A DNA stretch of 64,000 bases from Leeia speluncae (lineage in GTDB: Bacteria; Pseudomonadota; Gammaproteobacteria; Burkholderiales; Leeiaceae), in assembly GCF_020564625.1 (NCBI RefSeq), contig NZ_JAJBZT010000008.1:1-64000 (forward strand), read 5' to 3'. The position numbers and the translations under genes were made by a program. A model generated the notes under the pieces. It saw only the letters and a program-made list of their open reading frames with translations, was not told where the DNA came from and did not search any database. This document shows positions 1 through 64,000 of this stretch, one piece after another. The number at the start of each line of letters is the position of its first letter. Positions within the stretch are counted from its first letter, which is position 1.

Positions 1-30
1 GGTTCATTATCGAAACTTGGTTGCATGAGT

Positions 31-56
31 AAAAAGGCCGCTTTCGCGGCCTTTTT
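31..56. terminator. bidirectional Rho-independent terminator
   Basis: An 11-bp perfect inverted repeat (31-41 with 46-56) around a TTTC loop, with A's on the left arm and T's on the right. It can terminate the minus-strand binding-protein gene ending at 60 and any plus-strand gene entering from the left. Confidence 0.85.
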
Positions 57-59
57 ACA

Positions 60-1649
60 TTATTTCAGTACAACCGAGCTAATATCTAACCGTCCAAACG
101 GGCTCACTTTAAATCCACTCACGTTTGGGGTTGTCACCGCTGCATTGAGTGGGTGCGCTAGCGGAATCCATAGCCCTTGGTCACGAATAATCTTTTGAGC
201 AGCAACATACAATTTTGTACGGGTAGGGATATCCGCTGTTTTTTGACCATCTTGAATGAGCTTTTCTAGTTGAGGATCGCAGTAGCGTGCAAAGTTAGTG
301 CCTGATTGCACCGCGGCACAACTAAATTGTGGGGTTAAGAAATCATCTGGGTCTCCGTTATCGCCAACCCAACCCATAAATAGCAGGTCGTGTTCACCGG
401 CTTTGCCGCGTTTGATTAGCTCACCCCATTCCAACGTTTTAATTTCTGCTTTAATACCAATTTTTGCTAAGTCTGCTTGCAGTAGTTCTGCACCCGCCTT
501 TGGATTTGGGTTGGTAAAGGCTGAACTGCTTCTTACCCAAAGTGTAGTATCAAAGCCATTTGGAAACCCTGCTTCAGCTAACAGCTTTTTCGCTTTTGCT
601 GGATCATAAGGATAATCTGGCAGATCTTTTGCATAACTCCATGTGCTTGGTGGGTATGGGTTATTCGCAGAAGTAGCTGTACCGTTAAAGACCGTTTTTA
701 GATAGGTATTCTGATCGAATGCCAGGTTGATCGCTTGTCTAACTTTTGTGTTATCTAACGGTTTGTGTTGGGTATTAATCGCTAAAAATGCGGTACCAAA
801 TGAACTTGTGGTAACAATTTTTACCGCTTTATCTGCTTGTAAGCCTAACCATTCCTGAGGCTTTGGTGACAAGGCAATTTGGCATTCATTCGCTTTTACT
901 TTTTGAACACGTACTGCGCTATCTGGCGTAATGGCTAAAATGAGCCTATCTACATTTGTTTTTTTACCAAAGTAAGAAGGATTGGCGACATAGCGTACCA
1001 CCGCATCTTTCTGGAATGATTTCAGTACAAATGGACCGGTGCCAATTGGTTTGCTATTTAATTGGATTGCATTGCCAGATTTGAGTAGTTGGTCTGCGTA
1101 TTCTGCAGAGTAAATAGAGGCAAATCCCATCGTCAACTTACCGAGGAAGGTGGCTTCAGGTTTCGATAATTCAAATCTGACGGTATTGTTGTCTACTTTT
1201 TTAATTGACTTAATTAAAGCCGGTAATTGAAAGGATTGGGCATGTGGAAATCCATTCGGGCCGACAATCTTGGCCCATGGATGATTTGGATTAATCATTC
1301 TTTCAAATGAAAAAATCACATCATCCGCTTGTAATAGTCTTGTCGGTTTAAAGTAGTCTGTCGTTTGGAAACGTACATTTTTTCTTAAATGAAAGGTGTA
1401 ATTTAAACCATCAGCACTGACTTCCCAACGTTCTGCAAGGCTTGGTACTACCTTACTTTTAGTAGCGTCAAAATCGACTAAGCGATTAAAAATTAGATCT
1501 GCAGAGGCGTTGGTAGTCGTTAATGAGTTGTATTGCACCACATCAAAGCCTTCCGGGCTTGATTCTGTGCAAATAGTAAGTGGTTTTGCAAATGCAGCAG
1601 AGGAAAGGCTAAAAAGGGCAAGGCTAATTGCGGTGATACGGAGTCTCAT
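60..1649 (-). CDS. ABC transporter substrate-binding protein, family 5 (DppA-like dipeptide binding)
   Basis: Periplasmic solute-binding protein of the SBP_bac_5 family, which captures di- and oligopeptides or similar solutes for an ABC importer. I place the start at the ATG at 1649 because a normal Sec signal peptide follows (MRLRIT, hydrophobic core, cleavage near AFA-KP). The open frame runs further upstream, but that part codes for nothing like the family. The mature N-terminus has the DppA-type CTESSPEGFD segment, and a second cysteine pair lies near the C-terminus. The length of 529 aa matches DppA. No permease or ATPase genes adjoin it, so it is an orphan here. It ends in the terminator at 31-56. 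Family assignment is firm; the peptide substrate is inferred. Confidence 0.9.
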   Translation of the reverse strand: MRLRITAISLALFSLSSAAFAKPLTICTESSPEGFDVVQYNSLTTTNASADLIFNRLVDFDATKSKVVPSLAERWEVSADGLNYTFHLRKNVRFQTTDYFKPTRLLQADDVIFSFERMINPNHPWAKIVGPNGFPHAQSFQLPALIKSIKKVDNNTVRFELSKPEATFLGKLTMGFASIYSAEYADQLLKSGNAIQLNSKPIGTGPFVLKSFQKDAVVRYVANPSYFGKKTNVDRLILAITPDSAVRVQKVKANECQIALSPKPQEWLGLQADKAVKIVTTSSFGTAFLAINTQHKPLDNTKVRQAINLAFDQNTYLKTVFNGTATSANNPYPPSTWSYAKDLPDYPYDPAKAKKLLAEAGFPNGFDTTLWVRSSSAFTNPNPKAGAELLQADLAKIGIKAEIKTLEWGELIKRGKAGEHDLLFMGWVGDNGDPDDFLTPQFSCAAVQSGTNFARYCDPQLEKLIQDGQKTADIPTRTKLYVAAQKIIRDQGLWIPLAHPLNAAVTTPNVSGFKVSPFGRLDISSVVLK

Positions 1650-1795
1650 TCTTTGGATTCCTATCAATGATAATTGGATGACCGATTCACTGAAATGATC
1701 GGATTGAGTAATGAATATTTTATAGGCTAATGAATGTAACGCAAAGAACAGAATACGAAATGCATATTCCATTTGGCAAGAATAGTTGAGGAAAG

Positions 1796-1829
1796 TTTGA
1801 TAAAGAGGAGAAGGCTCCTCTTTATCAAA
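1796..1829 (-). terminator. strong hairpin after the signalling operon
   Basis: A perfect 15-bp inverted repeat (1796-1810 with 1815-1829) around a 4-nt loop, just past the stop of the last gene of the minus-strand signalling operon. The T-run on the minus strand is weak, so this may be a terminator or an mRNA-end stabiliser. Confidence 0.6.
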
Positions 1830-1845
1830 TATTAGAAATAGCGAA

Positions 1846-3195
1846 TTACGTGGGTTTAACCGGTTGTGAATAAACGGTAATCGTAAAGGTTTTGCCTTCC
1901 GTTCTCTCAAATTTTTGAATTTGCAAAATCTGAGGCTGGGTTAGCACATGATCATGTGATAGCAGTAATACACCATCAGGTGTTTTCAGATCATCCGCTA
2001 GTTTCATTCCCGGTTGTAAATCTGCTGAGCGAATAATCTTTGTACCGGCTGCGAGTAAGGCATCTGGTTCTTGAAGAACTAGCTCAAATATTGCAACCAC
2101 GGAAGGATCGTAACGGACTTTCTTATTTTTTTGTAAAAAGGCGAGTGCATCTTCAGGAGATAGCGAATGGCCAATGAGTGTCCCATTTCTGAGTGATTCG
2201 AAATCACTCACCACTGCTAAAATTCTCGCCCCAATAGGTATATTTTCTCCTGCTAAGCTATCAGGGAAGCCTTTTCCATCATATCGTTCGTGTTGATGGC
2301 GAATTAACTTTGCTGGGTTAGTCATTTGCTCGATCGGCATTAAGGCCATTTGTGCCTTTTCAGGATGCGTAGCAAATACTAATCGTTCTTCGGGTGTTAG
2401 TTGGTCAAATGGTTTTTTCAGAATTTCGTCTGGTAGGCTGATTTTTCCAATGGCATGGAGCAACCCTGCGATCATTAGTTCTTGTGCTTGCGCCTCGCTC
2501 AATTGCATTTTTCTCGCAAGACGACGGCCAAGTTCGCCAACACGATTCGCATTACCCGCCATTGCTCCTTCTCGCATTTCTAAGAAATTGGAGAAGACTT
2601 TAAGCATGGTAAAGAAGTTCTTTTTCAGCCTTTCTTGGGCATTTTCCAAGAACAAAACAGTTTGTCTCAGCTCTTCAGTTCTTGCATTGACCTCGCGCTC
2701 TAAATTCTCGTTTAAATGACGAAGTTTTTCATTCTGCGAATGGGTTAATGCTTCTAACCGAGCTTTTTCTTTTTCTAATTGTTGGTACTCTAACGCTTGA
2801 GCAACCGTGTGGAGTAAGTCTTGTTCTTCCCATGGTTTGGATAAATAACGATAGACCCCACCATCATTAATGGCGGCAATCGTAGAGGAAAGCTCTGAAT
2901 AACCGGTTAGAAGAATGCGTAACACATTCGGCCAGCGTGTTTTTACTTGTTTTAAAAACTCAGCGCCAGTCATATTTGGCATTCTCATATCAGAGATAAC
3001 CAAATCTACGGATTCTTCTTCTAGAATGCTTAGTCCCATTGCACCGCTTTCTGCTGTCAGGATACGATATCCGACAGGGCGAAATAACCGGCGAAGAGAG
3101 GACAGAATATTTACCTCATCGTCGACAAGTAAAATGGTAGGAACATTTTGTTCCTGACTTGCACCAGCAGCGGTTTCTGGTACTAAGGTTTCCAT
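1846..3195 (-). CDS. response regulator with degenerate HD-GYP output domain
   Basis: A 449-aa regulator. An N-terminal receiver (about residues 18-135) has the acidic pair DDE, phospho-acceptor D69 and K120. A coiled coil follows (about 138-195), then an HD-GYP-like domain (about 195-345) and a C-terminal extension. HD-GYP enzymes cleave cyclic di-GMP with a metal centre. Here the hallmark HD is HA (H247-A248), the HHE motif reads QHE, GYP reads GFP, and the upstream conserved His lies in an NANRV context. Several metal ligands therefore appear lost, and the domain is probably a binding or regulatory module rather than an active phosphodiesterase. It is the last gene of a five-gene operon, 6 bp after the HDOD gene. 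Confidence 0.88.
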   Translation of the reverse strand: METLVPETAAGASQEQNVPTILLVDDEVNILSSLRRLFRPVGYRILTAESGAMGLSILEEESVDLVISDMRMPNMTGAEFLKQVKTRWPNVLRILLTGYSELSSTIAAINDGGVYRYLSKPWEEQDLLHTVAQALEYQQLEKEKARLEALTHSQNEKLRHLNENLEREVNARTEELRQTVLFLENAQERLKKNFFTMLKVFSNFLEMREGAMAGNANRVGELGRRLARKMQLSEAQAQELMIAGLLHAIGKISLPDEILKKPFDQLTPEERLVFATHPEKAQMALMPIEQMTNPAKLIRHQHERYDGKGFPDSLAGENIPIGARILAVVSDFESLRNGTLIGHSLSPEDALAFLQKNKKVRYDPSVVAIFELVLQEPDALLAAGTKIIRSADLQPGMKLADDLKTPDGVLLLSHDHVLTQPQILQIQKFERTEGKTFTITVYSQPVKPT

Positions 3196-3201
3196 GATCC
3201 T

Positions 3202-4029
3202 TTACTCCATTAAAATGGCATCAACTTGATGACTAATCACTTCTAACTGATTTTTCCAATTAGCCATTTTCTCTTGGTCTAATCCAAGAAAGCGAATTAA
3301 ATCCCCCGGAAGTTGATCAATCGGAGAAAACGTTTCTGCAGCGGTTGGACAGGTGTAGTATCCCACCAACTCTTCAGCACAAAATACAACGCCAGCGACC
3401 GGTCCAATGGTTGCTGCTTCACCCACATGATGACTTTTAATCGCCTGAATGATCGGCTCTGGGAAATGCCAGTTTAATGCTAATTGTGAGCCTAATTCAG
3501 TATGATCAAATCCAAAGAAAGATTGCTCCTTCGCTAAAATCCCTGGGCCGTGGCATTCCTCATGAACCAAGCTCACAAATTGATCAGGGAATTCTGTAAA
3601 CAGTACTAACGTACCAACATCATGCAATAAGCCCGCAACAAAGCTAATCTCTTTCTGACAGCCCGTTTTTTCGGCCAACCATTCTGCACAATACGCAATC
3701 ATCAGATTGTCTTTCCAAAAGTGCATTAAGTCCTTTTGATCTTTTGCTTGCTGGCTGAGTGAAATACTAATAGCTAGTTTTTTCACGGTGCTCATGCCTA
3801 ATACCAGTATAGCACTTTGAATACTGGCTACTTTAGACGACATCCCAAAGAATGAAGAATTAGCGAGCTTTAGCAATCTGGCGGATAAGGCGGGATCATT
3901 TCCGATTTGATGCGCTAAAGTTTCTAATGTGGTTTCTTCTTTGTCCAACTGTTGAATTAAGGAAATAATCACATGTTGCGAGCTAGTCAAAATCTGCTGT
4001 TGTTGGATGATTTCATCAATCGTTTTCAT
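3202..4029 (-). CDS. HDOD domain protein
   Basis: A 275-aa protein made almost wholly of an HDOD domain, a non-catalytic relative of HD hydrolases found in bacterial signalling proteins. Typical segments are NDPALSARLLKLANSS, then SIQSAILVLGMSTVKKLA, and a later GLLHDVGTLVLF and HHVGEAA. There is no receiver or other output domain. Its ATG overlaps the stop of the upstream receiver-PAS gene in an ATGA arrangement (4026-4029), which suggests translational coupling. Its place between two response regulators suggests it acts as an adaptor in the same circuit; this is inferred. Confidence 0.88.
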   Translation of the reverse strand: MKTIDEIIQQQQILTSSQHVIISLIQQLDKEETTLETLAHQIGNDPALSARLLKLANSSFFGMSSKVASIQSAILVLGMSTVKKLAISISLSQQAKDQKDLMHFWKDNLMIAYCAEWLAEKTGCQKEISFVAGLLHDVGTLVLFTEFPDQFVSLVHEECHGPGILAKEQSFFGFDHTELGSQLALNWHFPEPIIQAIKSHHVGEAATIGPVAGVVFCAEELVGYYTCPTAAETFSPIDQLPGDLIRFLGLDQEKMANWKNQLEVISHQVDAILME

Positions 4030-4823
4030 GATGAACCCTCCATGGGATCTGGCATGAGTACAAATAATCTTCCTCTAACCGATTGTTCGGTATGGGCTAA
4101 ATCTTGTACCTGTACCCAAATTTTTTGCTGATTAATCATGATGGCGCTAGATTTTGCATTACTTTCCAGAGAAAGCATCTCTGAAGGTAATAGGGCGTCC
4201 GCTGATTGACCCGGCATGCTAATTTGGTTGAATATTTTTTCTGCACTCAAATTGGCTAATACAATATCGCCTTCCATCGAAACGCCGATTAAGCCAACCG
4301 GTAAGCTCTCAATAATCGCTTGCGTGGTTTCTAATGCTTCTACATTTATTTTGTTAAATTGCTCACTTAGCATCAGTTGCAATTCAGCTTGGGTAGATAG
4401 CAGCTCATTTGCTTCTAACAAGTCTTGTTGCAAAATCTTGTTTTGGATCAGAATGTCATGAATTCGAAATGCATCCGTCACGGTTGCACGTAAAAAGTCA
4501 TCATCCCAAGGCTTGGTAAGAAATTTATAGATAGAGCCTTCATTAATCGCATCGGTGACCGATTTCAAATCGGTATAGCCAGAGAGAACAATCCGAATAC
4601 TATCTGGGCAAATTTCTTTTGCTTTGGCTAAAAACTGTACGCCAGTCATGCCTGGCATCCGTTGATCAGAAATAATGACCCCGGGTTGATGGTCTTTTAA
4701 GATCTCAAGCCCCGCAGCCCCGCCAACAGCACGATGAATCTCATACCCATCTTGCCTTAGTAATCTATACAAGGCGGAAAGGATATTTTCTTCATCATCA
4801 ACAAGAAGAATGGTCTGAGCCAT
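4026..4823 (-). CDS. response regulator, receiver plus PAS-like domain
   Basis: A 265-aa regulator. The receiver (about residues 1-120) has the DDEE acidic pocket, the phospho-acceptor Asp in the ISDQRMPG motif and the conserved Lys in TKPWDD. A helical linker follows, then a PAS-like segment (IIESLPVGLIGVSMEGDIVLAN). No DNA-binding or enzymatic output is visible. The start at 4823 has a good TGAGGAAA ribosome-binding site seven bases upstream and leaves 10 bp after the preceding gene. A longer in-frame start would overlap that gene and lacks this site. It probably receives phosphate from the kinase at 5363-7396. Confidence 0.87.
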   Translation of the reverse strand: MAQTILLVDDEENILSALYRLLRQDGYEIHRAVGGAAGLEILKDHQPGVIISDQRMPGMTGVQFLAKAKEICPDSIRIVLSGYTDLKSVTDAINEGSIYKFLTKPWDDDFLRATVTDAFRIHDILIQNKILQQDLLEANELLSTQAELQLMLSEQFNKINVEALETTQAIIESLPVGLIGVSMEGDIVLANLSAEKIFNQISMPGQSADALLPSEMLSLESNAKSSAIMINQQKIWVQVQDLAHTEQSVRGRLFVLMPDPMEGSS

Positions 4824-4833
4824 TTTCGTTTCC

Positions 4834-5370
4834 TCAGGTGTTCTGTTGTTTTTCAACAGGGAGATTAGAGCTATCTAGGATGATATTTTCTGCATGAACG
4901 GGGGAAATATCGCCTGCTGTTTCAAAGCCCGCTAATAGTTTGCGCATTTCATCCGCTAGATTTTTGTTCTCTCGTTTAATGGTGATATCGGCTAAAACCT
5001 CTAAGACATGAGTAATTAACTCTACATCATTCCATGGTTTTGTCACAAAACGGCTAATACCCACTTCGTTGATTGCCCTTAAAATTGCCTGCATATCTGC
5101 TTGTCCAGACAAAATAATCGATGCAGTTAAGGGCTGAATCAGGTTTAGATTTCTTAAAAAATCGACCCCATTCATTTCCGGCATCCGATAATCCGAAATC
5201 ACTAAATCAATTGGATGCGTTTTAGCGTAGGTGAGTGCCTCTACTGGCGAATCAAAAATATCCAAGCTAATTTGAAAAGCAGATTGATCTGCTTTGGTTA
5301 AAAAGCTTAGCTCTCGTTTAACCGCATGGAGTACATTTTTTTCATCATCAACCAGAATGACTTTATGCAT
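4834..5370 (-). CDS. single-domain response regulator
   Basis: A 178-aa protein with one receiver domain (about residues 1-125: DDEKN acidic pair, phospho-acceptor in VISDYRMPEM, Lys in VTKPWND) and a short C-terminal tail of about 50 residues with no recognised output domain. Its start overlaps the kinase stop by 8 bp, so the two are probably co-translated. A bare receiver beside a kinase usually acts by protein contact or as a phosphate shuttle. With the two other receivers in this operon it points to a branched phosphorelay. Confidence 0.87.
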   Translation of the reverse strand: MHKVILVDDEKNVLHAVKRELSFLTKADQSAFQISLDIFDSPVEALTYAKTHPIDLVISDYRMPEMNGVDFLRNLNLIQPLTASIILSGQADMQAILRAINEVGISRFVTKPWNDVELITHVLEVLADITIKRENKNLADEMRKLLAGFETAGDISPVHAENIILDSSNLPVEKQQNT

Positions 5371-7396
5371 TTTCTACTTCTCCTTCGGCTTCTTGTATAT
5401 TCACTTCACGTTTGATGGGTAGATGAATCGTAAAGCAGGTGCCCACGCCCACTGTACTTTCTACATCGATATGGCCGCCGAGTTTCTTCATAATGCCAAA
5501 GACAAGAGACAAGCCAAGGCCAGTGCCTTGACCAACTGGTTTAGTGGTAAAGAAGGGTTCAAAAATTCGTTTGAGATTTTCTTCCGAGATGCCATTGCCT
5601 GTGTCTCGAATAGATAACCACACATGCTGATCATCTTTTATGCCGCTACTAATGGTAATTGTCCCAAAACTATCCATGGCTTGCGCTGCATTGACTAAGA
5701 TATTCAGGAATACTTGGTTTAATTGGGATGGAATGGTTTCGATGCTAGGTAGTTCGGCATAATTTTTAATGACTTCCGCTTTGTATTTAATTTCATTCCA
5801 AACCACATTCAGTGTCGAATCCATCCCCTTGTGAACATCTACTACTAACCATTCTCCTTCATCTACATGAGAAAAGTCTTTTAGGTCCTGCACGATATGT
5901 TTAACACGTTGGATACCATCTTTTGATTCAGTGAGTAAGGCGGAAATGTCTTCCAATAAAAATTCTAAATCGACAGTCTTTTTCGCTTTCACTAAGGAGG
6001 CTTGAATGTCTGCTGGCAGTTGTTTCTCCGCCTCTTGGTATTCATCAATGAGCTTTTGAATATCCAAGAAATACTTGCCTAAAGTATTGAGATTGGAAGC
6101 CACAAAGCCGGTTGGGTTGTTAATTTCGTGCGCAACACCGGCTGCTAGCTGACCAATCGCTGCCATTTTTTCAGACTGTAACAGTTGGCTTTGTGTATGT
6201 TCCAATTGCTGGATTAACTTACGTTGCTCTTCTTGTTCTTTTAGTAGTTTCTTCTCGGCTTCTTTACGTTCGGTAATATCTCGAATCACCGCTACCGCAT
6301 GCCATTGGCCATTACGCTGAGTTGAGGTAATCGATACTTCCACAGGAAAGGTTTCCCCTTGGTTATCTCTTGTGATCACCTCTACCGTTTTGCCTACTAA
6401 ATTGGCCGAACCTGCTAAAGTAAGATCAATCCCCGTTTCTTTTTTGTTCCCTGTATCTGGTTGAATCAGGTCATTCAGTATCCGTCCCAGCGCTTCAGAT
6501 TCGGTATACCCAAAGATGTTGCTAGCAGCAGGGTTCCATAACTCGATTTCGCCTTGTCCATCCATCATGATAATGCCGTCTAAAGCACTCTGAATCACAC
6601 TCGATAACATTGCTCTCGAATCAATTAAGGCGTGTTCAGCACTTTGGCGCTCCAGCACTTCTTCAACCAAGGAGGCTTGAGTTTCTTTTAACTCTTTAAT
6701 CAAATTATCTTGTTCTGCTTGCCTTGCCAATAATTCAGATTCCGCATGTTTGCGGGCAGAGATGTCTCTTAACATCATCTGCAGCATAAAACCTTCTTCT
6801 AAATGCATATTGTTGACGACCACTTCGGCAGGGAACCGGCTGCCATCCATTTTTTGAAATTCAAACTCAAAGCGGTGCCGCCCCTTACGGATGCAAGTCT
6901 TTAATTCTTTTAGGAATTTTGTGAAAGAATGACTACCATCTGGTTGATGTCTTGGGAAAAAATCTTTTAATTTTCTATTCAGTAATTCGCCCGATTCTTT
7001 CGCTGCAAACATAGATTGGGCAGCATGATTCACTTCTGCTACACCGTGGCGATTAATCACAAAAACGCCATCTAAATTAGAAAGAAACAGCATTTCAAAT
7101 CGCTCGGCCATTTGCCAGATTTCCATCTGGGCCTGTTCTCTTTGTAATTCGGCTTCTGCTTTTTGTTGTTCTAGCGTTTTTTGCTTTAGGGCGAGTTCAT
7201 CGATATGCCGTAGTAAGACATACACGCCACCCCAAATGAGCACCGTAAAGACAAGCAAGAAGAAAAGGGACTGGCTAACCGCGCCAATTAAGACATTTAA
7301 GATTAGCGATAATAAAATGATGACTAAATGATTAGCGGAGAGGTGCGATGGCAAACGCATGAGACGTCTCCTTTTAGGTATTTTTTCGTTCTCCAT
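5363..7396 (-). CDS. membrane PAS-PAS sensor histidine kinase
   Basis: A 677-aa kinase. Two close transmembrane helices near the N-terminus (about residues 22-62) leave almost no periplasmic loop, so sensing is probably in the membrane or cytoplasm. A short coiled coil, a first PAS domain (about 95-220), a second coiled coil and a second PAS (about 255-380) follow. Next come the dimerisation/phospho-acceptor segment with the H-box (GQLAAGVAHEINNPTGF) and the HATPase domain with N, G1 (DTGNGIS), F and G2 (GTGLGLSLV) boxes. It heads the minus-strand operon with three receivers and an HDOD protein. The signal is unknown. Confidence 0.92.
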   Translation of the reverse strand: MENEKIPKRRRLMRLPSHLSANHLVIILLSLILNVLIGAVSQSLFFLLVFTVLIWGGVYVLLRHIDELALKQKTLEQQKAEAELQREQAQMEIWQMAERFEMLFLSNLDGVFVINRHGVAEVNHAAQSMFAAKESGELLNRKLKDFFPRHQPDGSHSFTKFLKELKTCIRKGRHRFEFEFQKMDGSRFPAEVVVNNMHLEEGFMLQMMLRDISARKHAESELLARQAEQDNLIKELKETQASLVEEVLERQSAEHALIDSRAMLSSVIQSALDGIIMMDGQGEIELWNPAASNIFGYTESEALGRILNDLIQPDTGNKKETGIDLTLAGSANLVGKTVEVITRDNQGETFPVEVSITSTQRNGQWHAVAVIRDITERKEAEKKLLKEQEEQRKLIQQLEHTQSQLLQSEKMAAIGQLAAGVAHEINNPTGFVASNLNTLGKYFLDIQKLIDEYQEAEKQLPADIQASLVKAKKTVDLEFLLEDISALLTESKDGIQRVKHIVQDLKDFSHVDEGEWLVVDVHKGMDSTLNVVWNEIKYKAEVIKNYAELPSIETIPSQLNQVFLNILVNAAQAMDSFGTITISSGIKDDQHVWLSIRDTGNGISEENLKRIFEPFFTTKPVGQGTGLGLSLVFGIMKKLGGHIDVESTVGVGTCFTIHLPIKREVNIQEAEGEVENA

Positions 7397-7467
7397 AGTT
7401 TTACTCTAGTAAACCCAATGGAAAAGTCAAAAAAAGCCATCAAATGAGACGCTTACATCAAGTTAGT

Positions 7468-8115
7468 CTACTGACAGATACTCTTTAAGTATTGTGCGGC
7501 ATAAAAAATATCCCGCTCAATTGCTCGTTTAACGCCTGCAGGATAGTTTTGCTTTAATGCGGTCATTACTTCTGCGTGCGCATCATTCAACCCTTTTGCA
7601 AACTTAGGATCTTCAAATAGACGATTGGAAATTGGTCCAACTTGTAGCCAAACAGTTTCGATCAATTCAAGTAATAGGGGTGAGCCACTGGCTTTATATA
7701 GAATCAGATGAAAAAGCTCATTCGCATCCAAATAGGCTTTTGCGTCTAGTGTTTCTAATGCTTTGCCCATTTCCACACAAAGAGAGACAAGCGTTGCTCT
7801 TTCAGTCTCACTAATACGATGCGCACCTAATTCTGCTGCTTGCCCTTCAAGCATCATGCGAACTTGCAAAACATCTTCAAATTGAGCTTTATTGAGTGCT
7901 GGTACCGTCATGCCACAATTGGGAATATTCACTACCGCATGTTCTGCCGCCAAGCGTTGAAGTGCGGCGCGAACGGGCATTTGGCTGACACCTAATTCAT
8001 CTGCAATGGTTTTGATTTTTAGCCGATCTCCGGGCAAATATCTGCCCACGGTCAACCATTGTCTAACCGTTTGGTAAACGTGATCTTGAATGCTATCCGC
8101 TTCATTTGTTTTCAT
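7468..8115 (-). CDS. GntR family regulator, FCD subfamily
   Basis: A 215-aa regulator with an N-terminal winged helix (about residues 10-75; the segment KTIADELGVSQMPVRAALQRL is diagnostic) and a C-terminal all-helical FCD effector domain, which usually binds an organic acid through a metal. It lies downstream of, and co-oriented with, the aminotransferase and glutamine-synthetase-like genes, but a terminator separates them. It is the obvious candidate to bind the repeated TTTGATCAAA palindromes upstream of that pair. No such site lies in front of its own gene. Confidence 0.9.
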   Translation of the reverse strand: MKTNEADSIQDHVYQTVRQWLTVGRYLPGDRLKIKTIADELGVSQMPVRAALQRLAAEHAVVNIPNCGMTVPALNKAQFEDVLQVRMMLEGQAAELGAHRISETERATLVSLCVEMGKALETLDAKAYLDANELFHLILYKASGSPLLLELIETVWLQVGPISNRLFEDPKFAKGLNDAHAEVMTALKQNYPAGVKRAIERDIFYAAQYLKSICQ

Positions 8116-8187
8116 AGAAAATTTGGATGAAAAATGGGCTATATATCGGTCGCGCAGAGTCTAGCGGTTTATGAAAAGCTTTGCATC

Positions 8188-8221
8188 AAAAAAAGCCCAC
8201 TAAGTTTAGGTTTAGTGGGCT
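8188..8221 (-). terminator. Rho-independent terminator
   Basis: A 10-bp stem (8194-8203 with 8212-8221) that on the minus strand is followed by seven T's. It ends the glutamine synthetase-like / aminotransferase transcript and insulates the GntR gene. Confidence 0.85.
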
Positions 8222-8228
8222 ATCTAGA

Positions 8229-9590
8229 CTAGCAAATTGCCGAGATACATTCTTCAAACGTTTGTGTTAGTCGATCCACATCATGTTCCGTGGTATCTGG
8301 GCACACTAAAATCATATTGTGAAACGGTGTGATGAGTAGCCCTCTATTTAGTAAGTAAAGATGAATAATATGTTCAAGCTCAGGAATTAATATTTTATCT
8401 GCCTCACTGCCATTTTTGGGCGGTGTATCGGTAAACTGGAATTCGGTTCTTGCGCCAATTTGTGTCACACACCAAGGTAGATTGTGGTTTTTAATCGCTT
8501 GATTTAGTCCTTTCTCTAATCGCGTTGCCAGCGTAAACATGTATTCATAAGCAGCGTCTGTCATGACAAATTCTAGATTTGCGCGCATGGCAGACATCGC
8601 TAGCATATTGGCCGTTAATGTCGTGCCTATGCCGCTATGTCCGGTCGGTGCATTCCGTTTTGCTGCTTCGGCCTGATTTGCTAAGGCTTGGCTAAATCCA
8701 TAGACAGCACAAGGAACGCCGCCGCCAACCGGTTTCCCCACAACCAACATATCAGGCTGTAAACCATAGGCTTTTGTATAGCCGCCAGGTCCGGTACTAA
8801 TCGTGTGGGTTTCATCAATTAATAATAAGGATCCATACTTTTTGATGATATTTTGCGCTTTCTGCCAATACCCGTCTTTAGGGAGCACCATACCAATATT
8901 GGTCATGGCTGGTTCGGCTAAAACGCAAGCAACATCACCTGCTGACAGCGCTTCTTCTAATGCTGCCAAATCATTAAATTCAACGACTTTAGTAAACTGG
9001 GTAAGATCGTATACTTGGCCAAGCAAGCTGTCTCGTTGTGTGGGAACACCATCAATCAAATCGACGAATACATCGTCTACTGTTCCATGGTAGCAACCAT
9101 TAAAAATCAAAATTTTAGATCTACCAGTGGCTGCTCTTGCCCAGCGGATGGCAAACCGGTTGGCATCCGTTGCCGTCATCGCAAATTGCCAAAAGGGGAG
9201 ACCAAAGCGCCTTGCTAATTCAGCCCCCACCCAGGCTGCATCTTCTGATGGCAACATGGTGGTAAAGCCTTTTTCGGCTTGTGCAATTAATGCTTTGGCG
9301 ACAGGTTCTGGTGCATGTCCAAACATTGCACCCGTGTCACCTAAACAAAAGTCGACATAATCATGTCCATCTACATCGGTAAAGCGCGCTCCTTTAGCGT
9401 GAGAGACAAATAAAGAGAAGGGTGTAGACCAGTCATTCATCCAATGAAGCGGCACACCAAACATTAAATGTTTGGCTGTTTCTTGCGATAACGCTTTCGA
9501 TTTTTGCATACGACTAGCAAAGCTCGCTTTTTCTGCCTCAAATAACTGACGAGCTTTATCCCAATTAATACCAACAGAAGTCATATTCAT
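8229..9590 (-). CDS. class III (PLP) aminotransferase, GSA-aminomutase-like
   Basis: A 453-aa PLP-dependent aminotransferase of fold type I, class III. Visible are the glycine-rich cofactor segment, the DETHT motif with the Asp that pairs with the pyridine nitrogen, and the Schiff-base Lys in VVGKPVGGGVPCAVYG. The overall pattern resembles glutamate-1-semialdehyde aminomutase and omega-amino acid or diamine transaminases. Only 11 bp separate it from the glutamine-synthetase-like gene, so the two form an operon and probably act on one amine. A role in polyamine or omega-amino acid use is inferred from the context; the substrate is unknown. Confidence 0.85.
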   Translation of the reverse strand: MNMTSVGINWDKARQLFEAEKASFASRMQKSKALSQETAKHLMFGVPLHWMNDWSTPFSLFVSHAKGARFTDVDGHDYVDFCLGDTGAMFGHAPEPVAKALIAQAEKGFTTMLPSEDAAWVGAELARRFGLPFWQFAMTATDANRFAIRWARAATGRSKILIFNGCYHGTVDDVFVDLIDGVPTQRDSLLGQVYDLTQFTKVVEFNDLAALEEALSAGDVACVLAEPAMTNIGMVLPKDGYWQKAQNIIKKYGSLLLIDETHTISTGPGGYTKAYGLQPDMLVVGKPVGGGVPCAVYGFSQALANQAEAAKRNAPTGHSGIGTTLTANMLAMSAMRANLEFVMTDAAYEYMFTLATRLEKGLNQAIKNHNLPWCVTQIGARTEFQFTDTPPKNGSEADKILIPELEHIIHLYLLNRGLLITPFHNMILVCPDTTEHDVDRLTQTFEECISAIC

Positions 9591-9601
9591 TTTCTACTGT
9601 C

Positions 9602-10939
9602 TCACACATGGAGTTGTAAATGTTCGCGTTCCCAGGCAGTGATGCCTTTTTGGAAGGTTTCATATTCTTTCTCTTTTACCGCACAAAAAGCTTCTACAAA
9701 TTGCCGACCGAGAACTTCCGAGAGTTCCTCGCAATCCAGCATCGCAGACACTGCATCATCCAAGCTTCTAGGAAGCTCATAATCCAGATCATATGCACTG
9801 TCTCGCATCGGTTCCGACGCTTCTAAGCCTTCTACCATGCCTAAATAACCACACGCTAAGGTTGCCGCCATGGCTAAGTAGGGGTTCACATCAACCCCGG
9901 GGACACGATTTTCTAATCGCCGAGCTTCTGGGTCAGAGTTGGGAACGCGAATACCACAAGTTCGGTTGTCATAACCCCAACGGACATTAATCGGCGCAGC
10001 GGTAAAGCGAGATAATCTTCTGTAAGAGTTCACATATGGCGCAAACATAGGCATGGCATGCGGCATGTATTTTTGTAGACCAGCAATATAATTAAAGAAG
10101 AGGGGGCTTGCGGAACCATCATTTAAAGAGAAGATGTTTTTCCCTGTTTGGTTATCCACAATACTTTGGTGAATATGCATGGCACTGCCGGGTTCATGCT
10201 CCATTGGTTTTGCCATGAAGGTGGCAAAAATATTGTGACGATAAGCAGTCTCTCTGACGCAACGTTTAAACAGAAATACTCGGTCTGCCAAATCTAGCGG
10301 ATCGCCATGAGAAAAGTTAATTTCCATTTGGCCTGCGCCAACTTCGTGAATTAATGTTTCAACGCCTAATTCCGCCTCATCACAAAAATTTGAAAGATCT
10401 TGGAAAAAAGGATCGAACTCGTTCACCGCATCAATAGAAAAAGACTGACGCCCAACTTCTGTCCTGCCTGCCCGACCAACAGGCGGTCTTAATGGCTCAT
10501 GCGGATTATTATTTTGTGCGATGAGATAAAACTCCATTTCCGGTGCAACGACTGGTTTCCAGCCTTTGTCGTTATAAAGCTTAATAATTTTGCGCAATAC
10601 TGCACGAGGGGAGAGGGCGACTCCTCTGCCGTCAAAATCAACACAATCATGAATCACCACGGCAACGGGTTCAATTGCCCACGGCGCTTTCCGAATGGTA
10701 GCTGCATCGGGTACGCAGACCATATCTGGGTCACTAGGGCCAACAAATCGATCTAAATCGGCAAATTCGCCATTGACCGTAATCATTAACACGGCCTTAG
10801 ACATCTTCATGTTGTCTTCTGCAACAAAAAGATTTTTTGGCACAATTTTGCCTCTAGCAATGCCTGTCATATCGGGAATAACACATTCTACTTCATGAAT
10901 TTGATGTTCTTGTAAAAACTGCTTGAGCGATGCTTCCAT
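9602..10939 (-). CDS. glutamine synthetase family protein (gamma-glutamylpolyamine synthetase-like)
   Basis: A 445-aa glutamine-synthetase fold enzyme, shorter than housekeeping GlnA and close in length and sequence style to PuuA-type gamma-glutamylputrescine synthetases, which join glutamate to an amine using ATP. Motifs include a beta-grasp N-terminus (VIPDMTGIARGK), the metal-binding PEMEFYL, the GQMEINFSHGDP segment, an HIHQS motif and an NxxxRRL/NRTCGIR region. An AGGTG ribosome-binding site precedes the ATG. The first pair of palindromic operators begins only 14 bp upstream of the start, a position suited to repression. Distinguishing PuuA from other GS-like ligases needs a phylogeny. 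Confidence 0.88.
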   Translation of the reverse strand: MEASLKQFLQEHQIHEVECVIPDMTGIARGKIVPKNLFVAEDNMKMSKAVLMITVNGEFADLDRFVGPSDPDMVCVPDAATIRKAPWAIEPVAVVIHDCVDFDGRGVALSPRAVLRKIIKLYNDKGWKPVVAPEMEFYLIAQNNNPHEPLRPPVGRAGRTEVGRQSFSIDAVNEFDPFFQDLSNFCDEAELGVETLIHEVGAGQMEINFSHGDPLDLADRVFLFKRCVRETAYRHNIFATFMAKPMEHEPGSAMHIHQSIVDNQTGKNIFSLNDGSASPLFFNYIAGLQKYMPHAMPMFAPYVNSYRRLSRFTAAPINVRWGYDNRTCGIRVPNSDPEARRLENRVPGVDVNPYLAMAATLACGYLGMVEGLEASEPMRDSAYDLDYELPRSLDDAVSAMLDCEELSEVLGRQFVEAFCAVKEKEYETFQKGITAWEREHLQLHV

Positions 10940-10952
10940 GATTCACCTAATA

Positions 10953-10979
10953 TTTGATCAAAAAATTGGTTTGATCAAG
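10953..10979. promoter_or_regulatory. operator pair A: TTTGATCAAA palindromes
   Basis: TTTGATCAAA at 10953-10962 and TTTGATCAAG at 10970-10979, with centres 17 bp apart, just upstream of the glutamine-synthetase-like gene. They are probable binding sites for the nearby GntR regulator. The regulator assignment is inferred. Confidence 0.7.
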
Positions 10980-11071
10980 AAAGCTATGTGCCTCCTGAAG
11001 CTGCTTTTTTCGCATTAACAAACTTTTTCATCTCAATATACTCGATACGCACTGTTTTTACTGTAACCAAC

Positions 11072-11100
11072 ATTTGATCAAATTGCAAATTTGATCAAAT
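11072..11100. promoter_or_regulatory. operator pair B: ATTTGATCAAAT palindromes
   Basis: Two perfect 12-bp palindromes at 11072-11083 and 11089-11100, again with centres 17 bp apart, exactly as in the pair at 10953-10979. The repeated spacing argues for cooperative binding of one regulator at two places. Confidence 0.7.
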
Positions 11101-11124
11101 GTGTAAATGAGGGCAATAGCAGTG

Positions 11125-11134
11125 TTTGATCGAA
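11125..11134. promoter_or_regulatory. single diverged operator TTTGATCGAA
   Basis: A fifth, one-mismatch copy of the palindrome, 35 bp from the nearest copy and 63 bp before the small gene at 11198. It could extend control to that gene. Confidence 0.5.
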
Positions 11135-11197
11135 ATCAGAGTGGCGCACTACAAAGCATGATATGCTGCATTGCAATATGACTAAGGGGTAAATAGG

Positions 11198-11377
11198 ATG
11201 GCTGCTAATCGCAAAAGAACAATTTGTGATCCAAACGGTTATTGTCCTGGCGTACGTTTGATGGCAAAGCTCTATAGGGCTTGGGATGTCAGGAATAGCG
11301 CCGGAAAAGTGGGTGAAAACAATGCAACAAATAAGGCTAAATCCACAGAATCTGCAGCCACTTCAAGCAAGGGTTAA
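11198..11377 (+). CDS. small hypothetical protein, 59 aa
   Basis: A short open frame with an ATG 4 bases after an AGG and a few bases further after AAGGGG. The protein begins MAANRKRTICDPNGYCPGVR, has a central LYRAWDVR segment and ends in a low-complexity Ser/Thr/Ala/Lys tail. The two cysteines (C10 and C16) frame a DPNGY loop. It has no signal peptide or membrane segment. I do not recognise a family. It lies in the gap between the operator array and mltD and may be transcribed divergently from the glutamine-synthetase-like operon. Support comes from the ribosome-binding site and the structured N-terminus only. Confidence 0.5.
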   Translation: MAANRKRTICDPNGYCPGVRLMAKLYRAWDVRNSAGKVGENNATNKAKSTESAATSSKG

Positions 11378-11511
11378 GGCTTGAATATAAAGGATTTCTT
11401 CCATTCGCATGAAATATGCCATTGTAAAGAATGACAAGATGTCTTGACTCAAATTCTTACGCCACTTAACATGCGGCGATCCGTAATTATTTTCAAAGGG
11501 CAGGCCGCCGC

Positions 11512-13833
11512 ATGACATTTCGCTCCCTGCTAGTACCAGCATCATTATTGCTTGTTACTGTTAATGTCCACGCCACAGATGTGGTTCCTGAACAAGACAT
11601 CCAGCCTCCTGCGCCTATTGAGCATCGTCTCATTCCTCATAACTACCGTGTAGTGGGGGAAACTGACAGCGTACTAAATAACGCACTCCAAGATGATTTA
11701 TGGGAACGTATTCGTGCTGGCTTTCAAATGCCATCTTTAGATGCGCCGATTGTGAAAGATCACGAAGCATGGGTCATAAATCGTCCAGATTATTTAAAAC
11801 GAGTGACAGGCCGTGCTCGTCGCTATCTTTATTACATTGTTGATGCGCTAGAAAAGCGTGGCATGCCGACTGAATTGGCTCTGTTGCCTATTGTTGAAAG
11901 TGCCTACAACCCCACCGCTTATTCACCAGCACATGCATCTGGTTTGTGGCAATTCATCCCCTCTACCGGCAAGACTTATGGATTAGAGCAAACTTGGTGG
12001 TATGACGGCCGTCGCGATGTTGTCGCGGCAACGGATGCTGCGATTAACTACTTTGACTACCTCTATAGCCTTTTTGGTGACTGGAACTTGGTACTTGCAT
12101 CCTATAACTGGGGTGAAGGTGCTGTTGGACGTGCGGTGCAGAAAAACCGTGATAAAGGTTTGCCGACTGATTTCATGAGTCTCAATATGCCTGCTGAGAC
12201 GAGAAATTACGTGCCTAAACTCATGGCATTAAAGAATATTATCTCAGACCCATCTGCGTATGGCGTTAAGCTAGATCCTATTCCAAACCGCCCGTACTTT
12301 GTCACTGTCGCGCCAAATCGCCATATTGATACCAAACTTGCCGCTCAACTAGCGGATATGACTGTTCAAGATTTTACAGATTTAAACCCAGCGTACACAA
12401 AGCCTGTCATTGCGAGTAAAGATACTAGACGTATTTTAGTGCCCGTAGATAAAGCCGATAGTTTTTTAACTCGATTAGCAAACTATGATAAGCCGACTTT
12501 ATCTTGGCAGGCCTATGGTACGCGCAAAGGCGAAAAGCTAACTGATATTGCAGATTCGCATGGCATCAGTTTAGATGAGCTGCGCAAATATAATAAACTT
12601 TCAACAAAAACCAAGGTAGCAACGGGCCAAATTTTGCTCGTACCCATGTCAGATGATGATAACAACCCACTGGCATTAGCAAGCGCGGCGCCAACATTGG
12701 CAAAGCCAGTCCCGTTAAAAACACAACGAAAAGGATTTAAGCCTTCTCTAGTGCCTGATCCTGCTGTTACTACTCCTGCCGTTATTGCGTTACAAGAAAA
12801 AGGGCAAATTGCTCCCGCTGTTACAGTGAAGGAAGAGCCTAAAACAAAACCTACAAGGGTATCTGTACAGGTGCTAGCGGCAACAAAGCCTGCAGAGCCT
12901 TCTACAAATGTGGTTTCTGTTACAAATACGGATAAGAATGCGGTAAGTAACACCAACAATAGCGCCGTTACTTTGGCTTCAACCAGTACCAATAAAGTGG
13001 AAAAGGGTAGTGTAAGCAAGAATTCAAATTCACCGGTTGTATTAAGCGACAGTGGAATGATCAGACCCGTTGCGAAAAGTGAATCGAAATCTGGTGGCAT
13101 TATCATGGCGGTTGCCGCACCAAATAATGCAGGTATAAATAACCCGTCTAAAACCAGTATTTCTGATGGCAAGCCAACTGCTGATAATATCAATATGAAC
13201 AATATGGGGGGCGTGCAAACAGTCGCTTACTCTTCAAGCTCATTAAGTGATAATCAAGCCAACACCGTTCCAAAAGCTGCGGATGTGAAATCAGCAGATG
13301 CCTTAGTGGTAGGTAGTCCAGATAATACTTCTGCAAACCAAATTGCAATGTTGCAACTAGACCAGAAAGAATTGCCACCTCAAAAATCAAAGGCTGGCGA
13401 GAAAAATTTAACGGTTGCTACAAGTTATACTGTTGTCCAAGGCGATACGTTATATAGCATTGCGAAACGCAATAATCTGACGACCGATGAGTTGGTTAAA
13501 TTAAATAAGTTGGATGGTCATGGCATTCAACTCGGTCAAGTATTAAAGCTTTCAACTGGTAATCTTGCACAGGCTAAATCAGATAGTAATAAAAAAGAAG
13601 AAGACAGTAAGCCGTTAAGCGCTAAAGATAAAGCGAAGTTAGCAAACGAGTCTCATAAGCAAGCTGAGCGTGAAAAAGAGAAGTCGACTGTATATACCGT
13701 GAAACAAGGAGATACCCTGTATAGCATTGCTAGAAAGTACAAGGTAACGCCTGTTGAATTGAAAAAGTGGAACGATATCCCCAAAACTTTGCAGCCTGGG
13801 GATAAAGTGAAAGTGCTAATTACAAAGAGTTAA
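11512..13833 (+). CDS. mltD: membrane-bound lytic murein transglycosylase D, LysM-rich
   Basis: Periplasmic/outer-membrane peptidoglycan-cleaving transglycosylase (773 aa). A signal peptide precedes an SLT domain (about residues 100-260) with catalytic Glu129 in LLPIVESAYNP, then SGLWQFIPSTGKTYGL and the NWGEGAVGRA segment. A LysM-like repeat follows near 335-380. A long Ser/Thr/Asn/Lys/Ala-rich, low-complexity linker (about 385-630) leads to two clear LysM repeats (about 636-680 and 726-770), both with QGDTLYSIA cores. LysM binds glycan. Family members are often about 450-550 aa, so the linker makes this one unusually long. It converges on the TetR gene, and the two stop codons overlap. Confidence 0.92.
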   Translation: MTFRSLLVPASLLLVTVNVHATDVVPEQDIQPPAPIEHRLIPHNYRVVGETDSVLNNALQDDLWERIRAGFQMPSLDAPIVKDHEAWVINRPDYLKRVTGRARRYLYYIVDALEKRGMPTELALLPIVESAYNPTAYSPAHASGLWQFIPSTGKTYGLEQTWWYDGRRDVVAATDAAINYFDYLYSLFGDWNLVLASYNWGEGAVGRAVQKNRDKGLPTDFMSLNMPAETRNYVPKLMALKNIISDPSAYGVKLDPIPNRPYFVTVAPNRHIDTKLAAQLADMTVQDFTDLNPAYTKPVIASKDTRRILVPVDKADSFLTRLANYDKPTLSWQAYGTRKGEKLTDIADSHGISLDELRKYNKLSTKTKVATGQILLVPMSDDDNNPLALASAAPTLAKPVPLKTQRKGFKPSLVPDPAVTTPAVIALQEKGQIAPAVTVKEEPKTKPTRVSVQVLAATKPAEPSTNVVSVTNTDKNAVSNTNNSAVTLASTSTNKVEKGSVSKNSNSPVVLSDSGMIRPVAKSESKSGGIIMAVAAPNNAGINNPSKTSISDGKPTADNINMNNMGGVQTVAYSSSSLSDNQANTVPKAADVKSADALVVGSPDNTSANQIAMLQLDQKELPPQKSKAGEKNLTVATSYTVVQGDTLYSIAKRNNLTTDELVKLNKLDGHGIQLGQVLKLSTGNLAQAKSDSNKKEEDSKPLSAKDKAKLANESHKQAEREKEKSTVYTVKQGDTLYSIARKYKVTPVELKKWNDIPKTLQPGDKVKVLITKS

Positions 13834-14507
13834 TCACTTTGTAATGGAGTATTGGTGGTGTTGCTGCTGTAGCCTTTGCACAATGCCATCACGCTTTTTT
13901 CCGCTTCTTTTTGGAAGTTGACGCGTAGATTTCCAAGTTCTAGCAAGTCAAGTAAATCCCTAACTGCTTTCGTCGGGTTAGCTCTTTCCCATAAGCCTAC
14001 TGTTAGCGCGTTTAATGCTAAGAGTAGGTGACTGCCTTCACCTGGTGTAATGCCAGTAATTTTCTTGTCCAACCAGCCACCACAGGTAATCAGCTTAGCA
14101 GCTAATAGTTGTTTGAACTCTAAGGTCTGGTTGAGTTCCGAAGCCTCTTCAAGCATCTTATTTAGAATACTTGCCATTGGAAGGTAGTGAGGGTTGCTAT
14201 CATGGTAGTTCAAAATCCATCTCGCCAGTTTTTCTGGCGTTAGATCGCCACATTCAGCAAGGAAGACTTCAAGACTATCCCAGTAGGCAGTGGAATGGAT
14301 TGTCACTAGGTGAAAATAAATTTCTTCGCGCGAAGCGAAATATAGATAAACAGTACCTTTAGCTAACCCCGCTTTTTCAGCAATATCATCTACTTTTGGT
14401 AGTTGATATCCACCCAAAAAAAGCTCTAAAGCAGCTTGAAGAATAGTCTGTCTTTTGACGATCTTAGAGGATTCGTCTCTTGCCCGTTTTTGCACTTTCG
14501 AATTCAT
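13830..14507 (-). CDS. TetR family transcriptional regulator
   Basis: A 225-aa repressor-type protein. The N-terminal helix-turn-helix (about residues 18-65) carries the typical DDIAEKAGLAKGTVYLYFASREEIYFHLV pattern (positions about 38-66). The rest is a helical ligand-binding domain with no recognisable specificity. It is divergent from the MerR-type gene at 14698, with an AT-rich 190-bp spacer. The gene it controls is not evident; autoregulation or control of the divergent regulator is possible. Confidence 0.9.
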   Translation of the reverse strand: MNSKVQKRARDESSKIVKRQTILQAALELFLGGYQLPKVDDIAEKAGLAKGTVYLYFASREEIYFHLVTIHSTAYWDSLEVFLAECGDLTPEKLARWILNYHDSNPHYLPMASILNKMLEEASELNQTLEFKQLLAAKLITCGGWLDKKITGITPGEGSHLLLALNALTVGLWERANPTKAVRDLLDLLELGNLRVNFQKEAEKSVMALCKGYSSNTTNTPLQSD

Positions 14508-14647
14508 GGTCGTTCCGGAAACTGAAATTCTTTTTTTGTATTTAAAATTTTATGTCCAATTTTAATTTGTAGCAGATATTTTAAGAAAGTCTAGAAAAAG
14601 TTTTTAAATTATTTCATTTTTATGTGATTGCGATAAAATGCAAATTG

Positions 14648-14663
14648 ACGCTTACGTAATCGT
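14648..14663. promoter_or_regulatory. LiuR-type palindrome (ACGnTTACGTAAnCGT)
   Basis: A 16-bp near-perfect palindrome with a perfect TTACGTAA core at 14652-14659, 35 bp before the MerR-family gene. It resembles the sites known for LiuR regulators of branched-chain amino acid catabolism. Autoregulation is inferred. Confidence 0.65.
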
Positions 14664-14697
14664 GATGCGAATTCCTTATTGGTAACTGAGGTGAGTC

Positions 14698-15129
14698 ATG
14701 GTCGATTTACATCATAATACGAAAAAACTCTTTACGATCTCTGATTTATCAAGAGAGTTTGATGTAACTACAAGATCGATACGTTTTTATGAAGATGAAG
14801 GGCTGCTCTCTCCTGAAAGAGTGGGGCGGAATCGATATTATTCTCCTAAAGAACGTGTCAGATTGATGCTATTGTTAAGAGGTAAGCGACTAGGTTTTTC
14901 TCTCTCAGATATCAAAGAGTTGTTTGATATCTATGATGCACCTGGCGAAGAACCGAACGCATTAGCCCATTCGATTCGCTTACTGCAGTCGAGAAGGACA
15001 TTACTAGAACAACAGCGCAAAGATATTGATGCCGTTTTAAAGGAAATCAATAGCTTTGAACGCCAGTGTAAAAAGACATTAACGGCAATGGGAGGGCTGG
15101 AATTGTTAAATTCTAACAATTCCGCATAA
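14698..15129 (+). CDS. MerR family regulator, LiuR-like
   Basis: A 143-aa MerR-type regulator. The N-terminal winged helix (FTISDLSREFDVTTRSIRFY, then EDEGLLSPERVGRNRYYSP) and the RGKRLGFSLSDIKELFDIYD stretch match the LiuR subgroup, which controls leucine/isovalerate degradation in proteobacteria. The C-terminal dimerisation helix contains one Cys, without the metal-binding cysteine set of metal-sensing MerRs. The ATG follows a GAGGTGAG ribosome-binding site. The expected isovaleryl-CoA dehydrogenase genes are not adjacent; htpG follows under its own heat-shock promoter. Subgroup assignment is good, the regulated genes are not in view. Confidence 0.87.
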   Translation: MVDLHHNTKKLFTISDLSREFDVTTRSIRFYEDEGLLSPERVGRNRYYSPKERVRLMLLLRGKRLGFSLSDIKELFDIYDAPGEEPNALAHSIRLLQSRRTLLEQQRKDIDAVLKEINSFERQCKKTLTAMGGLELLNSNNSA

Positions 15130-15136
15130 AAGAGGG

Positions 15137-15164
15137 CTTGAAACATGGCGGCCCGCCCCTATCT
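15137..15164 (+). promoter_or_regulatory. sigma-32 heat-shock promoter of htpG
   Basis: CTTGAAA at 15137-15143 and CCCCTATCT at 15156-15164 with a 12-bp spacer. Both hexamer regions are close to the RpoH consensus (CTTGAAA and CCCCATnT). It lies 44 bp before the htpG ATG. Confidence 0.82.
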
Positions 15165-15207
15165 CCTGTGGGTCAGTTGTTAATCCGTTAAATGGAAGAG
15201 TAGACAA

Positions 15208-17118
15208 ATGAGCAGCAATAAAGAAACCCTAGGATTTCAGACAGAAGTTAAACAGCTTCTAAAACTCATGATTCATTCTCTTTATTCGAATAAAGAGATT
15301 TTCCTTCGTGAGTTAGTGTCAAATGCATCAGATGCAGTGGATAAATTACGCTTTGAGGCGATTGAGCGTAGCAGTCTCTTAGCGGATGATCCTGAACTGA
15401 AGATTTCTATCTCATTTGATGCGGAAAAGCGTACGCTAACCATAGCCGACAACGGTATTGGAATGAGTCGTTTAGAAGTCATTAATCACATTGGTACTAT
15501 TGCCAAGTCTGGTACAAAAGAATTTTTCGAGAAGCTATCTGGTGACTCGCAAAAAGATTCTAATTTAATTGGTCAGTTTGGTGTGGGGTTCTACTCTGCC
15601 TTTATTGTGGCAGAAAAAGTTACGCTCACAACTCGCCGTGCGGGACGTCCTGCTGCTGAAGCAGTTAGATGGGAATCGCTAGGTGATGGCGAGTACACAT
15701 TAGAAGATGTTGAAAAAACCGGACGTGGAACGGAGATCGTTCTTCATATGCGTGAAGGCGAAGACGAGTTCCTCAACGAATGGCGCTTGTCAGGCATCAT
15801 CAAAAAGTACTCCGATCATATTTCATTGCCGATTCAGTTGCATAAACCAAAGCGTGACGAAAAAGGCGAGCTAACCGGTGAGCAAGAGGTCGAAACAGTG
15901 AACTCCGCTTCTGCCATTTGGACACGTAACAAGTCCGAAGTGACAGAAGAGCAATACATTGAGTTCTATAAGCATGTCTCTCATGACTGGGAGCCACCGC
16001 TAGCCTGGTCTCATGCGCGCGTAGAAGGCCGCCAAGAGTACACTGAACTTCTATATGTACCTAAACGCGCGCCATTTGATTTGTATGATCGCGATCATAA
16101 GCATGGCATTAAGTTATACGTTCGCCGTGTTTTCATCATGGATGACGCAGAAAAATTACTGCCAAATTATCTTCGATTCATGAAGGGGGTAATTGATAGC
16201 AATGATTTGCCTCTCAACGTTAGCCGTGAAATTTTACAGCACAGCAAAGATATCGATGCAATCCGCGCGGGTTGCGTGAAAAAGGTACTTGGCCTACTAG
16301 AAGACTTAGCAAAAGATGAGTCTGATGAAGGCAAAGAAAAGTATGCAACCTTCTGGAAAGAATTTGGTACTGTCTTTAAAGAAGGTATCGGTGAAGATTT
16401 TAGCAATAAAGAAAAAATTGCCAAACTTTGCCGATTTGCTTCTACATCGCTAGATAACGAAGATCAAGCTGTATCTCTAGATGCTTATATCGAGCGTATG
16501 AAAGAAGGCCAAGACAAGATTTACTATGTGACGGCCGACTCTTTCACTGCAGCAAAAAACAGCCCTCATTTAGAGATTTTCCGTAAGAAAGGGGTAGAAG
16601 TCTTACTGCTTTCTGATCGAGTCGACGAATGGATGGTGTCTTCACTGACCGAGTATGCAGGTAAAAAGCTTCAGTCTGTAACCAAAGGTTCTTTAGACAT
16701 GGACGCGCTTGCTGACGAAGCAGAGAAAGCTGAGCAGAAAAAAGCGGAAGATGATCTAAAAGACGTGTTGGTGCGCGTGAAAGAAGTGTTAGGCGATAAA
16801 GTGAAAGATGTACGCGTTACGCATCGACTAACTGATTCTCCTGCTTGTGTGGTGGTAGATGACCAAGATATGAGTGGGCATTTAGAGCGCCTACTAAAAT
16901 CGGTTGGCCAGCAAGTGAGTGGTGCAAAGCCGATTTTAGAATTAAACCCAAGCCATGCTTTGGTTAAACGATTGGCTGCAGATGGTTCAGATGACGCATT
17001 TAAAGAGTTGAGTTTGGTGTTGTTTGAGCAATCTTTACTGGCTGAAGGTGGTCAATTGACTGATCCTGCAGGCTTTGTAAAACGCGTTAACCAACTGTTT
17101 CTTTCTGGTTTGAACTAA
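15208..17118 (+). CDS. htpG: molecular chaperone HtpG (Hsp90)
   Basis: Cytoplasmic ATP-dependent chaperone of the Hsp90 family, 636 aa, full length for bacterial HtpG. The GHKL ATPase domain shows [24 protein letters not shown] and [11 protein letters not shown], with the catalytic Glu in the first motif. The middle domain has [11 protein letters not shown] with its conserved Arg, and the C-terminal dimerisation domain is complete. A sigma-32 promoter precedes it and a strong terminator follows, so it is a single-gene heat-shock unit. Confidence 0.98.
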
Positions 17119-17138
17119 TCTGGCATCGTGCATCAAAG

Positions 17139-17170
17139 AAAAACGCCAGTTCTTCGGAACTGGCGTTTTT
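17139..17170. terminator. Rho-independent terminator after htpG
   Basis: A 14-bp stem (17139-17152 with 17157-17170) capped by a TTCG tetraloop, with a T-run on the right and A's on the left. It can serve both htpG and the converging nudB. Confidence 0.9.
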
Positions 17171-17189
17171 TTTTGTGTTTTTCTATCAA

Positions 17190-17633
17190 TTAGGTATTTA
17201 ATTTTTTACCTAATAATAAGATTGCTTCTCTATTGCTTGGTGAAAAAACAACCTCTGCAGCGGTCTCCCAATTTACCCATCGATAACTGATATGTTCTTT
17301 CGCCGCAAGGGTAACAGGTTTTGTTGTTGGCAATTTAAAACCAAAAACATGCTCGGTATTGGAGGTAACGCCTGGTGCGTAACGATGACGCCAAGTCTCA
17401 TATATCTCGTATTGGTTTTGAATGTGCCAATTCGTTAATTCACCATCGTTAGGTGTAAACCCCGTTTCTTCCGCGAGTTCTCTTGCCGCTGTTTCCTCAA
17501 TTTGCTCGCCGAGTTCGATGCTACCAGTCACAGACTGCCAAAAACCAGGTCGATCGGCACGTTCGATTAATAACACTTTAAGATCCGAAGTGTGTACCAC
17601 GATGAGGGTAGAAATAGGTTGCTTGTAGGTCAT
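17190..17633 (-). CDS. nudB: dihydroneopterin triphosphate pyrophosphatase (Nudix)
   Basis: A 147-aa Nudix hydrolase that removes pyrophosphate from dihydroneopterin triphosphate, the second step of folate synthesis. The Nudix box is intact: G37-x5-E43-x7-R51-E-L-x-E-E-x-G. The family-specific FWQSVTGSIE and RHRYAPGV-x-NTEH segments match NudB rather than generic Nudix enzymes. It is transcribed alone, towards htpG. Confidence 0.93.
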   Translation of the reverse strand: MTYKQPISTLIVVHTSDLKVLLIERADRPGFWQSVTGSIELGEQIEETAARELAEETGFTPNDGELTNWHIQNQYEIYETWRHRYAPGVTSNTEHVFGFKLPTTKPVTLAAKEHISYRWVNWETAAEVVFSPSNREAILLLGKKLNT

Positions 17634-17770
17634 ATAACTAGTTTCTATTTTCGAATAATGACTTTTTTGAAGATTTTACCTTGTTGTTTTGCTGTCAGCG
17701 GAATATTTTTAGGCTAGACTAACTTTCTTACCTATATTTGGTAGATCGCTGGTTTTTTACTGATATTTTC

Positions 17771-17798
17771 TAGGCAAAATATCTCAGTCGGTTATAAT
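17771..17798 (+). promoter_or_regulatory. candidate sigma-70 promoter of maeB
   Basis: An exact TATAAT at 17793-17798 with TAGGCA (four of six matches to TTGACA) at 17771-17776 and a 16-bp spacer. It implies a leader of roughly 75 nt before the maeB ATG. Confidence 0.6.
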
Positions 17799-17826
17799 GC
17801 TTGGCTAGAAGAAAAACGAGCGATAG

Positions 17827-17853
17827 CGACTTCTAGCGAAGTCGTTCCCCCCC
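17827..17853 (+). other. maeB leader hairpin followed by a C7 run
   Basis: CGACTTC (17827-17833) and GAAGTCG (17838-17844) form a 7-bp hairpin with a TAGC loop. TT and seven C's (17847-17853) follow, within the predicted untranslated leader. The role is unknown; it could be an sRNA target or an mRNA-stability element. Confidence 0.45.
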
Positions 17854-17880
17854 ACGACAATCAAAAATGCAGGAGCTAGC

Positions 17881-20151
17881 ATGGATGAAGAGTTGCGCAA
17901 AAGCGCACTGGAATATCACCGTTACCCAACCGGCGGAAAGATCCAGATTTCCCCAACCAAGCCAATGATGACCCAGCGCGATCTAGCGCTAGCGTACTCA
18001 CCAGGTGTTGCAGCAGCATGTGACGCCATCGTCGAAGATCCAAATGAAGCAATGACATTGACCGCTAGGGGTAACCTAGTTGCCGTGATTTCTAACGGTA
18101 CTGCGGTATTGGGTCTTGGTAATATTGGCCCATTGGCTGGTAAGCCAGTCATGGAAGGTAAGGGCGTTCTCTTTAAGAAATTTGCAGGTATCGATGTATT
18201 CGATATTGAAGTAGATGAAAACGATCCTGATAAATTGGTCGACATCATTGCTGCATTAGAGCCAACTTTTGGTGGTATTAACCTTGAAGATATCAAGGCA
18301 CCAGAGTGTTTCTATGTTGAGCAAAAACTTCGCCAACGCATGAAGATTCCAGTCTTCCATGACGATCAGCACGGAACGGCGATTATTACTGCGGCGGCAG
18401 TTTTAAACGGCTTGCGCGTAGTAGGTAAGGAAATCGGCAGTGTAAAACTAGTTACTTCAGGTGCTGGTGCAGCTGCTGTAGCTTGCTTGGATCTTTTGGT
18501 GGCGTTAGGTGTAAAACAGGAAAATATTCTTGTTTGTGACTCTAAAGGCGTGATTTACAAAGGCCGTGACGAAAAGCTAGATGCTTCTAAAGCGCGTTAC
18601 TGCCGTGAAACCGATGCGCGCTCGCTAAAAGACGCGATTGCGGGTGCCGACATTTTCCTAGGTCTATCAGGTCCTAAACTAGTTACCCAAGACATGGTTC
18701 GCAGCATGGCTGACAAACCATTAATCTTGGCGTTGGCTAACCCAGATCCTGAAATCTTACCGCCATTAGCGAAAGAGGCTCGTCCAGACGCAATTATTTG
18801 TACTGGCCGTTCTGACTTCCCTAACCAGGTAAACAACGTACTTTGCTTCCCATTTATCTTCCGTGGTGCCCTAGATGTTGGCGCAACGACAATTAACGAA
18901 GAAATGAAGCTAGCGTGTGTTCGTGCAATTGCAGATTTGGCAATGGCAGAACAAAGTGATGTGGTTGCCTCTGCTTACGCAGATCAAACCCTATCATTTG
19001 GCCCAGAATATCTAATTCCAAAGCCATTTGATCCTCGCTTGATTATTAAGATTGCGCCAGCCGTTGCGAAAGCAGCGATGGACTCTGGCGTGGCGACTCG
19101 CCCAATCGCCGATCTAGATACCTATGTAGAGAAACTGACACAGTTTGTTTACCGCACAAATATCTTCATGAAGCCAGTATTCGCGGCTGCGAAAAAGGCG
19201 AAGAAACGTGTGGTTTACGCAGAAGGTGAAGATCAGCGCGTATTGCATGCGGTTCAGGCTATTGTGGATGAAGGTTTAGCACAACCAATCTTGATTGGTC
19301 GTCCTGCCGTTATCCAGCAGCGTATCGAAAAGTTAGGTTTGCGTATTCGCCCGGGTGAGCATTTTGAATTAGTGAACCCAGAGTACGATCCGCGCTATCG
19401 TGATTACTGGTCTCTATACTATGACATCATGCAACGTAAAGGTGTCACTGTTGCGGATGCTAAGCGTGAAGTGCGCCGCCGTGTGACTATGATTGCCGCA
19501 TTGATGGTTCGCCGTGGCGATGCAGATGCAATGATCTGCGGTATGATGAGCCATCATCATAATCACTTGCAGACCATTCAAGATGTAGTGGGTTATGCAC
19601 CTGGCGCAAAAACCATGGCAGCAATGAATGCTCTCATTCTGCCAACCGGTAACGTCTTTATTGCGGATACCTATGTAAACCATGATCCATCTGCAGAACA
19701 ATTAGCAGAAATTACGATCATGGCTGCCGATAGTATTCGTCGTTTTGGTATCGTTCCTAAAGTAGCTTTGTGCTCTCACTCTAGCTTCGGTAGTATCGAT
19801 TCTCCTTCTTCTCTGAAAATGCGTAAGGTCCTTGAACTAGTTAATCAACTAGATCCAGAACTAGAAGTTGAAGGTGAAATGCACGGTGACGCTGCATTGA
19901 GCGAAACGGTTCGTCAGATGACGTTCCCGAATTCTCGCCTAAAAGGTGCGGCTAACTTGTTGATTATGCCAACACTAGATGCGGCTAACATTTCATTTAA
20001 CTTGTTAAAAACAAGTGTAGATGGCGTGACCATTGGCCCAATCTTGCTAGGTGTAGATAAGTCTGTTCATATCTTGACGCCAACTGCATCTGTTCGTCGT
20101 ATTGTGAACATGACTGCATTGGCAGTAGTGGATGCAGTAGCAAAAGGCTAA
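17881..20151 (+). CDS. maeB: NADP-dependent malic enzyme (malic-PTA hybrid)
   Basis: A 756-aa cytoplasmic enzyme that oxidatively decarboxylates malate to pyruvate with NADP. The N-terminal malic enzyme part (about residues 1-410) shows the LAYSPGVA motif, [17 protein letters not shown] and the catalytic/metal region FHDDQHGTA. The C-terminal half (about 425-756) is phosphotransacetylase-like, usually regulatory in this family. The length equals that of E. coli MaeB. An AGGAG ribosome-binding site sits 8 bp before the ATG. It is a single gene with its own promoter and terminator. Confidence 0.96.
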
Positions 20152-20173
20152 TCTAGCTTAGTCTGGCGCATTG

Positions 20174-20199
20174 AAAAACCCCAGCTTGCTGGGGTTTTT
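20174..20199 (+). terminator. Rho-independent terminator after maeB
   Basis: AAAAACCCCAGC (20174-20185) is the exact complement of 20188-20199. The real loop is GCTTGC, and six T's follow the stem. Confidence 0.9.
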
Positions 20200-20374
20200 T
20201 ATTTTCATTTTATGAAGACAAGGCATGATGGAATCTTATACTTCCGTTATACTTTATAAGTAGTTTGTTTTTTTATGCAGACTTGATTGATCCTCTCATC
20301 ATTTTGCTTGTCAAATGTGATGAAGATGACGAATTCAAATTAGCGAGCAGTTTTCAAACGAAAGGGAGTATGTA

Positions 20375-20641
20375 ATGGCTGAAGACCTAAATGACCCGTT
20401 CAAATTGTTTCGCGACATGTGGAAGCCGCTTGAGATGACTGGTGCAGCATCATCTGGCGTACCGCCGATGTTTTCAGTTGAAGATCTTGAAAAGAAGATT
20501 AACGAATTGAAAGTCATTGAAGGGTGGCTAACCGTTAACGTTAATATGCTGCAAATGAGCATTAAGACAATGGAAATGCAGAAAGCAGCACTGCAAACCT
20601 TGCAGCAAGCTGCAGCTCCTGCAGACCCAAATAAACGATAG
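20375..20641 (+). CDS. PhaM-like polyhydroxyalkanoate granule-associated protein
   Basis: An 88-aa cytoplasmic protein. The central stretch DLEKKINELKVIEGWLTVNV (about residues 37-56), followed by NMLQMSIKTMEMQKAAL, is the signature of the PhaM family, which in Cupriavidus activates PHA synthase and links granules to the nucleoid. This member is short: it keeps the helical core but lacks the long basic, Lys/Ala/Pro-rich tail thought to bind DNA in full-length PhaM. It starts 36 bp before the YciA thioesterase gene and may be co-transcribed with it. No pha genes are in view, so a storage role is inferred. Confidence 0.8.
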   Translation: MAEDLNDPFKLFRDMWKPLEMTGAASSGVPPMFSVEDLEKKINELKVIEGWLTVNVNMLQMSIKTMEMQKAALQTLQQAAAPADPNKR

Positions 20642-20677
20642 TCCCAACGTTATTGATTGGGCGATATAGGCGTACAT

Positions 20678-21085
20678 ATGAGTATGTTTGTTGATACTGT
20701 TGAATTGCCTCCAGGCAAAATTCCAACATTACGTGTAATGACGATGCCAAAAGATGCGAACGCATATGGTTCTATCTTTGGTGGTTGGATGATGTCTCAA
20801 GTTGACATTGCTGGTGCTGCTGAAGCGACTAACCTAGCAAAAGGTGCGGTCGTGACCGTGGCGGTCAATGCATTTCAATTTAAAGAACCCGTTCATGTGG
20901 GGGATTTGGTTAGCTTTTATGCTGAGCCGCTACGTGTTGGTAGAACTTCTGTCACGATTAAAGTGGAAGTCTTTGCAGAGCGACATCCTGAAAATCCGAT
21001 AGTGGTGAAAGTCACGGAAGCGACCCTAACGTATGTTGCGGTAGACGTACAAGGCAAACCGCGCGTCATTGTCAAACCGGAATAA
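20678..21085 (+). CDS. acyl-CoA thioesterase, YciA family
   Basis: A 135-aa hotdog-fold thioesterase that hydrolyses acyl-CoA esters. The N-terminal segment (LRVMTMPKDANAYGSIFGGW, then MMSQVDIAGA) has the Asn-x-x-Gly/Asp helix-cap motif of the YciA/BFIT group, and the C-terminal YVAVDVQGKPR matches YciA closely. I choose the ATG at 20678, nine bases after an AGG. An in-frame TTG at 20657 has no ribosome-binding site. Confidence 0.9.
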   Translation: MSMFVDTVELPPGKIPTLRVMTMPKDANAYGSIFGGWMMSQVDIAGAAEATNLAKGAVVTVAVNAFQFKEPVHVGDLVSFYAEPLRVGRTSVTIKVEVFAERHPENPIVVKVTEATLTYVAVDVQGKPRVIVKPE

Positions 21086-21125
21086 AGATTTCGAGCCTTC
21101 TATCCTCTGTTTAAAATAATTCAAT

Positions 21126-22064
21126 ATGACGCTTACTGAACTACGCTATATTTTAGCGGTTGCAACAACAAGACATTTTGGGCGAGCTGCGGATGCTTGT
21201 TATGTTAGCCAACCCACCTTATCTGTTGCTGTAAAAAAGCTAGAAGAAGAACTCGGTGTTCAAATTTTTGAGCGTAATGGCGAGATCACGCTCACCCCTT
21301 TGGGCGAGCAAATTATTCAACAAGCGCAAAGAGTGCTTGAAGAGGCGGATTCTCTCAAGCAAATTGCAAAAGCCGGGCAGGATCAATTATCTGTTCCTCT
21401 TCGCCTTGGTGTGATTTATACCGTTGCTCCTGGATTACTACCCCATTTGATTCAAAAACTAAAGCCAATGGCGCCGCAGATGCCATTGCTGATTGAAGAG
21501 AACTACACCAGTAAATTATGTGAGCTTCTCCGGCAAGGAAAGTTAGATGCAATGATCTTGGCCTTGCCTTTCAATGATACCGGCTTTGAAATGGTGTCTA
21601 TGTATGATGAGTCTTTTGTTGTCGCGACGCCGGTTAATCATAAGTGGGCGGAAGAGTCTGATCGTTTGCCCCCAGCTAAATTAGTTGAGGATGATGTTTT
21701 ATTGCTAGGGCAGGGTAATTGCTTCCGTGATCAGGTACTACAGGTGTGTCCTGCGCTAAATAGAGGTGGTCAGGCAGGGTTACAACGTACATTAGAAGGC
21801 TCCTCTTTAGCCACCATTCGTCAGATGGTTGCTTCTGGTTTAGGGGTAACTGTCTTACCTGCTAACGAAGTAGCTGAAAACGAAGCTAGCTATAATCTAA
21901 TGAACATCATTCGATTTGAGTCGCCTGAACCAACGCGTCGCATTGTGCTTGCTTGGCGCCGTCGTTTCCCGCGTCCAGATGCGATTGAGGTCTTACAGAA
22001 GGCCATCCGTCAGTGCCCTTTACATGGGGTGACTTGGATAGAGCCAGAGCCGACACTGAGTTAA
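21126..22064 (+). CDS. oxyR: LysR-type peroxide sensor OxyR
   Basis: A 312-aa LysR-family activator with an N-terminal winged helix (TLTELRYILAVATTRHFGRA, then ADACYVSQPTLSVAVKKLEEELG) and a C-terminal sensor domain. Cys199 and Cys208 in NCFRDQVLQVC fall at exactly the numbering and spacing of the peroxide-sensing disulfide pair of E. coli OxyR. It therefore probably senses hydrogen peroxide and switches on catalase and peroxidase genes located elsewhere. It lies 40 bp after the thioesterase gene and ends in a strong terminator. Confidence 0.95.
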   Translation: MTLTELRYILAVATTRHFGRAADACYVSQPTLSVAVKKLEEELGVQIFERNGEITLTPLGEQIIQQAQRVLEEADSLKQIAKAGQDQLSVPLRLGVIYTVAPGLLPHLIQKLKPMAPQMPLLIEENYTSKLCELLRQGKLDAMILALPFNDTGFEMVSMYDESFVVATPVNHKWAEESDRLPPAKLVEDDVLLLGQGNCFRDQVLQVCPALNRGGQAGLQRTLEGSSLATIRQMVASGLGVTVLPANEVAENEASYNLMNIIRFESPEPTRRIVLAWRRRFPRPDAIEVLQKAIRQCPLHGVTWIEPEPTLS

Positions 22065-22075
22065 GTGTTTGATAT

Positions 22076-22114
22076 AAAAAACCAAAGGGCGCTATTTGCG
22101 CCCTTTGGTTTTTT
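22076..22114. terminator. bidirectional Rho-independent terminator
   Basis: A 17-bp stem (22076-22092 with 22098-22114) with A's on the left and T's on the right, between convergent oxyR and the carbonic anhydrase gene. Confidence 0.92.
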
Positions 22115-22137
22115 AAAGCTGTTCACTTACTGCCAGA

Positions 22138-22794
22138 CTATTTGCCCAGTCTTAGGTTATTTACTGCGTCGTTATAACAATCTAATAATTCTTCTTGTGA
22201 AGAAATAGAGATTTTCAGATCGTGCAGTAAGCCATTATTTAGGCGGTATACCCAACCATGAACCGTCAGAGGTTGGCCACGTTGCCATGCGTCTTGAACA
22301 ACGGTCGTTTGGCAAGCATTTAATACTTGTTCAATAACGTTGAGTTCGCACAGACGATCGCTTTGCGTGATGATATCTGGTTGGGCAGACATCAAAATTT
22401 CGTGTTTTTGGTTGATATCATGGATATGTCGAAGCCAGTTATCTACCAACCCAACACGCTTACCTTGTAGGGCCGCATTGACACCACCGCAACCATAGTG
22501 CCCACAGACAATGATGTGCTTAACGGCAAGCACATCTACTGCAAATTGAATGGTCGATAAGCAATTTAAATCGCTATGGACAATCAGGTTTGCAATGTTT
22601 CTATGAACAAATACTTCGCCTGGCAATAAGCCAATCAGTTCATTGGCAGGAACACGGCTGTCTGAACAGCCGATCCAAAGGTATTCTGGTGCTTGCTGTA
22701 ATGATAGTTTTTCGAAAAAACCAGGATCACGCTGATTCACTTTGTCAGCCCAGCGTTGATTGTTTTCAAATAAGGTGGTTAACGGTAATGACAT
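22138..22794 (-). CDS. can: beta-class carbonic anhydrase
   Basis: A 218-aa zinc enzyme that interconverts CO2 and bicarbonate. The zinc ligands fit the E. coli Can pattern: Cys43 and Asp45 in GCSDSRVP, and His99 and Cys102 in CGHYGCGG. I choose the ATG at 22794 because an AGGA lies nine bases upstream; a start nine codons earlier adds only basic residues and lacks a site. The leader holds a run of seven C's on this strand (22829-22835). Confidence 0.94.
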   Translation of the reverse strand: MSLPLTTLFENNQRWADKVNQRDPGFFEKLSLQQAPEYLWIGCSDSRVPANELIGLLPGEVFVHRNIANLIVHSDLNCLSTIQFAVDVLAVKHIIVCGHYGCGGVNAALQGKRVGLVDNWLRHIHDINQKHEILMSAQPDIITQSDRLCELNVIEQVLNACQTTVVQDAWQRGQPLTVHGWVYRLNNGLLHDLKISISSQEELLDCYNDAVNNLRLGK

Positions 22795-22967
22795 ATTTTT
22801 CCTCGATCGGGGAACTTTCATCCGGTTCGGGGGGGCTATGCTAGTGTAGCGACAGCCGGAATGAGCCCACAGGGTTGGTGTTTTTGTGGTAAATGAAACC
22901 GAAGTTGAACGCGATGGTAGGCGAGTTTTAGATACTAGGCAACCCTAAATGTAATAGGGCTTTTCAG

Positions 22968-22983
22968 TTGGCGCTCACTTTGC
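22968..22983 (+). promoter_or_regulatory. candidate sigma-54 promoter
   Basis: TTGGCGC at 22968-22974, five bases, then TTGC at 22980-22983: the GG/GC elements and spacing of a -24/-12 promoter, with one mismatch to TTGGCAC. It lies 38 bp before the permease start. No activator gene is adjacent. Confidence 0.35.
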
Positions 22984-23021
22984 CTAAAAATGGCAATTGA
23001 TTGTCGAATCTAGGAAATTTC

Positions 23022-25472
23022 ATGTTTGGATGGCGTTTATTTTGGCGAGATTTAAATAAAAATCGCCTGATGGTGTTTACCTTGCTGGTTGCGGTTTGCG
23101 CAATGGCAACGATTCAATTTGTGTCAGCGAGACTAAGTGCAATTGTTGAAACACAATCTAGCGTGCTCTTAGGTGGAGATGCCTTAGTCAGTGGTGACAA
23201 AGCACTTCCTTCGTCACTTCAAAATAAAGCCCATGAAATGGGGTTAAAGACAGCCAATGGCTGGTTGTTTCCAACAATGGCACAGACTGAAAAAGATGCC
23301 ATGTTAGTGAGTGCAAAAGCGGTAGAAAGTAGTTACCCCTTACGCGGAGAGTTAACTGTTCTATTGGCTAATGGAAATACGGTAGCCGCTCGTGCCCCTG
23401 CAAAAGGGTCTGTGTGGGTAGATAAAGCAATTCTAGATCGACTCAACCTAAAATTAGGTCAGCGCATTTATGTTGGAGATGCCGCGTTAAGCATTGCAGG
23501 GCAATTAATTAAGGAGCCTGATGCGCGGTTTAATTTTAATTCTTTGTCACCTCGCTTGATGCTTTCAGCCGCCGATTTACAGACCTCAGGTTTAGTGCAG
23601 GATCAAAGCCGTATTAGCTATGTATTGATGGTGGCAGGTGAGTCACCTGCAATGAAGGTCTGGAGTAGTTGGGCTAAGTTACATTTGCCACAAGGGGCGA
23701 GAGTCGAAGATGCGACCAATACCCGTGGCGATTTAAAACCTGTGATGGATAATGCGCAACGCTTTTTAAAAATGGCGGAAGTACTAGCAGTGGTGCTAGC
23801 ACTATCAGCAGGGATGTTATCTGCAACGCAGTATGTGAATCGTCACATTAGGGTGTGGGCCGTATTGCGTACACAAGGCATGACTGCAGCTCAACTAACT
23901 AGGTTGTATTTAGCCCAGTTTATTGGCATTGGCTTTGTGGCTTCTGTTTTGGGTGTTGTTTTTTCTTTGGGTTTACAGCAATTAGTGATTTCCAGAATCG
24001 CCTCATTATTGATGATGGAGTTACCCGCTTTACCGGTTTCGGTTGTCTTGCAATCTCTAATTGCTGGCCTGTGTTTAATCTTAGTAGTGGCATTACCTGC
24101 TATCTGGCAGTTAAGAAACTTTACGGTGATTCAACTTTTAAGGCTCGACGCCCCCGTTTCCATTTGGAGTGGTGGTTTGCTTTTGGGCGGCGGATTATTA
24201 GCGATCATTGCGTATAGCATTTTGCATAATGTATGGATTACATTTGCCTTACTTGCCGGTTTAATCTTGTGGTGCGCGCTGGTCGGTGGGTTAGTTTGGG
24301 TGATAGCAAAATGGATATTGAAACTATCCAATCCATCCGCATTCACCTTACGTATGGCGATGAATAGTCTCTTACGCCAACCAGCCTTGGTTGCTATTCA
24401 AGCGGGGGCAATTAGTTTAGGGCTGATTGCCATCTTGTTAGTCAGCCTAACGGCGACGCGGTTAGTGGGAAACTGGGAAAGCAAAATTCCTTCTGATGCA
24501 CCTAATCGATTTGTGATTAACCTTCAGTCCGATCAACTAGATCGTTTTAAGAATGCCTTCCAATCTGAACATATCACTGCGCCTACTGCCTATCCCATGA
24601 TTCGTGGTCGGCTTCAGATGATTAATCAGCATGTCGTAAAGCCTACTGACTATGTTGACCAGCAAACGCGGCGCTTAGCAACTAGAGAGTTTAACCTTTC
24701 ATGGATGTTAGAAACACCAAAAGGCAATAAGATCGTTGCGGGTAAAGCGTTTGATGAAACAACCCGCAATAGTTGGTCTGTGGAACAGGGAATCGCTGAA
24801 AAGCTAGGGGTTCAGGTTGGTGATACGCTGACTTATGATATTGCAGGCACAAAGGTTACAGGTAAAGTCGCGAACATTCGAAAATTGGATTGGACGTCTT
24901 TTCAGGTGAACTTCTTTGTGATTGCTAGCCCTGATATGTTGGCTGAGCAAATGACGAGTTATGTCAGTAGTTTTTACTTAGCTCCAGAGCACAGAAACGT
25001 GGAATTGACGCTACTAAAACAAATGCCAAATTTAACTGTCATTGATGTGAGCCGATTGCTAGCGCAAGCGAAGAGCATCATGGATCAATTAAGTGCTGCA
25101 CTACAGTTTATCTTAGGCTTTAGCATTATTAGTGGGGCGCTGGTGCTGTGGTCTGCTTTGGCAATGGGTATACAGAAGCGTCAGAAGCAAGTCGCTATTC
25201 TAAAAGGTGTTGGTGGTACGCAGGGTATGATTGCGAGGCTTTTCTTGTGGGAATACCTTGTGCTTGGAGGGGTGACTTCATTGATTGCAGTGTTAGGAAA
25301 TGAAGCGTTTGCCGCTTTTGTAAACGTGAAATGGTTGGAAGTGCCGTATCAACCGTCATCTTTGAGTTGGACATTGATTCCCGTGATTACTCTCGCGATT
25401 TTGCTGGTGGTCATGCCGCTATTACTCAGATTATTAAAGCTAAGACCTGCTGTGGTGTTTAGAAATAGTTAA
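23022..25472 (+). CDS. FtsX-like ABC transporter permease, YbbP type
   Basis: An 816-aa inner-membrane protein. One N-terminal transmembrane helix, a large periplasmic domain and three helices (about residues 245-370) are followed by a second membrane/periplasmic/FtsX repeat (last three helices about 690-810). This duplicated MacB/FtsX architecture matches YbbP/LolE-like permeases. I start at the ATG at 23022, seven bases after an AGGA; an upstream TTG lacks a site. YbbP normally works with the ATPase YbbA and next to TesA, and neither gene is here. It may pair with an ATPase encoded elsewhere. Confidence 0.88.
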   Translation: MFGWRLFWRDLNKNRLMVFTLLVAVCAMATIQFVSARLSAIVETQSSVLLGGDALVSGDKALPSSLQNKAHEMGLKTANGWLFPTMAQTEKDAMLVSAKAVESSYPLRGELTVLLANGNTVAARAPAKGSVWVDKAILDRLNLKLGQRIYVGDAALSIAGQLIKEPDARFNFNSLSPRLMLSAADLQTSGLVQDQSRISYVLMVAGESPAMKVWSSWAKLHLPQGARVEDATNTRGDLKPVMDNAQRFLKMAEVLAVVLALSAGMLSATQYVNRHIRVWAVLRTQGMTAAQLTRLYLAQFIGIGFVASVLGVVFSLGLQQLVISRIASLLMMELPALPVSVVLQSLIAGLCLILVVALPAIWQLRNFTVIQLLRLDAPVSIWSGGLLLGGGLLAIIAYSILHNVWITFALLAGLILWCALVGGLVWVIAKWILKLSNPSAFTLRMAMNSLLRQPALVAIQAGAISLGLIAILLVSLTATRLVGNWESKIPSDAPNRFVINLQSDQLDRFKNAFQSEHITAPTAYPMIRGRLQMINQHVVKPTDYVDQQTRRLATREFNLSWMLETPKGNKIVAGKAFDETTRNSWSVEQGIAEKLGVQVGDTLTYDIAGTKVTGKVANIRKLDWTSFQVNFFVIASPDMLAEQMTSYVSSFYLAPEHRNVELTLLKQMPNLTVIDVSRLLAQAKSIMDQLSAALQFILGFSIISGALVLWSALAMGIQKRQKQVAILKGVGGTQGMIARLFLWEYLVLGGVTSLIAVLGNEAFAAFVNVKWLEVPYQPSSLSWTLIPVITLAILLVVMPLLLRLLKLRPAVVFRNS

Positions 25473-25475
25473 ATG

Positions 25476-25500
25476 AAAAAAGGGGGGAATTTCCCCCTTT
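25476..25500. terminator. hairpin terminator between convergent genes
   Basis: A G/C-rich stem (25479-25486 with 25493-25500) whose best T-run is on the minus strand, after the secreted protein gene. It also sits three bases past the permease stop. Confidence 0.65.
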
Positions 25501-25511
25501 GCTTATGTTAA

Positions 25512-26039
25512 CTAGCGTGGATTACTTGGAATAATCATATAACGGCAAAATCCAGTATTGCAGTTAGATAATTGGGTCATAAATAGATACATTGGCTTTA
25601 ACTCTTGCTCGCCTGTTTTGAGTTTGCAGGCCAGTAAGTAGGAAGGCTCATTAAAGTTTAAATCCCAGCATTTACTGATGCTCGGTTTCTGGGCGAGTTC
25701 TTTTTTGAGTTGAAATGGCCAAGAGCCGGGCGCGTGGTCATCCAGTTTCGTTTGATCTAAATTGGTGATCGCATAGCTTAATGCATTTTTTGCTTCCGCT
25801 ACATTATCAACCTCATGAATCGCTTTGAGTTGATGTACCTCTGGAGGAATGGAAGGGTACTTGTTTTGGCCAAATGTCAGTTTACATTCTGTTGCAGTTT
25901 CGCATTTCAGATGAATGGTTGAGCGCTGGCCAGAAAGCTCTTGGAGTACTTCATATTCCCCAATAACACTATTGGTAGATGTTTCTGCATGCAGGGGCAA
26001 GCTTAAAAGTAGTGGTACAGAGAGGGTAAGAAATTTCAT
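25512..26039 (-). CDS. hypothetical secreted protein
   Basis: A 175-aa protein with a clear Sec signal peptide (MKFLTLSVPLLLSLPLHA, cleavage near residue 18), so probably periplasmic. The mature part has six cysteines, including close pairs (CETATEC and CNTGFC), which suggests disulfides. I do not recognise a family. It is transcribed alone, and its upstream region contains nested inverted repeats at 26057-26094. Confidence 0.75.
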   Translation of the reverse strand: MKFLTLSVPLLLSLPLHAETSTNSVIGEYEVLQELSGQRSTIHLKCETATECKLTFGQNKYPSIPPEVHQLKAIHEVDNVAEAKNALSYAITNLDQTKLDDHAPGSWPFQLKKELAQKPSISKCWDLNFNEPSYLLACKLKTGEQELKPMYLFMTQLSNCNTGFCRYMIIPSNPR

Positions 26040-26056
26040 TTAATCGATAGGGTTAT

Positions 26057-26094
26057 GCCAAAAGAATATTGTATCAATATTTATGACATTTGGC
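26057..26094. repeat. nested inverted repeats upstream of the secreted protein gene
   Basis: GCCAAA (26057-26062) pairs with TTTGGC (26089-26094), and inside it AATATT-GTATC-AATATT (26065-26081). The AT-rich dyad lies 18 bp before the minus-strand start and could be an operator. The rest of the 235-bp gap up to 26275 shows nothing I recognise. Confidence 0.4.
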
Positions 26095-26274
26095 TTTTGT
26101 TATGTTGAAAAGTCGTTTTTGACTATGTCGATACCTCCTCACTATCAATGACCGACAGCTTATTTTCATATTCCGACATCCCCCGTCTTGGGTAATTGCT
26201 TCTATCAGAACACCTGTTTAGTATCAGGTAATTGTTATTTTGCTAGTCCTTCTTACCTAGAAAGTTGAATACCC

Positions 26275-26625
26275 ATGAAAGAGCATATTTTTCTTCATCG
26301 CGAAGCAAATCCTACTCCAATCGTTGATCGTCCTTGGGCGGGTACTGTGGCAGAAGGCGAGCCACACACACTAACCAATAATGGGTACTCTTCTGCTGAT
26401 GGTACTTTACACATGGGCGTGTGGGAATCTTCTGTTGGCGTATGGAAAGTAGACTACAAGGTTTGGGAATATTGTAACTTTCTGGAAGGCCATTGCATTC
26501 TAACGCCAGAAAATGGCGAGCCAATTCACCTAAAAGCAGGGGATGTATTTATTATCGAACCAGGGTTCAAAGGCCGTTGGGAAGTGGTAGAGAAAGTGAA
26601 GAAGTATTACGTGATTAAGTTGTAA
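26275..26625 (+). CDS. cupin domain protein
   Basis: A 116-aa single-domain cupin of the Cupin_3/DUF861 type, a small beta-barrel. It shows the WESSVGVWKVDYKVWEYCNF segment typical of this group, then LEGHCILT and the second cupin motif LKAGDVFIIEPGFKGRWEV. Many members bind a metal or act as ureidoglycolate- or sugar-related enzymes, but the function cannot be assigned. The gene stands alone; a dyad that may act as terminator follows at 26648-26676. Confidence 0.82.
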   Translation: MKEHIFLHREANPTPIVDRPWAGTVAEGEPHTLTNNGYSSADGTLHMGVWESSVGVWKVDYKVWEYCNFLEGHCILTPENGEPIHLKAGDVFIIEPGFKGRWEVVEKVKKYYVIKL

Positions 26626-26647
26626 TTCTGATTTGTCTTTCTAAATG

Positions 26648-26676
26648 TTGACCACGAAGTAAGTTGTCGTGGTCAA
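26648..26676. terminator. dyad between convergent cupin and acetyltransferase genes
   Basis: A 10-bp perfect stem (26648-26657 with 26667-26676) with a 9-nt loop but no strong T-run on either strand. It is a likely but weak shared terminator. Confidence 0.5.
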
Positions 26677-26690
26677 CATCATCTTGTGGC

Positions 26691-27323
26691 TTAAGAAAGC
26701 AGCATGTTGGTGGTTGCTTGATACGGCTTAGATTGAAAATAATCTTTGGTCGCCGTGTATTCTGGGCGTTTTTCTAGATAGAGCAGTGGGATATCTACTG
26801 GGCTAGGGAAGTTAATACACCCGCGTACCATGAGGCATCTGCGTGTTAGGGTAACTAAGGAGTCTGGGAAGCAAGACCATACAAATGCGGCAATACACTC
26901 TTTGCCGGTAGAAGCTGCTAGTTCTTCCACTACTTGATACAGTCTGCCACCATAGCCTTGACCTCGCAGTGCAGGATCTAGTGCAAATAGTTCTAGTACG
27001 ACGCTGTCGCTAACTGGATATTGAAACCAGTTTCCAAATACTTCCATTACCCGTGGATGCAAATGCGGGGTGTAATCCGGCATTTCTCCTAAACGATCCA
27101 AGGTTGCAGCAATCACGCAGCCATAGATGCGCGCTTCATCCCCTTCTTTGACCAAGACTTTCGTATCTTCTAATCGTGGATTCACATACCACTGAAGCAT
27201 AAACTCTTCGAAGGATTGCCCTAAATCGTTTCCTTCGACAAACTCTTTCCAATAACAGGTAATGCCTACATAAGAAACAATTTGCTTTGCATGTTCTGGC
27301 TTCGCAGGAATGATTTTGTACAT
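26691..27323 (-). CDS. GNAT family N-acetyltransferase
   Basis: A 210-aa acetyl-CoA-dependent acyltransferase. The GNAT acetyl-CoA loop is visible as LDPALRGQGYGGRLYQVVEE (about residues 111-130), preceded by the VVLELFALDP strand. The acceptor is unknown. The gene is single. A TTGATCAA palindrome, the same core as the sites at 10953-11134, lies 42 bp upstream at 27365-27372. Confidence 0.85.
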   Translation of the reverse strand: MYKIIPAKPEHAKQIVSYVGITCYWKEFVEGNDLGQSFEEFMLQWYVNPRLEDTKVLVKEGDEARIYGCVIAATLDRLGEMPDYTPHLHPRVMEVFGNWFQYPVSDSVVLELFALDPALRGQGYGGRLYQVVEELAASTGKECIAAFVWSCFPDSLVTLTRRCLMVRGCINFPSPVDIPLLYLEKRPEYTATKDYFQSKPYQATTNMLLS

Positions 27324-27617
27324 GTTGAATAACCACCAGTGGAAAATTAATTTAATCGGTAAATTTGATCAATTTTACGGTAGGAATTCTGCGGATGAAT
27401 ATAATAAAACCGCACCACTTATTAGCGTTATACGACCTAATGGGAGTGGGTACATGACAAAAAAGCAATGGAGCCGTAGGTGCTTTTAGCGTTATCCCCA
27501 AATTTTAGCGATAGGGTGTAGTTTGCTGTAATTAAGGAAACAAACTCGTCGGCGGACAGGGGCGTTGGGTAGAGAGGTAATTACGGAAATGGGGTGTTAA
27601 AAACACCCCAATAGCGC
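27324..27617. other. intergenic region between divergently positioned genes
   Basis: This 294-bp gap holds a TTGATCAA palindrome (27365-27372), a tiny 11-codon open frame at 27453-27488 with a GGGAG upstream, and a hairpin (27590-27610) near the response-regulator stop. I find no convincing gene or RNA in it. Confidence 0.5.
27590..27610 (-). terminator. short hairpin after the response-regulator gene
   Basis: A 9-bp stem (27590-27598 with 27602-27610) and a 3-nt loop, 8 bp past the minus-strand stop codon. The following T-run is poor, so the termination role is uncertain. Confidence 0.4.
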
Positions 27618-28298
27618 TTAAGTAGATAAACGATAACCAATACCGCGAACGGTACTGATTTGTAAATTGAAGTCTGGTAGTAGACTTAATTTTTGGCGCA
27701 GGTGGCTAATATGAACATCAATGCTTCTATCGTATGGCCCCATTGGTTTTCCAAGCGCAGATTCTGATAAATCAGATTTGGAAACGACATTGCCGTCTGC
27801 AATTAGCAAGGCGCCGAGTAGATTGAATTCCGTTGCGGTGAGTTCGATTGGTTGCTTTTTCCAAGAGGCAATTCGTTTTTCTTGTTCTAAAGATAAATAC
27901 CCTAAAGAAAGATTCGATTCATCATCCGTGCTGGATTTAGAGGAAGATCTTCTCAAGATGGCCTTGATTCGGGCGGATAACTCTCTTGGGTAGCACGGTT
28001 TAGATAGGTAGTCATCTGCGCCCATTTCTAAGCCAACTACTCTATCAATATTATCTCCGCGTGCTGTTAACATAATAACAGGCACTTCGCTTTGTTGGCG
28101 GATGTGGCGTAGTACCGTCATGCCATCCATTGCAGGCATCATGATGTCGAGCACCACTAAATCGATGGATTCCGATTTCAAAGTATCTAGACCTGCTTGG
28201 CCACTATTACGAATACTGATCTGAAAGCCTTCGCCTTCTAAATATTCTCCGAGCATGCCAGATAGCGATACATCATCATCAATTAGCAGAATGTGCAA
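27618..28298 (-). CDS. OmpR-family response regulator (first of two paralogues)
   Basis: A 226-aa regulator: receiver (about residues 1-115; DDD acidic cluster, phospho-acceptor in VVLDIMMPAMDG, Lys in SKPCYP) and a winged-helix DNA-binding domain with RSIDVHISHLRQKL and RGIGYRLS. I place the start at the TTG at 28298: it follows AAGGA at normal spacing and makes the N-terminus (HILLIDDD) match its paralogue at 34142 (MKILLIDDD). It is divergent from the macA gene with a 189-bp shared promoter region, so it probably controls that exporter. No kinase adjoins it. Confidence 0.92.
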   Translation of the reverse strand: MHILLIDDDVSLSGMLGEYLEGEGFQISIRNSGQAGLDTLKSESIDLVVLDIMMPAMDGMTVLRHIRQQSEVPVIMLTARGDNIDRVVGLEMGADDYLSKPCYPRELSARIKAILRRSSSKSSTDDESNLSLGYLSLEQEKRIASWKKQPIELTATEFNLLGALLIADGNVVSKSDLSESALGKPMGPYDRSIDVHISHLRQKLSLLPDFNLQISTVRGIGYRLST

Positions 28299-28392
28299 AA
28301 TTATTCCTTTCAAGCACTGCAGTGTATTTATTTTGCCTGAATAAAGGTTGTTCTTATTGTTAGAGCATCATAAACAAGTGCTTTTACAATTT

Positions 28393-28420
28393 CTTAACAG
28401 AGACTTTAGGTTGGCTTAAC
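28393..28420 (+). promoter_or_regulatory. candidate OmpR-type operator upstream of macA
   Basis: CTTAAC (28393-28398), CTTTAG (28404-28409) and CTTAAC (28415-28420) recur with an 11-bp period, the layout of OmpR-family direct repeats. A TTTTACA just upstream is shared with the promoter region of the EF-hand gene. Confidence 0.5.
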
Positions 28421-28487
28421 CCAAACTTGCCGCTGTCTTTGGCAAACTAGTTCATATATCAATTAAAAGTGAACAGGTTTAGAGACC

Positions 28488-29711
28488 ATGCCAATAAGAC
28501 GCGCAAGTATTATTAAATATTCCATTATTCTACTCGTCATTATACTGGCTGCTTGGTGGGCGAAACGCCAATTTTTTCCGAGTAATGCAGCGCCCGTTTA
28601 TACAACCACTACTGTTCACTATGCCGACCTTGAAGATACCGTGCTTTCTTCTGGTGCAATTGAAGCGCTAGAACAAGTTAGTGTGGGTGCTCAAGTATCA
28701 GGACAGCTAAAAACGTTGAAAGTTTCCTTGGGTGATAAAGTGAAAAAAGGGGAGTTGATCGCTGAGATTGACTCCACCACCCAAGAAAATACCTTAAAAA
28801 CCGCTGAAGCTACGTTAACTAACACCAAAGCGCAGTTGGCCTCTAAAGAAGCAACGTTAGAATCCGCAGAAAAAACTGCGTTACGTCAGCAAACCTTAGC
28901 CAAAGCAGATGCAACGGCAAAGACAGATCTAGAAACAGCAGAAGCCAATCTAAAAATTGCAAAAGCGGATGTTGCCGCAATTAAAGCTTCGATTGAAGAA
29001 GCAAAGGTGAGTGTAGATACCGCAAAAGCGAACCTTGGTTACACCAGAATCGTTGCGCCAATGGATGGCGTGGTGGTTTCGGTAGTCACAAAAGCGGGTC
29101 AAACGGTTAACGCGAATCAAACTACGCCAACCATTATTAAGCTAGCGCGTCTTGAAAAAGTATTAATCAAAGCAGAGATTTCAGAAGCCGATGTGATTCG
29201 CGTGAAAGCTGGTCAGAAAGTCTATTTCACTATTCTTGGTTTACCAGATCGTAAATTCTATACAACGATTAAGAGTGTTCAACCTGGCCCAACGAGCCTA
29301 GATAGTGACGATAGTAGTAGTTCAAGTTCGTCTTCCTCATCAAGTTCTAGCTCAAGCTCGTCTAGTTCTAGCGCTATTTACTATAACGCTGTGTTAGAAG
29401 TGCCGAACACAGAAGGCTTGTTCAGAATTGATATGACTACCCAAGTGAATGTGGTGTTAGCAGAGGCAAAGCACACGCTCACCATCCCAGCTTCTGCATT
29501 ACAAAACAAGTTACCTGATGGCCGTTACGCGGTAGAAGTCTTGCAAGCAAATCAGCAAGTGGTTGAAAAGATTATTCGTACCGGCTTAAACAATCGCGTC
29601 AATGTACAAGTGCTTGATGGTCTGAAAGACGGCGACAAAGTTGTGTTGGGCGACTCGACAGGTGCGGGTAAATCTGAGGGATCGCGTCGTGGCCCTCCAA
29701 TGGGGTTGTAA
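28488..29711 (+). CDS. macA: MacA-like periplasmic adaptor with poly-serine insert
   Basis: A 407-aa membrane-fusion protein that would bridge an inner-membrane MacB and an outer-membrane TolC-type channel. It has an N-terminal signal anchor (about residues 9-25), a lipoyl half-motif, a long alpha-hairpin coiled coil (about 100-185), the second lipoyl half (YTRIVAPMDGVVVSV), and beta-barrel and membrane-proximal domains. Residues 276-295 are an uninterrupted run of 20 serines after a DSDD, inserted in the beta-barrel region. The codons are mixed (AGT, TCA, TCG, TCT, TCC, AGC). It is followed after 3 bp by macB. Confidence 0.92.
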   Translation: MPIRRASIIKYSIILLVIILAAWWAKRQFFPSNAAPVYTTTTVHYADLEDTVLSSGAIEALEQVSVGAQVSGQLKTLKVSLGDKVKKGELIAEIDSTTQENTLKTAEATLTNTKAQLASKEATLESAEKTALRQQTLAKADATAKTDLETAEANLKIAKADVAAIKASIEEAKVSVDTAKANLGYTRIVAPMDGVVVSVVTKAGQTVNANQTTPTIIKLARLEKVLIKAEISEADVIRVKAGQKVYFTILGLPDRKFYTTIKSVQPGPTSLDSDDSSSSSSSSSSSSSSSSSSSSAIYYNAVLEVPNTEGLFRIDMTTQVNVVLAEAKHTLTIPASALQNKLPDGRYAVEVLQANQQVVEKIIRTGLNNRVNVQVLDGLKDGDKVVLGDSTGAGKSEGSRRGPPMGL

Positions 29712-29714
29712 GCC

Positions 29715-31661
29715 ATGACTCAGCCTTTAATTGAACTCAAAAATGTCACCCGCCGTTATCAGGCGGGGGACGAAGAAATTGCGGTGCTGAAATCGGTAAA
29801 CCTTTCGATTCAAGCTGGCGAAATGGTAGCGATTGTTGGTGCCTCTGGTTCTGGTAAGTCTACCTTAATGAATATTATTGGTTGCTTGGATCAAGCCACC
29901 GAAGGTGAATACCGTATCAATGGCCGTGACACCCGGGAAATGCAGCCAGATGATTTGGCCGCATTACGTCGTGAGCACTTTGGTTTTATTTTTCAGCGTT
30001 ATCACTTGCTTGGCGATTTAGATGCAGTAGGTAACGTTGAAATTCCAGCGATTTATGCAGGAATTGCGAAAGGTGATCGTGCGACTAGAGCAAAGGCGCT
30101 ATTAGAACGCTTGGGCTTGGGAAATCGTCAAGGAAATCGGCCTGGGCAACTATCTGGCGGCCAGCAGCAACGGGTGAGTATTGCGCGTGCCTTGATGAAT
30201 GGCGGCGATGTGATCTTGGCCGATGAGCCAACTGGCGCGCTAGATTCGCAAAGCGGTAAAGAAGTGATGGAAATTTTAAAGACCCTGCACCAGCAAGGCC
30301 ATACCATCATTTTAGTGACTCATGATATGTCGGTTGCGAGCCATGCTGATCGTCGTATTGAGATTCAAGATGGCTGCATTATTAATGATACCCAAGCGAC
30401 AAATACAATTGCGGCAAAGTCTGATAAGCAGGAGAGCATCAAAGCCGCGAAATGGTCTGCTTGGTTAGATAGATTCCGTGAAGCGATGCATATGTCTGTT
30501 AAAGCGATGTTAGCACATCGTCTACGGACATTTTTAACCATGCTTGGCATTATTATTGGGATTGCGTCTGTCGTATCTGTTGTCGCGCTTGGTGAAGGCT
30601 CTCGCCAACGCATTCTTAAACAGATTAGCTCGATGGGAACTAACACCATTGATGTGTTCCCTGGTTCAGATTTTGGTGACGAGCGTTCGGGCAAGGTACA
30701 AACCCTAGTACCTGCAGATGCTGAAGCGTTAGCTGAACAACCATTTGTCGATAGCGTCACCCCTTCCGTTTCTACGAGTGCATCGACTCGGTATCGCGAT
30801 ATTTCTGTTTCTACCACTATTAACGGGGTTGGTAATGGTTACTTCCGCGTACGTGGATTGAATTTTGCCCAAGGTAATAGTTTTGATAAGACCGATGAAG
30901 CGGATTTAGCACAATCAGCAGTGATTGATGACAACACCTATAAAAAGCTCTTTGGCGGCCAAGGCAATGTAATTGGACAAACCATTTTAGTTGGCAGTGT
31001 GCCTGCCAGAATTATTGGCGTAACCGAAAAGAAAGACAGTGGGTTTGGTAACAATAGCTCACTCAATATCTGGTTGCCTTACACCACCGTGATGGGGCGG
31101 ATGACTGGTGGTAACTATCTAAAAAGCTTAACCGTTCGAGTGAAAGACTCTGTCTCTACGTCTGCCGCGGAAGATGGCATCGTGAAGTTAATGACACTTC
31201 GTCATGGTCGCAAAGACTTCTTCATTTTTAACACAGACACGATTCGCCAAACCATTGAGCAAACCACACAAACCATGACATTGCTGGTCTCGATGATTGC
31301 GGTGATTTCACTGGTTGTCGGTGGGATTGGTGTGATGAACATCATGCTGGTTTCTGTGACGGAACGAACCAAAGAAATTGGCGTGCGGATGGCGATTGGT
31401 GCAAGACAAAGCGACATCATGCAGCAGTTTTTAATTGAAGCTGTGTTGGTGTGCTTAATTGGAGGGTGTTTAGGGGTCGGTGCCGCACTAGGAATTGGAT
31501 TTATCTTCGATCAATTCTCTAGCAGTTTCACGATGGTCTATTCGACTACTTCGATGGTTTCTGCTTTTGCGTGCTCCACATTAATTGGGGTGGTGTTTGG
31601 GTATCTACCGGCAAAAAATGCCGCGAAGCTAAATCCAGTTGATGCACTCTCAAGAGATTAA
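29715..31661 (+). CDS. macB: MacB-like ABC exporter (ATPase-permease fusion)
   Basis: A 648-aa inner-membrane protein. The N-terminal ATPase (about residues 1-225) has Walker [10 protein letters not shown], the signature [15 protein letters not shown], Walker [14 protein letters not shown] and the H-loop LVTHD. The first transmembrane helix (about 270-295) is followed by a periplasmic domain and an FtsX-type bundle of three helices (about 520-645). MacAB-TolC systems export macrolides, peptides or lipids from the periplasm. The cargo here is not evident. Confidence 0.95.
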
Positions 31662-31663
31662 AA

Positions 31664-33049
31664 ATGAAAATTAAATTAAAACAATTAGTTGCATCGCTTA
31701 TTTTAGGTGGTTTGTTAAGTGGGTGTGCGTTGCCTAATCTACCAACCGGTACAAACCAAAGCGTGGAAACACCGAAACAATGGACTGCTACCACTGATAC
31801 TCAATCGGTAAAACAAACCGAAGACTGGTGGTTGCAATATCAAGATAGCCAGTTAAACCAACTGATGTCCGATATGTTGGCTGCCAATACAGACTTGAAG
31901 AAGGCTGGTTATACCTTACGCACTGCTTGGTTAACTGCTGGGCTAAAAGCTGAAGATGAAACACCAACAGTGAGTGCTAGTTTGAATAGCCAAGCTAGCA
32001 GAGATTTAAAAACCGATGAAATTTCTCATTCACATGATGCGAGTTTGAATGTGAGTTACAGCCTTGATCTGTGGAATAAGCTTAAACACACTACCAGTGC
32101 TGCAGAGTGGGAGGCCAAAGCCACTGCTGAAGACTTGCAAGAAACGGCATTAAGCTTAACGAATACAACTGCCAAACTCTATTGGCAGATTGGATACCTG
32201 AACGATTTAATCGCTTCACAACAAGGGCTAATCAGCCGAAATGAAAAACTGCTGTCTATTAGCCAAGCAAAATACCGCGCTGGTGCTGTGACACAAGTCG
32301 ATGTGGCAGATGTAGAAAGCAGCTTGGCGACGGCCAATAGCACGCTACTGTCTTTAAAACAGCAGCAAAGAACAGCCGCAAATTCTTTGTCTTTACTACT
32401 AGGTAAAGCGCCAACGGATAGTAATCAATCTTACGCATGGCATTTACCCGCTTTACAAGTAAAGACGATTCCAGCCGGCGTACCTGCCGATGTTCTACAA
32501 AATCGTCCTGATATTTTGGCATCTAGTCATCGTTTAGAAGCGTCTTTAGAAACGGTGAAGGCTTCTCGTGCCTCTTTTTTACCTGAAATTACCTTAACCG
32601 GCAGTGTAGGTTCATCTAGCACTCAGCTAAAGCAAGTGTTGAATAATCCGGTTGGCACGCTAGGGGTAGGGGTAACGTTACCATTTTTGCAGTGGGGCGA
32701 ATTGAAAAAGAACTATGCGATTAGTGAAACCAGCTATTTAAGTGTGATTAATGATTATCGGGCAGTCATTCTCAATGCCTTTATGGAAGTAGATAACGCA
32801 TTAACCGCCAGAACTCGTTATTTGGCTGATCAAACCAACTTGCAAAAGAACCTTACGGCTTCTGAGACTGCTAGCCGTATTAACCAAAACCGATACCAAG
32901 CCGGACAAATTGAAATGTCTACATGGTTGTCATCTGTTAATTCTTACCAAACCGCAAAAGATAATTGGTTGGAAAACCAATATGAACAGCTATCTGCAGA
33001 GGCAGATCTTTGGTTGGCATTGGGCGGCAAAGTAACGGTGCGGCAATAA
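31664..33049 (+). CDS. outer-membrane efflux lipoprotein, NodT/TolC family
   Basis: A 461-aa outer-membrane channel protein. A lipoprotein signal peptide ends in the lipobox LLSGC, and two outer-membrane efflux repeats follow. Diagnostic segments are DWWLQYQDSQLNQL, QAKYRAGAVTQVDVADVESS and VPADVLQNRPDILAS. It begins 2 bp after the macB stop, so all three exporter parts are one operon. A terminator begins inside the last codons. Confidence 0.93.
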   Translation: MKIKLKQLVASLILGGLLSGCALPNLPTGTNQSVETPKQWTATTDTQSVKQTEDWWLQYQDSQLNQLMSDMLAANTDLKKAGYTLRTAWLTAGLKAEDETPTVSASLNSQASRDLKTDEISHSHDASLNVSYSLDLWNKLKHTTSAAEWEAKATAEDLQETALSLTNTTAKLYWQIGYLNDLIASQQGLISRNEKLLSISQAKYRAGAVTQVDVADVESSLATANSTLLSLKQQQRTAANSLSLLLGKAPTDSNQSYAWHLPALQVKTIPAGVPADVLQNRPDILASSHRLEASLETVKASRASFLPEITLTGSVGSSSTQLKQVLNNPVGTLGVGVTLPFLQWGELKKNYAISETSYLSVINDYRAVILNAFMEVDNALTARTRYLADQTNLQKNLTASETASRINQNRYQAGQIEMSTWLSSVNSYQTAKDNWLENQYEQLSAEADLWLALGGKVTVRQ

Positions 33050-33061
33050 TTGCCGTTTTTT
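33041..33061 (+). terminator. terminator overlapping the exporter operon's stop codon
   Basis: CGGCA (33041-33045) and TGCCG (33051-33055) flank a loop that contains most of the TAA stop (33047-33049), and six T's follow. It is compact but complete. Confidence 0.7.
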
Positions 33062-33338
33062 AGAATGGCTATATAAAACAAATATTTACATCATATATTT
33101 AAAGTTATTTATCGTTTTTTATTCGTCATAAGTTAGTCCGTTTCGCTTTTGATGCGTTTTTACAGAAATTGCTTAACACCCATTAACAAGCTTTTACCCA
33201 AAACCCCCTCTTTGCAGTGGGGTTATGGTCGATAACTTGCTTAGAAAGAGGCAGAGCAAGTCTCTTGCTTAATTCACGTTTGATTATCAGCAAACGTACA
33301 GGGTGGTAAGAAATAAGTAGTTCTGAAAGGAGTTAGTC
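33062..33338. other. intergenic region with candidate OmpR-type sites
   Basis: TTAAC occurs at 33173-33177 and 33183-33187, 10 bp apart, preceded by TTTTTACAG and followed by TTTTACC. The set resembles the repeats at 28393-28420 and may be the operator of the EF-hand gene. A GAAAGGAG ribosome-binding site lies before the ATG at 33339. Nothing else is recognised. Confidence 0.45.
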
Positions 33339-34043
33339 ATGGTTAGTAGTATCAGTAATAGCTGGTCCTCCTCTCAATTGATCAGTAATGTGTTCTCTAA
33401 TCTAGATACCGCAAACAAAGGGTATCTGGAGAAATCTGATCTGGAGACCGCGTTTAGCAATATTTTATCTAACTCTAGTAGCACTAGTTCATCTGATACA
33501 TCGAGTATTGATGACCTATTTAGCCAACTAGATAGCGATAGCGACGGCAAGGTAACTGAGTCTGAATTAAGCTCGGGCTTAGATAGTTTGTCTTCTGCGT
33601 TAGATAGTTCATTCAATTCAATGCGTATGCAAGCAGGTGGTATGCCTCCACCACCGCCGCCAAGTGGTTCACAAGGTAGCGAGGAAGAGGATCAAGGGTT
33701 TACCCAAGATGAACTGACCGCGATGGCATCGGATAGCAATACCGATAGCAAAATGGCTTCTACGTTTAGCAACATTGCTAGCAACTTCAGTGCAGCGGAT
33801 ACCAACGGCGATGGCCGTGTAACCCGTGATGAAGCCATGGCGTATGAGCAGCAAAATCAATCTAGTACTTCCAGCACCAGCGCAACTAGTTCGACAGATA
33901 GCACGAGTTCTACTTCAAGCACCACATCTAGCCAACAAGCCATGATGCGTCAATTGATGGAATTAATGCGTACTTACGGAACTAGTTCAGCTGAAACAGC
34001 AAGCAGCTCAACCGCTAGTTCGCTGATCTCTGCATTGGCCTGA
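33339..34043 (+). CDS. EF-hand calcium-binding protein, Ser/Thr-rich
   Basis: A 234-aa acidic, serine-rich protein without a Sec signal peptide. Three EF-hand loops are visible. One is degenerate at residues 23-34, and two are canonical at 65-76 (D65, D67, D69, G70, E76) and 154-165 (D154, N156, D158, G159, E165). A run of six prolines (103-108) and Ser/Thr-rich spacers separate them. The canonical loops should bind Ca2+. It sits between the MacAB-type exporter and a two-component system. It could be a calcium buffer, a sensor or an export substrate; none of these is shown by sequence. Confidence 0.85.
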   Translation: MVSSISNSWSSSQLISNVFSNLDTANKGYLEKSDLETAFSNILSNSSSTSSSDTSSIDDLFSQLDSDSDGKVTESELSSGLDSLSSALDSSFNSMRMQAGGMPPPPPPSGSQGSEEEDQGFTQDELTAMASDSNTDSKMASTFSNIASNFSAADTNGDGRVTRDEAMAYEQQNQSSTSSTSATSSTDSTSSTSSTTSSQQAMMRQLMELMRTYGTSSAETASSSTASSLISALA

Positions 34044-34141
34044 TAAGCAATTGTAGAGTCGTACTAAGGAGGCGGCCATCTGGCTGCCTCTCCTAAAGCA
34101 CGCCCTGTATTGAATAACTGATAATTTAAAAGTGCAAAACG

Positions 34142-34825
34142 ATGAAAATTCTATTAATTGATGATGATGTAAGACTAGTTGAAATGCTACAAGAGTACTT
34201 GGAGCAAGAAGGTTTCCAAGTAGATAGCGCAAACAATGGCGAAGAAGGCTTAGGCAAGTTCCAAGCTTTTCAACCGGATATGGTGGTATTAGATGTGATG
34301 ATGCCTGTGCTAAATGGGATTGAGACGCTACGTAAACTCAGAACCTTTAGCCAGACGCCCGTTATCATGCTAACGGCCAAAGATGAGCCACTAGATCGTG
34401 TCATTGGTCTAGAACTTGGTGCAGATGATTATGTGCCAAAACCATGCATGCCGCGTGAGTTAGTTGCCCGTGTTCGCGCTATTGCTCGTCGTGTGAAAAC
34501 AGGTAACACGCCAGATGAAGTGGATGTGATTGAGGTTGGGCCGCTAGCAGTGTGGCCAGGCAAGCGACAAGTGACTTGGAATGAGCAAGACGTTCAGCTA
34601 ACCAGTACCGAATTTAACATTTTAGAAGTGCTTGCCAAGCATGCTGGTCACCCAGTGTCTAAAGAAGTGTTATCTGAAAATGGCTTAGGACGCCCATTAG
34701 CCCGTTATGACCGCAGTATTGATGTACACTTGAGCAGCATCCGCCAAAAGCTAGGTGTGCTGCCAGACGGCCGTTCATGCATTCAGACTGTATTCCGTCT
34801 TGGTTACCAATTAATTAAAGTTTAA
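34142..34825 (+). CDS. OmpR-family response regulator, CpxR-like (second paralogue)
   Basis: A 227-aa regulator with a receiver (DDDVR acidic pocket, phospho-acceptor in VVLDVMMPVLNG, Lys in PKPCMP) and a C-terminal winged helix (STEFNILEVLAKHAG, RYDRSIDVHLSSIRQKLG). It is closely related to the regulator at 27618-28298; both share the rare PxxYDRSIDVH run and the KPC motif. The kinase at 34839 follows after 13 bp and is the evident partner. Confidence 0.94.
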   Translation: MKILLIDDDVRLVEMLQEYLEQEGFQVDSANNGEEGLGKFQAFQPDMVVLDVMMPVLNGIETLRKLRTFSQTPVIMLTAKDEPLDRVIGLELGADDYVPKPCMPRELVARVRAIARRVKTGNTPDEVDVIEVGPLAVWPGKRQVTWNEQDVQLTSTEFNILEVLAKHAGHPVSKEVLSENGLGRPLARYDRSIDVHLSSIRQKLGVLPDGRSCIQTVFRLGYQLIKV

Positions 34826-34838
34826 AAGAATCTATATC

Positions 34839-36200
34839 GTGCAAATGGGTCGTTTATTCTGGAAATTTTTCTTTGGAATTTGGTTAGCGCAGCTGACTTC
34901 GATGATCGGGATAACAGGAACATTCTGGTTACATGAAAGAGAGCGCGCATTAGCCCCTATCTCTTTAGATAATAGCCCACCATCTCGATTGATGGTGCTA
35001 GCTACGTCAGAAGTATTACAGCATGCTGGCCTAGCCAGGGTAAAAACCTTGCTTGCGCAAGATGAGCGCAGCCCTGTGGTGGTGCTCGATCTAGCAGGAA
35101 ATATTGTAGCGGGTTATTCTTTAGAAAAGCCAGATGCGGCCTTATTTAAGCACCTTACTTCGGAGTATCAGACCTCTGTCCCAGAAGGGTCGCAATCTAT
35201 CTTGCTGACAAAAAGTAAAGAAGCTAGCTATTGGGTGATGGCAGCGAATTCGCAAAATAGTCGGCACGATGGGCCTCCAAACCGGGATAAAGGGCCAGAT
35301 ATCTTCCCATTGGTACCATTGTTTTTTGGGTTTGTGGCGAGTTTAATGTTTGCATGGATTTTGGCGTTTTATTTTTCTAAGCCAATCAAAGTGCTGAACA
35401 ATGCATTTGAGACTTTTTCTAAAGGAAAGCTAGGTACACGCATTGGAAATAAGTTAAGACGCAAAGATGAGTTGGCAGATTTGTCGGTTTCTTTTGATCA
35501 AATGGCACAGCAACTGCAACAGTTAATGGATGGGCAACGACGTCTATTGCATGATGTCTCGCATGAATTGCGTTCGCCGTTAGCCAGGTTGCAAGCGGCG
35601 ACTGGTTTGATGCGTCAACAGCCCGATAAAATTGAGCGCAGTATGGATCGCATCGAGCAAGAGTGCGAGCGCATGGATCAGTTAATTGGTGAGTTATTAA
35701 CGCTCTCTCGGCTAGATACCAATGTGAATTACCAAACTGGAGATGAGCTCTGCCCATTGCAAGATCTGGTGCTCGCAGTGCTAAGTGACGCAAGTTTTGA
35801 AGCAGAACAAAATGGCAAAATGGTGCATTTGCAAGGAGAGGTAGTTGGTCATGTGAAGGCTAGGCCAGAACTACTACAACGTGCCATTGAGAACGTGATC
35901 CGTAATGCGATTCGCTATACCAAACCCGCTTCAACGGTGGAGGTAGAATTAAGCCAGAGTGACGATAATCAGCACTGTATTTTGCGTATCTTAGATGAAG
36001 GCCCTGGTATTCCAGAGGCGGAGCTCGAAAAGATTGGAACGCCTTTTTACCGGGCAAGTAATGTCACTAACCAAGATGGCTATGGCTTGGGGCTGACGAT
36101 TACCAGACGGATTGTGACGTCTACGGGTGGAACGATTCGATTTGCCAATCGTCAGCATGGGGGCTTAATGGTTGAGATTGTATTCCCTGCAATTGCCTAG
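34839..36200 (+). CDS. sensor histidine kinase, CpxA-like
   Basis: A 453-aa inner-membrane kinase. Two transmembrane helices (about residues 8-28 and 155-178) frame a periplasmic sensor domain of about 125 residues. A HAMP domain follows, then the H-box (LLHDVSHELRSPLARLQ) and an HATPase with IRNAIRYT, DEGPGIP and GYGLGLTITRR. The first codon is GTG at 34839; an ATG two codons later is equally possible, and neither has a strong ribosome-binding site. It is paired with the CpxR-like regulator. Envelope stress is the usual signal of CpxA relatives; the signal here is inferred only. Confidence 0.93.
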   Translation: MQMGRLFWKFFFGIWLAQLTSMIGITGTFWLHERERALAPISLDNSPPSRLMVLATSEVLQHAGLARVKTLLAQDERSPVVVLDLAGNIVAGYSLEKPDAALFKHLTSEYQTSVPEGSQSILLTKSKEASYWVMAANSQNSRHDGPPNRDKGPDIFPLVPLFFGFVASLMFAWILAFYFSKPIKVLNNAFETFSKGKLGTRIGNKLRRKDELADLSVSFDQMAQQLQQLMDGQRRLLHDVSHELRSPLARLQAATGLMRQQPDKIERSMDRIEQECERMDQLIGELLTLSRLDTNVNYQTGDELCPLQDLVLAVLSDASFEAEQNGKMVHLQGEVVGHVKARPELLQRAIENVIRNAIRYTKPASTVEVELSQSDDNQHCILRILDEGPGIPEAELEKIGTPFYRASNVTNQDGYGLGLTITRRIVTSTGGTIRFANRQHGGLMVEIVFPAIA

Positions 36201-36221
36201 TAACGATAGGGAATTGACCAG

Positions 36222-36268
36222 CAAAGAGACTAGTCTGCCTGTTAAAGCTACTAGTCTCTTTGTTTTTT
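36222..36268. terminator. terminator between convergent kinase and AsnC-type genes
   Basis: A 12-bp perfect stem (36222-36233 with 36251-36262), a 17-nt loop and six T's on the plus strand. Confidence 0.8.
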
Positions 36269-36276
36269 GCTATCTG

Positions 36277-36732
36277 CTAAACATCCCGTTCTGGCGGGAG
36301 AATCGGTTTTGCCGCGACATGAGTAGATAGCACAATTGCCGTAGACGTATTGCCAAACTGATTGAGGTCTTCAATTAGTTGTTGAAGGTGAGGGATGTCT
36401 TGCGCCAATACTTTTAGCACTGCGCAATCTTCTCCTGTCACCGTGTAGCAGTCTATTACTTCTGGTTTTTCCCTGACATAGGGTTCGTAAGGTCTACCTC
36501 TTTGGCTTGCTACGCGTATGACGGCAGTAATCGGGTAACCGAGTTTCGTTGGGTCAACCCTCGCTTGATACCCTAAAATGACGCCGTGTTGTTCAAGCCG
36601 ACGAATGCGCTCAGAAACCGCTGGCTGAGATAAGTGAACTCGTCTGCCGATTTCTGCGTGTGACATACGTGCATCTTCTTGTAAGGCTGCTAGAATTTTT
36701 CGGTCGTAATTGTCGGGTAAATAGCTTTGCAT
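36277..36732 (-). CDS. Lrp/AsnC family transcriptional regulator
   Basis: A 151-aa feast/famine regulator. The N-terminal helix-turn-helix (DRKILAALQEDARMSHAEIG, then RRVHLSQPAVSERIRRLE) is followed by the RAM domain, an alpha/beta effector-binding fold (VIDCYTVTGEDCAVLKVLA). It probably senses an amino acid and binds DNA as an oligomer. The divergent neighbour at 36884 is a periplasmic binding-like protein, a possible target. Confidence 0.92.
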   Translation of the reverse strand: MQSYLPDNYDRKILAALQEDARMSHAEIGRRVHLSQPAVSERIRRLEQHGVILGYQARVDPTKLGYPITAVIRVASQRGRPYEPYVREKPEVIDCYTVTGEDCAVLKVLAQDIPHLQQLIEDLNQFGNTSTAIVLSTHVAAKPILPPERDV

Positions 36733-36883
36733 AGGTTAAGAGACTCAATATCTGTAATTGTGTTAGACAAATTGTCTAAGCAATCAAAAAAATTTATGCT
36801 TGTTTGTGATTTTCATCATTTTGCCATTTCGCTCATGCTAGGATGAAATATTGAACCATTGAACCTTGTCGGAGCAAAATAAA

Positions 36884-37786
36884 GTGTTTGCATTAAAGCG
36901 TCTTAAAAGACGCTGTTACTTTGGTTGCTGGCTTCTAGCTGGAATAGTGTACGCGAATTCGTTGTATGCTGAACCACTACGCTTAGTGTATCCAAAATCT
37001 GCAAATGCCATGGATAAACGCTACGATTATTTTTGGTCTTTATTATCTGCCGCTTTAGAGAGTAATCGCATGATTTATGGTGATTACTCACTGCAAGCAT
37101 CTGCTGAGCCGATGACCAATTCGCGCGCGCTTGCCGAGTTTAAATCGAATGCCTCGGTTAACATCATTGCTCGCACCACTTCTCAATCATTAGAAGCCGA
37201 CTCAATCCCCATTCGCATTCCTTTGGAAAAAGGGCTAACCGGTTATCGCGTATTTTTGATTAACCAATCTATGCAGGTCCGCTTTAATCGGGTGAAGACC
37301 TTAGCTGATTTGCAATCAATCAGAATTGGACAAGATGCAAGCTGGCCAGATGTAAAGATCTTAGAAGCATCCGGCTTATCGGTGGTGACGGGATCGGATT
37401 ATAACAGTTTGTTTTCAATGCTAGCGGCAGATCGATTCGATGCTTTTTCTCGTGGGGTAAACGAAGTCACAGACGAACTTATTCAGCAGGGGGGACATTA
37501 TCCCAATATGACCATTGAAAAGCGCATTTTGCTGTATTACCCACTGCCTAGATATTTCTTTGTGCCAAAGACTTCTGCGGGTGTGCAAATGGCCGCACGG
37601 ATAGAGGATGGCTTAAAGCGTTTAATTCGGACTGGTGAATTTGAAAAACGCTATAGGATTTACAAACGGGACATGCTGGCTGGTCTGAATGTGAAAAAGC
37701 GATTGCTAATCAAACTGCCTAACCCATTATTGCCAAAAGAAACGCCGCTCGATAAAAAAGAATACTGGGACATTACTATCCCATGA
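36884..37786 (+). CDS. periplasmic substrate-binding-like protein
   Basis: A 300-aa protein with an N-terminal signal peptide (basic KRLKRRC then a hydrophobic core, cleavage near LYA-EP). The fold looks like a family 3 solute-binding protein: LADLQSIRIGQDASWPDVKILEASG and FDAFSRGVNEV are typical of its two lobes. I choose the GTG at 36884, nine bases after GGAG, rather than a TTG six codons earlier with no site. No transporter genes are beside it, so it may be a stand-alone sensor-like binding protein. Confidence 0.78.
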   Translation: MFALKRLKRRCYFGCWLLAGIVYANSLYAEPLRLVYPKSANAMDKRYDYFWSLLSAALESNRMIYGDYSLQASAEPMTNSRALAEFKSNASVNIIARTTSQSLEADSIPIRIPLEKGLTGYRVFLINQSMQVRFNRVKTLADLQSIRIGQDASWPDVKILEASGLSVVTGSDYNSLFSMLAADRFDAFSRGVNEVTDELIQQGGHYPNMTIEKRILLYYPLPRYFFVPKTSAGVQMAARIEDGLKRLIRTGEFEKRYRIYKRDMLAGLNVKKRLLIKLPNPLLPKETPLDKKEYWDITIP

Positions 37787-37817
37787 TTGGATATCATTCT
37801 TTTGAATGAGTCGCAGA

Positions 37818-38726
37818 TTACTTGATGTTCCTCTCTGCAATCAGTAAGCGGTAGAACGCGAGTCTGGAATCACTAATTTTTCCATCTGCATTCGCTGCTT
37901 CAATTGCGCAACCCGGTTCTACTTTGTGCCAGCAGTTGTGGAACCTGCACTCTCCGAGGTAAGGGCGGAATTCCGGAAACATGCCTGCAATATCGCGGCT
38001 ATCAATATGGTGTAAACCAAACTCTTGCATACCGGGTGAGTCGATTAATTGACTTTCTTCATCTAGATGATAAAGCGTCGCAAAAGTTGTGGTGTGTTTG
38101 CCTGAATCTAAGGCTTCTGAGATCTCACCGGTTCTTGCTGCCGCTTCTGGAATGAGCGCATTCACGAGGGTGGATTTACCCATGCCACTCTGACCAACCA
38201 GTACCGAGGTATGCCCTTTTAGCAGGGCTAAAATTGGTGATACATCCTGTTTTGCCGAAATAGGTACGACGTTATAACCCAGCGCTTGAAAAGAGGACAG
38301 CGACTCAAAAACCGCTTGGGATTCTGATAAATCCATTTTATTGACCAAGATAGTCACAGGTAGGTGATTTACCTCTGCCGCTAAAATACAGCGGTTTAGC
38401 ATCGCCTCATGGCAAGAAGGTACGCCAGCCGTCACAATCAGAATCTGGCTCACGTTTGCCGCAATGGTTTTGCTTCGCCATTCATCTTGTCGGTACAGCA
38501 AGCTTGCTCTTGGCAAGATTTCTTCAATAACGCCTTCATCCAGCGCCGTTTTTTGGATAAGGACTTTATCCCCGCATGCAACATCCGTTTTTTTACCACG
38601 AGTCACACAGCCAAATATGCCGTCTGCTGTCTCTACGCGAAACCGCCGACCAAAGCTTTGAATCACCAGTCCTTCTAATAGATTGGTATTGGCAGGGCGG
38701 TTACTTGGTTTTGATTTTTTGCTCAT
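37818..38726 (-). CDS. rsgA: ribosome small subunit-dependent GTPase A
   Basis: A 302-aa circularly permuted GTPase that checks late 30S subunit assembly. An N-terminal OB fold comes first, then G motifs in permuted order: NKMD (G4), GQSGMGKST (G1) and DSPG (G3). The C-terminal zinc knuckle reads CRFHNCWHKVEPGC, with all ligands present. It starts 3 bp after the M48 peptidase stop, so the two are co-transcribed. Confidence 0.96.
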   Translation of the reverse strand: MSKKSKPSNRPANTNLLEGLVIQSFGRRFRVETADGIFGCVTRGKKTDVACGDKVLIQKTALDEGVIEEILPRASLLYRQDEWRSKTIAANVSQILIVTAGVPSCHEAMLNRCILAAEVNHLPVTILVNKMDLSESQAVFESLSSFQALGYNVVPISAKQDVSPILALLKGHTSVLVGQSGMGKSTLVNALIPEAAARTGEISEALDSGKHTTTFATLYHLDEESQLIDSPGMQEFGLHHIDSRDIAGMFPEFRPYLGECRFHNCWHKVEPGCAIEAANADGKISDSRLAFYRLLIAERNIK

Positions 38727-38729
38727 TAC

Positions 38730-39989
38730 TTAGGCTTTTTTCTGATTCGCTTCAAGTGCCGCAATACGGAGTGATGCAGGTGGATGTGAATCGTAAAAAG
38801 CCGAATGCAATGGGTCTGGTGTTAGCGTGCTTGCATTGTCACGATATAGCTTTACTAGACCGCTGATTAAGTCTTTTGCGTCCGACTGGCTAGCGGCAAA
38901 CGCATCAGCTTCAAACTCGTGTTTACGAGAGTAGTAGCTTGATAGCGGGCCTAGCGGCAATGTCACTAATGGCGCGACAATAAAGAACAAGAATAAGCCT
39001 AAGGCGGTATCTTGTTGGCTAACACCCAAGCCCGTATACAACCAAGGTTGTTCAACCGCCCAGCCTGCAATACCTAATGCGACTAAAGCAGAACCAAACA
39101 TCCAGACCATGCGCTTCACAATGTGCTTATGTTTAAAGTGACCAAGTTCATGCGCGAGCACGGCTTCAATTTCTTCAGGCGTCAAACGCTCGATTAAAGT
39201 ATCGAAAAACACAATGCGTTTATTGCTGCCAAAACCGGTGAAGTAAGCATTACCGTGGCTACTGCGTTTTGATCCATCCATGACAAACACACCAGAACTA
39301 GCAAAGCCACAACGCTTTAATAGGCCTTCAATACGTGCTTTTAATGCTTCGTCTTCTAATGGGGTGAATTTATTAAAGAGTGGTGCGATAAAAGTTGGGT
39401 AGACAGCTAGCATTAGCAAGTTAAAGCTTAACCACATTGCCCAAACATATACCCACCAGTAAGCGCCCATGCTTTTTAGTAACCACAATGCTGCGGCTAG
39501 GAATGGAACACCAATTAATGTACCAACCACTGCACCTTTAATTAAATCCAAGAAGAAGAGTTTGACGGTAAGGCGGTTAAAACCAAATGCTGCTTCAATA
39601 CGAAAGGTTTTCCAAAGGCTTGCCGGTAGACCAATCACCCCTTGGATCAACATCACCACTACCATCGCAGCGACGGGGTGCCAAATGGGGCTAGAAAACC
39701 ACTTTCCGGTGAGTTGGTAAACGCCAGACAATACGCCACCAATCGTTAAGGCTAAGGTCCAAACCACATCAACTAACAGCGTAAGGCGACTAAATTGCAA
39801 TTTGGTAATTGTGTAGTCGGCTGCTTTTTGGTGATCTGCTAATGAGATATCCGTTGCAAAGGCTGAAGGCACTTCGGCTCTATGTGTTGCAACATGCCAA
39901 AGTTGGCGATGAGATAACCATAATTGTAAAAGCGCCGTGAAAATAACCAGGGCAATAAAGATGTACGAGAATGTGGTAAAACCTGACAT
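38730..39989 (-). CDS. M48 family membrane metallopeptidase (Ste24-like)
   Basis: A 419-aa inner-membrane zinc peptidase related to CAAX prenyl protease 1/Ste24. Several transmembrane helices (about residues 5-25, 70-90, 105-125, 150-200, 290-345) flank the active site HELGH (280-284), with the third zinc ligand in HEFEAD downstream. The N-terminal Peptidase_M48_N region is intact. Bacterial members are thought to act in membrane protein quality control. It is upstream of rsgA and divergent from orn. Confidence 0.92.
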   Translation of the reverse strand: MSGFTTFSYIFIALVIFTALLQLWLSHRQLWHVATHRAEVPSAFATDISLADHQKAADYTITKLQFSRLTLLVDVVWTLALTIGGVLSGVYQLTGKWFSSPIWHPVAAMVVVMLIQGVIGLPASLWKTFRIEAAFGFNRLTVKLFFLDLIKGAVVGTLIGVPFLAAALWLLKSMGAYWWVYVWAMWLSFNLLMLAVYPTFIAPLFNKFTPLEDEALKARIEGLLKRCGFASSGVFVMDGSKRSSHGNAYFTGFGSNKRIVFFDTLIERLTPEEIEAVLAHELGHFKHKHIVKRMVWMFGSALVALGIAGWAVEQPWLYTGLGVSQQDTALGLFLFFIVAPLVTLPLGPLSSYYSRKHEFEADAFAASQSDAKDLISGLVKLYRDNASTLTPDPLHSAFYDSHPPASLRIAALEANQKKA

Positions 39990-40126
39990 GTAAGCGATTT
40001 CTAATCAATACAATATGAATAGTGAGATTATCCCACACCTAAGCATAAAACTGCGGAATTTCGACCAAAACCCCATCTCTAGGATAAAATGGTTACTGTA
40101 AGAGAATTAATTAAAGGAAGAAGTTC

Positions 40127-40672
40127 ATGACTCAAGATGCAAACCACTTAATTTGGCTAGATATGGAAATGACCGGTCTGCTACCTGATAGCGATCGTAT
40201 TATCGAATTAGCCGTGGTGATCACGGATAGTGAACTCAATACCGTTGCCGAAAGCCCTGTTTTCGCCGTACACCAGTCAGATGCCATTCTAGATGGCATG
40301 GATGATTGGAATAAGAATACCCATGGTCGCTCTGGTCTGATTGATCGTGTGAAAGCCTCTGTGTTGAATGAAGCAGAAGTAGAACGTCAAATGCTAGAGT
40401 TTTTGGCATCTTATGTACCTAAAGGTGCATCACCAATGTGTGGTAATTCGATCTGCCAAGATCGTCGCTTTATGGCACGTTGGATGCCAGAACTAGAAAC
40501 CTGGTTTCATTACCGCAATCTAGATGTAAGTACCCTAAAAGAGTTAGCCAAGCGCTGGAAGCCAGAAGTCGCAAAAGGCTTAAAGAAACATGGCAAGCAC
40601 GAAGCATTGGCCGATATTTACGAATCGATCGAAGAACTAAAATACTACCGCGAGCACTTTATTAAGCTGTAA
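40127..40672 (+). CDS. orn: oligoribonuclease
   Basis: A 181-aa 3'-5' exoribonuclease of the DEDDh family that degrades 2-5-mer RNAs and pGpG, the product of cyclic di-GMP breakdown. The motifs are complete: D and E in [12 protein letters not shown] in NSICQDRRF, and the final His/Asp in [11 protein letters not shown]. An AAGGAAG ribosome-binding site precedes the ATG. It is a single gene, divergent from the M48 peptidase gene. Confidence 0.97.
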
Positions 40673-40751
40673 TCTTCTAACCTTGAAGACGAATGATCGA
40701 ATTCCGATAGGGTTTGATCGTGATGCGATAGTGAACTGTGCTGCTATCAAT

Positions 40752-40790
40752 AAAAATACCCTTGTGATTATATTTTACAGGGGTATTTTT
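40752..40790 (+). promoter_or_regulatory. terminator-like hairpin overlapping the YbhB ribosome-binding site
   Basis: A 14-bp stem (40752-40765 with 40777-40790, one G-T pair) with an 11-nt loop. It ends in a T-run that runs straight into the ATG at 40793. The only ribosome-binding sequence (AGGGG, 40779-40783) is in its 3' arm. Confidence 0.65.
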
Positions 40791-40792
40791 TT

Positions 40793-41344
40793 ATGAAGAT
40801 CAAATTTTCTACTGTGTTGTCGTTTACATTAACGATGGCTGCCATGTATGCAAGTGCAGGTGAATTCACCTTATCTAGCCCAACCTTACAAAATAATGGT
40901 GTGTTACCCGCAAAACAATTTGCGAACACATTTGGCTGCACAGGGCAGAATATATCCCCCGCATTAAATTGGGTGAATCCACCCGCAGGTACCAAAAGCT
41001 ATGTCGTCACCGCATATGACCCTGATGCACCGACTGGTTCTGGTTGGTGGCATTGGGTAGTTGCCAACTTGCCTGCTACTTCAACCGTACTACCTGAAGG
41101 GGCTGGTAATAGCATGCAAGGATTGCCTGAAGGGGCGATAACCATTGAAAATGATGCCAGACAAGCTAGCTTTTTGGGGGCGTGCCCACCGGAAGGTGAA
41201 AAGCATCGTTACATCTTTACAGTGCATGCACTAAAAGTCCCTAAGTTAGATTTGTCTGCGAATGCAACACCTGCACTAGTTGGCTTTATGGTGCATTTTC
41301 AGCAAGTTGGCGAAGCAAAGTTAATGGTTTGGGGGAGCCGATAG
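40793..41344 (+). CDS. YbhB/YbcL family (PEBP, Raf kinase inhibitor-like) secreted protein
   Basis: A 183-aa protein with a signal peptide (cleavage near ASA-GE), then a PEBP fold. Motifs are FGCTGQNISPALNWVNPPAG, the ligand-site region YDPDAPTGSGWWHWVVANLP and the C-terminal HRYIFTVHALKVPKL. Bacterial PEBPs of this kind are periplasmic and their function is poorly known. Its ribosome-binding site is buried in the hairpin at 40752-40790. Confidence 0.9.
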   Translation: MKIKFSTVLSFTLTMAAMYASAGEFTLSSPTLQNNGVLPAKQFANTFGCTGQNISPALNWVNPPAGTKSYVVTAYDPDAPTGSGWWHWVVANLPATSTVLPEGAGNSMQGLPEGAITIENDARQASFLGACPPEGEKHRYIFTVHALKVPKLDLSANATPALVGFMVHFQQVGEAKLMVWGSR

Positions 41345-41378
41345 TTAGTTCGAGGACGGTTTAGGCCGATCGATATAT

Positions 41379-42221
41379 GTGAAACCATTTGAAAAAAGCG
41401 AGAGTATGAATACGCCAGTACTAACCCACCGTGAAGGCGTGGGTATGACCGCATCGGTTTATCAGCACCAGGTATTGGCGTTCACTCGTCTGTATATCAG
41501 TCATCCTGTTTTAATTGTTGTTGAAGCGGGTGAGAAAGAGGTGAAATGGTCTAATGGTAGTTGCACAATTAAATCGGGCGAAGCAATTGCGATCGCGGGA
41601 AAACAAACTTTAGATGTCACGAATAGATTGCCCGATCAAGGTATCTACCGCGCGTATTGGTTGGTTTGGGATGATGAGTTGTTAGCTAAATGCAATGCTC
41701 AGCTTTCTGCACCGGTTTCAGCCATTCAGACTGCATTGCCTTTAGGTAAATTAACTATTCAAGCAAGTAGTGCTTGCCAGCGTGCTAGCCAAGCGGTTAT
41801 GGATCAATCGCTTCCTTTGCAAATTGCTCAGCATCGGCTACAAGAGGTGTTTTATTGGGTAAAAGAAGCGGGCGGTGTGTTGCAAGGGGCTCTAGAACAG
41901 TCTGTTTCTGAGCGTGTCAGGTCGTTTATTGTAAAAGACCCTTCTCTAGATTGGACCGCACCCAAAGTGGCGCAGGCGCTCGCGATGAGTGAAGCAACCT
42001 TACGAAGAAAACTCGCTGCAGAGTCTACTTGTTTTAGTGATGTGTTAATCGATGTCCGGATGTCTTGCGCGGCTCAGTTATTGCAATGCACGGCTTTGCC
42101 CATTACACGAATCGCATTGGATGTGGGCTATGATTCGCCATCTCACTTCACCCAACGTTTCCGCCAGCGCTTTGGATTCTTGCCATCTGCCATTCGCGAA
42201 GCAAGTCCATCCGAATTATGA
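41379..42221 (+). CDS. AraC family transcriptional regulator
   Basis: A 280-aa regulator. The N-terminal part is a cupin-like effector domain; the C-terminal part (about residues 175-275) carries two helix-turn-helices, the second marked by ITRIALDVGYDSPSHFTQRF (about 248-267), then RQRFGFLPSAIR. The GTG at 41379 opens the frame, while an ATG nine codons later (41406) is an alternative; neither has a clear ribosome-binding site. It follows the YbhB gene by 34 bp. Confidence 0.87.
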   Translation: MKPFEKSESMNTPVLTHREGVGMTASVYQHQVLAFTRLYISHPVLIVVEAGEKEVKWSNGSCTIKSGEAIAIAGKQTLDVTNRLPDQGIYRAYWLVWDDELLAKCNAQLSAPVSAIQTALPLGKLTIQASSACQRASQAVMDQSLPLQIAQHRLQEVFYWVKEAGGVLQGALEQSVSERVRSFIVKDPSLDWTAPKVAQALAMSEATLRRKLAAESTCFSDVLIDVRMSCAAQLLQCTALPITRIALDVGYDSPSHFTQRFRQRFGFLPSAIREASPSEL

Positions 42222-42264
42222 GACAATAAGCCATTATTGAATTACCGACAGTTCGGAGCATTAG

Positions 42265-42633
42265 ATGGCTATTTTCCGCCAAAAAAAGACAGCAAAGAAA
42301 AACCAGCCAGATGTGTCATTAAAGGTTGGCGTGATTGCTGAGATTATTCGTGTCGCGTCTCGACTAGACGAAACCATGTTGCCTAAGTCGTATCGTGTCA
42401 TTATTTTTGGTGCGATTATCAAGTTTTACCACGAGTTACCATTACGTGATGTGACTTGGCTAGAAGATCAACTAAATGCATTGGGCGAGCCAGACGACGC
42501 CAGCGAAGCGGTTGTCCGCATGGCTGAATTGCAAGCATGGGTAAAAGATTCGCCTCAGCTTGTACTTACCCTGATGATAGGCTTGGCCGCAGGTAAGGGG
42601 GATGAATTTGCTTGGGGTTTGATGAGAAACTAA
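42265..42633 (+). CDS. conserved-looking hypothetical protein, 122 aa
   Basis: A small protein with a basic N-terminus (MAIFRQKKTAKKNQ) and then a helical, mildly hydrophobic body containing VIAEIIRVASRLDETMLPKS, ELPLRDVTWLEDQLNAL and a C-terminal LVLTLMIGLAAGKGDEF. It has no signal peptide. I do not recognise the family. It follows the AraC gene by 43 bp and may be co-transcribed. A strong terminator lies after it. Confidence 0.72.
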   Translation: MAIFRQKKTAKKNQPDVSLKVGVIAEIIRVASRLDETMLPKSYRVIIFGAIIKFYHELPLRDVTWLEDQLNALGEPDDASEAVVRMAELQAWVKDSPQLVLTLMIGLAAGKGDEFAWGLMRN

Positions 42634-42655
42634 TCTTCTCATTCTTGAAGCTAAT

Positions 42656-42687
42656 AAAAAGCAGTGCGAATGATCGTGCTGCTTTTT
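42656..42687 (+). terminator. Rho-independent terminator
   Basis: A 14-bp stem (42656-42669 with 42674-42687, two G-T pairs) with an ATGA loop and a T-run to 42689. Confidence 0.85.
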
Positions 42688-42750
42688 TTACGCCCATCCA
42701 ATGCAATCAGCGTATGATTCCACTGCGTAATATATGCAAAAGGGTTAGTT

Positions 42751-43287
42751 ATGGCGAGTGCAGTGATCGTGATTGATGTGCAACAAGCGCTGTGTGCTGG
42801 TGCAGAGGAGACTTGGCAAGCTGCGGATGTGATAAAGCGTATTAATGTAGTCACCCAATCTGCCAGAGAAAAAGGTGTGCCGGTTATCTTTGTCCAGCAT
42901 GAAGAAGCGGAGGGTGAATTTGTCTACCAATCTGCAGGTTGGCAGTTGGCTGATGGATTGATCTCACATACCAATGAACCCATCGTCCGTAAAACCACAC
43001 CAAATTCCTTTCATCTAACCCATCTACAATCCTTGCTCAAAGAGAAGGGGATTGATCACCTCATCATTTGCGGCATGCAAACCGACTTCTGTGTCGATAC
43101 GACAGTCAGGCAAGCATTGGCCTATGGTTATCCCGTTAGTTTGGTCAGCGATGGGCATACCACGGTAGATAATGGCGTGCTCACCGCTGATCAGATTATT
43201 CGCCACCACAACAAGAATTTATCCTCTTTTGGTAGTTTTGGTGTGAGGACGACGTTAGTGAAGCATGACGAGGTATTTGCATCTTAA
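42751..43287 (+). CDS. isochorismatase-family cysteine hydrolase
   Basis: A 178-aa hydrolase with the full catalytic triad of the family: Asp9 in VIVIDVQQ, Lys81 in VRKTTPNSF and Cys114 in MQTDFCVDTT. Members hydrolyse nicotinamide, isochorismate, N-carbamoylsarcosine or related amides, and the sequence does not settle which. Its stop overlaps the converging LysE gene by 4 bp. Confidence 0.9.
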   Translation: MASAVIVIDVQQALCAGAEETWQAADVIKRINVVTQSAREKGVPVIFVQHEEAEGEFVYQSAGWQLADGLISHTNEPIVRKTTPNSFHLTHLQSLLKEKGIDHLIICGMQTDFCVDTTVRQALAYGYPVSLVSDGHTTVDNGVLTADQIIRHHNKNLSSFGSFGVRTTLVKHDEVFAS

Positions 43288-43916
43288 TTCAGTGCTAAGG
43301 TCCGCAGCCCAATCACAATCTGAATCACCCCAATCAGCATGAGTAATATCCGTTTACAATTGCCTTGCGGATTACCTTGGAGTTTGGTTAGTAACACAAC
43401 AACTAAGCTAAACCATGCTAAATCAACAACAAATGGCACAATGGCGAGTTGAATCGATGTCGCTAATGAATCTTTTACCGAGACAAATTGGCTAAAAATC
43501 GAGAGAAAAAACAGCATGAGCGGTGGGTTAATGGTGCCAATCGTTAGTCCATCCCATAATGGATGCATGCCTGAAGGTGTGGCTGCTTGTTTGGTGATTG
43601 GATGGTTCGCCGTTGGGATTTTTAATTTGCTGATTTCTTTGATCAGCATATGCGAACCAGACACCAGCAAGTAAGCACATCCAAGATAGGTGAGCCCTTG
43701 GTATAACACAGGGCTACTCTTAATCAGCACGGCAACGCCTGTGAGTGCGGCGAGGGTATTCAGCAGAATCCCCGTTGCATGTCCTATAGCGGCATATAGC
43801 CCGCGTCTTTTACCGCCATTACTTGCATGTTTAACAATCATCGCGAGGCTTAGCCCTGGCGTCATGGCACCGAGTAAGCAGGTGGATGCTAGTAAAAAGA
43901 GAGTTTGCGTATCCAT
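43284..43916 (-). CDS. LysE/RhtB family amino acid exporter
   Basis: A 210-aa inner-membrane protein with about six transmembrane segments and the family's N-terminal motif GAMTPGLSLAMIVKHASNGG. LysE-type proteins export amino acids or their analogues by proton exchange. I choose the ATG at 43916, which follows AGGA by seven bases, over a TTG five codons upstream. It converges with the cysteine hydrolase gene; a LysR gene lies 85 bp upstream in the same direction. Confidence 0.9.
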   Translation of the reverse strand: MDTQTLFLLASTCLLGAMTPGLSLAMIVKHASNGGKRRGLYAAIGHATGILLNTLAALTGVAVLIKSSPVLYQGLTYLGCAYLLVSGSHMLIKEISKLKIPTANHPITKQAATPSGMHPLWDGLTIGTINPPLMLFFLSIFSQFVSVKDSLATSIQLAIVPFVVDLAWFSLVVVLLTKLQGNPQGNCKRILLMLIGVIQIVIGLRTLALN

Positions 43917-44001
43917 CGATATGTCCTTCAAAACGATGGATTCAGTCTAATTCGTCTTAATGAATGCAGTAAACGTATGGCTGTTTATAGTATGTATGCG
44001 T

Positions 44002-45003
44002 TTAGGTAATGTCTTGTTGGTTGTTAAAGTGGGTAATGCCGTGAATAGAGCGGTTTAATACTTGGTAGACAAGGTTGCGAAACCATTGGTGTGCCGCATC
44101 CCAGTGATTTTTTTCATGCCATAAAATCCAATATTGATACGGCGGTACATTTTCTAGCGGAATTGGGCGCCATACCACGGGATAAAGTTGGCTGTAGTTA
44201 ATCGCGATATGTAAGGGGAGGGTGAGTAATAAGTCGGATTGCTGAACGAGTTTGAGTGCCGAGGCGTAAAACGGGACATCAATTTTGATTTTTCGAGAGA
44301 AGTTGCCGGACTGTTTTCTTAGTTGAGTATCGATTCTGCTGTCTTTATCACTACCGCCGTTAATCGTGATGTGCAGTTCTTGCAGGTATTCGTCTAACGA
44401 TAAGGTTTCTTGCTTGGCTAATGGATTATCTTTTCGCATTAGACAAACGGGTTGGTCTTCACCTAATGTTTTGCCATGTAAGCCAGCAGGAATTTCTTCT
44501 GAAATGGTGGTGATGAGATCTGCCTCCCCATTAAAGAGCACCGCGTAATCTTCTCTTTTCCATAGCTTATAGCTGATATCAATCTGCGGCGAATTGGCAA
44601 ACGTATAAGCAATAATATCTGGCAGCATGTGTTCTGCGATGTAATCAGAACTAGATAGCACAAACTTACGAGTACAAGTAGCTGGGTCAAACGCTTCTAA
44701 GGCAATCACATTTTGTAGTTCATGCATTAGGTTGGGGAGTTTTTGCCCTATTTTCTCTGCCAGTGGGGTGAGTAAATAAGTGGTGCCTTCTCTGACCAAT
44801 AGCGGATCACCAAAGTGTTGGCGTAGCCTTGCTAGCTGACGGCTAATGGCCGGTTGGCTAAGCCCTAGTTCAGCCGCAGCATGGCTGACGTTTCTAGTGC
44901 CTAGTAGGATTTGTAAGGTTTGTAGCAGATTAAGATCAAACCCTTGTAATTCTGGTGTGTTCATTGAACGATAATTATCAAGACAGAGCACTGACTTTGC
45001 CAT
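44002..45003 (-). CDS. LysR family transcriptional regulator
   Basis: A 333-aa regulator: winged helix (FDLNLLQTLQILLGTRNVSH, then AAAELGLSQPAISRQLARLR; about residues 20-80) and a periplasmic-binding-type effector domain, resembling the NodD/PcpR-like branch. An ATG 13 codons further in (44964) is an alternative start; neither has a good ribosome-binding site. It could regulate the LysE gene that follows, or act at a distance. Confidence 0.88.
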   Translation of the reverse strand: MAKSVLCLDNYRSMNTPELQGFDLNLLQTLQILLGTRNVSHAAAELGLSQPAISRQLARLRQHFGDPLLVREGTTYLLTPLAEKIGQKLPNLMHELQNVIALEAFDPATCTRKFVLSSSDYIAEHMLPDIIAYTFANSPQIDISYKLWKREDYAVLFNGEADLITTISEEIPAGLHGKTLGEDQPVCLMRKDNPLAKQETLSLDEYLQELHITINGGSDKDSRIDTQLRKQSGNFSRKIKIDVPFYASALKLVQQSDLLLTLPLHIAINYSQLYPVVWRPIPLENVPPYQYWILWHEKNHWDAAHQWFRNLVYQVLNRSIHGITHFNNQQDIT

Positions 45004-45046
45004 AGCTAATTGGAAATGTCAGTTGCTTTGTGCTGGCAGGGGTCAA

Positions 45047-45076
45047 TTAAAAAAAGGCATCTTTCGATGCCTTTTC
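45047..45076 (-). terminator. Rho-independent terminator
   Basis: A 10-bp stem (45052-45061 with 45066-45075) with a TTTC loop and a T-run on the minus strand, after the CigR/RcnB-like gene. Confidence 0.85.
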
Positions 45077-45103
45077 GATGGTGCTTAGTAAGTAAATGCT
45101 AGT

Positions 45104-45556
45104 TTAACGCGTAATATCTTGAATCGCGTCTACCACCATGCCTGTACCCACTGCAATCATTAGTACATCTGAAGCAACCTGCACATAGCGGTAATTGCGA
45201 GGGGCGGGCGGTAACTGTTTCAGTACCACGACTGGCAATTCTGTGTAATGGACAGACCTAGGTAGTGGTTTACCTACTTGCCAGTAACGCGCTTGCCCTG
45301 GGGCCATGCAACCATTGTGTTTTTTGGCTAATCCTGGAGGGCAACGGCCATTTCTGGCTTCTTTACCGTAGTAGTTATAAATCACAACGCGTGAACGATC
45401 ATCAAAACGATAGCGCTCTGGTTGACCTTGTTTTTTGTATTTCCAATCATCGTCTCTGCCGTGATGATTCCAATCTTGTTTATCAGCCATTGCCGGTGTT
45501 ACTAGGCCTGTAGAAATGGTGCCTAGCATTAAGATGGCGATAGTAAGCTTTTTCAT
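45104..45556 (-). CDS. periplasmic RcnB/CigR-like protein
   Basis: A 150-aa secreted protein. The signal peptide (MKKLTIAILMLGTISTGLVTPAMA) follows a GGAGA ribosome-binding site, which fixes the start at 45556. The mature part has a charged His/Asp/Lys-rich N-terminus, a short CPPGLAKKHNGCMAPGQA segment and a C-terminal LPRSVHYTELP with a hydrophobic end. This pattern matches the RcnB/CigR group of small periplasmic proteins, linked to metal homeostasis or anti-virulence control in enterobacteria. The role here is unknown. Confidence 0.82.
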   Translation of the reverse strand: MKKLTIAILMLGTISTGLVTPAMADKQDWNHHGRDDDWKYKKQGQPERYRFDDRSRVVIYNYYGKEARNGRCPPGLAKKHNGCMAPGQARYWQVGKPLPRSVHYTELPVVVLKQLPPAPRNYRYVQVASDVLMIAVGTGMVVDAIQDITR

Positions 45557-45652
45557 GATTGTTCTCCGGTTAAGTAGTAAAAGTCTTAACTTGCATTTGA
45601 CAGGTACCACTATAAGCGGGGAGGGATGAATGTTAGCTGAACCGGCATGGGC

Positions 45653-45684
45653 AAAAAAAAGTCACCCCGATTGCTCAGGGTGAC
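45653..45684 (-). terminator. Rho-independent terminator of the SDR operon
   Basis: GTCACCC (45661-45667) pairs with GGGTGAC (45678-45684); eight A's on the plus strand give a T-run on the minus strand. Confidence 0.85.
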
Positions 45685-45710
45685 CCAACTGCCCACATGT
45701 TTCCACGTAG

Positions 45711-46454
45711 TTAAACTGTTTTAACGATTCTTGCGCCACCAGGTGCCTGAGAAGTAGGGAAGACCGCTACTTTAGAAACGTCTACACGTAAAGGTTGTTT
45801 TAGCGTGTGTAAGATCAGCTCTGCCAAATCTTCGGGATGAATAGATTCGTACCCGTCATATAGCTCTTGTTGGGCACCTTCTTGGCCAATTGCAGTTCTG
45901 TAGAGTTGTGTTTGTACACGACCAGGGGCGACCTCTGTCACTCGAACGCCTGTGCCTAGTAGGTCACAACGTAGGTTGTCACAGAACATAGAAATAGCGG
46001 CTTTGGTTGCACCGTATACTGCTGAGTTTGGATGAGGGTAAAGACCCGCAGATGAACCAGTGAAGAATAGATGTCCTCTGCCTCTTTGAGCCATTTCTGG
46101 TAACAAGGCATGGGTAAGATGCAATACAGATGTTAGATTTACTTCCACCATGTCATCAATATCTTGGCTGGTAATATCTGTGAACGCTCCACGATTAGTA
46201 AGTAAGCCGGCGTTATTCACTAGTACATCAATTTCTAGTTGCTTAGCTTTGACAAATTCAACAATCGATTGATGATTTCTGACATCACATGAAAGTGGAA
46301 GAATATTTGGGTGGCTAGCTAATGCTTGTAAGGCTTCTTCATTACGAGCAACGGCCACAACTTTTAAACCATTTTCTGCAAGTAGCAGTGCAACGGCTTT
46401 ACCAATACCGCTTGAGGCACCTGTCACTAAAGCTGTTTTAAATGAATGAATCAT
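45711..46454 (-). CDS. SDR family NADP-dependent oxidoreductase, YdfG-like
   Basis: A 247-aa short-chain dehydrogenase. It shows the cofactor loop TGASSGIG with a downstream basic residue favouring NADP, the NNAG motif and the catalytic Ser and YGATK (Tyr/Lys). The sequence resembles YdfG, which oxidises 3-hydroxy acids such as L-allo-threonine and serine derivatives to semialdehydes or ketones. It is the second gene of an operon with the SDR at 46464, 9 bp apart, under the operator at 47241-47263. Confidence 0.9.
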   Translation of the reverse strand: MIHSFKTALVTGASSGIGKAVALLLAENGLKVVAVARNEEALQALASHPNILPLSCDVRNHQSIVEFVKAKQLEIDVLVNNAGLLTNRGAFTDITSQDIDDMVEVNLTSVLHLTHALLPEMAQRGRGHLFFTGSSAGLYPHPNSAVYGATKAAISMFCDNLRCDLLGTGVRVTEVAPGRVQTQLYRTAIGQEGAQQELYDGYESIHPEDLAELILHTLKQPLRVDVSKVAVFPTSQAPGGARIVKTV

Positions 46455-46463
46455 GATGCATCC

Positions 46464-47213
46464 TTACGCGTAAATATATCCACCGCTGACAATGACGTTT
46501 TCACCAGTTGCATAGGTGTTTCTTGAACTGGCCATCATCACAATCCATTCTGCCATTTCTTCTGGCTCTGCAGCACGACCTAATGGGTTCGCTTTTGCTA
46601 GTTCTGGCAAGAAGCCTAGCTGCTTTGCACGCTCTGTCGCGAAACCAGCAGGAGCAACCGAGTTCACCAGAATCTGGAAAGGCGCGCAGGCATGTGCGAA
46701 GGATTTGGTCAGGCTTACTACCGCTGCTTTGGTGGCAGCGTAGTGAGCATTTTGTGGGTGTGCTTTAAATGCGTCGACAGACGTGACGTTCACAATCCGG
46801 CCGGTGACCATATCGTTACCTTCGAACTGGCGCATGTGTTTTACCGCAGCCACCATCATGTGATAAGTGCCTTTGATGTTAATCGCGTTTTCTAGATCCC
46901 AATCTTCGTCATTGATCTCGAAGATGTCTTTGCGGGGGTAAATAGCAGCACTGTTTACCAGACAATGCACACGGCCAAACTCAGCTGCAATTTGGTTAAA
47001 AGCAGCATGTGCTGAATCTAAACGAGAGATATCACCTGTGGCAGTTGCAACTTGGTGGCCCTCTGCACGTAAGGCTGCTGCGGTTTGTGCTAGTAATTCT
47101 TCGTTTTTGTCGATTAGGCCAATTTTTTTTGCGCCGTGCTTTAGCATCAATTTTGCTGTTACAAGGCCAAGTCCTGATGCGCCACCGGTAATGATCACTG
47201 CTTGTTCGTTCAT
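46464..47213 (-). CDS. SDR family oxidoreductase
   Basis: A 249-aa short-chain dehydrogenase with cofactor motif GGASGLG, an Asp after the second strand (IDKNEE) that favours NAD, and the YAATK catalytic pair. The start at 47213 follows AAGGGG at good spacing; the open frame extends 54 codons upstream but crosses the promoter and operator. The substrate is unknown. Its shared operator with the hyu/etf region suggests it oxidises a hydroxy intermediate of the same pathway. Confidence 0.9.
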
Positions 47214-47240
47214 GCTAACCCCTTCGTAAAAATATCTTGC

Positions 47241-47263
47241 TGTATGATGACTGATGTCATATA
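47241..47263. promoter_or_regulatory. operator TGTATGAT-N7-GTCATATA
   Basis: An inverted repeat with halves at 47241-47248 and 47256-47263, in the divergent region between the SDR operon and the ETF-QO gene. Its left half is identical, and its right half matches six of eight bases, to the repeat at 54378-54400. Confidence 0.7.
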
Positions 47264-47341
47264 TTATGCCGGAAATGCAGTGGTAGGCAAGTGTCTTGTG
47301 ATGCTTGTTATTGAGAGAGTTGATGAATTGGTCGAGTAAAA

Positions 47342-48982
47342 ATGGAAGAAGATATCCTTGAGTATGATGTGGCAATTGTGGGTGGTGGCCCAGCTGGACT
47401 GGCTACTGCGATTAAATTAAAACAGTTAGCTGCAAAAAATGGCACCGAACTGAGCGTTTGTCTATTAGAAAAAGCCGCTGAGATTGGCGGTCATATTCTT
47501 TCTGGCGCGGTGATGGACCCGATTGCCCTCACGGAATTAATTCCCGATTGGCAAGCGCAGGGCGCGCCTTTATCTGTTCCTGTTACTGAAGATCAGTATT
47601 TGTATTTAACCGAAACGGGTGCGACAAAACTACCTAACTTTCTCGTGCCCGCTTCTATGAATAATCATGGAAATTACATTATCAGTTTAGGCAATGTTTG
47701 CCGTTGGCTGGGAAATATTGCGGAATCATTAGGTGTGGAGATTTTCCCTGGATTTGCGGCGGCGGATGTTTGGCGTAACGATGCAGGTGCGGTGATCGGT
47801 GTATGTACTGGTGAAATGGGAAGATCCAAAAATGGTGCTGAAAAAGGGGACTTTGTCCCTAGCGTAAAGATTGCTGCGAAACAGACGATTTTGGCGGAAG
47901 GTTGCCGTGGTCATTTGGGTAAAAAAGTGATCGATTACTTTCATCTAGATGATGGAAAAGACCCGCAGACCTATAGTCTTGGCATTAAGGAACTATGGGA
48001 AGTGCGCCCTGAAGCGCATCAGCAAGGCTTGGTGATTCATACAGCAGGGTGGCCATTGCCAAGCGATACTTATGGTGGTTCATTTATTTATCACGGGGAA
48101 AACAATCAGGTCGCTATTGGGTTTGTGACTGGTCTAGGTTACAAAAACCCTTATCTAAGCCCATATGATGAATTCCAACGTTTTAAACATCATCCTGAAA
48201 TTACAAAATTACTGGAAGGTGGCCGCCGTATTTCCTATGGCGCAAGGGCGATTACCAGTGGCGGGCTTCAATCATTACCTAAACTCTCTTTCCCGGGCGG
48301 TGTACTTGTTGGGGATGATGCAGGCTTTTTGAATGTCTCTCGTATTAAAGGTAGCCATGCAGCAATTAAATCTGGCATGTTAGCTGCAGAGGCAGTGTTT
48401 GATTTGATCGTTGCAGGGGATGCTAACCAAGCAATCGCTTATGAGGCCGCATTTGAATCGAGCTGGCTAAAAGAAGAGTTGCACCAATCTCGTAATTTTA
48501 AAGCTTGGTTAAGTAAAAATGTATTGTGGGGTTCAGTGTTGGCTGGTTTGGAGCTAAAACTCTTTAAAGGCAAAGTGCCTTGGACTTTGCATAACAAGTT
48601 GCCGGACCATCTAAAGACTGCACCTAGTTCACTTTATTCTCCAATTAGCTATCCGAAACCAGATGGAAAAATTAGCTTTGATAAGCCTTCTTCTGTCTAT
48701 CTATCTGGCACAAATCACGAAGAAGATCAGCCAATCCATTTGCGTCTACGTCGTCCTACTGAGGCAATCTCTGTTAATTATGTAAAGTTTGCCTCCCCAG
48801 AGCAACGCTACTGCCCAGCTGGGGTTTACGAAGTACTCGAAGATGAGCGCGCACAGCCTTATTTGCAGATTAATGCACAGAACTGTTTGCACTGTAAAAC
48901 CTGTGACATTAAAGACCCTGGTCAAAATATTGATTGGACGACACCAGAAGGAAGTGGTGGGCCCAATTACCCGAATATGTAG
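47342..48982 (+). CDS. electron transfer flavoprotein-ubiquinone oxidoreductase
   Basis: A 546-aa membrane-associated flavoprotein that passes electrons from reduced ETF to ubiquinone. It has the FAD Rossmann motif [12 protein letters not shown], the [10 protein letters not shown] segment, the second FAD motif [20 protein letters not shown], and the C-terminal 4Fe-4S cysteines C491, C515, C518 and C521. It is full length. It is divergent from the SDR operon, with the TGTATGAT operator between, and is followed by a terminator. The genes of its partner EtfAB lie about 4 kb away. Confidence 0.96.
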
Positions 48983-49029
48983 TCTTTGACGAAATGATTT
49001 TCTCTCCTCACTCAAATTGAGTGGACTTT

Positions 49030-49062
49030 ACCCGCTGCCTTTGGGTGGCGGGTCCTTTTTTT
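49030..49062 (+). terminator. terminator after the ETF-QO gene
   Basis: ACCCGC (49030-49035) pairs with GCGGGT (49048-49053); a long T-run follows to 49062. It separates the ETF-QO gene from the dehydrogenase gene at 49076, which lacks an obvious strong promoter and may depend partly on read-through. Confidence 0.8.
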
Positions 49063-49075
49063 CGGTGCTGAAACG

Positions 49076-52000
49076 ATGTTAGCTAAAATCAATGTACAAG
49101 ATGAATTGCCTGATTTACTCAGAGACTTTGTTTCTGAGCTGCTAAATATCGGTTTTTCTGGTGATGTTTCTTATGCATACGCAGACAGAATTGTCATGTC
49201 TACGGATAACTCGATTTATCAAGTAAAGCCACAATTAATTCTTTTTCCTGCTGTTATTTCTGATGTCGAAATGGTGATGAAATTGCTTGGGGAAGAGCGT
49301 TTCCGAGAAGTAAAGCTTGCACCACGTGGTGGTGGTACAGGGACAAATGGGCAGTCGCTAACAGAATTTGTGGTGTTAGATTTATCTAAACACCTAAATC
49401 AAATTTTGGAGATTAATGCTGAAGAAAAGTGGGCTAGGGTACAAGTTGGGGTGGTTAAGGACCAACTAAACGAGGCGATTAAACCTTTTGGGCTGTTTTT
49501 TGCTCCTGAATTGTCCACATCTAATCGTGCCACGATTGGCGGCATGATTAATACCGATGCTAGTGGGCAAGGCTCCTGCCTGTATGGCAAAACGCGAGAT
49601 CATGTCTTGGCATTAAAAACAGTGTTTCTTGGTGGTGAAGTAATTGATTCTTTTGAAATTGATGCGAAAACCCAAGAACACTACCGTGCTCAGAAAAATA
49701 TGGAAGGCTTATTTCACCGTGTGGTGGAAGATGAAATTCGCACCCATCAAGAAGAGATAGAGCGGATTTTTCCTAAGCTAAACCGTTGTATGACAGGGTA
49801 TGACTTAGCGCATGTGATCGATGAGCAAAATCACTTTCATTTAAATTCTATTTTGTGTGGTTCTGAAGGCACGCTAGGCGTGATGGTCGAGGCCAAAATT
49901 AACTTGGTGAGCATCCCTAACTGTAGTGGCTTGTTTGTGGTGCGTTACAGTAATTTTGATGCCGCATTAAGAGATGCGCCCAAACTAATGGCGATCAACG
50001 CTGCCTCTATTGAAACGGTGGATTCCACCGTTTTTCAGTTAGCGAAAACCGACAATATATGGAATGACGTAAAGCATCTGATGCAAGAGTCAGTAGCAGG
50101 TGAAACACAAGCAATTAATTTGGTGGAATTGATTGCCGATGATTCGGATGCTTTATTAGAGAAAATGGTGGCAGTAGAAGACTTTCTCTCGTCTGGCGGG
50201 GCTGGTGCACGGCTTGGGTTTGATCAGACAACTTTAGCGAATGAAGTGAATAACCTATGGCAACTTCGGAAAAAGGCGGTGGGTTTATTGGGGGGATTAG
50301 CTGCCAATGCTAGACCAGTACCATTTGTCGAAGATACTGCGGTTCCTCCTGAGAATTTAGCCGATTATATCCAAGAATTTAGAGCGTTATTGGATGGCTA
50401 TGGACTGAAATATGGCATGTTCGGCCACGTTGATGCTGGTGTGTTGCATGTGCGACCTGCACTAGATATGAAAGACCCAGATCAAGAAGGCATGATTCGC
50501 CAAATTAGTGATGCGGTGGTTGCCCTAACAAAGAAATACAAAGGATTAATCTGGGGAGAGCACGGTAAAGGATTTCGCTCTGAATACACCGAATCGTATA
50601 TGGGTAGCTTGTATCCGGTATTAACCCGAATTAAAGCCTTATTTGATCCATTTAACCAGTTAAATCCAGGCAAAATTGCTTCGCCAGATGGTAGTGCACT
50701 TTATCAAATCGACCGTGTTTCTACCCGTGGTCAATTAGATAGACAGGTAAACCCGATTTTTCAAATGGCGTATAAAGACGCGATGAATTGCAATGGGAAT
50801 GGGGCTTGTTATAACTATGATCTCAATGACAGCATGTGCCCTTCTTGGAAGGCAACAAGAGATAGAAAATACTCTCCCAAAGGACGTGCTTCATTGCTGC
50901 GAGAGTGGTTGCGGTTAGCCTCTAACAACGGGGTGCCAGCTGGTTCACTAACCGACGCTGAACAATTACAGCAAATGACGAAGCCTTTGCCCGTCCGCAT
51001 GTTTAATAGTGTTGCTGAACATTTTTCTTCTCAAAAAGACTTCTCCACAGAAGTACGCGAGAGTATGGATAACTGTTTGGGCTGTAAATCTTGTGCTGGT
51101 CAATGCCCAGTGAAAGTCGATATTCCAACGGTTAGATCTAGCTTCTTTGCGGCGTACTACACGCGTTATGCACGGCCTATCAAGCATTATTTAGTCGCCA
51201 GTGTAGAAACGTTGATTCCTAAGTTTTCTCATGCGCCATTCCTATATAACGTCTTGACGCAAAACCCATTTAGTAAATGGGGATTTCGTCAGCTCGGGCT
51301 CGTGCATCAGCCGGCAATGTCGGGGTTTAAGCTCTCTGCCTTTATGAAACAAGAGGGCATTCAATGGGCAACTGTTGAGCAGCTTTCTGGCTTGTCTCTA
51401 TCTGACAAGGAACGAAGCATTGTACTTGTCTTAGATGCATTTACTACCTACTTTGATTCTGCTGTTTTGATGGATGCGGTGAGGTTATTAAAAAAACTTG
51501 GGTATATGGTGTGGATTGCCCCATTTTCGCCAAATGGTAAACCACTGCATGTGCTGGGGTTTTTAGCGAAATTTAAACAAGTGGCCGAGCGAAATGCTTT
51601 GCAGCTAAATGCGTTGGCAACCATTGGCGTTTCCTTGGTGGGGTTGGACCCATCGATGAGTCTGACTTATCGGTCTGAATATCAAAAATCTGGATTAAAC
51701 GTTGTCGCGCCAAACGTGATGTTATTGCAAGAGCGGTTGGTGAAAGACATCAATAAATGGCCGGACAAAGTACCTGAGCAAATGCTTCAGCTGCTTCCTC
51801 ATTGTAGTGAACGCACAAATGCTGCGGCCACGCTGCCGATGTGGCAAACCATTTTTGCTCGCTTCGGGGTAAAGCTAACCATGCCAAAAACTGGCTGCTG
51901 TGGGATGGCGGGAACATTTGGCCACGAATTGAGCAACCGGCAATTGTCAGAAACGATTTATCAGCAAAGTTGGGCGCATGCGCTTCGGGAAACGGATGTC

Positions 52001-52108
52001 AATACGGTGATGGCAACAGGATACTCTTGTCGCTGCCAAGTAGACATTATGGAGCAACAATCAATTAGACATCCTGTTTCAGTGTTGTTGTCGATTGTTA
52101 ATCGTTGA
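49076..52108 (+). CDS. YdiJ-type FAD/Fe-S D-2-hydroxyglutarate dehydrogenase
   Basis: A 1010-aa oxidoreductase close to E. coli YdiJ, which oxidises D-2-hydroxyglutarate to 2-oxoglutarate. The N-terminal FAD-binding type 4 domain (LAPRGGGTGTNGQSL, then ELSTSNRATIGGMINTDASG) and FAD-linked oxidase C-domain are followed by a CxxxxxC-rich region (CNGNGACYNY). A ferredoxin-like 4Fe-4S motif (CLGCKSCAGQCPVKVDIP) and a C-terminal CCG-type domain (GCCGMAGTFGHE) come last. All parts are present. Co-location with ETF and ETF-QO genes suggests that its electrons enter the quinone pool locally, but YdiJ has its own Fe-S chain, so ETF need not be its acceptor. Confidence 0.93.
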   Translation: MLAKINVQDELPDLLRDFVSELLNIGFSGDVSYAYADRIVMSTDNSIYQVKPQLILFPAVISDVEMVMKLLGEERFREVKLAPRGGGTGTNGQSLTEFVVLDLSKHLNQILEINAEEKWARVQVGVVKDQLNEAIKPFGLFFAPELSTSNRATIGGMINTDASGQGSCLYGKTRDHVLALKTVFLGGEVIDSFEIDAKTQEHYRAQKNMEGLFHRVVEDEIRTHQEEIERIFPKLNRCMTGYDLAHVIDEQNHFHLNSILCGSEGTLGVMVEAKINLVSIPNCSGLFVVRYSNFDAALRDAPKLMAINAASIETVDSTVFQLAKTDNIWNDVKHLMQESVAGETQAINLVELIADDSDALLEKMVAVEDFLSSGGAGARLGFDQTTLANEVNNLWQLRKKAVGLLGGLAANARPVPFVEDTAVPPENLADYIQEFRALLDGYGLKYGMFGHVDAGVLHVRPALDMKDPDQEGMIRQISDAVVALTKKYKGLIWGEHGKGFRSEYTESYMGSLYPVLTRIKALFDPFNQLNPGKIASPDGSALYQIDRVSTRGQLDRQVNPIFQMAYKDAMNCNGNGACYNYDLNDSMCPSWKATRDRKYSPKGRASLLREWLRLASNNGVPAGSLTDAEQLQQMTKPLPVRMFNSVAEHFSSQKDFSTEVRESMDNCLGCKSCAGQCPVKVDIPTVRSSFFAAYYTRYARPIKHYLVASVETLIPKFSHAPFLYNVLTQNPFSKWGFRQLGLVHQPAMSGFKLSAFMKQEGIQWATVEQLSGLSLSDKERSIVLVLDAFTTYFDSAVLMDAVRLLKKLGYMVWIAPFSPNGKPLHVLGFLAKFKQVAERNALQLNALATIGVSLVGLDPSMSLTYRSEYQKSGLNVVAPNVMLLQERLVKDINKWPDKVPEQMLQLLPHCSERTNAAATLPMWQTIFARFGVKLTMPKTGCCGMAGTFGHELSNRQLSETIYQQSWAHALRETDVNTVMATGYSCRCQVDIMEQQSIRHPVSVLLSIVNR

Positions 52109-52162
52109 TGCGGATCGGTGAGGGTATTTTCTCGCCATTATCTTTATAAATAAGGAAGTGTT

Positions 52163-52510
52163 ATGTCTGGTATTGAGCGTTTGGAATTTGATACACGTAT
52201 TCATCATGTAGTGAAACACAATGGTGTGGCTTATTTAACAGGCCAAGTCGGGACACCTGGTACTTCTGCTGGTGAGCAGATGAAAGAAATCTTGGCAAAG
52301 ATTGATCGATTATTGAGTGTAGCAGGGACAAGTAAAGACAAGCTCTTGAATGTGATGCTTTGGCTTGATGATTTGCGTGATTTTGAAGAGGTTAATAAAG
52401 TGTGGGACGCATGGGTTCCAATGGCGCACGCACCTGCGCGGTCAACCGGGCAAGCCAGAATGGCGAAGTCTGGTATGTTGGTTGAAGTGATTGTGACTGC
52501 TGCCGTTTAA
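52163..52510 (+). CDS. RidA family protein
   Basis: A 115-aa member of the YjgF/YER057c/UK114 family. RidA enzymes hydrolyse reactive enamines and imines released by PLP and flavin enzymes. The conserved Arg is present in APARSTGQARM, and the C-terminal MLVEVIVTAAV strand matches the family. An AAGGAAG ribosome-binding site precedes the ATG. Sitting among amine-oxidising enzymes, it could clear imines from the aminotransferase or the flavoprotein of the hyu operon. Confidence 0.92.
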   Translation: MSGIERLEFDTRIHHVVKHNGVAYLTGQVGTPGTSAGEQMKEILAKIDRLLSVAGTSKDKLLNVMLWLDDLRDFEEVNKVWDAWVPMAHAPARSTGQARMAKSGMLVEVIVTAAV

Positions 52511-52524
52511 TTATCACAGCTTAC

Positions 52525-52570
52525 AAAAAGAAACCCCGTCAATGTGTTTGCATTGACGGGGTTTCTTTTT
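52525..52570. terminator. perfect 20-bp bidirectional terminator
   Basis: Bases 52525-52544 are the exact inverse complement of 52551-52570, around a TGTTTG loop, with A and T runs at the two ends. It ends the RidA transcript and the converging etfBA transcript. Confidence 0.95.
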
Positions 52571-52581
52571 AATGTGGATAT

Positions 52582-53514
52582 TTATACTTTTGCTTCTAGT
52601 GCTTTAATCACATCAAACAAATCACCCACAACACCATAGTCACAATTTTGGAAGATAGGCGCTTCTTCATCTTTGTTAATCGCAAAGACCACTTCCGATT
52701 TGCTCATACCGGCTAAATGTTGGATCGCGCCAGAAATACCAGCTGCAATATAGATTTTTGGTGAAACAATATTCCCTGTTTGGCCGACTTGTTGTTCATT
52801 TTGGGCATAACCAGCATCTACCGCCGCGCGAGATGCGCCAACTGCTGCATTTAATTTTGCCGCCAATGGGTTTAGTGTTGCTTCAAAGCTTTCTTTAGAG
52901 CCAAGTCCACGACCACCGGACAGCACAATATCTGCATCTTTTAGTGAAACTGTGTCGGATTGAGATTTGTTTTCTGAGACGAACTGGCTCTTTTGGAAGC
53001 TAGGTGTAAAAGTAATGGTAGAAATGGCGGCTGCATCTTGTTGCGTATTGGCTTCTTTAAAGCAGCTAGTGCGAACCGTGATCACCTTTTTGCTATCTAG
53101 GCTTTGAATTTTCTGAACGGCATTGCCAGCATAGATATTGCGTTCGAAAGTATCATCTGAAAACACTTTGGTGATCTCAGATAATTGCATCACGTCTAAC
53201 TTGGCCGCTAGGCGGGGTAGGGTGCTTTTTGCTAAAGAGCTATCTGAACCAATCACATAGTCGTAGTCTTTAGATAGCTGCACCAATAATTCGGTAAGTT
53301 GTTCAGGCAAAGGATGGGCAAAAGTTGCGTGCTCAACTGTAAAAACCTGTTTAACCGGATTAATCTGAGCAACGGATGTGGCTGCAGACTCGGTTTGATT
53401 GCCAACGACTAATACATGAATTTCTGCAGAGAGTGCGCTAGCAACCGTGATGACTTTTTGTGTGGCTTTGGCTAGGTTGTTGTTCTGAAGATCGGCAATA
53501 ATTAATGCTTTCAT
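52582..53514 (-). CDS. etfA: electron transfer flavoprotein, alpha subunit
   Basis: A 310-aa FAD-binding alpha subunit. The C-terminal FAD domain has VLSGGRGLGSKESFE, GASRAAVDAGYA, VGQTGNIVSPKIYIAAGISGAIQHLAG and FAINKDEEAPIFQNCDYGVVGD. It heterodimerises with EtfB to accept electrons from flavin dehydrogenases. It directly follows etfB with no gap. The likely local donor is the flavoprotein at 60265, and the acceptor the ETF-QO at 47342; both are inferred. Confidence 0.97.
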   Translation of the reverse strand: MKALIIADLQNNNLAKATQKVITVASALSAEIHVLVVGNQTESAATSVAQINPVKQVFTVEHATFAHPLPEQLTELLVQLSKDYDYVIGSDSSLAKSTLPRLAAKLDVMQLSEITKVFSDDTFERNIYAGNAVQKIQSLDSKKVITVRTSCFKEANTQQDAAAISTITFTPSFQKSQFVSENKSQSDTVSLKDADIVLSGGRGLGSKESFEATLNPLAAKLNAAVGASRAAVDAGYAQNEQQVGQTGNIVSPKIYIAAGISGAIQHLAGMSKSEVVFAINKDEEAPIFQNCDYGVVGDLFDVIKALEAKV

Positions 53515-54267
53515 TTATTTCACCTCTGCCAATACAGCTAAGAATTTGCTAACAAATGCATCTGTATCACGATATACAGTGCCTGATTTGCGCTTTTCAG
53601 GTTCATAGGTAGACAGTACTTTTAGTCTTGGAGATGCATCTATGCCTAGCGCTGAGATAGCAATTTCTTCCGCCGTTTTTTTCTTTGCTTTCATAATATT
53701 CGGCAAAGTTAAATAACGTGGCTGGTTAAGGCGTAAATCCACTGTAATTACGGCTGGAAGGTTAATTGAAATGGCTTCTAGTCCACCATCCACCTCTCTA
53801 GTCACGGATACCGTACCATTGCTTGGTTCCACTTTAGAGGCAAAAGTTGCCTGCGCATAATCTAGTAAACCAGCCAACATTTGACCTGTTTGATTACTAT
53901 CGTCATCGATTGCTTGTTTACCCATTAATACAAGATCGATGTTCTCTTTTTCAACTAGTGCTCTTAGCGTTTTTGCAACCGCTAATGGTTCTAGTTGTGC
54001 ATCTGTTTGAATCAAAATCGCGCGATCTACGCCAAAAGCAAATGCAGTTTTTAATACGTCAATTGCTTGAGCGCTACCGACCGTTACCGCAATTACCTCT
54101 GCGTCTACACCAGATTCTTTGATACGCACCGCTTCTTCTAGTGCAATCTCATCAAACGGATTGGCAGACATTTTTACATTAGATAGATCAACGCCAGAGC
54201 CATCCGGACTTACTCGGATTTTGGCGTTGTAATCTGCAACCCGCTTAACAGGAACGAGAATTTTCAT
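53515..54267 (-). CDS. etfB: electron transfer flavoprotein, beta subunit
   Basis: A 250-aa AMP-binding beta subunit. Typical segments are MKILVPVKRVADYNAKIRV, ANPFDEIALEEAVRIKE, VLMGKQAIDDDSNQTGQMLA and, near the C-terminus, LPNIMKAKKK (the docking loop for dehydrogenases). It is the first gene of etfBA and is divergent from the hyu operon across the operator region 54369-54422. Confidence 0.97.
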   Translation of the reverse strand: MKILVPVKRVADYNAKIRVSPDGSGVDLSNVKMSANPFDEIALEEAVRIKESGVDAEVIAVTVGSAQAIDVLKTAFAFGVDRAILIQTDAQLEPLAVAKTLRALVEKENIDLVLMGKQAIDDDSNQTGQMLAGLLDYAQATFASKVEPSNGTVSVTREVDGGLEAISINLPAVITVDLRLNQPRYLTLPNIMKAKKKTAEEIAISALGIDASPRLKVLSTYEPEKRKSGTVYRDTDAFVSKFLAVLAEVK

Positions 54268-54368
54268 AGCATCACAACCCTAAAAATGTAATCAACAGAC
54301 TGGAGCGCAAGCTTGGGAAATACTGATTTATCAGCTAAAACTTTAATGAGATAAGTGCATAACCTTGC

Positions 54369-54422
54369 TTGACCACTTGTATGATAACATATATCATACA
54401 TATATCAATCGCGTTGTATGAT
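54369..54422 (+). promoter_or_regulatory. hyu operon promoter with overlapping operator
   Basis: TTGACC (54369-54374) and TATCAT (54392-54397) with a 17-bp spacer form a good sigma-70 promoter. The inverted repeat TGTATGAT-N7-ATCATACA (54378-54400) fills the spacer and covers the -10, which suits repression. A third TGTATGAT half-site is at 54415-54422. Confidence 0.75.
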
Positions 54423-54457
54423 TCACTTGTGTCGATTTTGTTAACGAGGGGCGAGTA

Positions 54458-56533
54458 ATGGCAAAGAAAAACTGCCGGGTTGGAGTGGATATTGGTGGCA
54501 CATTTACTGATGTGGCACTAGAGCTTGATGGTGAAATGCATTCCACCAAGGTGCTAACTGACTACACGGCACCAGAACGGGCAATTATTAAAGGTGTTTC
54601 TAATATTCTTGAATCACTTGGCTTATCTTTTGCTGATATTGATGAATTAATTCACGGCACAACGTTAGCGACCAACGCGCTAATCGAGCGTCGTGGTGCG
54701 AAAACTGCATTTGTCACGACGGCAGGTTTCCGTGATGTGCTGGAAATGCGTACCGAAAACCGCTTTGAACAATATGATTTAAATATCACTTTGCCTTCTG
54801 CGTTGATTGATCGTGCAGATCGCTATGTGATTAAAGAGCGTACCGATGTACACGGCGATGTGTTGATTAATATTGATGAAGCGGAGTTAGCTAAATTAGT
54901 AGAAACCATTGCTGCTGGTGAGTACGAAAGTGTGGCGGTTGGCTTCTTACATAGCTATGTAAATGGCGCCAACGAGCGCTTGGTGCGCGATGCACTACAG
55001 AAACGCTTGCCAGCGGTTTCTGTGTCGATTTCTTCTGAAGTTTCTCCACAAATTCGCGAGTTCGAACGCTTTAATACCGTTTGTGCGAATGCGTATGTAA
55101 AACCAATTATCAAGTCTTACCTTGATCGCTTGGTAGATACGTTGCGTGCGCAAGGCGCGACTTGCCCTGTCTTCATGATTCACTCTGGCGGCGGCATTAT
55201 TTCTGTAGAAACCGCTGCAGAATTCCCAGTGCGACTGGTGGAATCTGGTCCTGCCGGTGGTGCGATCTTTGCAGCGGACTTTGCACGGAAATACGACATC
55301 GAAAACGTCTTGTCGTTTGATATGGGTGGAACAACTGCCAAGATTTGTTTGATTGAACAGCAAGTCCCTAAAACCGCGAAAACCTTTGAAGTCGCGCGTA
55401 CTTATCGCTTCAAAAAGGGCAGCGGCATGCCAATTTCTATTCCTGTGGTGGAAATGGTGGAAATTGGCGCGGGTGGCGGTTCGATTGCTAGCGTGGATGT
55501 AATGAAACAAATCCGCGTAGGCCCACACAGCGCGGCGTCTGAGCCAGGCCCTGCTTGTTATGGCCGTGGTGGTGATCAGCCAACCGTGACCGATGCCAAC
55601 TTGGTTCTGGGCAAATTAGACCCAGCGAACTTTGCTGGCGGTAGCATTCTGTTATCGACAGATAACGCGATGACGGCAATTGATCGTGAAATTGGTAGCA
55701 AGTTAAACCTGGATGCGAAAGCGGCTGCTTTTGGTATCTGCGAAATGGTGGATGAAAACATGTCTAACGCGGGCCGTGTGCACGCGGTAGAAAGCGGTAA
55801 AAACATTGGTGATTACACCATGATTACCTTCGGTGGTGGTGGTCCGCTTCACGCAGCACGTTTGTGCGAAAAAATGGGCGTGACCTCTTTCTTGGTTCCC
55901 CCTGGAGCAGGTGTCGGTTCTGCCATTGGCTTCTTACGTGCGCCGTTTGGTTACGAGGCTGTACGTAGTGCATTTGTTCGCTTGTCTACATTCAATGCAG
56001 ATGCGGTGAACAAAGTGGTTCGCGACATGGTGTCTGAAGCCGAAGGGTTTGTGAAAACCGGCATGTCTGATCTGACTCCAGAAGTAGAGTGCACCGCCTA
56101 TATGCGTTATTCCGGCCAGGGTTGGGATATTCCTGTGCACTTAACGCAATTTGAGTTTTCACCATCGGATGTGGATAGCCTCAAAGTGCAATTTGAAGAA
56201 GCGTACACCCGTTTCTTCGGCCGTCCGATTGATGGCTTGGATATTGAAATTGTTAGCTGGTCTGTTAAAGCCTCAACCCCATTACCTCCAATCCAGAAAC
56301 TAGCGTGGACAGCAGAGCAGCGCAAAGTAAACGCACCTGTTTCTCGTCCGGTATTCGATGCATCTAGCAGCCAGTTTCTGGAAGCGGGCATTTTCGATCG
56401 TGAAACCTTAAAGGCCGGCGATTGTGTTTATGGCCCCGCAGTGATTGCCGAGCGTGAGACATCTACGCTAGTGACTAAACCATTTAAAGCAATTGTTCAG
56501 GTAGATGGTTGTCTCCTGATCACTCGTCAATAA
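54458..56533 (+). CDS. hyuA: hydantoinase/oxoprolinase family protein, HyuA subunit
   Basis: A 691-aa subunit of an ATP-dependent amidohydrolase. The ASKHA nucleotide fold shows GVDIGGTFTDVALE at the N-terminus and the second phosphate motif FDMGGTTAKI near residue 290, plus VRLVESGPAGGAI and GHGTTLATNAL-like (HGTTLATNALIERRG) segments. HyuA/HyuB pairs open N-methylhydantoin, 5-oxoproline, 2-pyrrolidone-type lactams or related rings using ATP; the substrate cannot be read from sequence. It is the first gene of the seven-gene operon, with a GAGGGGCGAG ribosome-binding site. Confidence 0.93.
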   Translation: MAKKNCRVGVDIGGTFTDVALELDGEMHSTKVLTDYTAPERAIIKGVSNILESLGLSFADIDELIHGTTLATNALIERRGAKTAFVTTAGFRDVLEMRTENRFEQYDLNITLPSALIDRADRYVIKERTDVHGDVLINIDEAELAKLVETIAAGEYESVAVGFLHSYVNGANERLVRDALQKRLPAVSVSISSEVSPQIREFERFNTVCANAYVKPIIKSYLDRLVDTLRAQGATCPVFMIHSGGGIISVETAAEFPVRLVESGPAGGAIFAADFARKYDIENVLSFDMGGTTAKICLIEQQVPKTAKTFEVARTYRFKKGSGMPISIPVVEMVEIGAGGGSIASVDVMKQIRVGPHSAASEPGPACYGRGGDQPTVTDANLVLGKLDPANFAGGSILLSTDNAMTAIDREIGSKLNLDAKAAAFGICEMVDENMSNAGRVHAVESGKNIGDYTMITFGGGGPLHAARLCEKMGVTSFLVPPGAGVGSAIGFLRAPFGYEAVRSAFVRLSTFNADAVNKVVRDMVSEAEGFVKTGMSDLTPEVECTAYMRYSGQGWDIPVHLTQFEFSPSDVDSLKVQFEEAYTRFFGRPIDGLDIEIVSWSVKASTPLPPIQKLAWTAEQRKVNAPVSRPVFDASSSQFLEAGIFDRETLKAGDCVYGPAVIAERETSTLVTKPFKAIVQVDGCLLITRQ

Positions 56534-56554
56534 CCGATTGTTGAAGGGACAAAA

Positions 56555-58207
56555 ATGAGCAATTCCATGATTGATATCCACATGCAAGTCATGTGGAACC
56601 GCTTGATCTCTGTAGTGGAAGAACAAGCGCTTACCCTGATTCGTACCGCATTTAGTACCAGTGTGCGTGAGGCGGGAGATTTGTCTGCTGGTGTGTTTGA
56701 CCAACAAGGTTTGATGTTGGCGCAAGCGGTGACAGGTACGCCTGGGCACGTCAATACGATGGCGGAATCCGTTGGCCACTTTATTCGTGATATTGGCCCA
56801 GAAAACATCTTCGAAGGCGATGTCTATGTGACCAACGACCCATGGAAGGGTACCGGCCACTTGCACGATATCACCATCGTGACCCCTTCATTTATGGATG
56901 GTCGTCTGATTGGTTACTTTGCATGTACTGCACACGTGGTCGATATCGGTGGCCGTGGTTTTGGCCCGGATGCGCGTGAACTGTACGAAGAAGGTTTGTT
57001 CATCCCGATCATGAAGCTGTTCGAGCGTGGTCAGGTAAACAAAGACCTGATCAACATTATTCGCAACAACGTGCGTGAACAAGACAAGGTAGTCGGCGAT
57101 TTCTACGCGCTAGCGGCGTGTAACGAAACTGGCCACAAGCGTCTGATCGAGATGTTGAAAGAATTCAAGCTACCAGATCTAGAAACGATTGGTGCGTTTA
57201 TTCTGGAACATAGCCGTAAAGCTACCTTGGAACGTCTAAAAGACGTGCCAAAGGGTGTTTACCGTAACAGCATGACGCTAGATGGTTACGATGTACCAGT
57301 GACTTTGGCTGTTGAGCTACGTATTGATGAAAACGGTATTGTGGCTGACTTTGAAGGCACCTCTGGCATGAGCCAGTTTGGCATTAACGTGCCGCTGCTC
57401 TACGCAAAAGCGTATGCATGTTATGGCTTGAAGTGCGCATTAGCACCAGAGATTCCAAACAACGCGGCGTCACTAGAACCGTTTGATACCGTCGCCCCAG
57501 AAGGTTGCATTCTGAATGCTAAGCGTCCGGCTCCTGTATCTGTTCGCCATGTACTCGGCCACTTTGTGACAGACCTCGTATTAGGTGCTTTATCTAAGTG
57601 CCTACCAGGCAAGATTTTGGCGGAAGGCGCTAGTGCACTATGGAACATCCACGTGAGCGTGAAACCGGTGGAAGAAAAGCCGGGCATGAAGGGCGCGGAA
57701 ATGTTGATGTTCAACAGTGGTGGTATGGGCGCACGTCCTACGCTAGATGGTCTTAGCTCTACCGCCTTCCCAAGTGGTGTTCACACCATGCCAGTTGAAG
57801 CTACCGAACAAGCGGGACCGCTGATCGTATGGCGTAAAGAGCTGCGTAATGGTTCTGGTGGCGCGGGTGAGTTCCGTGGCGGCTTGGGTCAATCGATCGA
57901 GATTTCTCCTGCCAAGGGTTATCAATTCATGTTTAGCGCAATGTTCGACCGTATTGGTCACCCAGCCCGCGGCGTGAATGGCGGTCTAAATGGCGCATCT
58001 GGTTACGTAGGCTTGGATGATGGCACGGTGCTAAAAGGCAAGGGTAAACAATTTGTGCCAGAAGGTAAGAAATTGGTGCTGGAGTTGCCTGGTGGCGGTG
58101 GTTATGGCCAGCCTGAAAAGCGTGATGCAGAGGCGTTAAAGCGTGATGTTCGTAATGAATACATCTCAGCTGACCAGCTTAAACAAGATTACAAAGCATC
58201 TGTTTAA
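56555..58207 (+). CDS. hyuB: hydantoinase B/oxoprolinase family protein, HyuB subunit
   Basis: A 550-aa partner of HyuA. Family segments include FSTSVREAGDLSAGVFDQQG, TPGHVNTMAES, VTNDPWKGTGHLHDITIVTP and the C-terminal GGAGEFRGGLGQSIEI. The gene follows hyuA by 21 bp with a GAAGGGAC ribosome-binding site. The two subunits together correspond to the halves of eukaryotic 5-oxoprolinase. ATP-driven ring opening is the known family activity. Confidence 0.93.
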   Translation: MSNSMIDIHMQVMWNRLISVVEEQALTLIRTAFSTSVREAGDLSAGVFDQQGLMLAQAVTGTPGHVNTMAESVGHFIRDIGPENIFEGDVYVTNDPWKGTGHLHDITIVTPSFMDGRLIGYFACTAHVVDIGGRGFGPDARELYEEGLFIPIMKLFERGQVNKDLINIIRNNVREQDKVVGDFYALAACNETGHKRLIEMLKEFKLPDLETIGAFILEHSRKATLERLKDVPKGVYRNSMTLDGYDVPVTLAVELRIDENGIVADFEGTSGMSQFGINVPLLYAKAYACYGLKCALAPEIPNNAASLEPFDTVAPEGCILNAKRPAPVSVRHVLGHFVTDLVLGALSKCLPGKILAEGASALWNIHVSVKPVEEKPGMKGAEMLMFNSGGMGARPTLDGLSSTAFPSGVHTMPVEATEQAGPLIVWRKELRNGSGGAGEFRGGLGQSIEISPAKGYQFMFSAMFDRIGHPARGVNGGLNGASGYVGLDDGTVLKGKGKQFVPEGKKLVLELPGGGGYGQPEKRDAEALKRDVRNEYISADQLKQDYKASV

Positions 58208-58225
58208 GCGCGAGGGGATAAAACG

Positions 58226-59428
58226 ATGAATTTCCAAAACAAACGCGCAGGCATGATCAAAAGCTCGCCAAGCATGGCTGTGTCTATGCTGGCAAAGAAA
58301 ATGGTGTCTGAAGGTTTAGATGTGATTGACCTAAGCCTTGGTGAGCCAGACTTTGATACGCCGCCTCACATTATTGAAGCGGCACATCAAGCCATGTTGG
58401 CGGGTAAAACCCGCTATACCGCACCAAATGGGGTGGAATCGCTTCGCAAGGCGATTGTGGCTAAGTTTAAGCGTGACAATCAAATTGATTATCAGCTAGA
58501 TGAAATTACGCTAGGTAATGGTGCTAAACAACTGATCTTTAATGCTTTTCTATCTACCTTGGAAGAGGGTGATGAAGTATTGGTGCCAACGCCATACTGG
58601 GTGTCGTACACCGATATCGCGATTTTGCATGGTGGTAAGCCGGTACTGGTGGAATGCGGAATTGAAGATGATTTCAAGATTACCGCCGAGAAACTAGCGG
58701 CAGCCATTACGCCAAAGACGCGCTGGTTATTGCTGAACTCTCCTTCGAATCCAAGCGGTGCGATCTATACCCGTGAAGAATACGTAGCGTTGGGTAAAGT
58801 ACTAGAAAACCATCCAAACGTGATTGTGATGTCGGATGAAATTTACGAACACATCATCACGGGTGATACCCCATTTGTGTCATTTGTCTCTGCTTGCCCT
58901 GCGCTAAAAGACCGCACCTTAATCATTAATGGTGTGTCAAAAGCGTACGCAATGACTGGATGGCGTCTTGGTTATGCGGTGGGTCCAAAAGCATTGATCG
59001 ATTGCATGAACAAAATGCAGTCACAAAGCACTACTTGCCCTTCTTCAATCTCGCAAATTGCCTCTGCCGCGGCGTTAGATGGCCCGCAAGACTTTGTTTC
59101 GATGGCATCTAAACAGTTTGCCATTCGTTCTGCAGAAGTCACGAAGGCACTACGTGCGATTCCAGGCTTGGAAGTTAGCGATTCGAAAGGTGCGTTTTAC
59201 GCCTTTCCTAAATGTGCTGCATTCATTGGTAAGAAGACGCCTGCAGGCGAGGTGATTCAGTCGGATACCGATCTATCTACCTACCTATTGCAAGTAGGTT
59301 TGGTCGCGACCGTGCCAGGCTCTGCCTTTGGTTTAGAAGGGTATGTGCGCCTATCTACTGCGACATCGAGCGAACAGTTGGCAAAGGCGACCGCGCGAAT
59401 TGCAGATGCGTTAGCGCAGTTGAAATAA
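58226..59428 (+). CDS. class I/II aminotransferase, aspartate aminotransferase-like
   Basis: A 400-aa PLP enzyme of the aspartate/aromatic aminotransferase type I group. Visible are LSLGEPDFDTPPHI, the substrate/PLP segment NSPSNPSGA, the Asp of MSDEIYEH and the Schiff-base Lys in NGVSKAYAMTGWRLGYAVG. It would convert an amino acid into a 2-oxo acid. It is 18 bp after hyuB, so its substrate may be the amino acid released by HyuAB. The 2-oxo acid could feed the TPP enzyme downstream. Confidence 0.92.
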   Translation: MNFQNKRAGMIKSSPSMAVSMLAKKMVSEGLDVIDLSLGEPDFDTPPHIIEAAHQAMLAGKTRYTAPNGVESLRKAIVAKFKRDNQIDYQLDEITLGNGAKQLIFNAFLSTLEEGDEVLVPTPYWVSYTDIAILHGGKPVLVECGIEDDFKITAEKLAAAITPKTRWLLLNSPSNPSGAIYTREEYVALGKVLENHPNVIVMSDEIYEHIITGDTPFVSFVSACPALKDRTLIINGVSKAYAMTGWRLGYAVGPKALIDCMNKMQSQSTTCPSSISQIASAAALDGPQDFVSMASKQFAIRSAEVTKALRAIPGLEVSDSKGAFYAFPKCAAFIGKKTPAGEVIQSDTDLSTYLLQVGLVATVPGSAFGLEGYVRLSTATSSEQLAKATARIADALAQLK

Positions 59429-59441
59429 GGAATTGAATTTA

Positions 59442-60248
59442 ATGAAACATTTCAAACGTGTATTGATTACTGGCGCAGCAGGCGCACTTGGCAAAGTGTT
59501 GCGTGCTGGCTTGGCTGATATTGCCGAAACCCTACGCCTAACTGACCGTATGGAGTTGGGCTCTGCAGCTGCCAATGAAGAATTGCAAGTGTGCGATTTG
59601 GCGGATCTGGAATCGGTTTTAGCGGCAACCAAGGATGTAGAAGCCATTGTTCACTTGGGTGGCGTGGCGCGTGAAAACACCTTTAATAACATCCTGAATT
59701 CAAACATTGTTGGTAGTTACAACGTGTATGAGGCAGCACGTAAAAATGGCGTAAAGCGCATTATTTTTGCAAGCTCAAACCATGCTATCGGTTTTTATGA
59801 TCGCACCGAGACCATTGATTCTAATGTGATGCATCGCCCAGATAGCTTGTACGGCTTGAGTAAGGCCTTTGGCGAAGATTTGGCGCGTTATTACTTCGAT
59901 AAATTTGGTATCGAATCGGTGTGTATCCGCATCGGATCTTGCTTCCCAGAGCCAATGGATCGCCGCATGTTGGCCACTTGGCAGTCATACGATGATTTCG
60001 TACAGATGGTTTCTAAATCGCTTATCGCTGCCCGCGTTGGTTTTACCGTGATTTATGGCATGTCGGATAACTGCGAATCTTTCTGGGATAACACCAAGGC
60101 ATCGGTAATTGGCTACCGTCCGAAAGATACCGCAGATGTATTCCGTGAAAAGATGTTTGCAGCAACCCCGACTCCTGATCCATTTGCCCCGGCGATTGTG
60201 TATCACGGTGGTGGTTTTGCAGCTGACGGCCATTTTGAAGATCAATAA
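59442..60248 (+). CDS. NAD-dependent epimerase/dehydratase family, uronate dehydrogenase-like
   Basis: A 268-aa extended SDR. It shows GAAGALGKVLR at the N-terminus, IVHLGGVARENTF, IFASSNHAIGFY and the catalytic YGLSK, all closely resembling uronate dehydrogenase (Udh), which oxidises C1 of glucuronate/galacturonate. Udh specificity residues such as the SSNH and RIGS-F segments are present. A start at 59442 has AAGGAA nine bases upstream; a TTG at 59433 is rejected. A sugar-acid enzyme is unexpected between an aminotransferase and an amine flavoprotein, so it may oxidise another cyclic hemiacetal or hemiaminal here. Confidence 0.88.
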   Translation: MKHFKRVLITGAAGALGKVLRAGLADIAETLRLTDRMELGSAAANEELQVCDLADLESVLAATKDVEAIVHLGGVARENTFNNILNSNIVGSYNVYEAARKNGVKRIIFASSNHAIGFYDRTETIDSNVMHRPDSLYGLSKAFGEDLARYYFDKFGIESVCIRIGSCFPEPMDRRMLATWQSYDDFVQMVSKSLIAARVGFTVIYGMSDNCESFWDNTKASVIGYRPKDTADVFREKMFAATPTPDPFAPAIVYHGGGFAADGHFEDQ

Positions 60249-60264
60249 GGCGGAGTAAATATTG

Positions 60265-61461
60265 ATGGGAACAACAGCAACTTCTCAATCCTACGATGTC
60301 GTGATCGTCGGTGGTGGTGTCGTCGGTAGTTCGACCGCTTACTTCTTGGCCTCTAACCCGGATTTCAACGGCAAAGTGTTGGTTATCGAGCGTGATTGGA
60401 CTTACGCAAAATCGGCTACAGCACTGTCTAGCAGCTCGATTCGTCACCAGTTTTCTAACAAACTGAACATTGAAATCTCGATGTTTGGTTCGGAGTTTGT
60501 CCGTAATGCGGGCACATTGCTAGAAGTTGATGGCGACAAGCCAGATTTAGCTTTCCATGAAAATGGCTATTTGTATCTAGCCAACGAAGAACAGTACCCA
60601 GTGCTAAAGCGTAATCATGATACGCAAACAAGCTGTGGTGCAGAGATCGAACTACTGAACCCAGAAGGTTTAGGCAAGAAATTTCCTTGGCTAAACCTAG
60701 ATTCGATTGCGGGTGGTAGTTACGGCTTGCGTGGTGAAGGTTGGTTTGATAGCTACGGATTGATGAGTGCTTTCCGCAAAAAGGCGCGTAGCTTAGGTGT
60801 GGAATACATCGAGAATGAAGTCGTTGATGTGGTAACGGATGGCAAACAGGTGACTGCTGTTCGTTTAGCAAGTGGCGAAACGATTCAGTGTGGCCAGATG
60901 CTGAACTCTGCAGGTACACGCGGCCCGAAAATTGCCCGCTTGGCAGGGCTAAATATCCCGGTTGAGCCACGTAAACGAAACTTGTTTGTCTTTGAATGTG
61001 AAACGCCGCTAGAAGGTGTGGTTCCATTGATGATCGACCCAAGTGGCGTGTTCTTCCGTCAAGAAGGTAAATATTACCTAGGTGGTACTTATCCTAAGCA
61101 TGACCCTGAAGCAGATGTAGACGACTTTAACGTATTGCATGATGAGTTTGATGAGGAAGTTTGGCCTTTCTTGGCTGAGCGCGTGCCTGCATTCGAAGCA
61201 ATTCGTGTCGTCAATTCATGGGCAGGACATTACGACTACTGCGTGCTGGACCATAACGCGATTGTTGGACCGCATCCAGAGTTATCTAACTTCCATTTTG
61301 CGAATGGCTTTAGTGGACATGGTCTGCAACAGTCGCCAGCGGTGGGGCGTGGCCTAAGCGAAATGATTACCTACGGTCAATACAAAACACTCGACCTGTC
61401 TTTGTTGGGCTATGAGCGGGTTATCCAGAATAAACCATTCCTTGAAGAATCCGTGATCTAA
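60265..61461 (+). CDS. FAD-dependent oxidoreductase, DAO/FOXRED1-like
   Basis: A 398-aa flavoprotein of the D-amino acid oxidase/glycine oxidase superfamily. The dinucleotide motif VVIVGGGVVGSSTAYFL is at the N-terminus; SSSSIRHQFSNKLNIEIS and the C-terminal GLQQSPAVGRGLSEMI resemble FOXRED1-type dehydrogenases. Members oxidise secondary or primary amines of small amino acids. With EtfAB encoded divergently nearby, electron transfer to ETF rather than oxygen is plausible. GGAG lies upstream at suitable spacing for ATG 60265 (or TTG 60262). Confidence 0.88.
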   Translation: MGTTATSQSYDVVIVGGGVVGSSTAYFLASNPDFNGKVLVIERDWTYAKSATALSSSSIRHQFSNKLNIEISMFGSEFVRNAGTLLEVDGDKPDLAFHENGYLYLANEEQYPVLKRNHDTQTSCGAEIELLNPEGLGKKFPWLNLDSIAGGSYGLRGEGWFDSYGLMSAFRKKARSLGVEYIENEVVDVVTDGKQVTAVRLASGETIQCGQMLNSAGTRGPKIARLAGLNIPVEPRKRNLFVFECETPLEGVVPLMIDPSGVFFRQEGKYYLGGTYPKHDPEADVDDFNVLHDEFDEEVWPFLAERVPAFEAIRVVNSWAGHYDYCVLDHNAIVGPHPELSNFHFANGFSGHGLQQSPAVGRGLSEMITYGQYKTLDLSLLGYERVIQNKPFLEESVI

Positions 61462-61488
61462 GCCGGTCTCGAGTGGAGAAAATATTAA

Positions 61489-63174
61489 ATGAATACGCAA
61501 GTTAAACGTACCGGTGGTCAGGTTTTAGTTGATCAGTTGAAGATTCATGGCGTGGAACGCATTTTCTGCGTGCCAGGCGAAAGTTATTTGGCGGTGTTGG
61601 ATGCATTACACGATGCTAAAGACGATATCGATCTGATCGTATGTCGCCAAGAAGGTGGCGCGGCTTATATGGCAGATGCTTATGGCAAGTTAACCGGCAA
61701 ACCGGGCATTTGTTTTGTAACCCGTGGCCCTGGGGCAACTAACGCTTCAGTGGGTGTGCATACCGCATTCCAAGATTCAACCCCAATGCTGCTTTTTGTT
61801 GGTCAAGTAGCGCGGGATCAGGAAGAGCGCGAAGCCTTCCAAGAGATCGATTATCGTCGCATGTTTGGTCAGATGGCGAAATGGGTCGTGCAAGTAGAAG
61901 ATGCAGCTCGTCTACCAGAGCTAATTAGCCAAGCCTTCCACCGCGCCGTGAATGGTCGTCCAGGCCCTGTGGTGATTGCACTACCAGAAGATATGCTGTG
62001 CGATTTGGTCGCTGTGCCAGATGCGGGTCCTTACAAACAAGTGGAACCTGCAATTAGCCAAGAAGATGTCGCACGTATTGAACAGCACTTGGCGCAAGCA
62101 CGGCGTCCATTATTGGTGGTTGGTGGTTCTGGCTGGGATCAAACCGCGATTAACAACATGCGTGCGTTTGCTGAAGCTTACAACCTGCCGGTCGCCGCTT
62201 CTTTCCGTTGCCAAGACTTTTACGACAACACCTTGCCAAATTACGTGGGCGATTTAGGTTTGGCTGCTGGTCCTCGCTTGGTACAAGCGGTAAAAGACGC
62301 TGATCTACTGTTGGTGGTGGGGGCGCGTCTGGGTGAAATGACCACGGGTGGATACGCATTAGTCGATATCCCTGTGCCAAAACAGAAGTTGATTCATGTG
62401 CATTTGGGCGTAGAAGAGCTTGGCCGCGTTTACCAAGCCACTTTGCCAGTGAATGCCGGTATGCGTGACTTTGCTCGTAAAATGTCGGTACTAAAACCTG
62501 CCGCCTCAGTTGCTTGGGCTGAGTGGACAAAGGTATTGCGCGATGCCTACGTTGGCAATCTGGAAAGCCCAGTATCGCCAGGCAATGTACAAATGGGCCA
62601 GATCATGGCGTATTTGCGTAAAACCCTACCGTCAGATGCCATTTTGACGAATGGCGCGGGTAACTACTCTGGCTGGTTACATCGTTTCTACCAGTACCGT
62701 GACTATCGCTCACAACTTGGCCCAACCAATGGCTCAATGGGTTATGGTGTGCCAGCTGCAGTGGCTGCAAAGCTAACTTTCCCGAAAAAGCCAGTACTCG
62801 CATTTGCGGGTGATGGTTGCTTCATGATGAATGGTCAGGAAATGGCAACTGCGGTGCAGTACGGTGCGAATGTGATCTTTATCGTCGTTAATAACGGCAT
62901 GTACGGCACCATTCGTATGCACCAAGAGCGTACTTATCCAGCGCGTGTATCTGGTACAGATTTGGTGAACCCAGACTTTGCCTTGCTGGGCGCTGCTTAT
63001 GGCCTGCATAGCGAAGTGGTGGACGAGACCTCTCAATTTGCTGGCGCATTCGAGCGTTGCCAAGCGGCGGGTAAACCGGCGCTAATCGAAATTCGTATTG
63101 ACCCAGAAGCATTAACACCGCGCATGAGTCTGTCCGAAATTCGTCAAAATGCTCAGAAGTTGCAAAGCAAATAA
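61489..63174 (+). CDS. thiamine pyrophosphate enzyme, acetolactate synthase-like
   Basis: A 561-aa TPP-dependent enzyme of the acetolactate synthase/benzoylformate decarboxylase superfamily. The three domains are complete: an N-terminal PYR domain with catalytic Glu55 in CRQEGGAAYMADAYG, a central Rossmann-like domain and a C-terminal PP domain with GDGCFMMNGQEM and VVNNGMYGT. It could decarboxylate a 2-oxo acid to an aldehyde or make a C-C bond. Its place directly before an aldehyde dehydrogenase, and after an aminotransferase, favours decarboxylation; this is inference. There is no small regulatory subunit gene as for true IlvB/IlvN. Confidence 0.9.
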   Translation: MNTQVKRTGGQVLVDQLKIHGVERIFCVPGESYLAVLDALHDAKDDIDLIVCRQEGGAAYMADAYGKLTGKPGICFVTRGPGATNASVGVHTAFQDSTPMLLFVGQVARDQEEREAFQEIDYRRMFGQMAKWVVQVEDAARLPELISQAFHRAVNGRPGPVVIALPEDMLCDLVAVPDAGPYKQVEPAISQEDVARIEQHLAQARRPLLVVGGSGWDQTAINNMRAFAEAYNLPVAASFRCQDFYDNTLPNYVGDLGLAAGPRLVQAVKDADLLLVVGARLGEMTTGGYALVDIPVPKQKLIHVHLGVEELGRVYQATLPVNAGMRDFARKMSVLKPAASVAWAEWTKVLRDAYVGNLESPVSPGNVQMGQIMAYLRKTLPSDAILTNGAGNYSGWLHRFYQYRDYRSQLGPTNGSMGYGVPAAVAAKLTFPKKPVLAFAGDGCFMMNGQEMATAVQYGANVIFIVVNNGMYGTIRMHQERTYPARVSGTDLVNPDFALLGAAYGLHSEVVDETSQFAGAFERCQAAGKPALIEIRIDPEALTPRMSLSEIRQNAQKLQSK

Positions 63175-63184
63175 GGGGGCTGTC

Positions 63185-64000
63185 ATGCAATTAAAGAATC
63201 CAGATCTCCTTCGTCACCAATGCTTGATCAACGGCCAATGGCTGTCAGCTACAGAAGGGGGCGTGATTGAAGTCACTAACCCTGCGAATGGCGAGCTAGT
63301 TGGCGTGGTGCCCAAAATGGGGAAGGCGGAAACAGCTGTCGCCATTGAAGGGGCGAACGTCGCCTTCCAAGCATGGCGAGAATACACCGCGAAAGAGCGT
63401 GGTACCTTGCTGCGCAAATGGTTTGATCTGATTATGGCAAATCAGGCTGATTTGGCGCTGATCATGACTATCGAGCAAGGTAAACCGCTTGCCGAATCGA
63501 TGGGTGAAATCGCATTTGCCGCTGCTTATGTGGATTGGTTCGCCGAAGAAGGCAAGCGCGTGTATGGTGACTTGATCCCTGCAACGCAACGCAATCGCCA
63601 ATTGGTCGTGATGAAAGAGCCAGTGGGTGTTTGTGCGGCGGTAACACCGTGGAACTTCCCGGCCGCCATGATTACCCGTAAAGCTGCGCCAGCATTGGCT
63701 GCAGGTTGTACGATTGTGATTAAGCCTGCTTCACAAACCCCGTTCTCTGCATTAGCGCTTTGTTACTTGGCAGAGCAGGCAGGGATTCCGGCTGGTGTAA
63801 TTAACGTCGTTACGGGCGATTCTGGTGCCATCGGTACAGAGTTAAGTACCAATCCAACTGTTCGTAAACTCTCGTTCACAGGGTCTACTTCTGTTGGTAT
63901 CAAACTAATGGAGCAATCTGCTTCTACCGTGAAAAAAGTCACGATGGAACTGGGTGGCAATGCACCATTTATCGTGTTTAACGATGCCGATCTAGATGCT
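63185..64000 (+). CDS. aldehyde dehydrogenase, succinate-semialdehyde dehydrogenase-like (partial, runs off window)
   Basis: The first 272 codons of an NAD(P)-dependent aldehyde dehydrogenase; the frame stays open to the window end. GabD-like features are HQCLINGQWL at the N-terminus, EQGKPLAESMGEI, VTPWNFPAAMITRKAAPALA, VIKPASQTPFSA, the FTGSTSVG cofactor loop and the catalytic Glu in MELGG. The nucleophilic Cys lies beyond 64000. The start follows AGGGGG at 10 bp from the TPP enzyme stop. It would oxidise a semialdehyde to a dicarboxylate. Succinate semialdehyde is likely but not proven. Confidence 0.9.
   Translation, partial: MQLKNPDLLRHQCLINGQWLSATEGGVIEVTNPANGELVGVVPKMGKAETAVAIEGANVAFQAWREYTAKERGTLLRKWFDLIMANQADLALIMTIEQGKPLAESMGEIAFAAAYVDWFAEEGKRVYGDLIPATQRNRQLVVMKEPVGVCAAVTPWNFPAAMITRKAAPALAAGCTIVIKPASQTPFSALALCYLAEQAGIPAGVINVVTGDSGAIGTELSTNPTVRKLSFTGSTSVGIKLMEQSASTVKKVTMELGGNAPFIVFNDADLDA

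Follow-up and report, generated by a model that had tools for sequence, protein, structure and literature searches.

Degenerate HD-GYP proteins of the NosR and HnoD types are already in print, and the protein described here is a further case. In Burkholderia pseudomallei, the HD-GYP signature of NosR (BPSS1648) is altered to HG-GTP, and the protein is presented as a likely inactive REC-HD-GYP response regulator; NosK phosphorylates it, and inhibition of a PDE or activation of a DGC has been hypothesised as its function (PMC12570481). HnoD of Shewanella oneidensis is described in reviews as lacking PDE activity and as suppressing the EAL protein HnoB (PMC6335343, PMC8846402). In DvhD of Desulfovibrio vulgaris (9RBZ), a dead HD-GYP domain that reads SQ for HD and MN for HH is reported to bind c-di-GMP without metal, the crystal itself being metal-free (PMC13090378). 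Herein we compare with these systems a response regulator gene of Leeia speluncae, located in a stretch of 64,000 nucleotides (contig NZ_JAJBZT010000008.1, positions 1 to 64,000) that we refer to as the window.

The gene and its operon

The gene lies on the minus strand at window positions 1846–3195 as a single open frame of 449 amino acids with an ATG start and no internal stops. Pfam matched Response_reg at residues 21–131 and HD_5 at residues 199–366 (E 2.6e-46), and a long helix joins the receiver to the HD-GYP-like domain (HD-GYP* below). The NCBIfam model NF053512 (nitric_RR_NosR, "response regulator c-di-GMP phosphodiesterase, NosR family"), which we take from its name to be called after B. 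pseudomallei NosR, matched with 581.1 bits (cut-off 400) along positions 1–422 of its 422, and its REC + HD_5 architecture is present in the protein. A wrong reading frame or a frameshift was ruled out by the intact frame together with this full-length family match. The features of the gene and its operon are as follows.

1846–3195, minus strand: REC–coiled coil–HD-GYP* response regulator with a degraded metal site (NF053512 match, PmGH alignment, AF2 model)
2803–3135, minus strand: receiver domain, residues 21–131, with D25, D26, D69, T97 and K120 present (Pfam Response_reg and alignment)
2098–2601, minus strand: HD-GYP* domain, residues 199–366, with N215, H247-A248, K251, H277, Q301-H302, F310 and S330 (Pfam HD_5 and alignment)
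1849–2070, minus strand: C-terminal extension, residues 376–449, with the family-conserved pattern L..GM.L..DL...G.LLL (family alignment)
3202–4029, minus strand: HDOD-domain protein, 275 aa, with a 6 bp gap before the HD-GYP* gene (Pfam)
4026–4823, minus strand: receiver–PAS-like response regulator, 265 aa (Pfam; PAS match below the Pfam cut-off)
4834–5370, minus strand: single-receiver response regulator, 178 aa (Pfam)
5363–7396, minus strand: PAS-PAS sensor histidine kinase, 677 aa, with a hydrophobic N-terminus and a HEINN box, both judged by eye (Pfam)

The HD-GYP* gene is the last of this compact five-gene minus-strand run, whose spacings are −8, +10, −4 and +6 bp; the kinase and single-receiver genes share 8 bp and the receiver–PAS and HDOD genes 4 bp, with 4823 being the start that we chose for the receiver–PAS gene (the frame listing has a TTG at 4856). 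The 677-aa PAS-PAS protein is likely the operon's kinase. According to Pfam, none of the five proteins carries a GGDEF, EAL or intact HD-GYP domain, unlike the operons of many relatives, and none has a FIST or HNOB domain at E ≤ 0.001, on which ground NO sensing by the operon was rejected. The neighbouring 616-aa listed frame (window 60–1910) looks by eye like a periplasmic substrate-binding protein with a likely start near 1649 and the signal peptide MRLRITAISLALFSLSSAAFA, and overlaps the HD-GYP* gene solely via an upstream TTG.

Metal ligands compared with PmGH

The protein was aligned with PmGH (structure 4mcw) and with NosR-family relatives, using the ligand list and mutant data published for PmGH (PMC4159591). 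Five of the eight PmGH metal ligands are lost (E185 to A211, H189 to N215, D222 to A248, H276 to Q301 and D305 to S330) and three are kept (H221 as H247, H250 as H277 and H277 as H302), while the PmGH residue K225 is retained as K251 and Y285 corresponds to F310. H247-A248 stands in place of the HD dyad, and the HHExxDGxGYP motif reads QHERYDGKGFP, of which the Y-to-F part does not discriminate. In the data given for PmGH, alanine mutants of H189, H221, D222, H250, H276 and H277 had essentially no activity left, those of E185 and D305 were merely reduced, and those of Y285, R314 and K317 were without substantial reduction; RpfG is listed there as an active enzyme lacking both E185 and H189 (PMC4159591).

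Read against these mutants, the decisive losses in our alignment are D222 (A248) and H276 (Q301); N215, S330 and A211 add weight, and F310 does not. The original prediction, made from the sequence alone, had listed HD to HA, HHE to QHE, GYP to GFP and the upstream His to Asn, and the alignment with PmGH and the family bore out all four substitutions (H247-A248, Q301-H302-E303, G309-F310-P311 and N215). The last two are weak signs of inactivation, however, because F is common in intact relatives (15 of the 59 with all five essential ligands; Y in 44) and PmGH Y285A is not substantially impaired, and because active RpfG also lacks H189; GFP was consequently rejected as evidence. To say that the protein "has lost its metal ligands" was a little too strong with three of the eight kept, although the five lost include E185 and D305, which had gone unlisted. 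The claim that the receiver keeps its phospho-acceptor stood (D69, with D25/D26, T97 and K120), and a pseudo-phosphodiesterase is still the best reading, given that H189, D222 and H276, essential in PmGH, appear to be gone. With the three remaining ligand histidines and K251, the protein could possibly still hold metal in a diminished site or have some other activity.

Position within the NosR family

In a sample of 399 genomes drawn evenly from the larger order, 69 had a match over the NF053512 cut-off, giving 71 rows of 457 to 596 bits among which the window protein ranks 14th by E-value. The tree was built from 85 rows, namely these 71 plus 14 named proteins, with eleven motif columns removed and no outgroup; since the 14 came from a pattern scan favouring A[GA]LLH[DAE][IV]GK, the 71 rows, and not the 85, are the ones from which the frequency of degeneracy should be taken. 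Three aligned proteins did not enter the tree, namely L158 and L159, which are partial and score below the cut-off, and the distant L178; L174 and L179–L242, which are partial or distant, were unused.

The window protein (genome G000) falls into a seven-row clade with its congeners G001 and G002 and four others, supported by an SH-aLRT of 100 in the quick tree and by 100/100 in the careful one. The four are from Burkholderia sp. BCC0506, Paraburkholderia dilworthii, G284 (adjoining BCC0506 and from its closeness probably a Burkholderia) and G177, which belongs to another family. All but G177 show HG...GTP, and G177 has HG...GVP. H276 and D305 are gone in all seven rows and D222 in six, a pattern that, judged from the tree, is one of common descent. 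The exception is G001, which keeps HD and reads S for H189, Q for H276 and V for D305, so that the window genus holds two proteins without HD beside one with it, and G001 is possibly an intermediate in ligand loss.

The nearest known relative of the window protein thus appears to be Burkholderia NosR, a link made by motif and genus, as one clade joins the protein to BCC0506, P. dilworthii and G284 with NosR's HG...GTP. Both are REC-HD-GYP proteins that have lost HD (HG in NosR, HA here), the window protein matches NF053512 at full length, and the HEINN box of NosK (as given in PMC12570481) also occurs in the window operon's kinase. Unlike the NosR system, the window operon is without NosP (FIST); its kinase is of the PAS-PAS type, an HDOD gene and two additional receivers are present, and the window protein differs in having GFP for GTP and N for H189.

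Among 61 genomes of the G284 genus, 44 yielded a total of 46 rows over the cut-off, and all 30 of the rows that we read as loci show the same dead signature of HG, Q-Y for HH, GTP and R for D305. No FIST gene was found within 1.5 kb of these 30 loci (phmmer with three seeds from G000, a search of limited reach), nor any Pfam FIST match in the eight genomes chosen from the genus; the dead protein therefore persists in this sample without NosP, and the NosP linkage published for B. pseudomallei was not seen for these sister proteins. In two of the 61 genomes (G404 and G428), the NosR-family match is split, with a stop codon in one of them, and the genes are probably broken. G449 has three over-cut-off copies, one of which (L275) has E at the H189 position. 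In the P. dilworthii locus (L167, 7173–7862), a 229-aa protein that is CheC-like by eye has a PAS-type kinase on one side and the gene for the dead REC-HD-GYP on the other.

HnoD, which the original prediction had offered as precedent, resembles the window protein in being a response regulator with a degenerate HD-GYP domain, as far as the review descriptions allow comparison (PMC6335343, PMC8846402), and is apt as a mechanism, but it appears to be the deeper analogue. The window operon differs in having no EAL gene, and HNOB (H-NOX) had no match in the window genome (E ≤ 0.001) or in the two congeners. Pseudoalteromonas and Marinobacterium proteins are 31–33% identical to the window protein. 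One of them, L176 from Pseudoalteromonas rubra, is a REC-HD-GYP that branches deeply in the 85-row tree, has AQ for HD and is encoded beside an H-NOX gene: the HNOB match in G460 at 229574–230053 coincides with a divergent 180-aa frame of L176 at 229514–230056, the contig being the same to judge from the coordinates. NosR-type and HnoD-type proteins may, on these grounds, form one broad kin group. Taken together, the original observation was right, and its interpretation, which we regard as partly supported, was right in kind, with the nearest relative and the weight of the individual losses now corrected.

Recurrent ligand loss across the family

We called a row degenerate when any of H221, D222, H250, H276 or H277 was missing; H189, though essential in PmGH, was left out of the definition because RpfG does without it. 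By this measure, 17 of the 71 order-sample rows and 26 of the 85 tree rows are degenerate. The tree requires at least 11 (quick) or at least 12 (careful) changes, which, with no outgroup, are minimum counts without direction. All 59 non-degenerate rows keep H189 and have only Y (44) or F (15) at the GYP position, and the intact and degenerate states are therefore clearly split. In the 26 degenerate rows, H276 is replaced by Q in 18, for which the quick tree needs at least five changes to Q; 22 rows retain K225, and both D at position 306 and the receiver Asp are kept in all 26.

Changes at other positions extend to the intact rows. D305 is N in 57 and D in 4 of the 85 rows (N 53 and D 4 among the 59 intact ones), and position 306 is D in 44 and E in 10 of the 59. 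The guanine-binding R-x-Y loop occurs in none of the 59 intact rows, with a looser R..[KR] in 6, as against five of the seven other HD_5 proteins of the window genome, where one of the misses is a match that ends inside the loop. Four proteins (L150, L151, L155 and L156) stand apart from the others of the 85-row set with D at D305, A at 306 and H for K225. It is a tentative idea, which we would not favour at present, that canonical c-di-GMP hydrolysis has been given up across the entire NosR family, which would be a receiver-gated subfamily retuned for binding proteins or another nucleotide, with repeated ligand loss. The open-licence literature searched contained no report of the family-wide D305 change or of recurrent loss in the NosR family.

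Gene neighbourhoods of relatives and candidate partners

Many relatives have a same-direction GGDEF-EAL gene upstream of the REC-HD-GYP gene. Such an upstream EAL gene is rarer beside degenerate rows (6/26) than beside intact ones (35/59; Fisher p 0.002), as is a downstream receiver gene (6/26 versus 38/59, p 0.0008), whereas an upstream HDOD gene shows no association with degeneracy (10/26 versus 31/59, p 0.25). In these counts, the rows are not phylogenetically independent (three starred pairs), eight tree rows have less than 5 kb of upstream sequence, which makes gene absences there weak, and the central gene of L163 was mis-picked as an overlapping frame. The EAL counts, though from rows that are not independent, go against an operonic EAL protein as the target of the dead domain, and we regard that target as unsupported. 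In L088–L157, a recurrent module consists of a GGDEF-EAL gene with receiver, a receiver–PAS gene, an HDOD gene, a histidine kinase gene and the REC-HD-GYP gene, followed by a gene for a ~183-aa receiver protein; we met no description of it in the literature searched.

Elsewhere in the window genome, matches over the cut-off comprise 7 other HD_5, 28 EAL and 45 GGDEF, and there are three FIST matches on contigs C6, C4 and C11. The C6 FIST gene belongs to a distinct gene run (L160, 4006–8939), which encodes an intact 350-aa REC-HD-GYP with all PmGH ligands and RPYK, a 382-aa FIST protein (NosP-like) and an 898-aa hybrid kinase whose receivers and HPt-like end were judged by eye. This REC-HD-GYP and PmGH share the HD-GYP fold or family with the window protein and, unlike it, both have HD, HH, D305 and RPYK. 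On C7, a frame at 159929–161689 matches a REC-GGDEF-EAL probe nearly end to end at 29% identity. The C6 REC-HD-GYP, the C7 REC-GGDEF-EAL-like protein and the neighbouring HDOD protein are candidate partners of the window protein.

Conservation within the genus

The window protein is 77% identical to its counterpart in G002 and 69% to that in G001, with values of 81% and 70% for the receiver and 79% and 70% for the HD-GYP* domain. The other operon products reach 69/63% (histidine kinase), 64/61% (single receiver), 64/51% (receiver–PAS) and 54/46% (HDOD) against G002/G001. HD-GYP* also has the lowest pN/pS among the compared stretches (0.15 and 0.21), a rough measure here since synonymous sites are saturated (pS > 1 for two stretches). 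These values point to purifying selection on a domain that, by alignment, has no complete active site.

Proposed mechanism and alternatives

We consider it most likely that the HD-GYP* domain has lost c-di-GMP hydrolysis, and we give a probability of roughly 60% to the reading in which this NosR-family response regulator is an adaptor or inhibitor gated by phosphorylation. D69 would receive its phosphoryl group from the PAS histidine kinase of the operon or from a different kinase. A dimer linked by the coiled coil would then pack differently, and the dead HD-GYP domain would bind or release a partner, which may be the neighbouring HDOD protein or a c-di-GMP enzyme from another locus of the genome. 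Such a role would resemble the one described for HnoD, the tested precedent, and the one that has been hypothesised for NosR in B. pseudomallei. In its favour are the ligand losses, including D222 and H276, the intact frame and receiver, the conserved operon with its kinase and the HD-GYP fold in the AF2 model; against it count the operon's lack of GGDEF, EAL and intact HD-GYP genes, the rarity of upstream EAL genes in degenerate rows, and the HD kept by G001.

The predicted structure bears on a different role, in which the dead pocket would bind c-di-GMP without hydrolysing it and signal how much of it is present via the coiled coil and receiver, much as DvhD uses helices of its own. The AF2 model, made from nine sequences, has a mean pLDDT of 83.7 and keeps the HD-GYP fold, and its best Foldseek match is c-di-GMP-bound DvhD (TMt 0.82), with PA4781 at 0.77 and Bd1817 at 0.46; VIA-align gave Z 24.0 for DvhD and 22.9 for PA4781. 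The 50 rows of VIA-align are mostly receiver domains, and Bd1817 is not among them, an absence that carries no information on Bd1817. The likeness to DvhD thus extends from the fold to the lost metal ligands, with the SQ, MN and metal-free crystal of DvhD showing that such a pocket can bind. DvhD, however, is a membrane dCache-PAS receptor and not a response regulator, and its R/Y c-di-GMP loop is absent in the window protein: the nucleotide-contacting residues of DvhD, R650 and Y652, have T339 and I341 as their counterparts, and together with R314 and K317 of PmGH they fall on T339, I341 and G342. The absence of the R-x-Y loop from all intact family rows, compared with the other HD_5 proteins of the genome, points the same way and is not decisive, given that PmGH R314A and K317A were not substantially lower in activity. 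A c-di-GMP receptor is accordingly an unlikely reading, yet clearly the strongest competitor.

It is much less probable that the protein is still catalytic, perhaps on another phosphoester, through a remodelled metal site of H247, H277, H302, K251 and D331. The positions of H221, H250, H277 and K225 are kept, D stands at 306 in every degenerate row, and RpfG works without E185 and H189 (PMC4159591). But the bridging ligand D222 and H276 are gone, each of which left PmGH dead when changed to Ala in the published assays (PMC4159591), and D306 is found in most intact rows as well and is therefore no compensating change. Least probable of all, and in our judgement very improbable, is a gene decaying on its way to loss with its role taken by other PDEs. 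The 28 EAL and 7 further HD_5 matches of the genome would provide the redundancy, and the split copies in 2/61 G284-genus genomes are probably broken. The dead domain nevertheless sits in the operon's best-conserved protein within the genus, and the gene is therefore not decaying; the dead signature is, moreover, uniform in 30/30 G284-genus loci, and we rejected a decaying pseudogene.

The ligand losses have consequences for annotation. Assigned by HMM score, the name "c-di-GMP phosphodiesterase" is probably wrong for the window protein, for 17 of the 71 order-sample rows and for all 30 G284-genus loci, and it is doubtful for many NosR-family members, because nearly all of them have replaced D305 and the guanine-binding loop. 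Within the NosR family, intact and dead response regulators can be compared as matched pairs. The family is a good system in which to ask how a signalling enzyme turns into a regulator, and which binding partners its dead version has.
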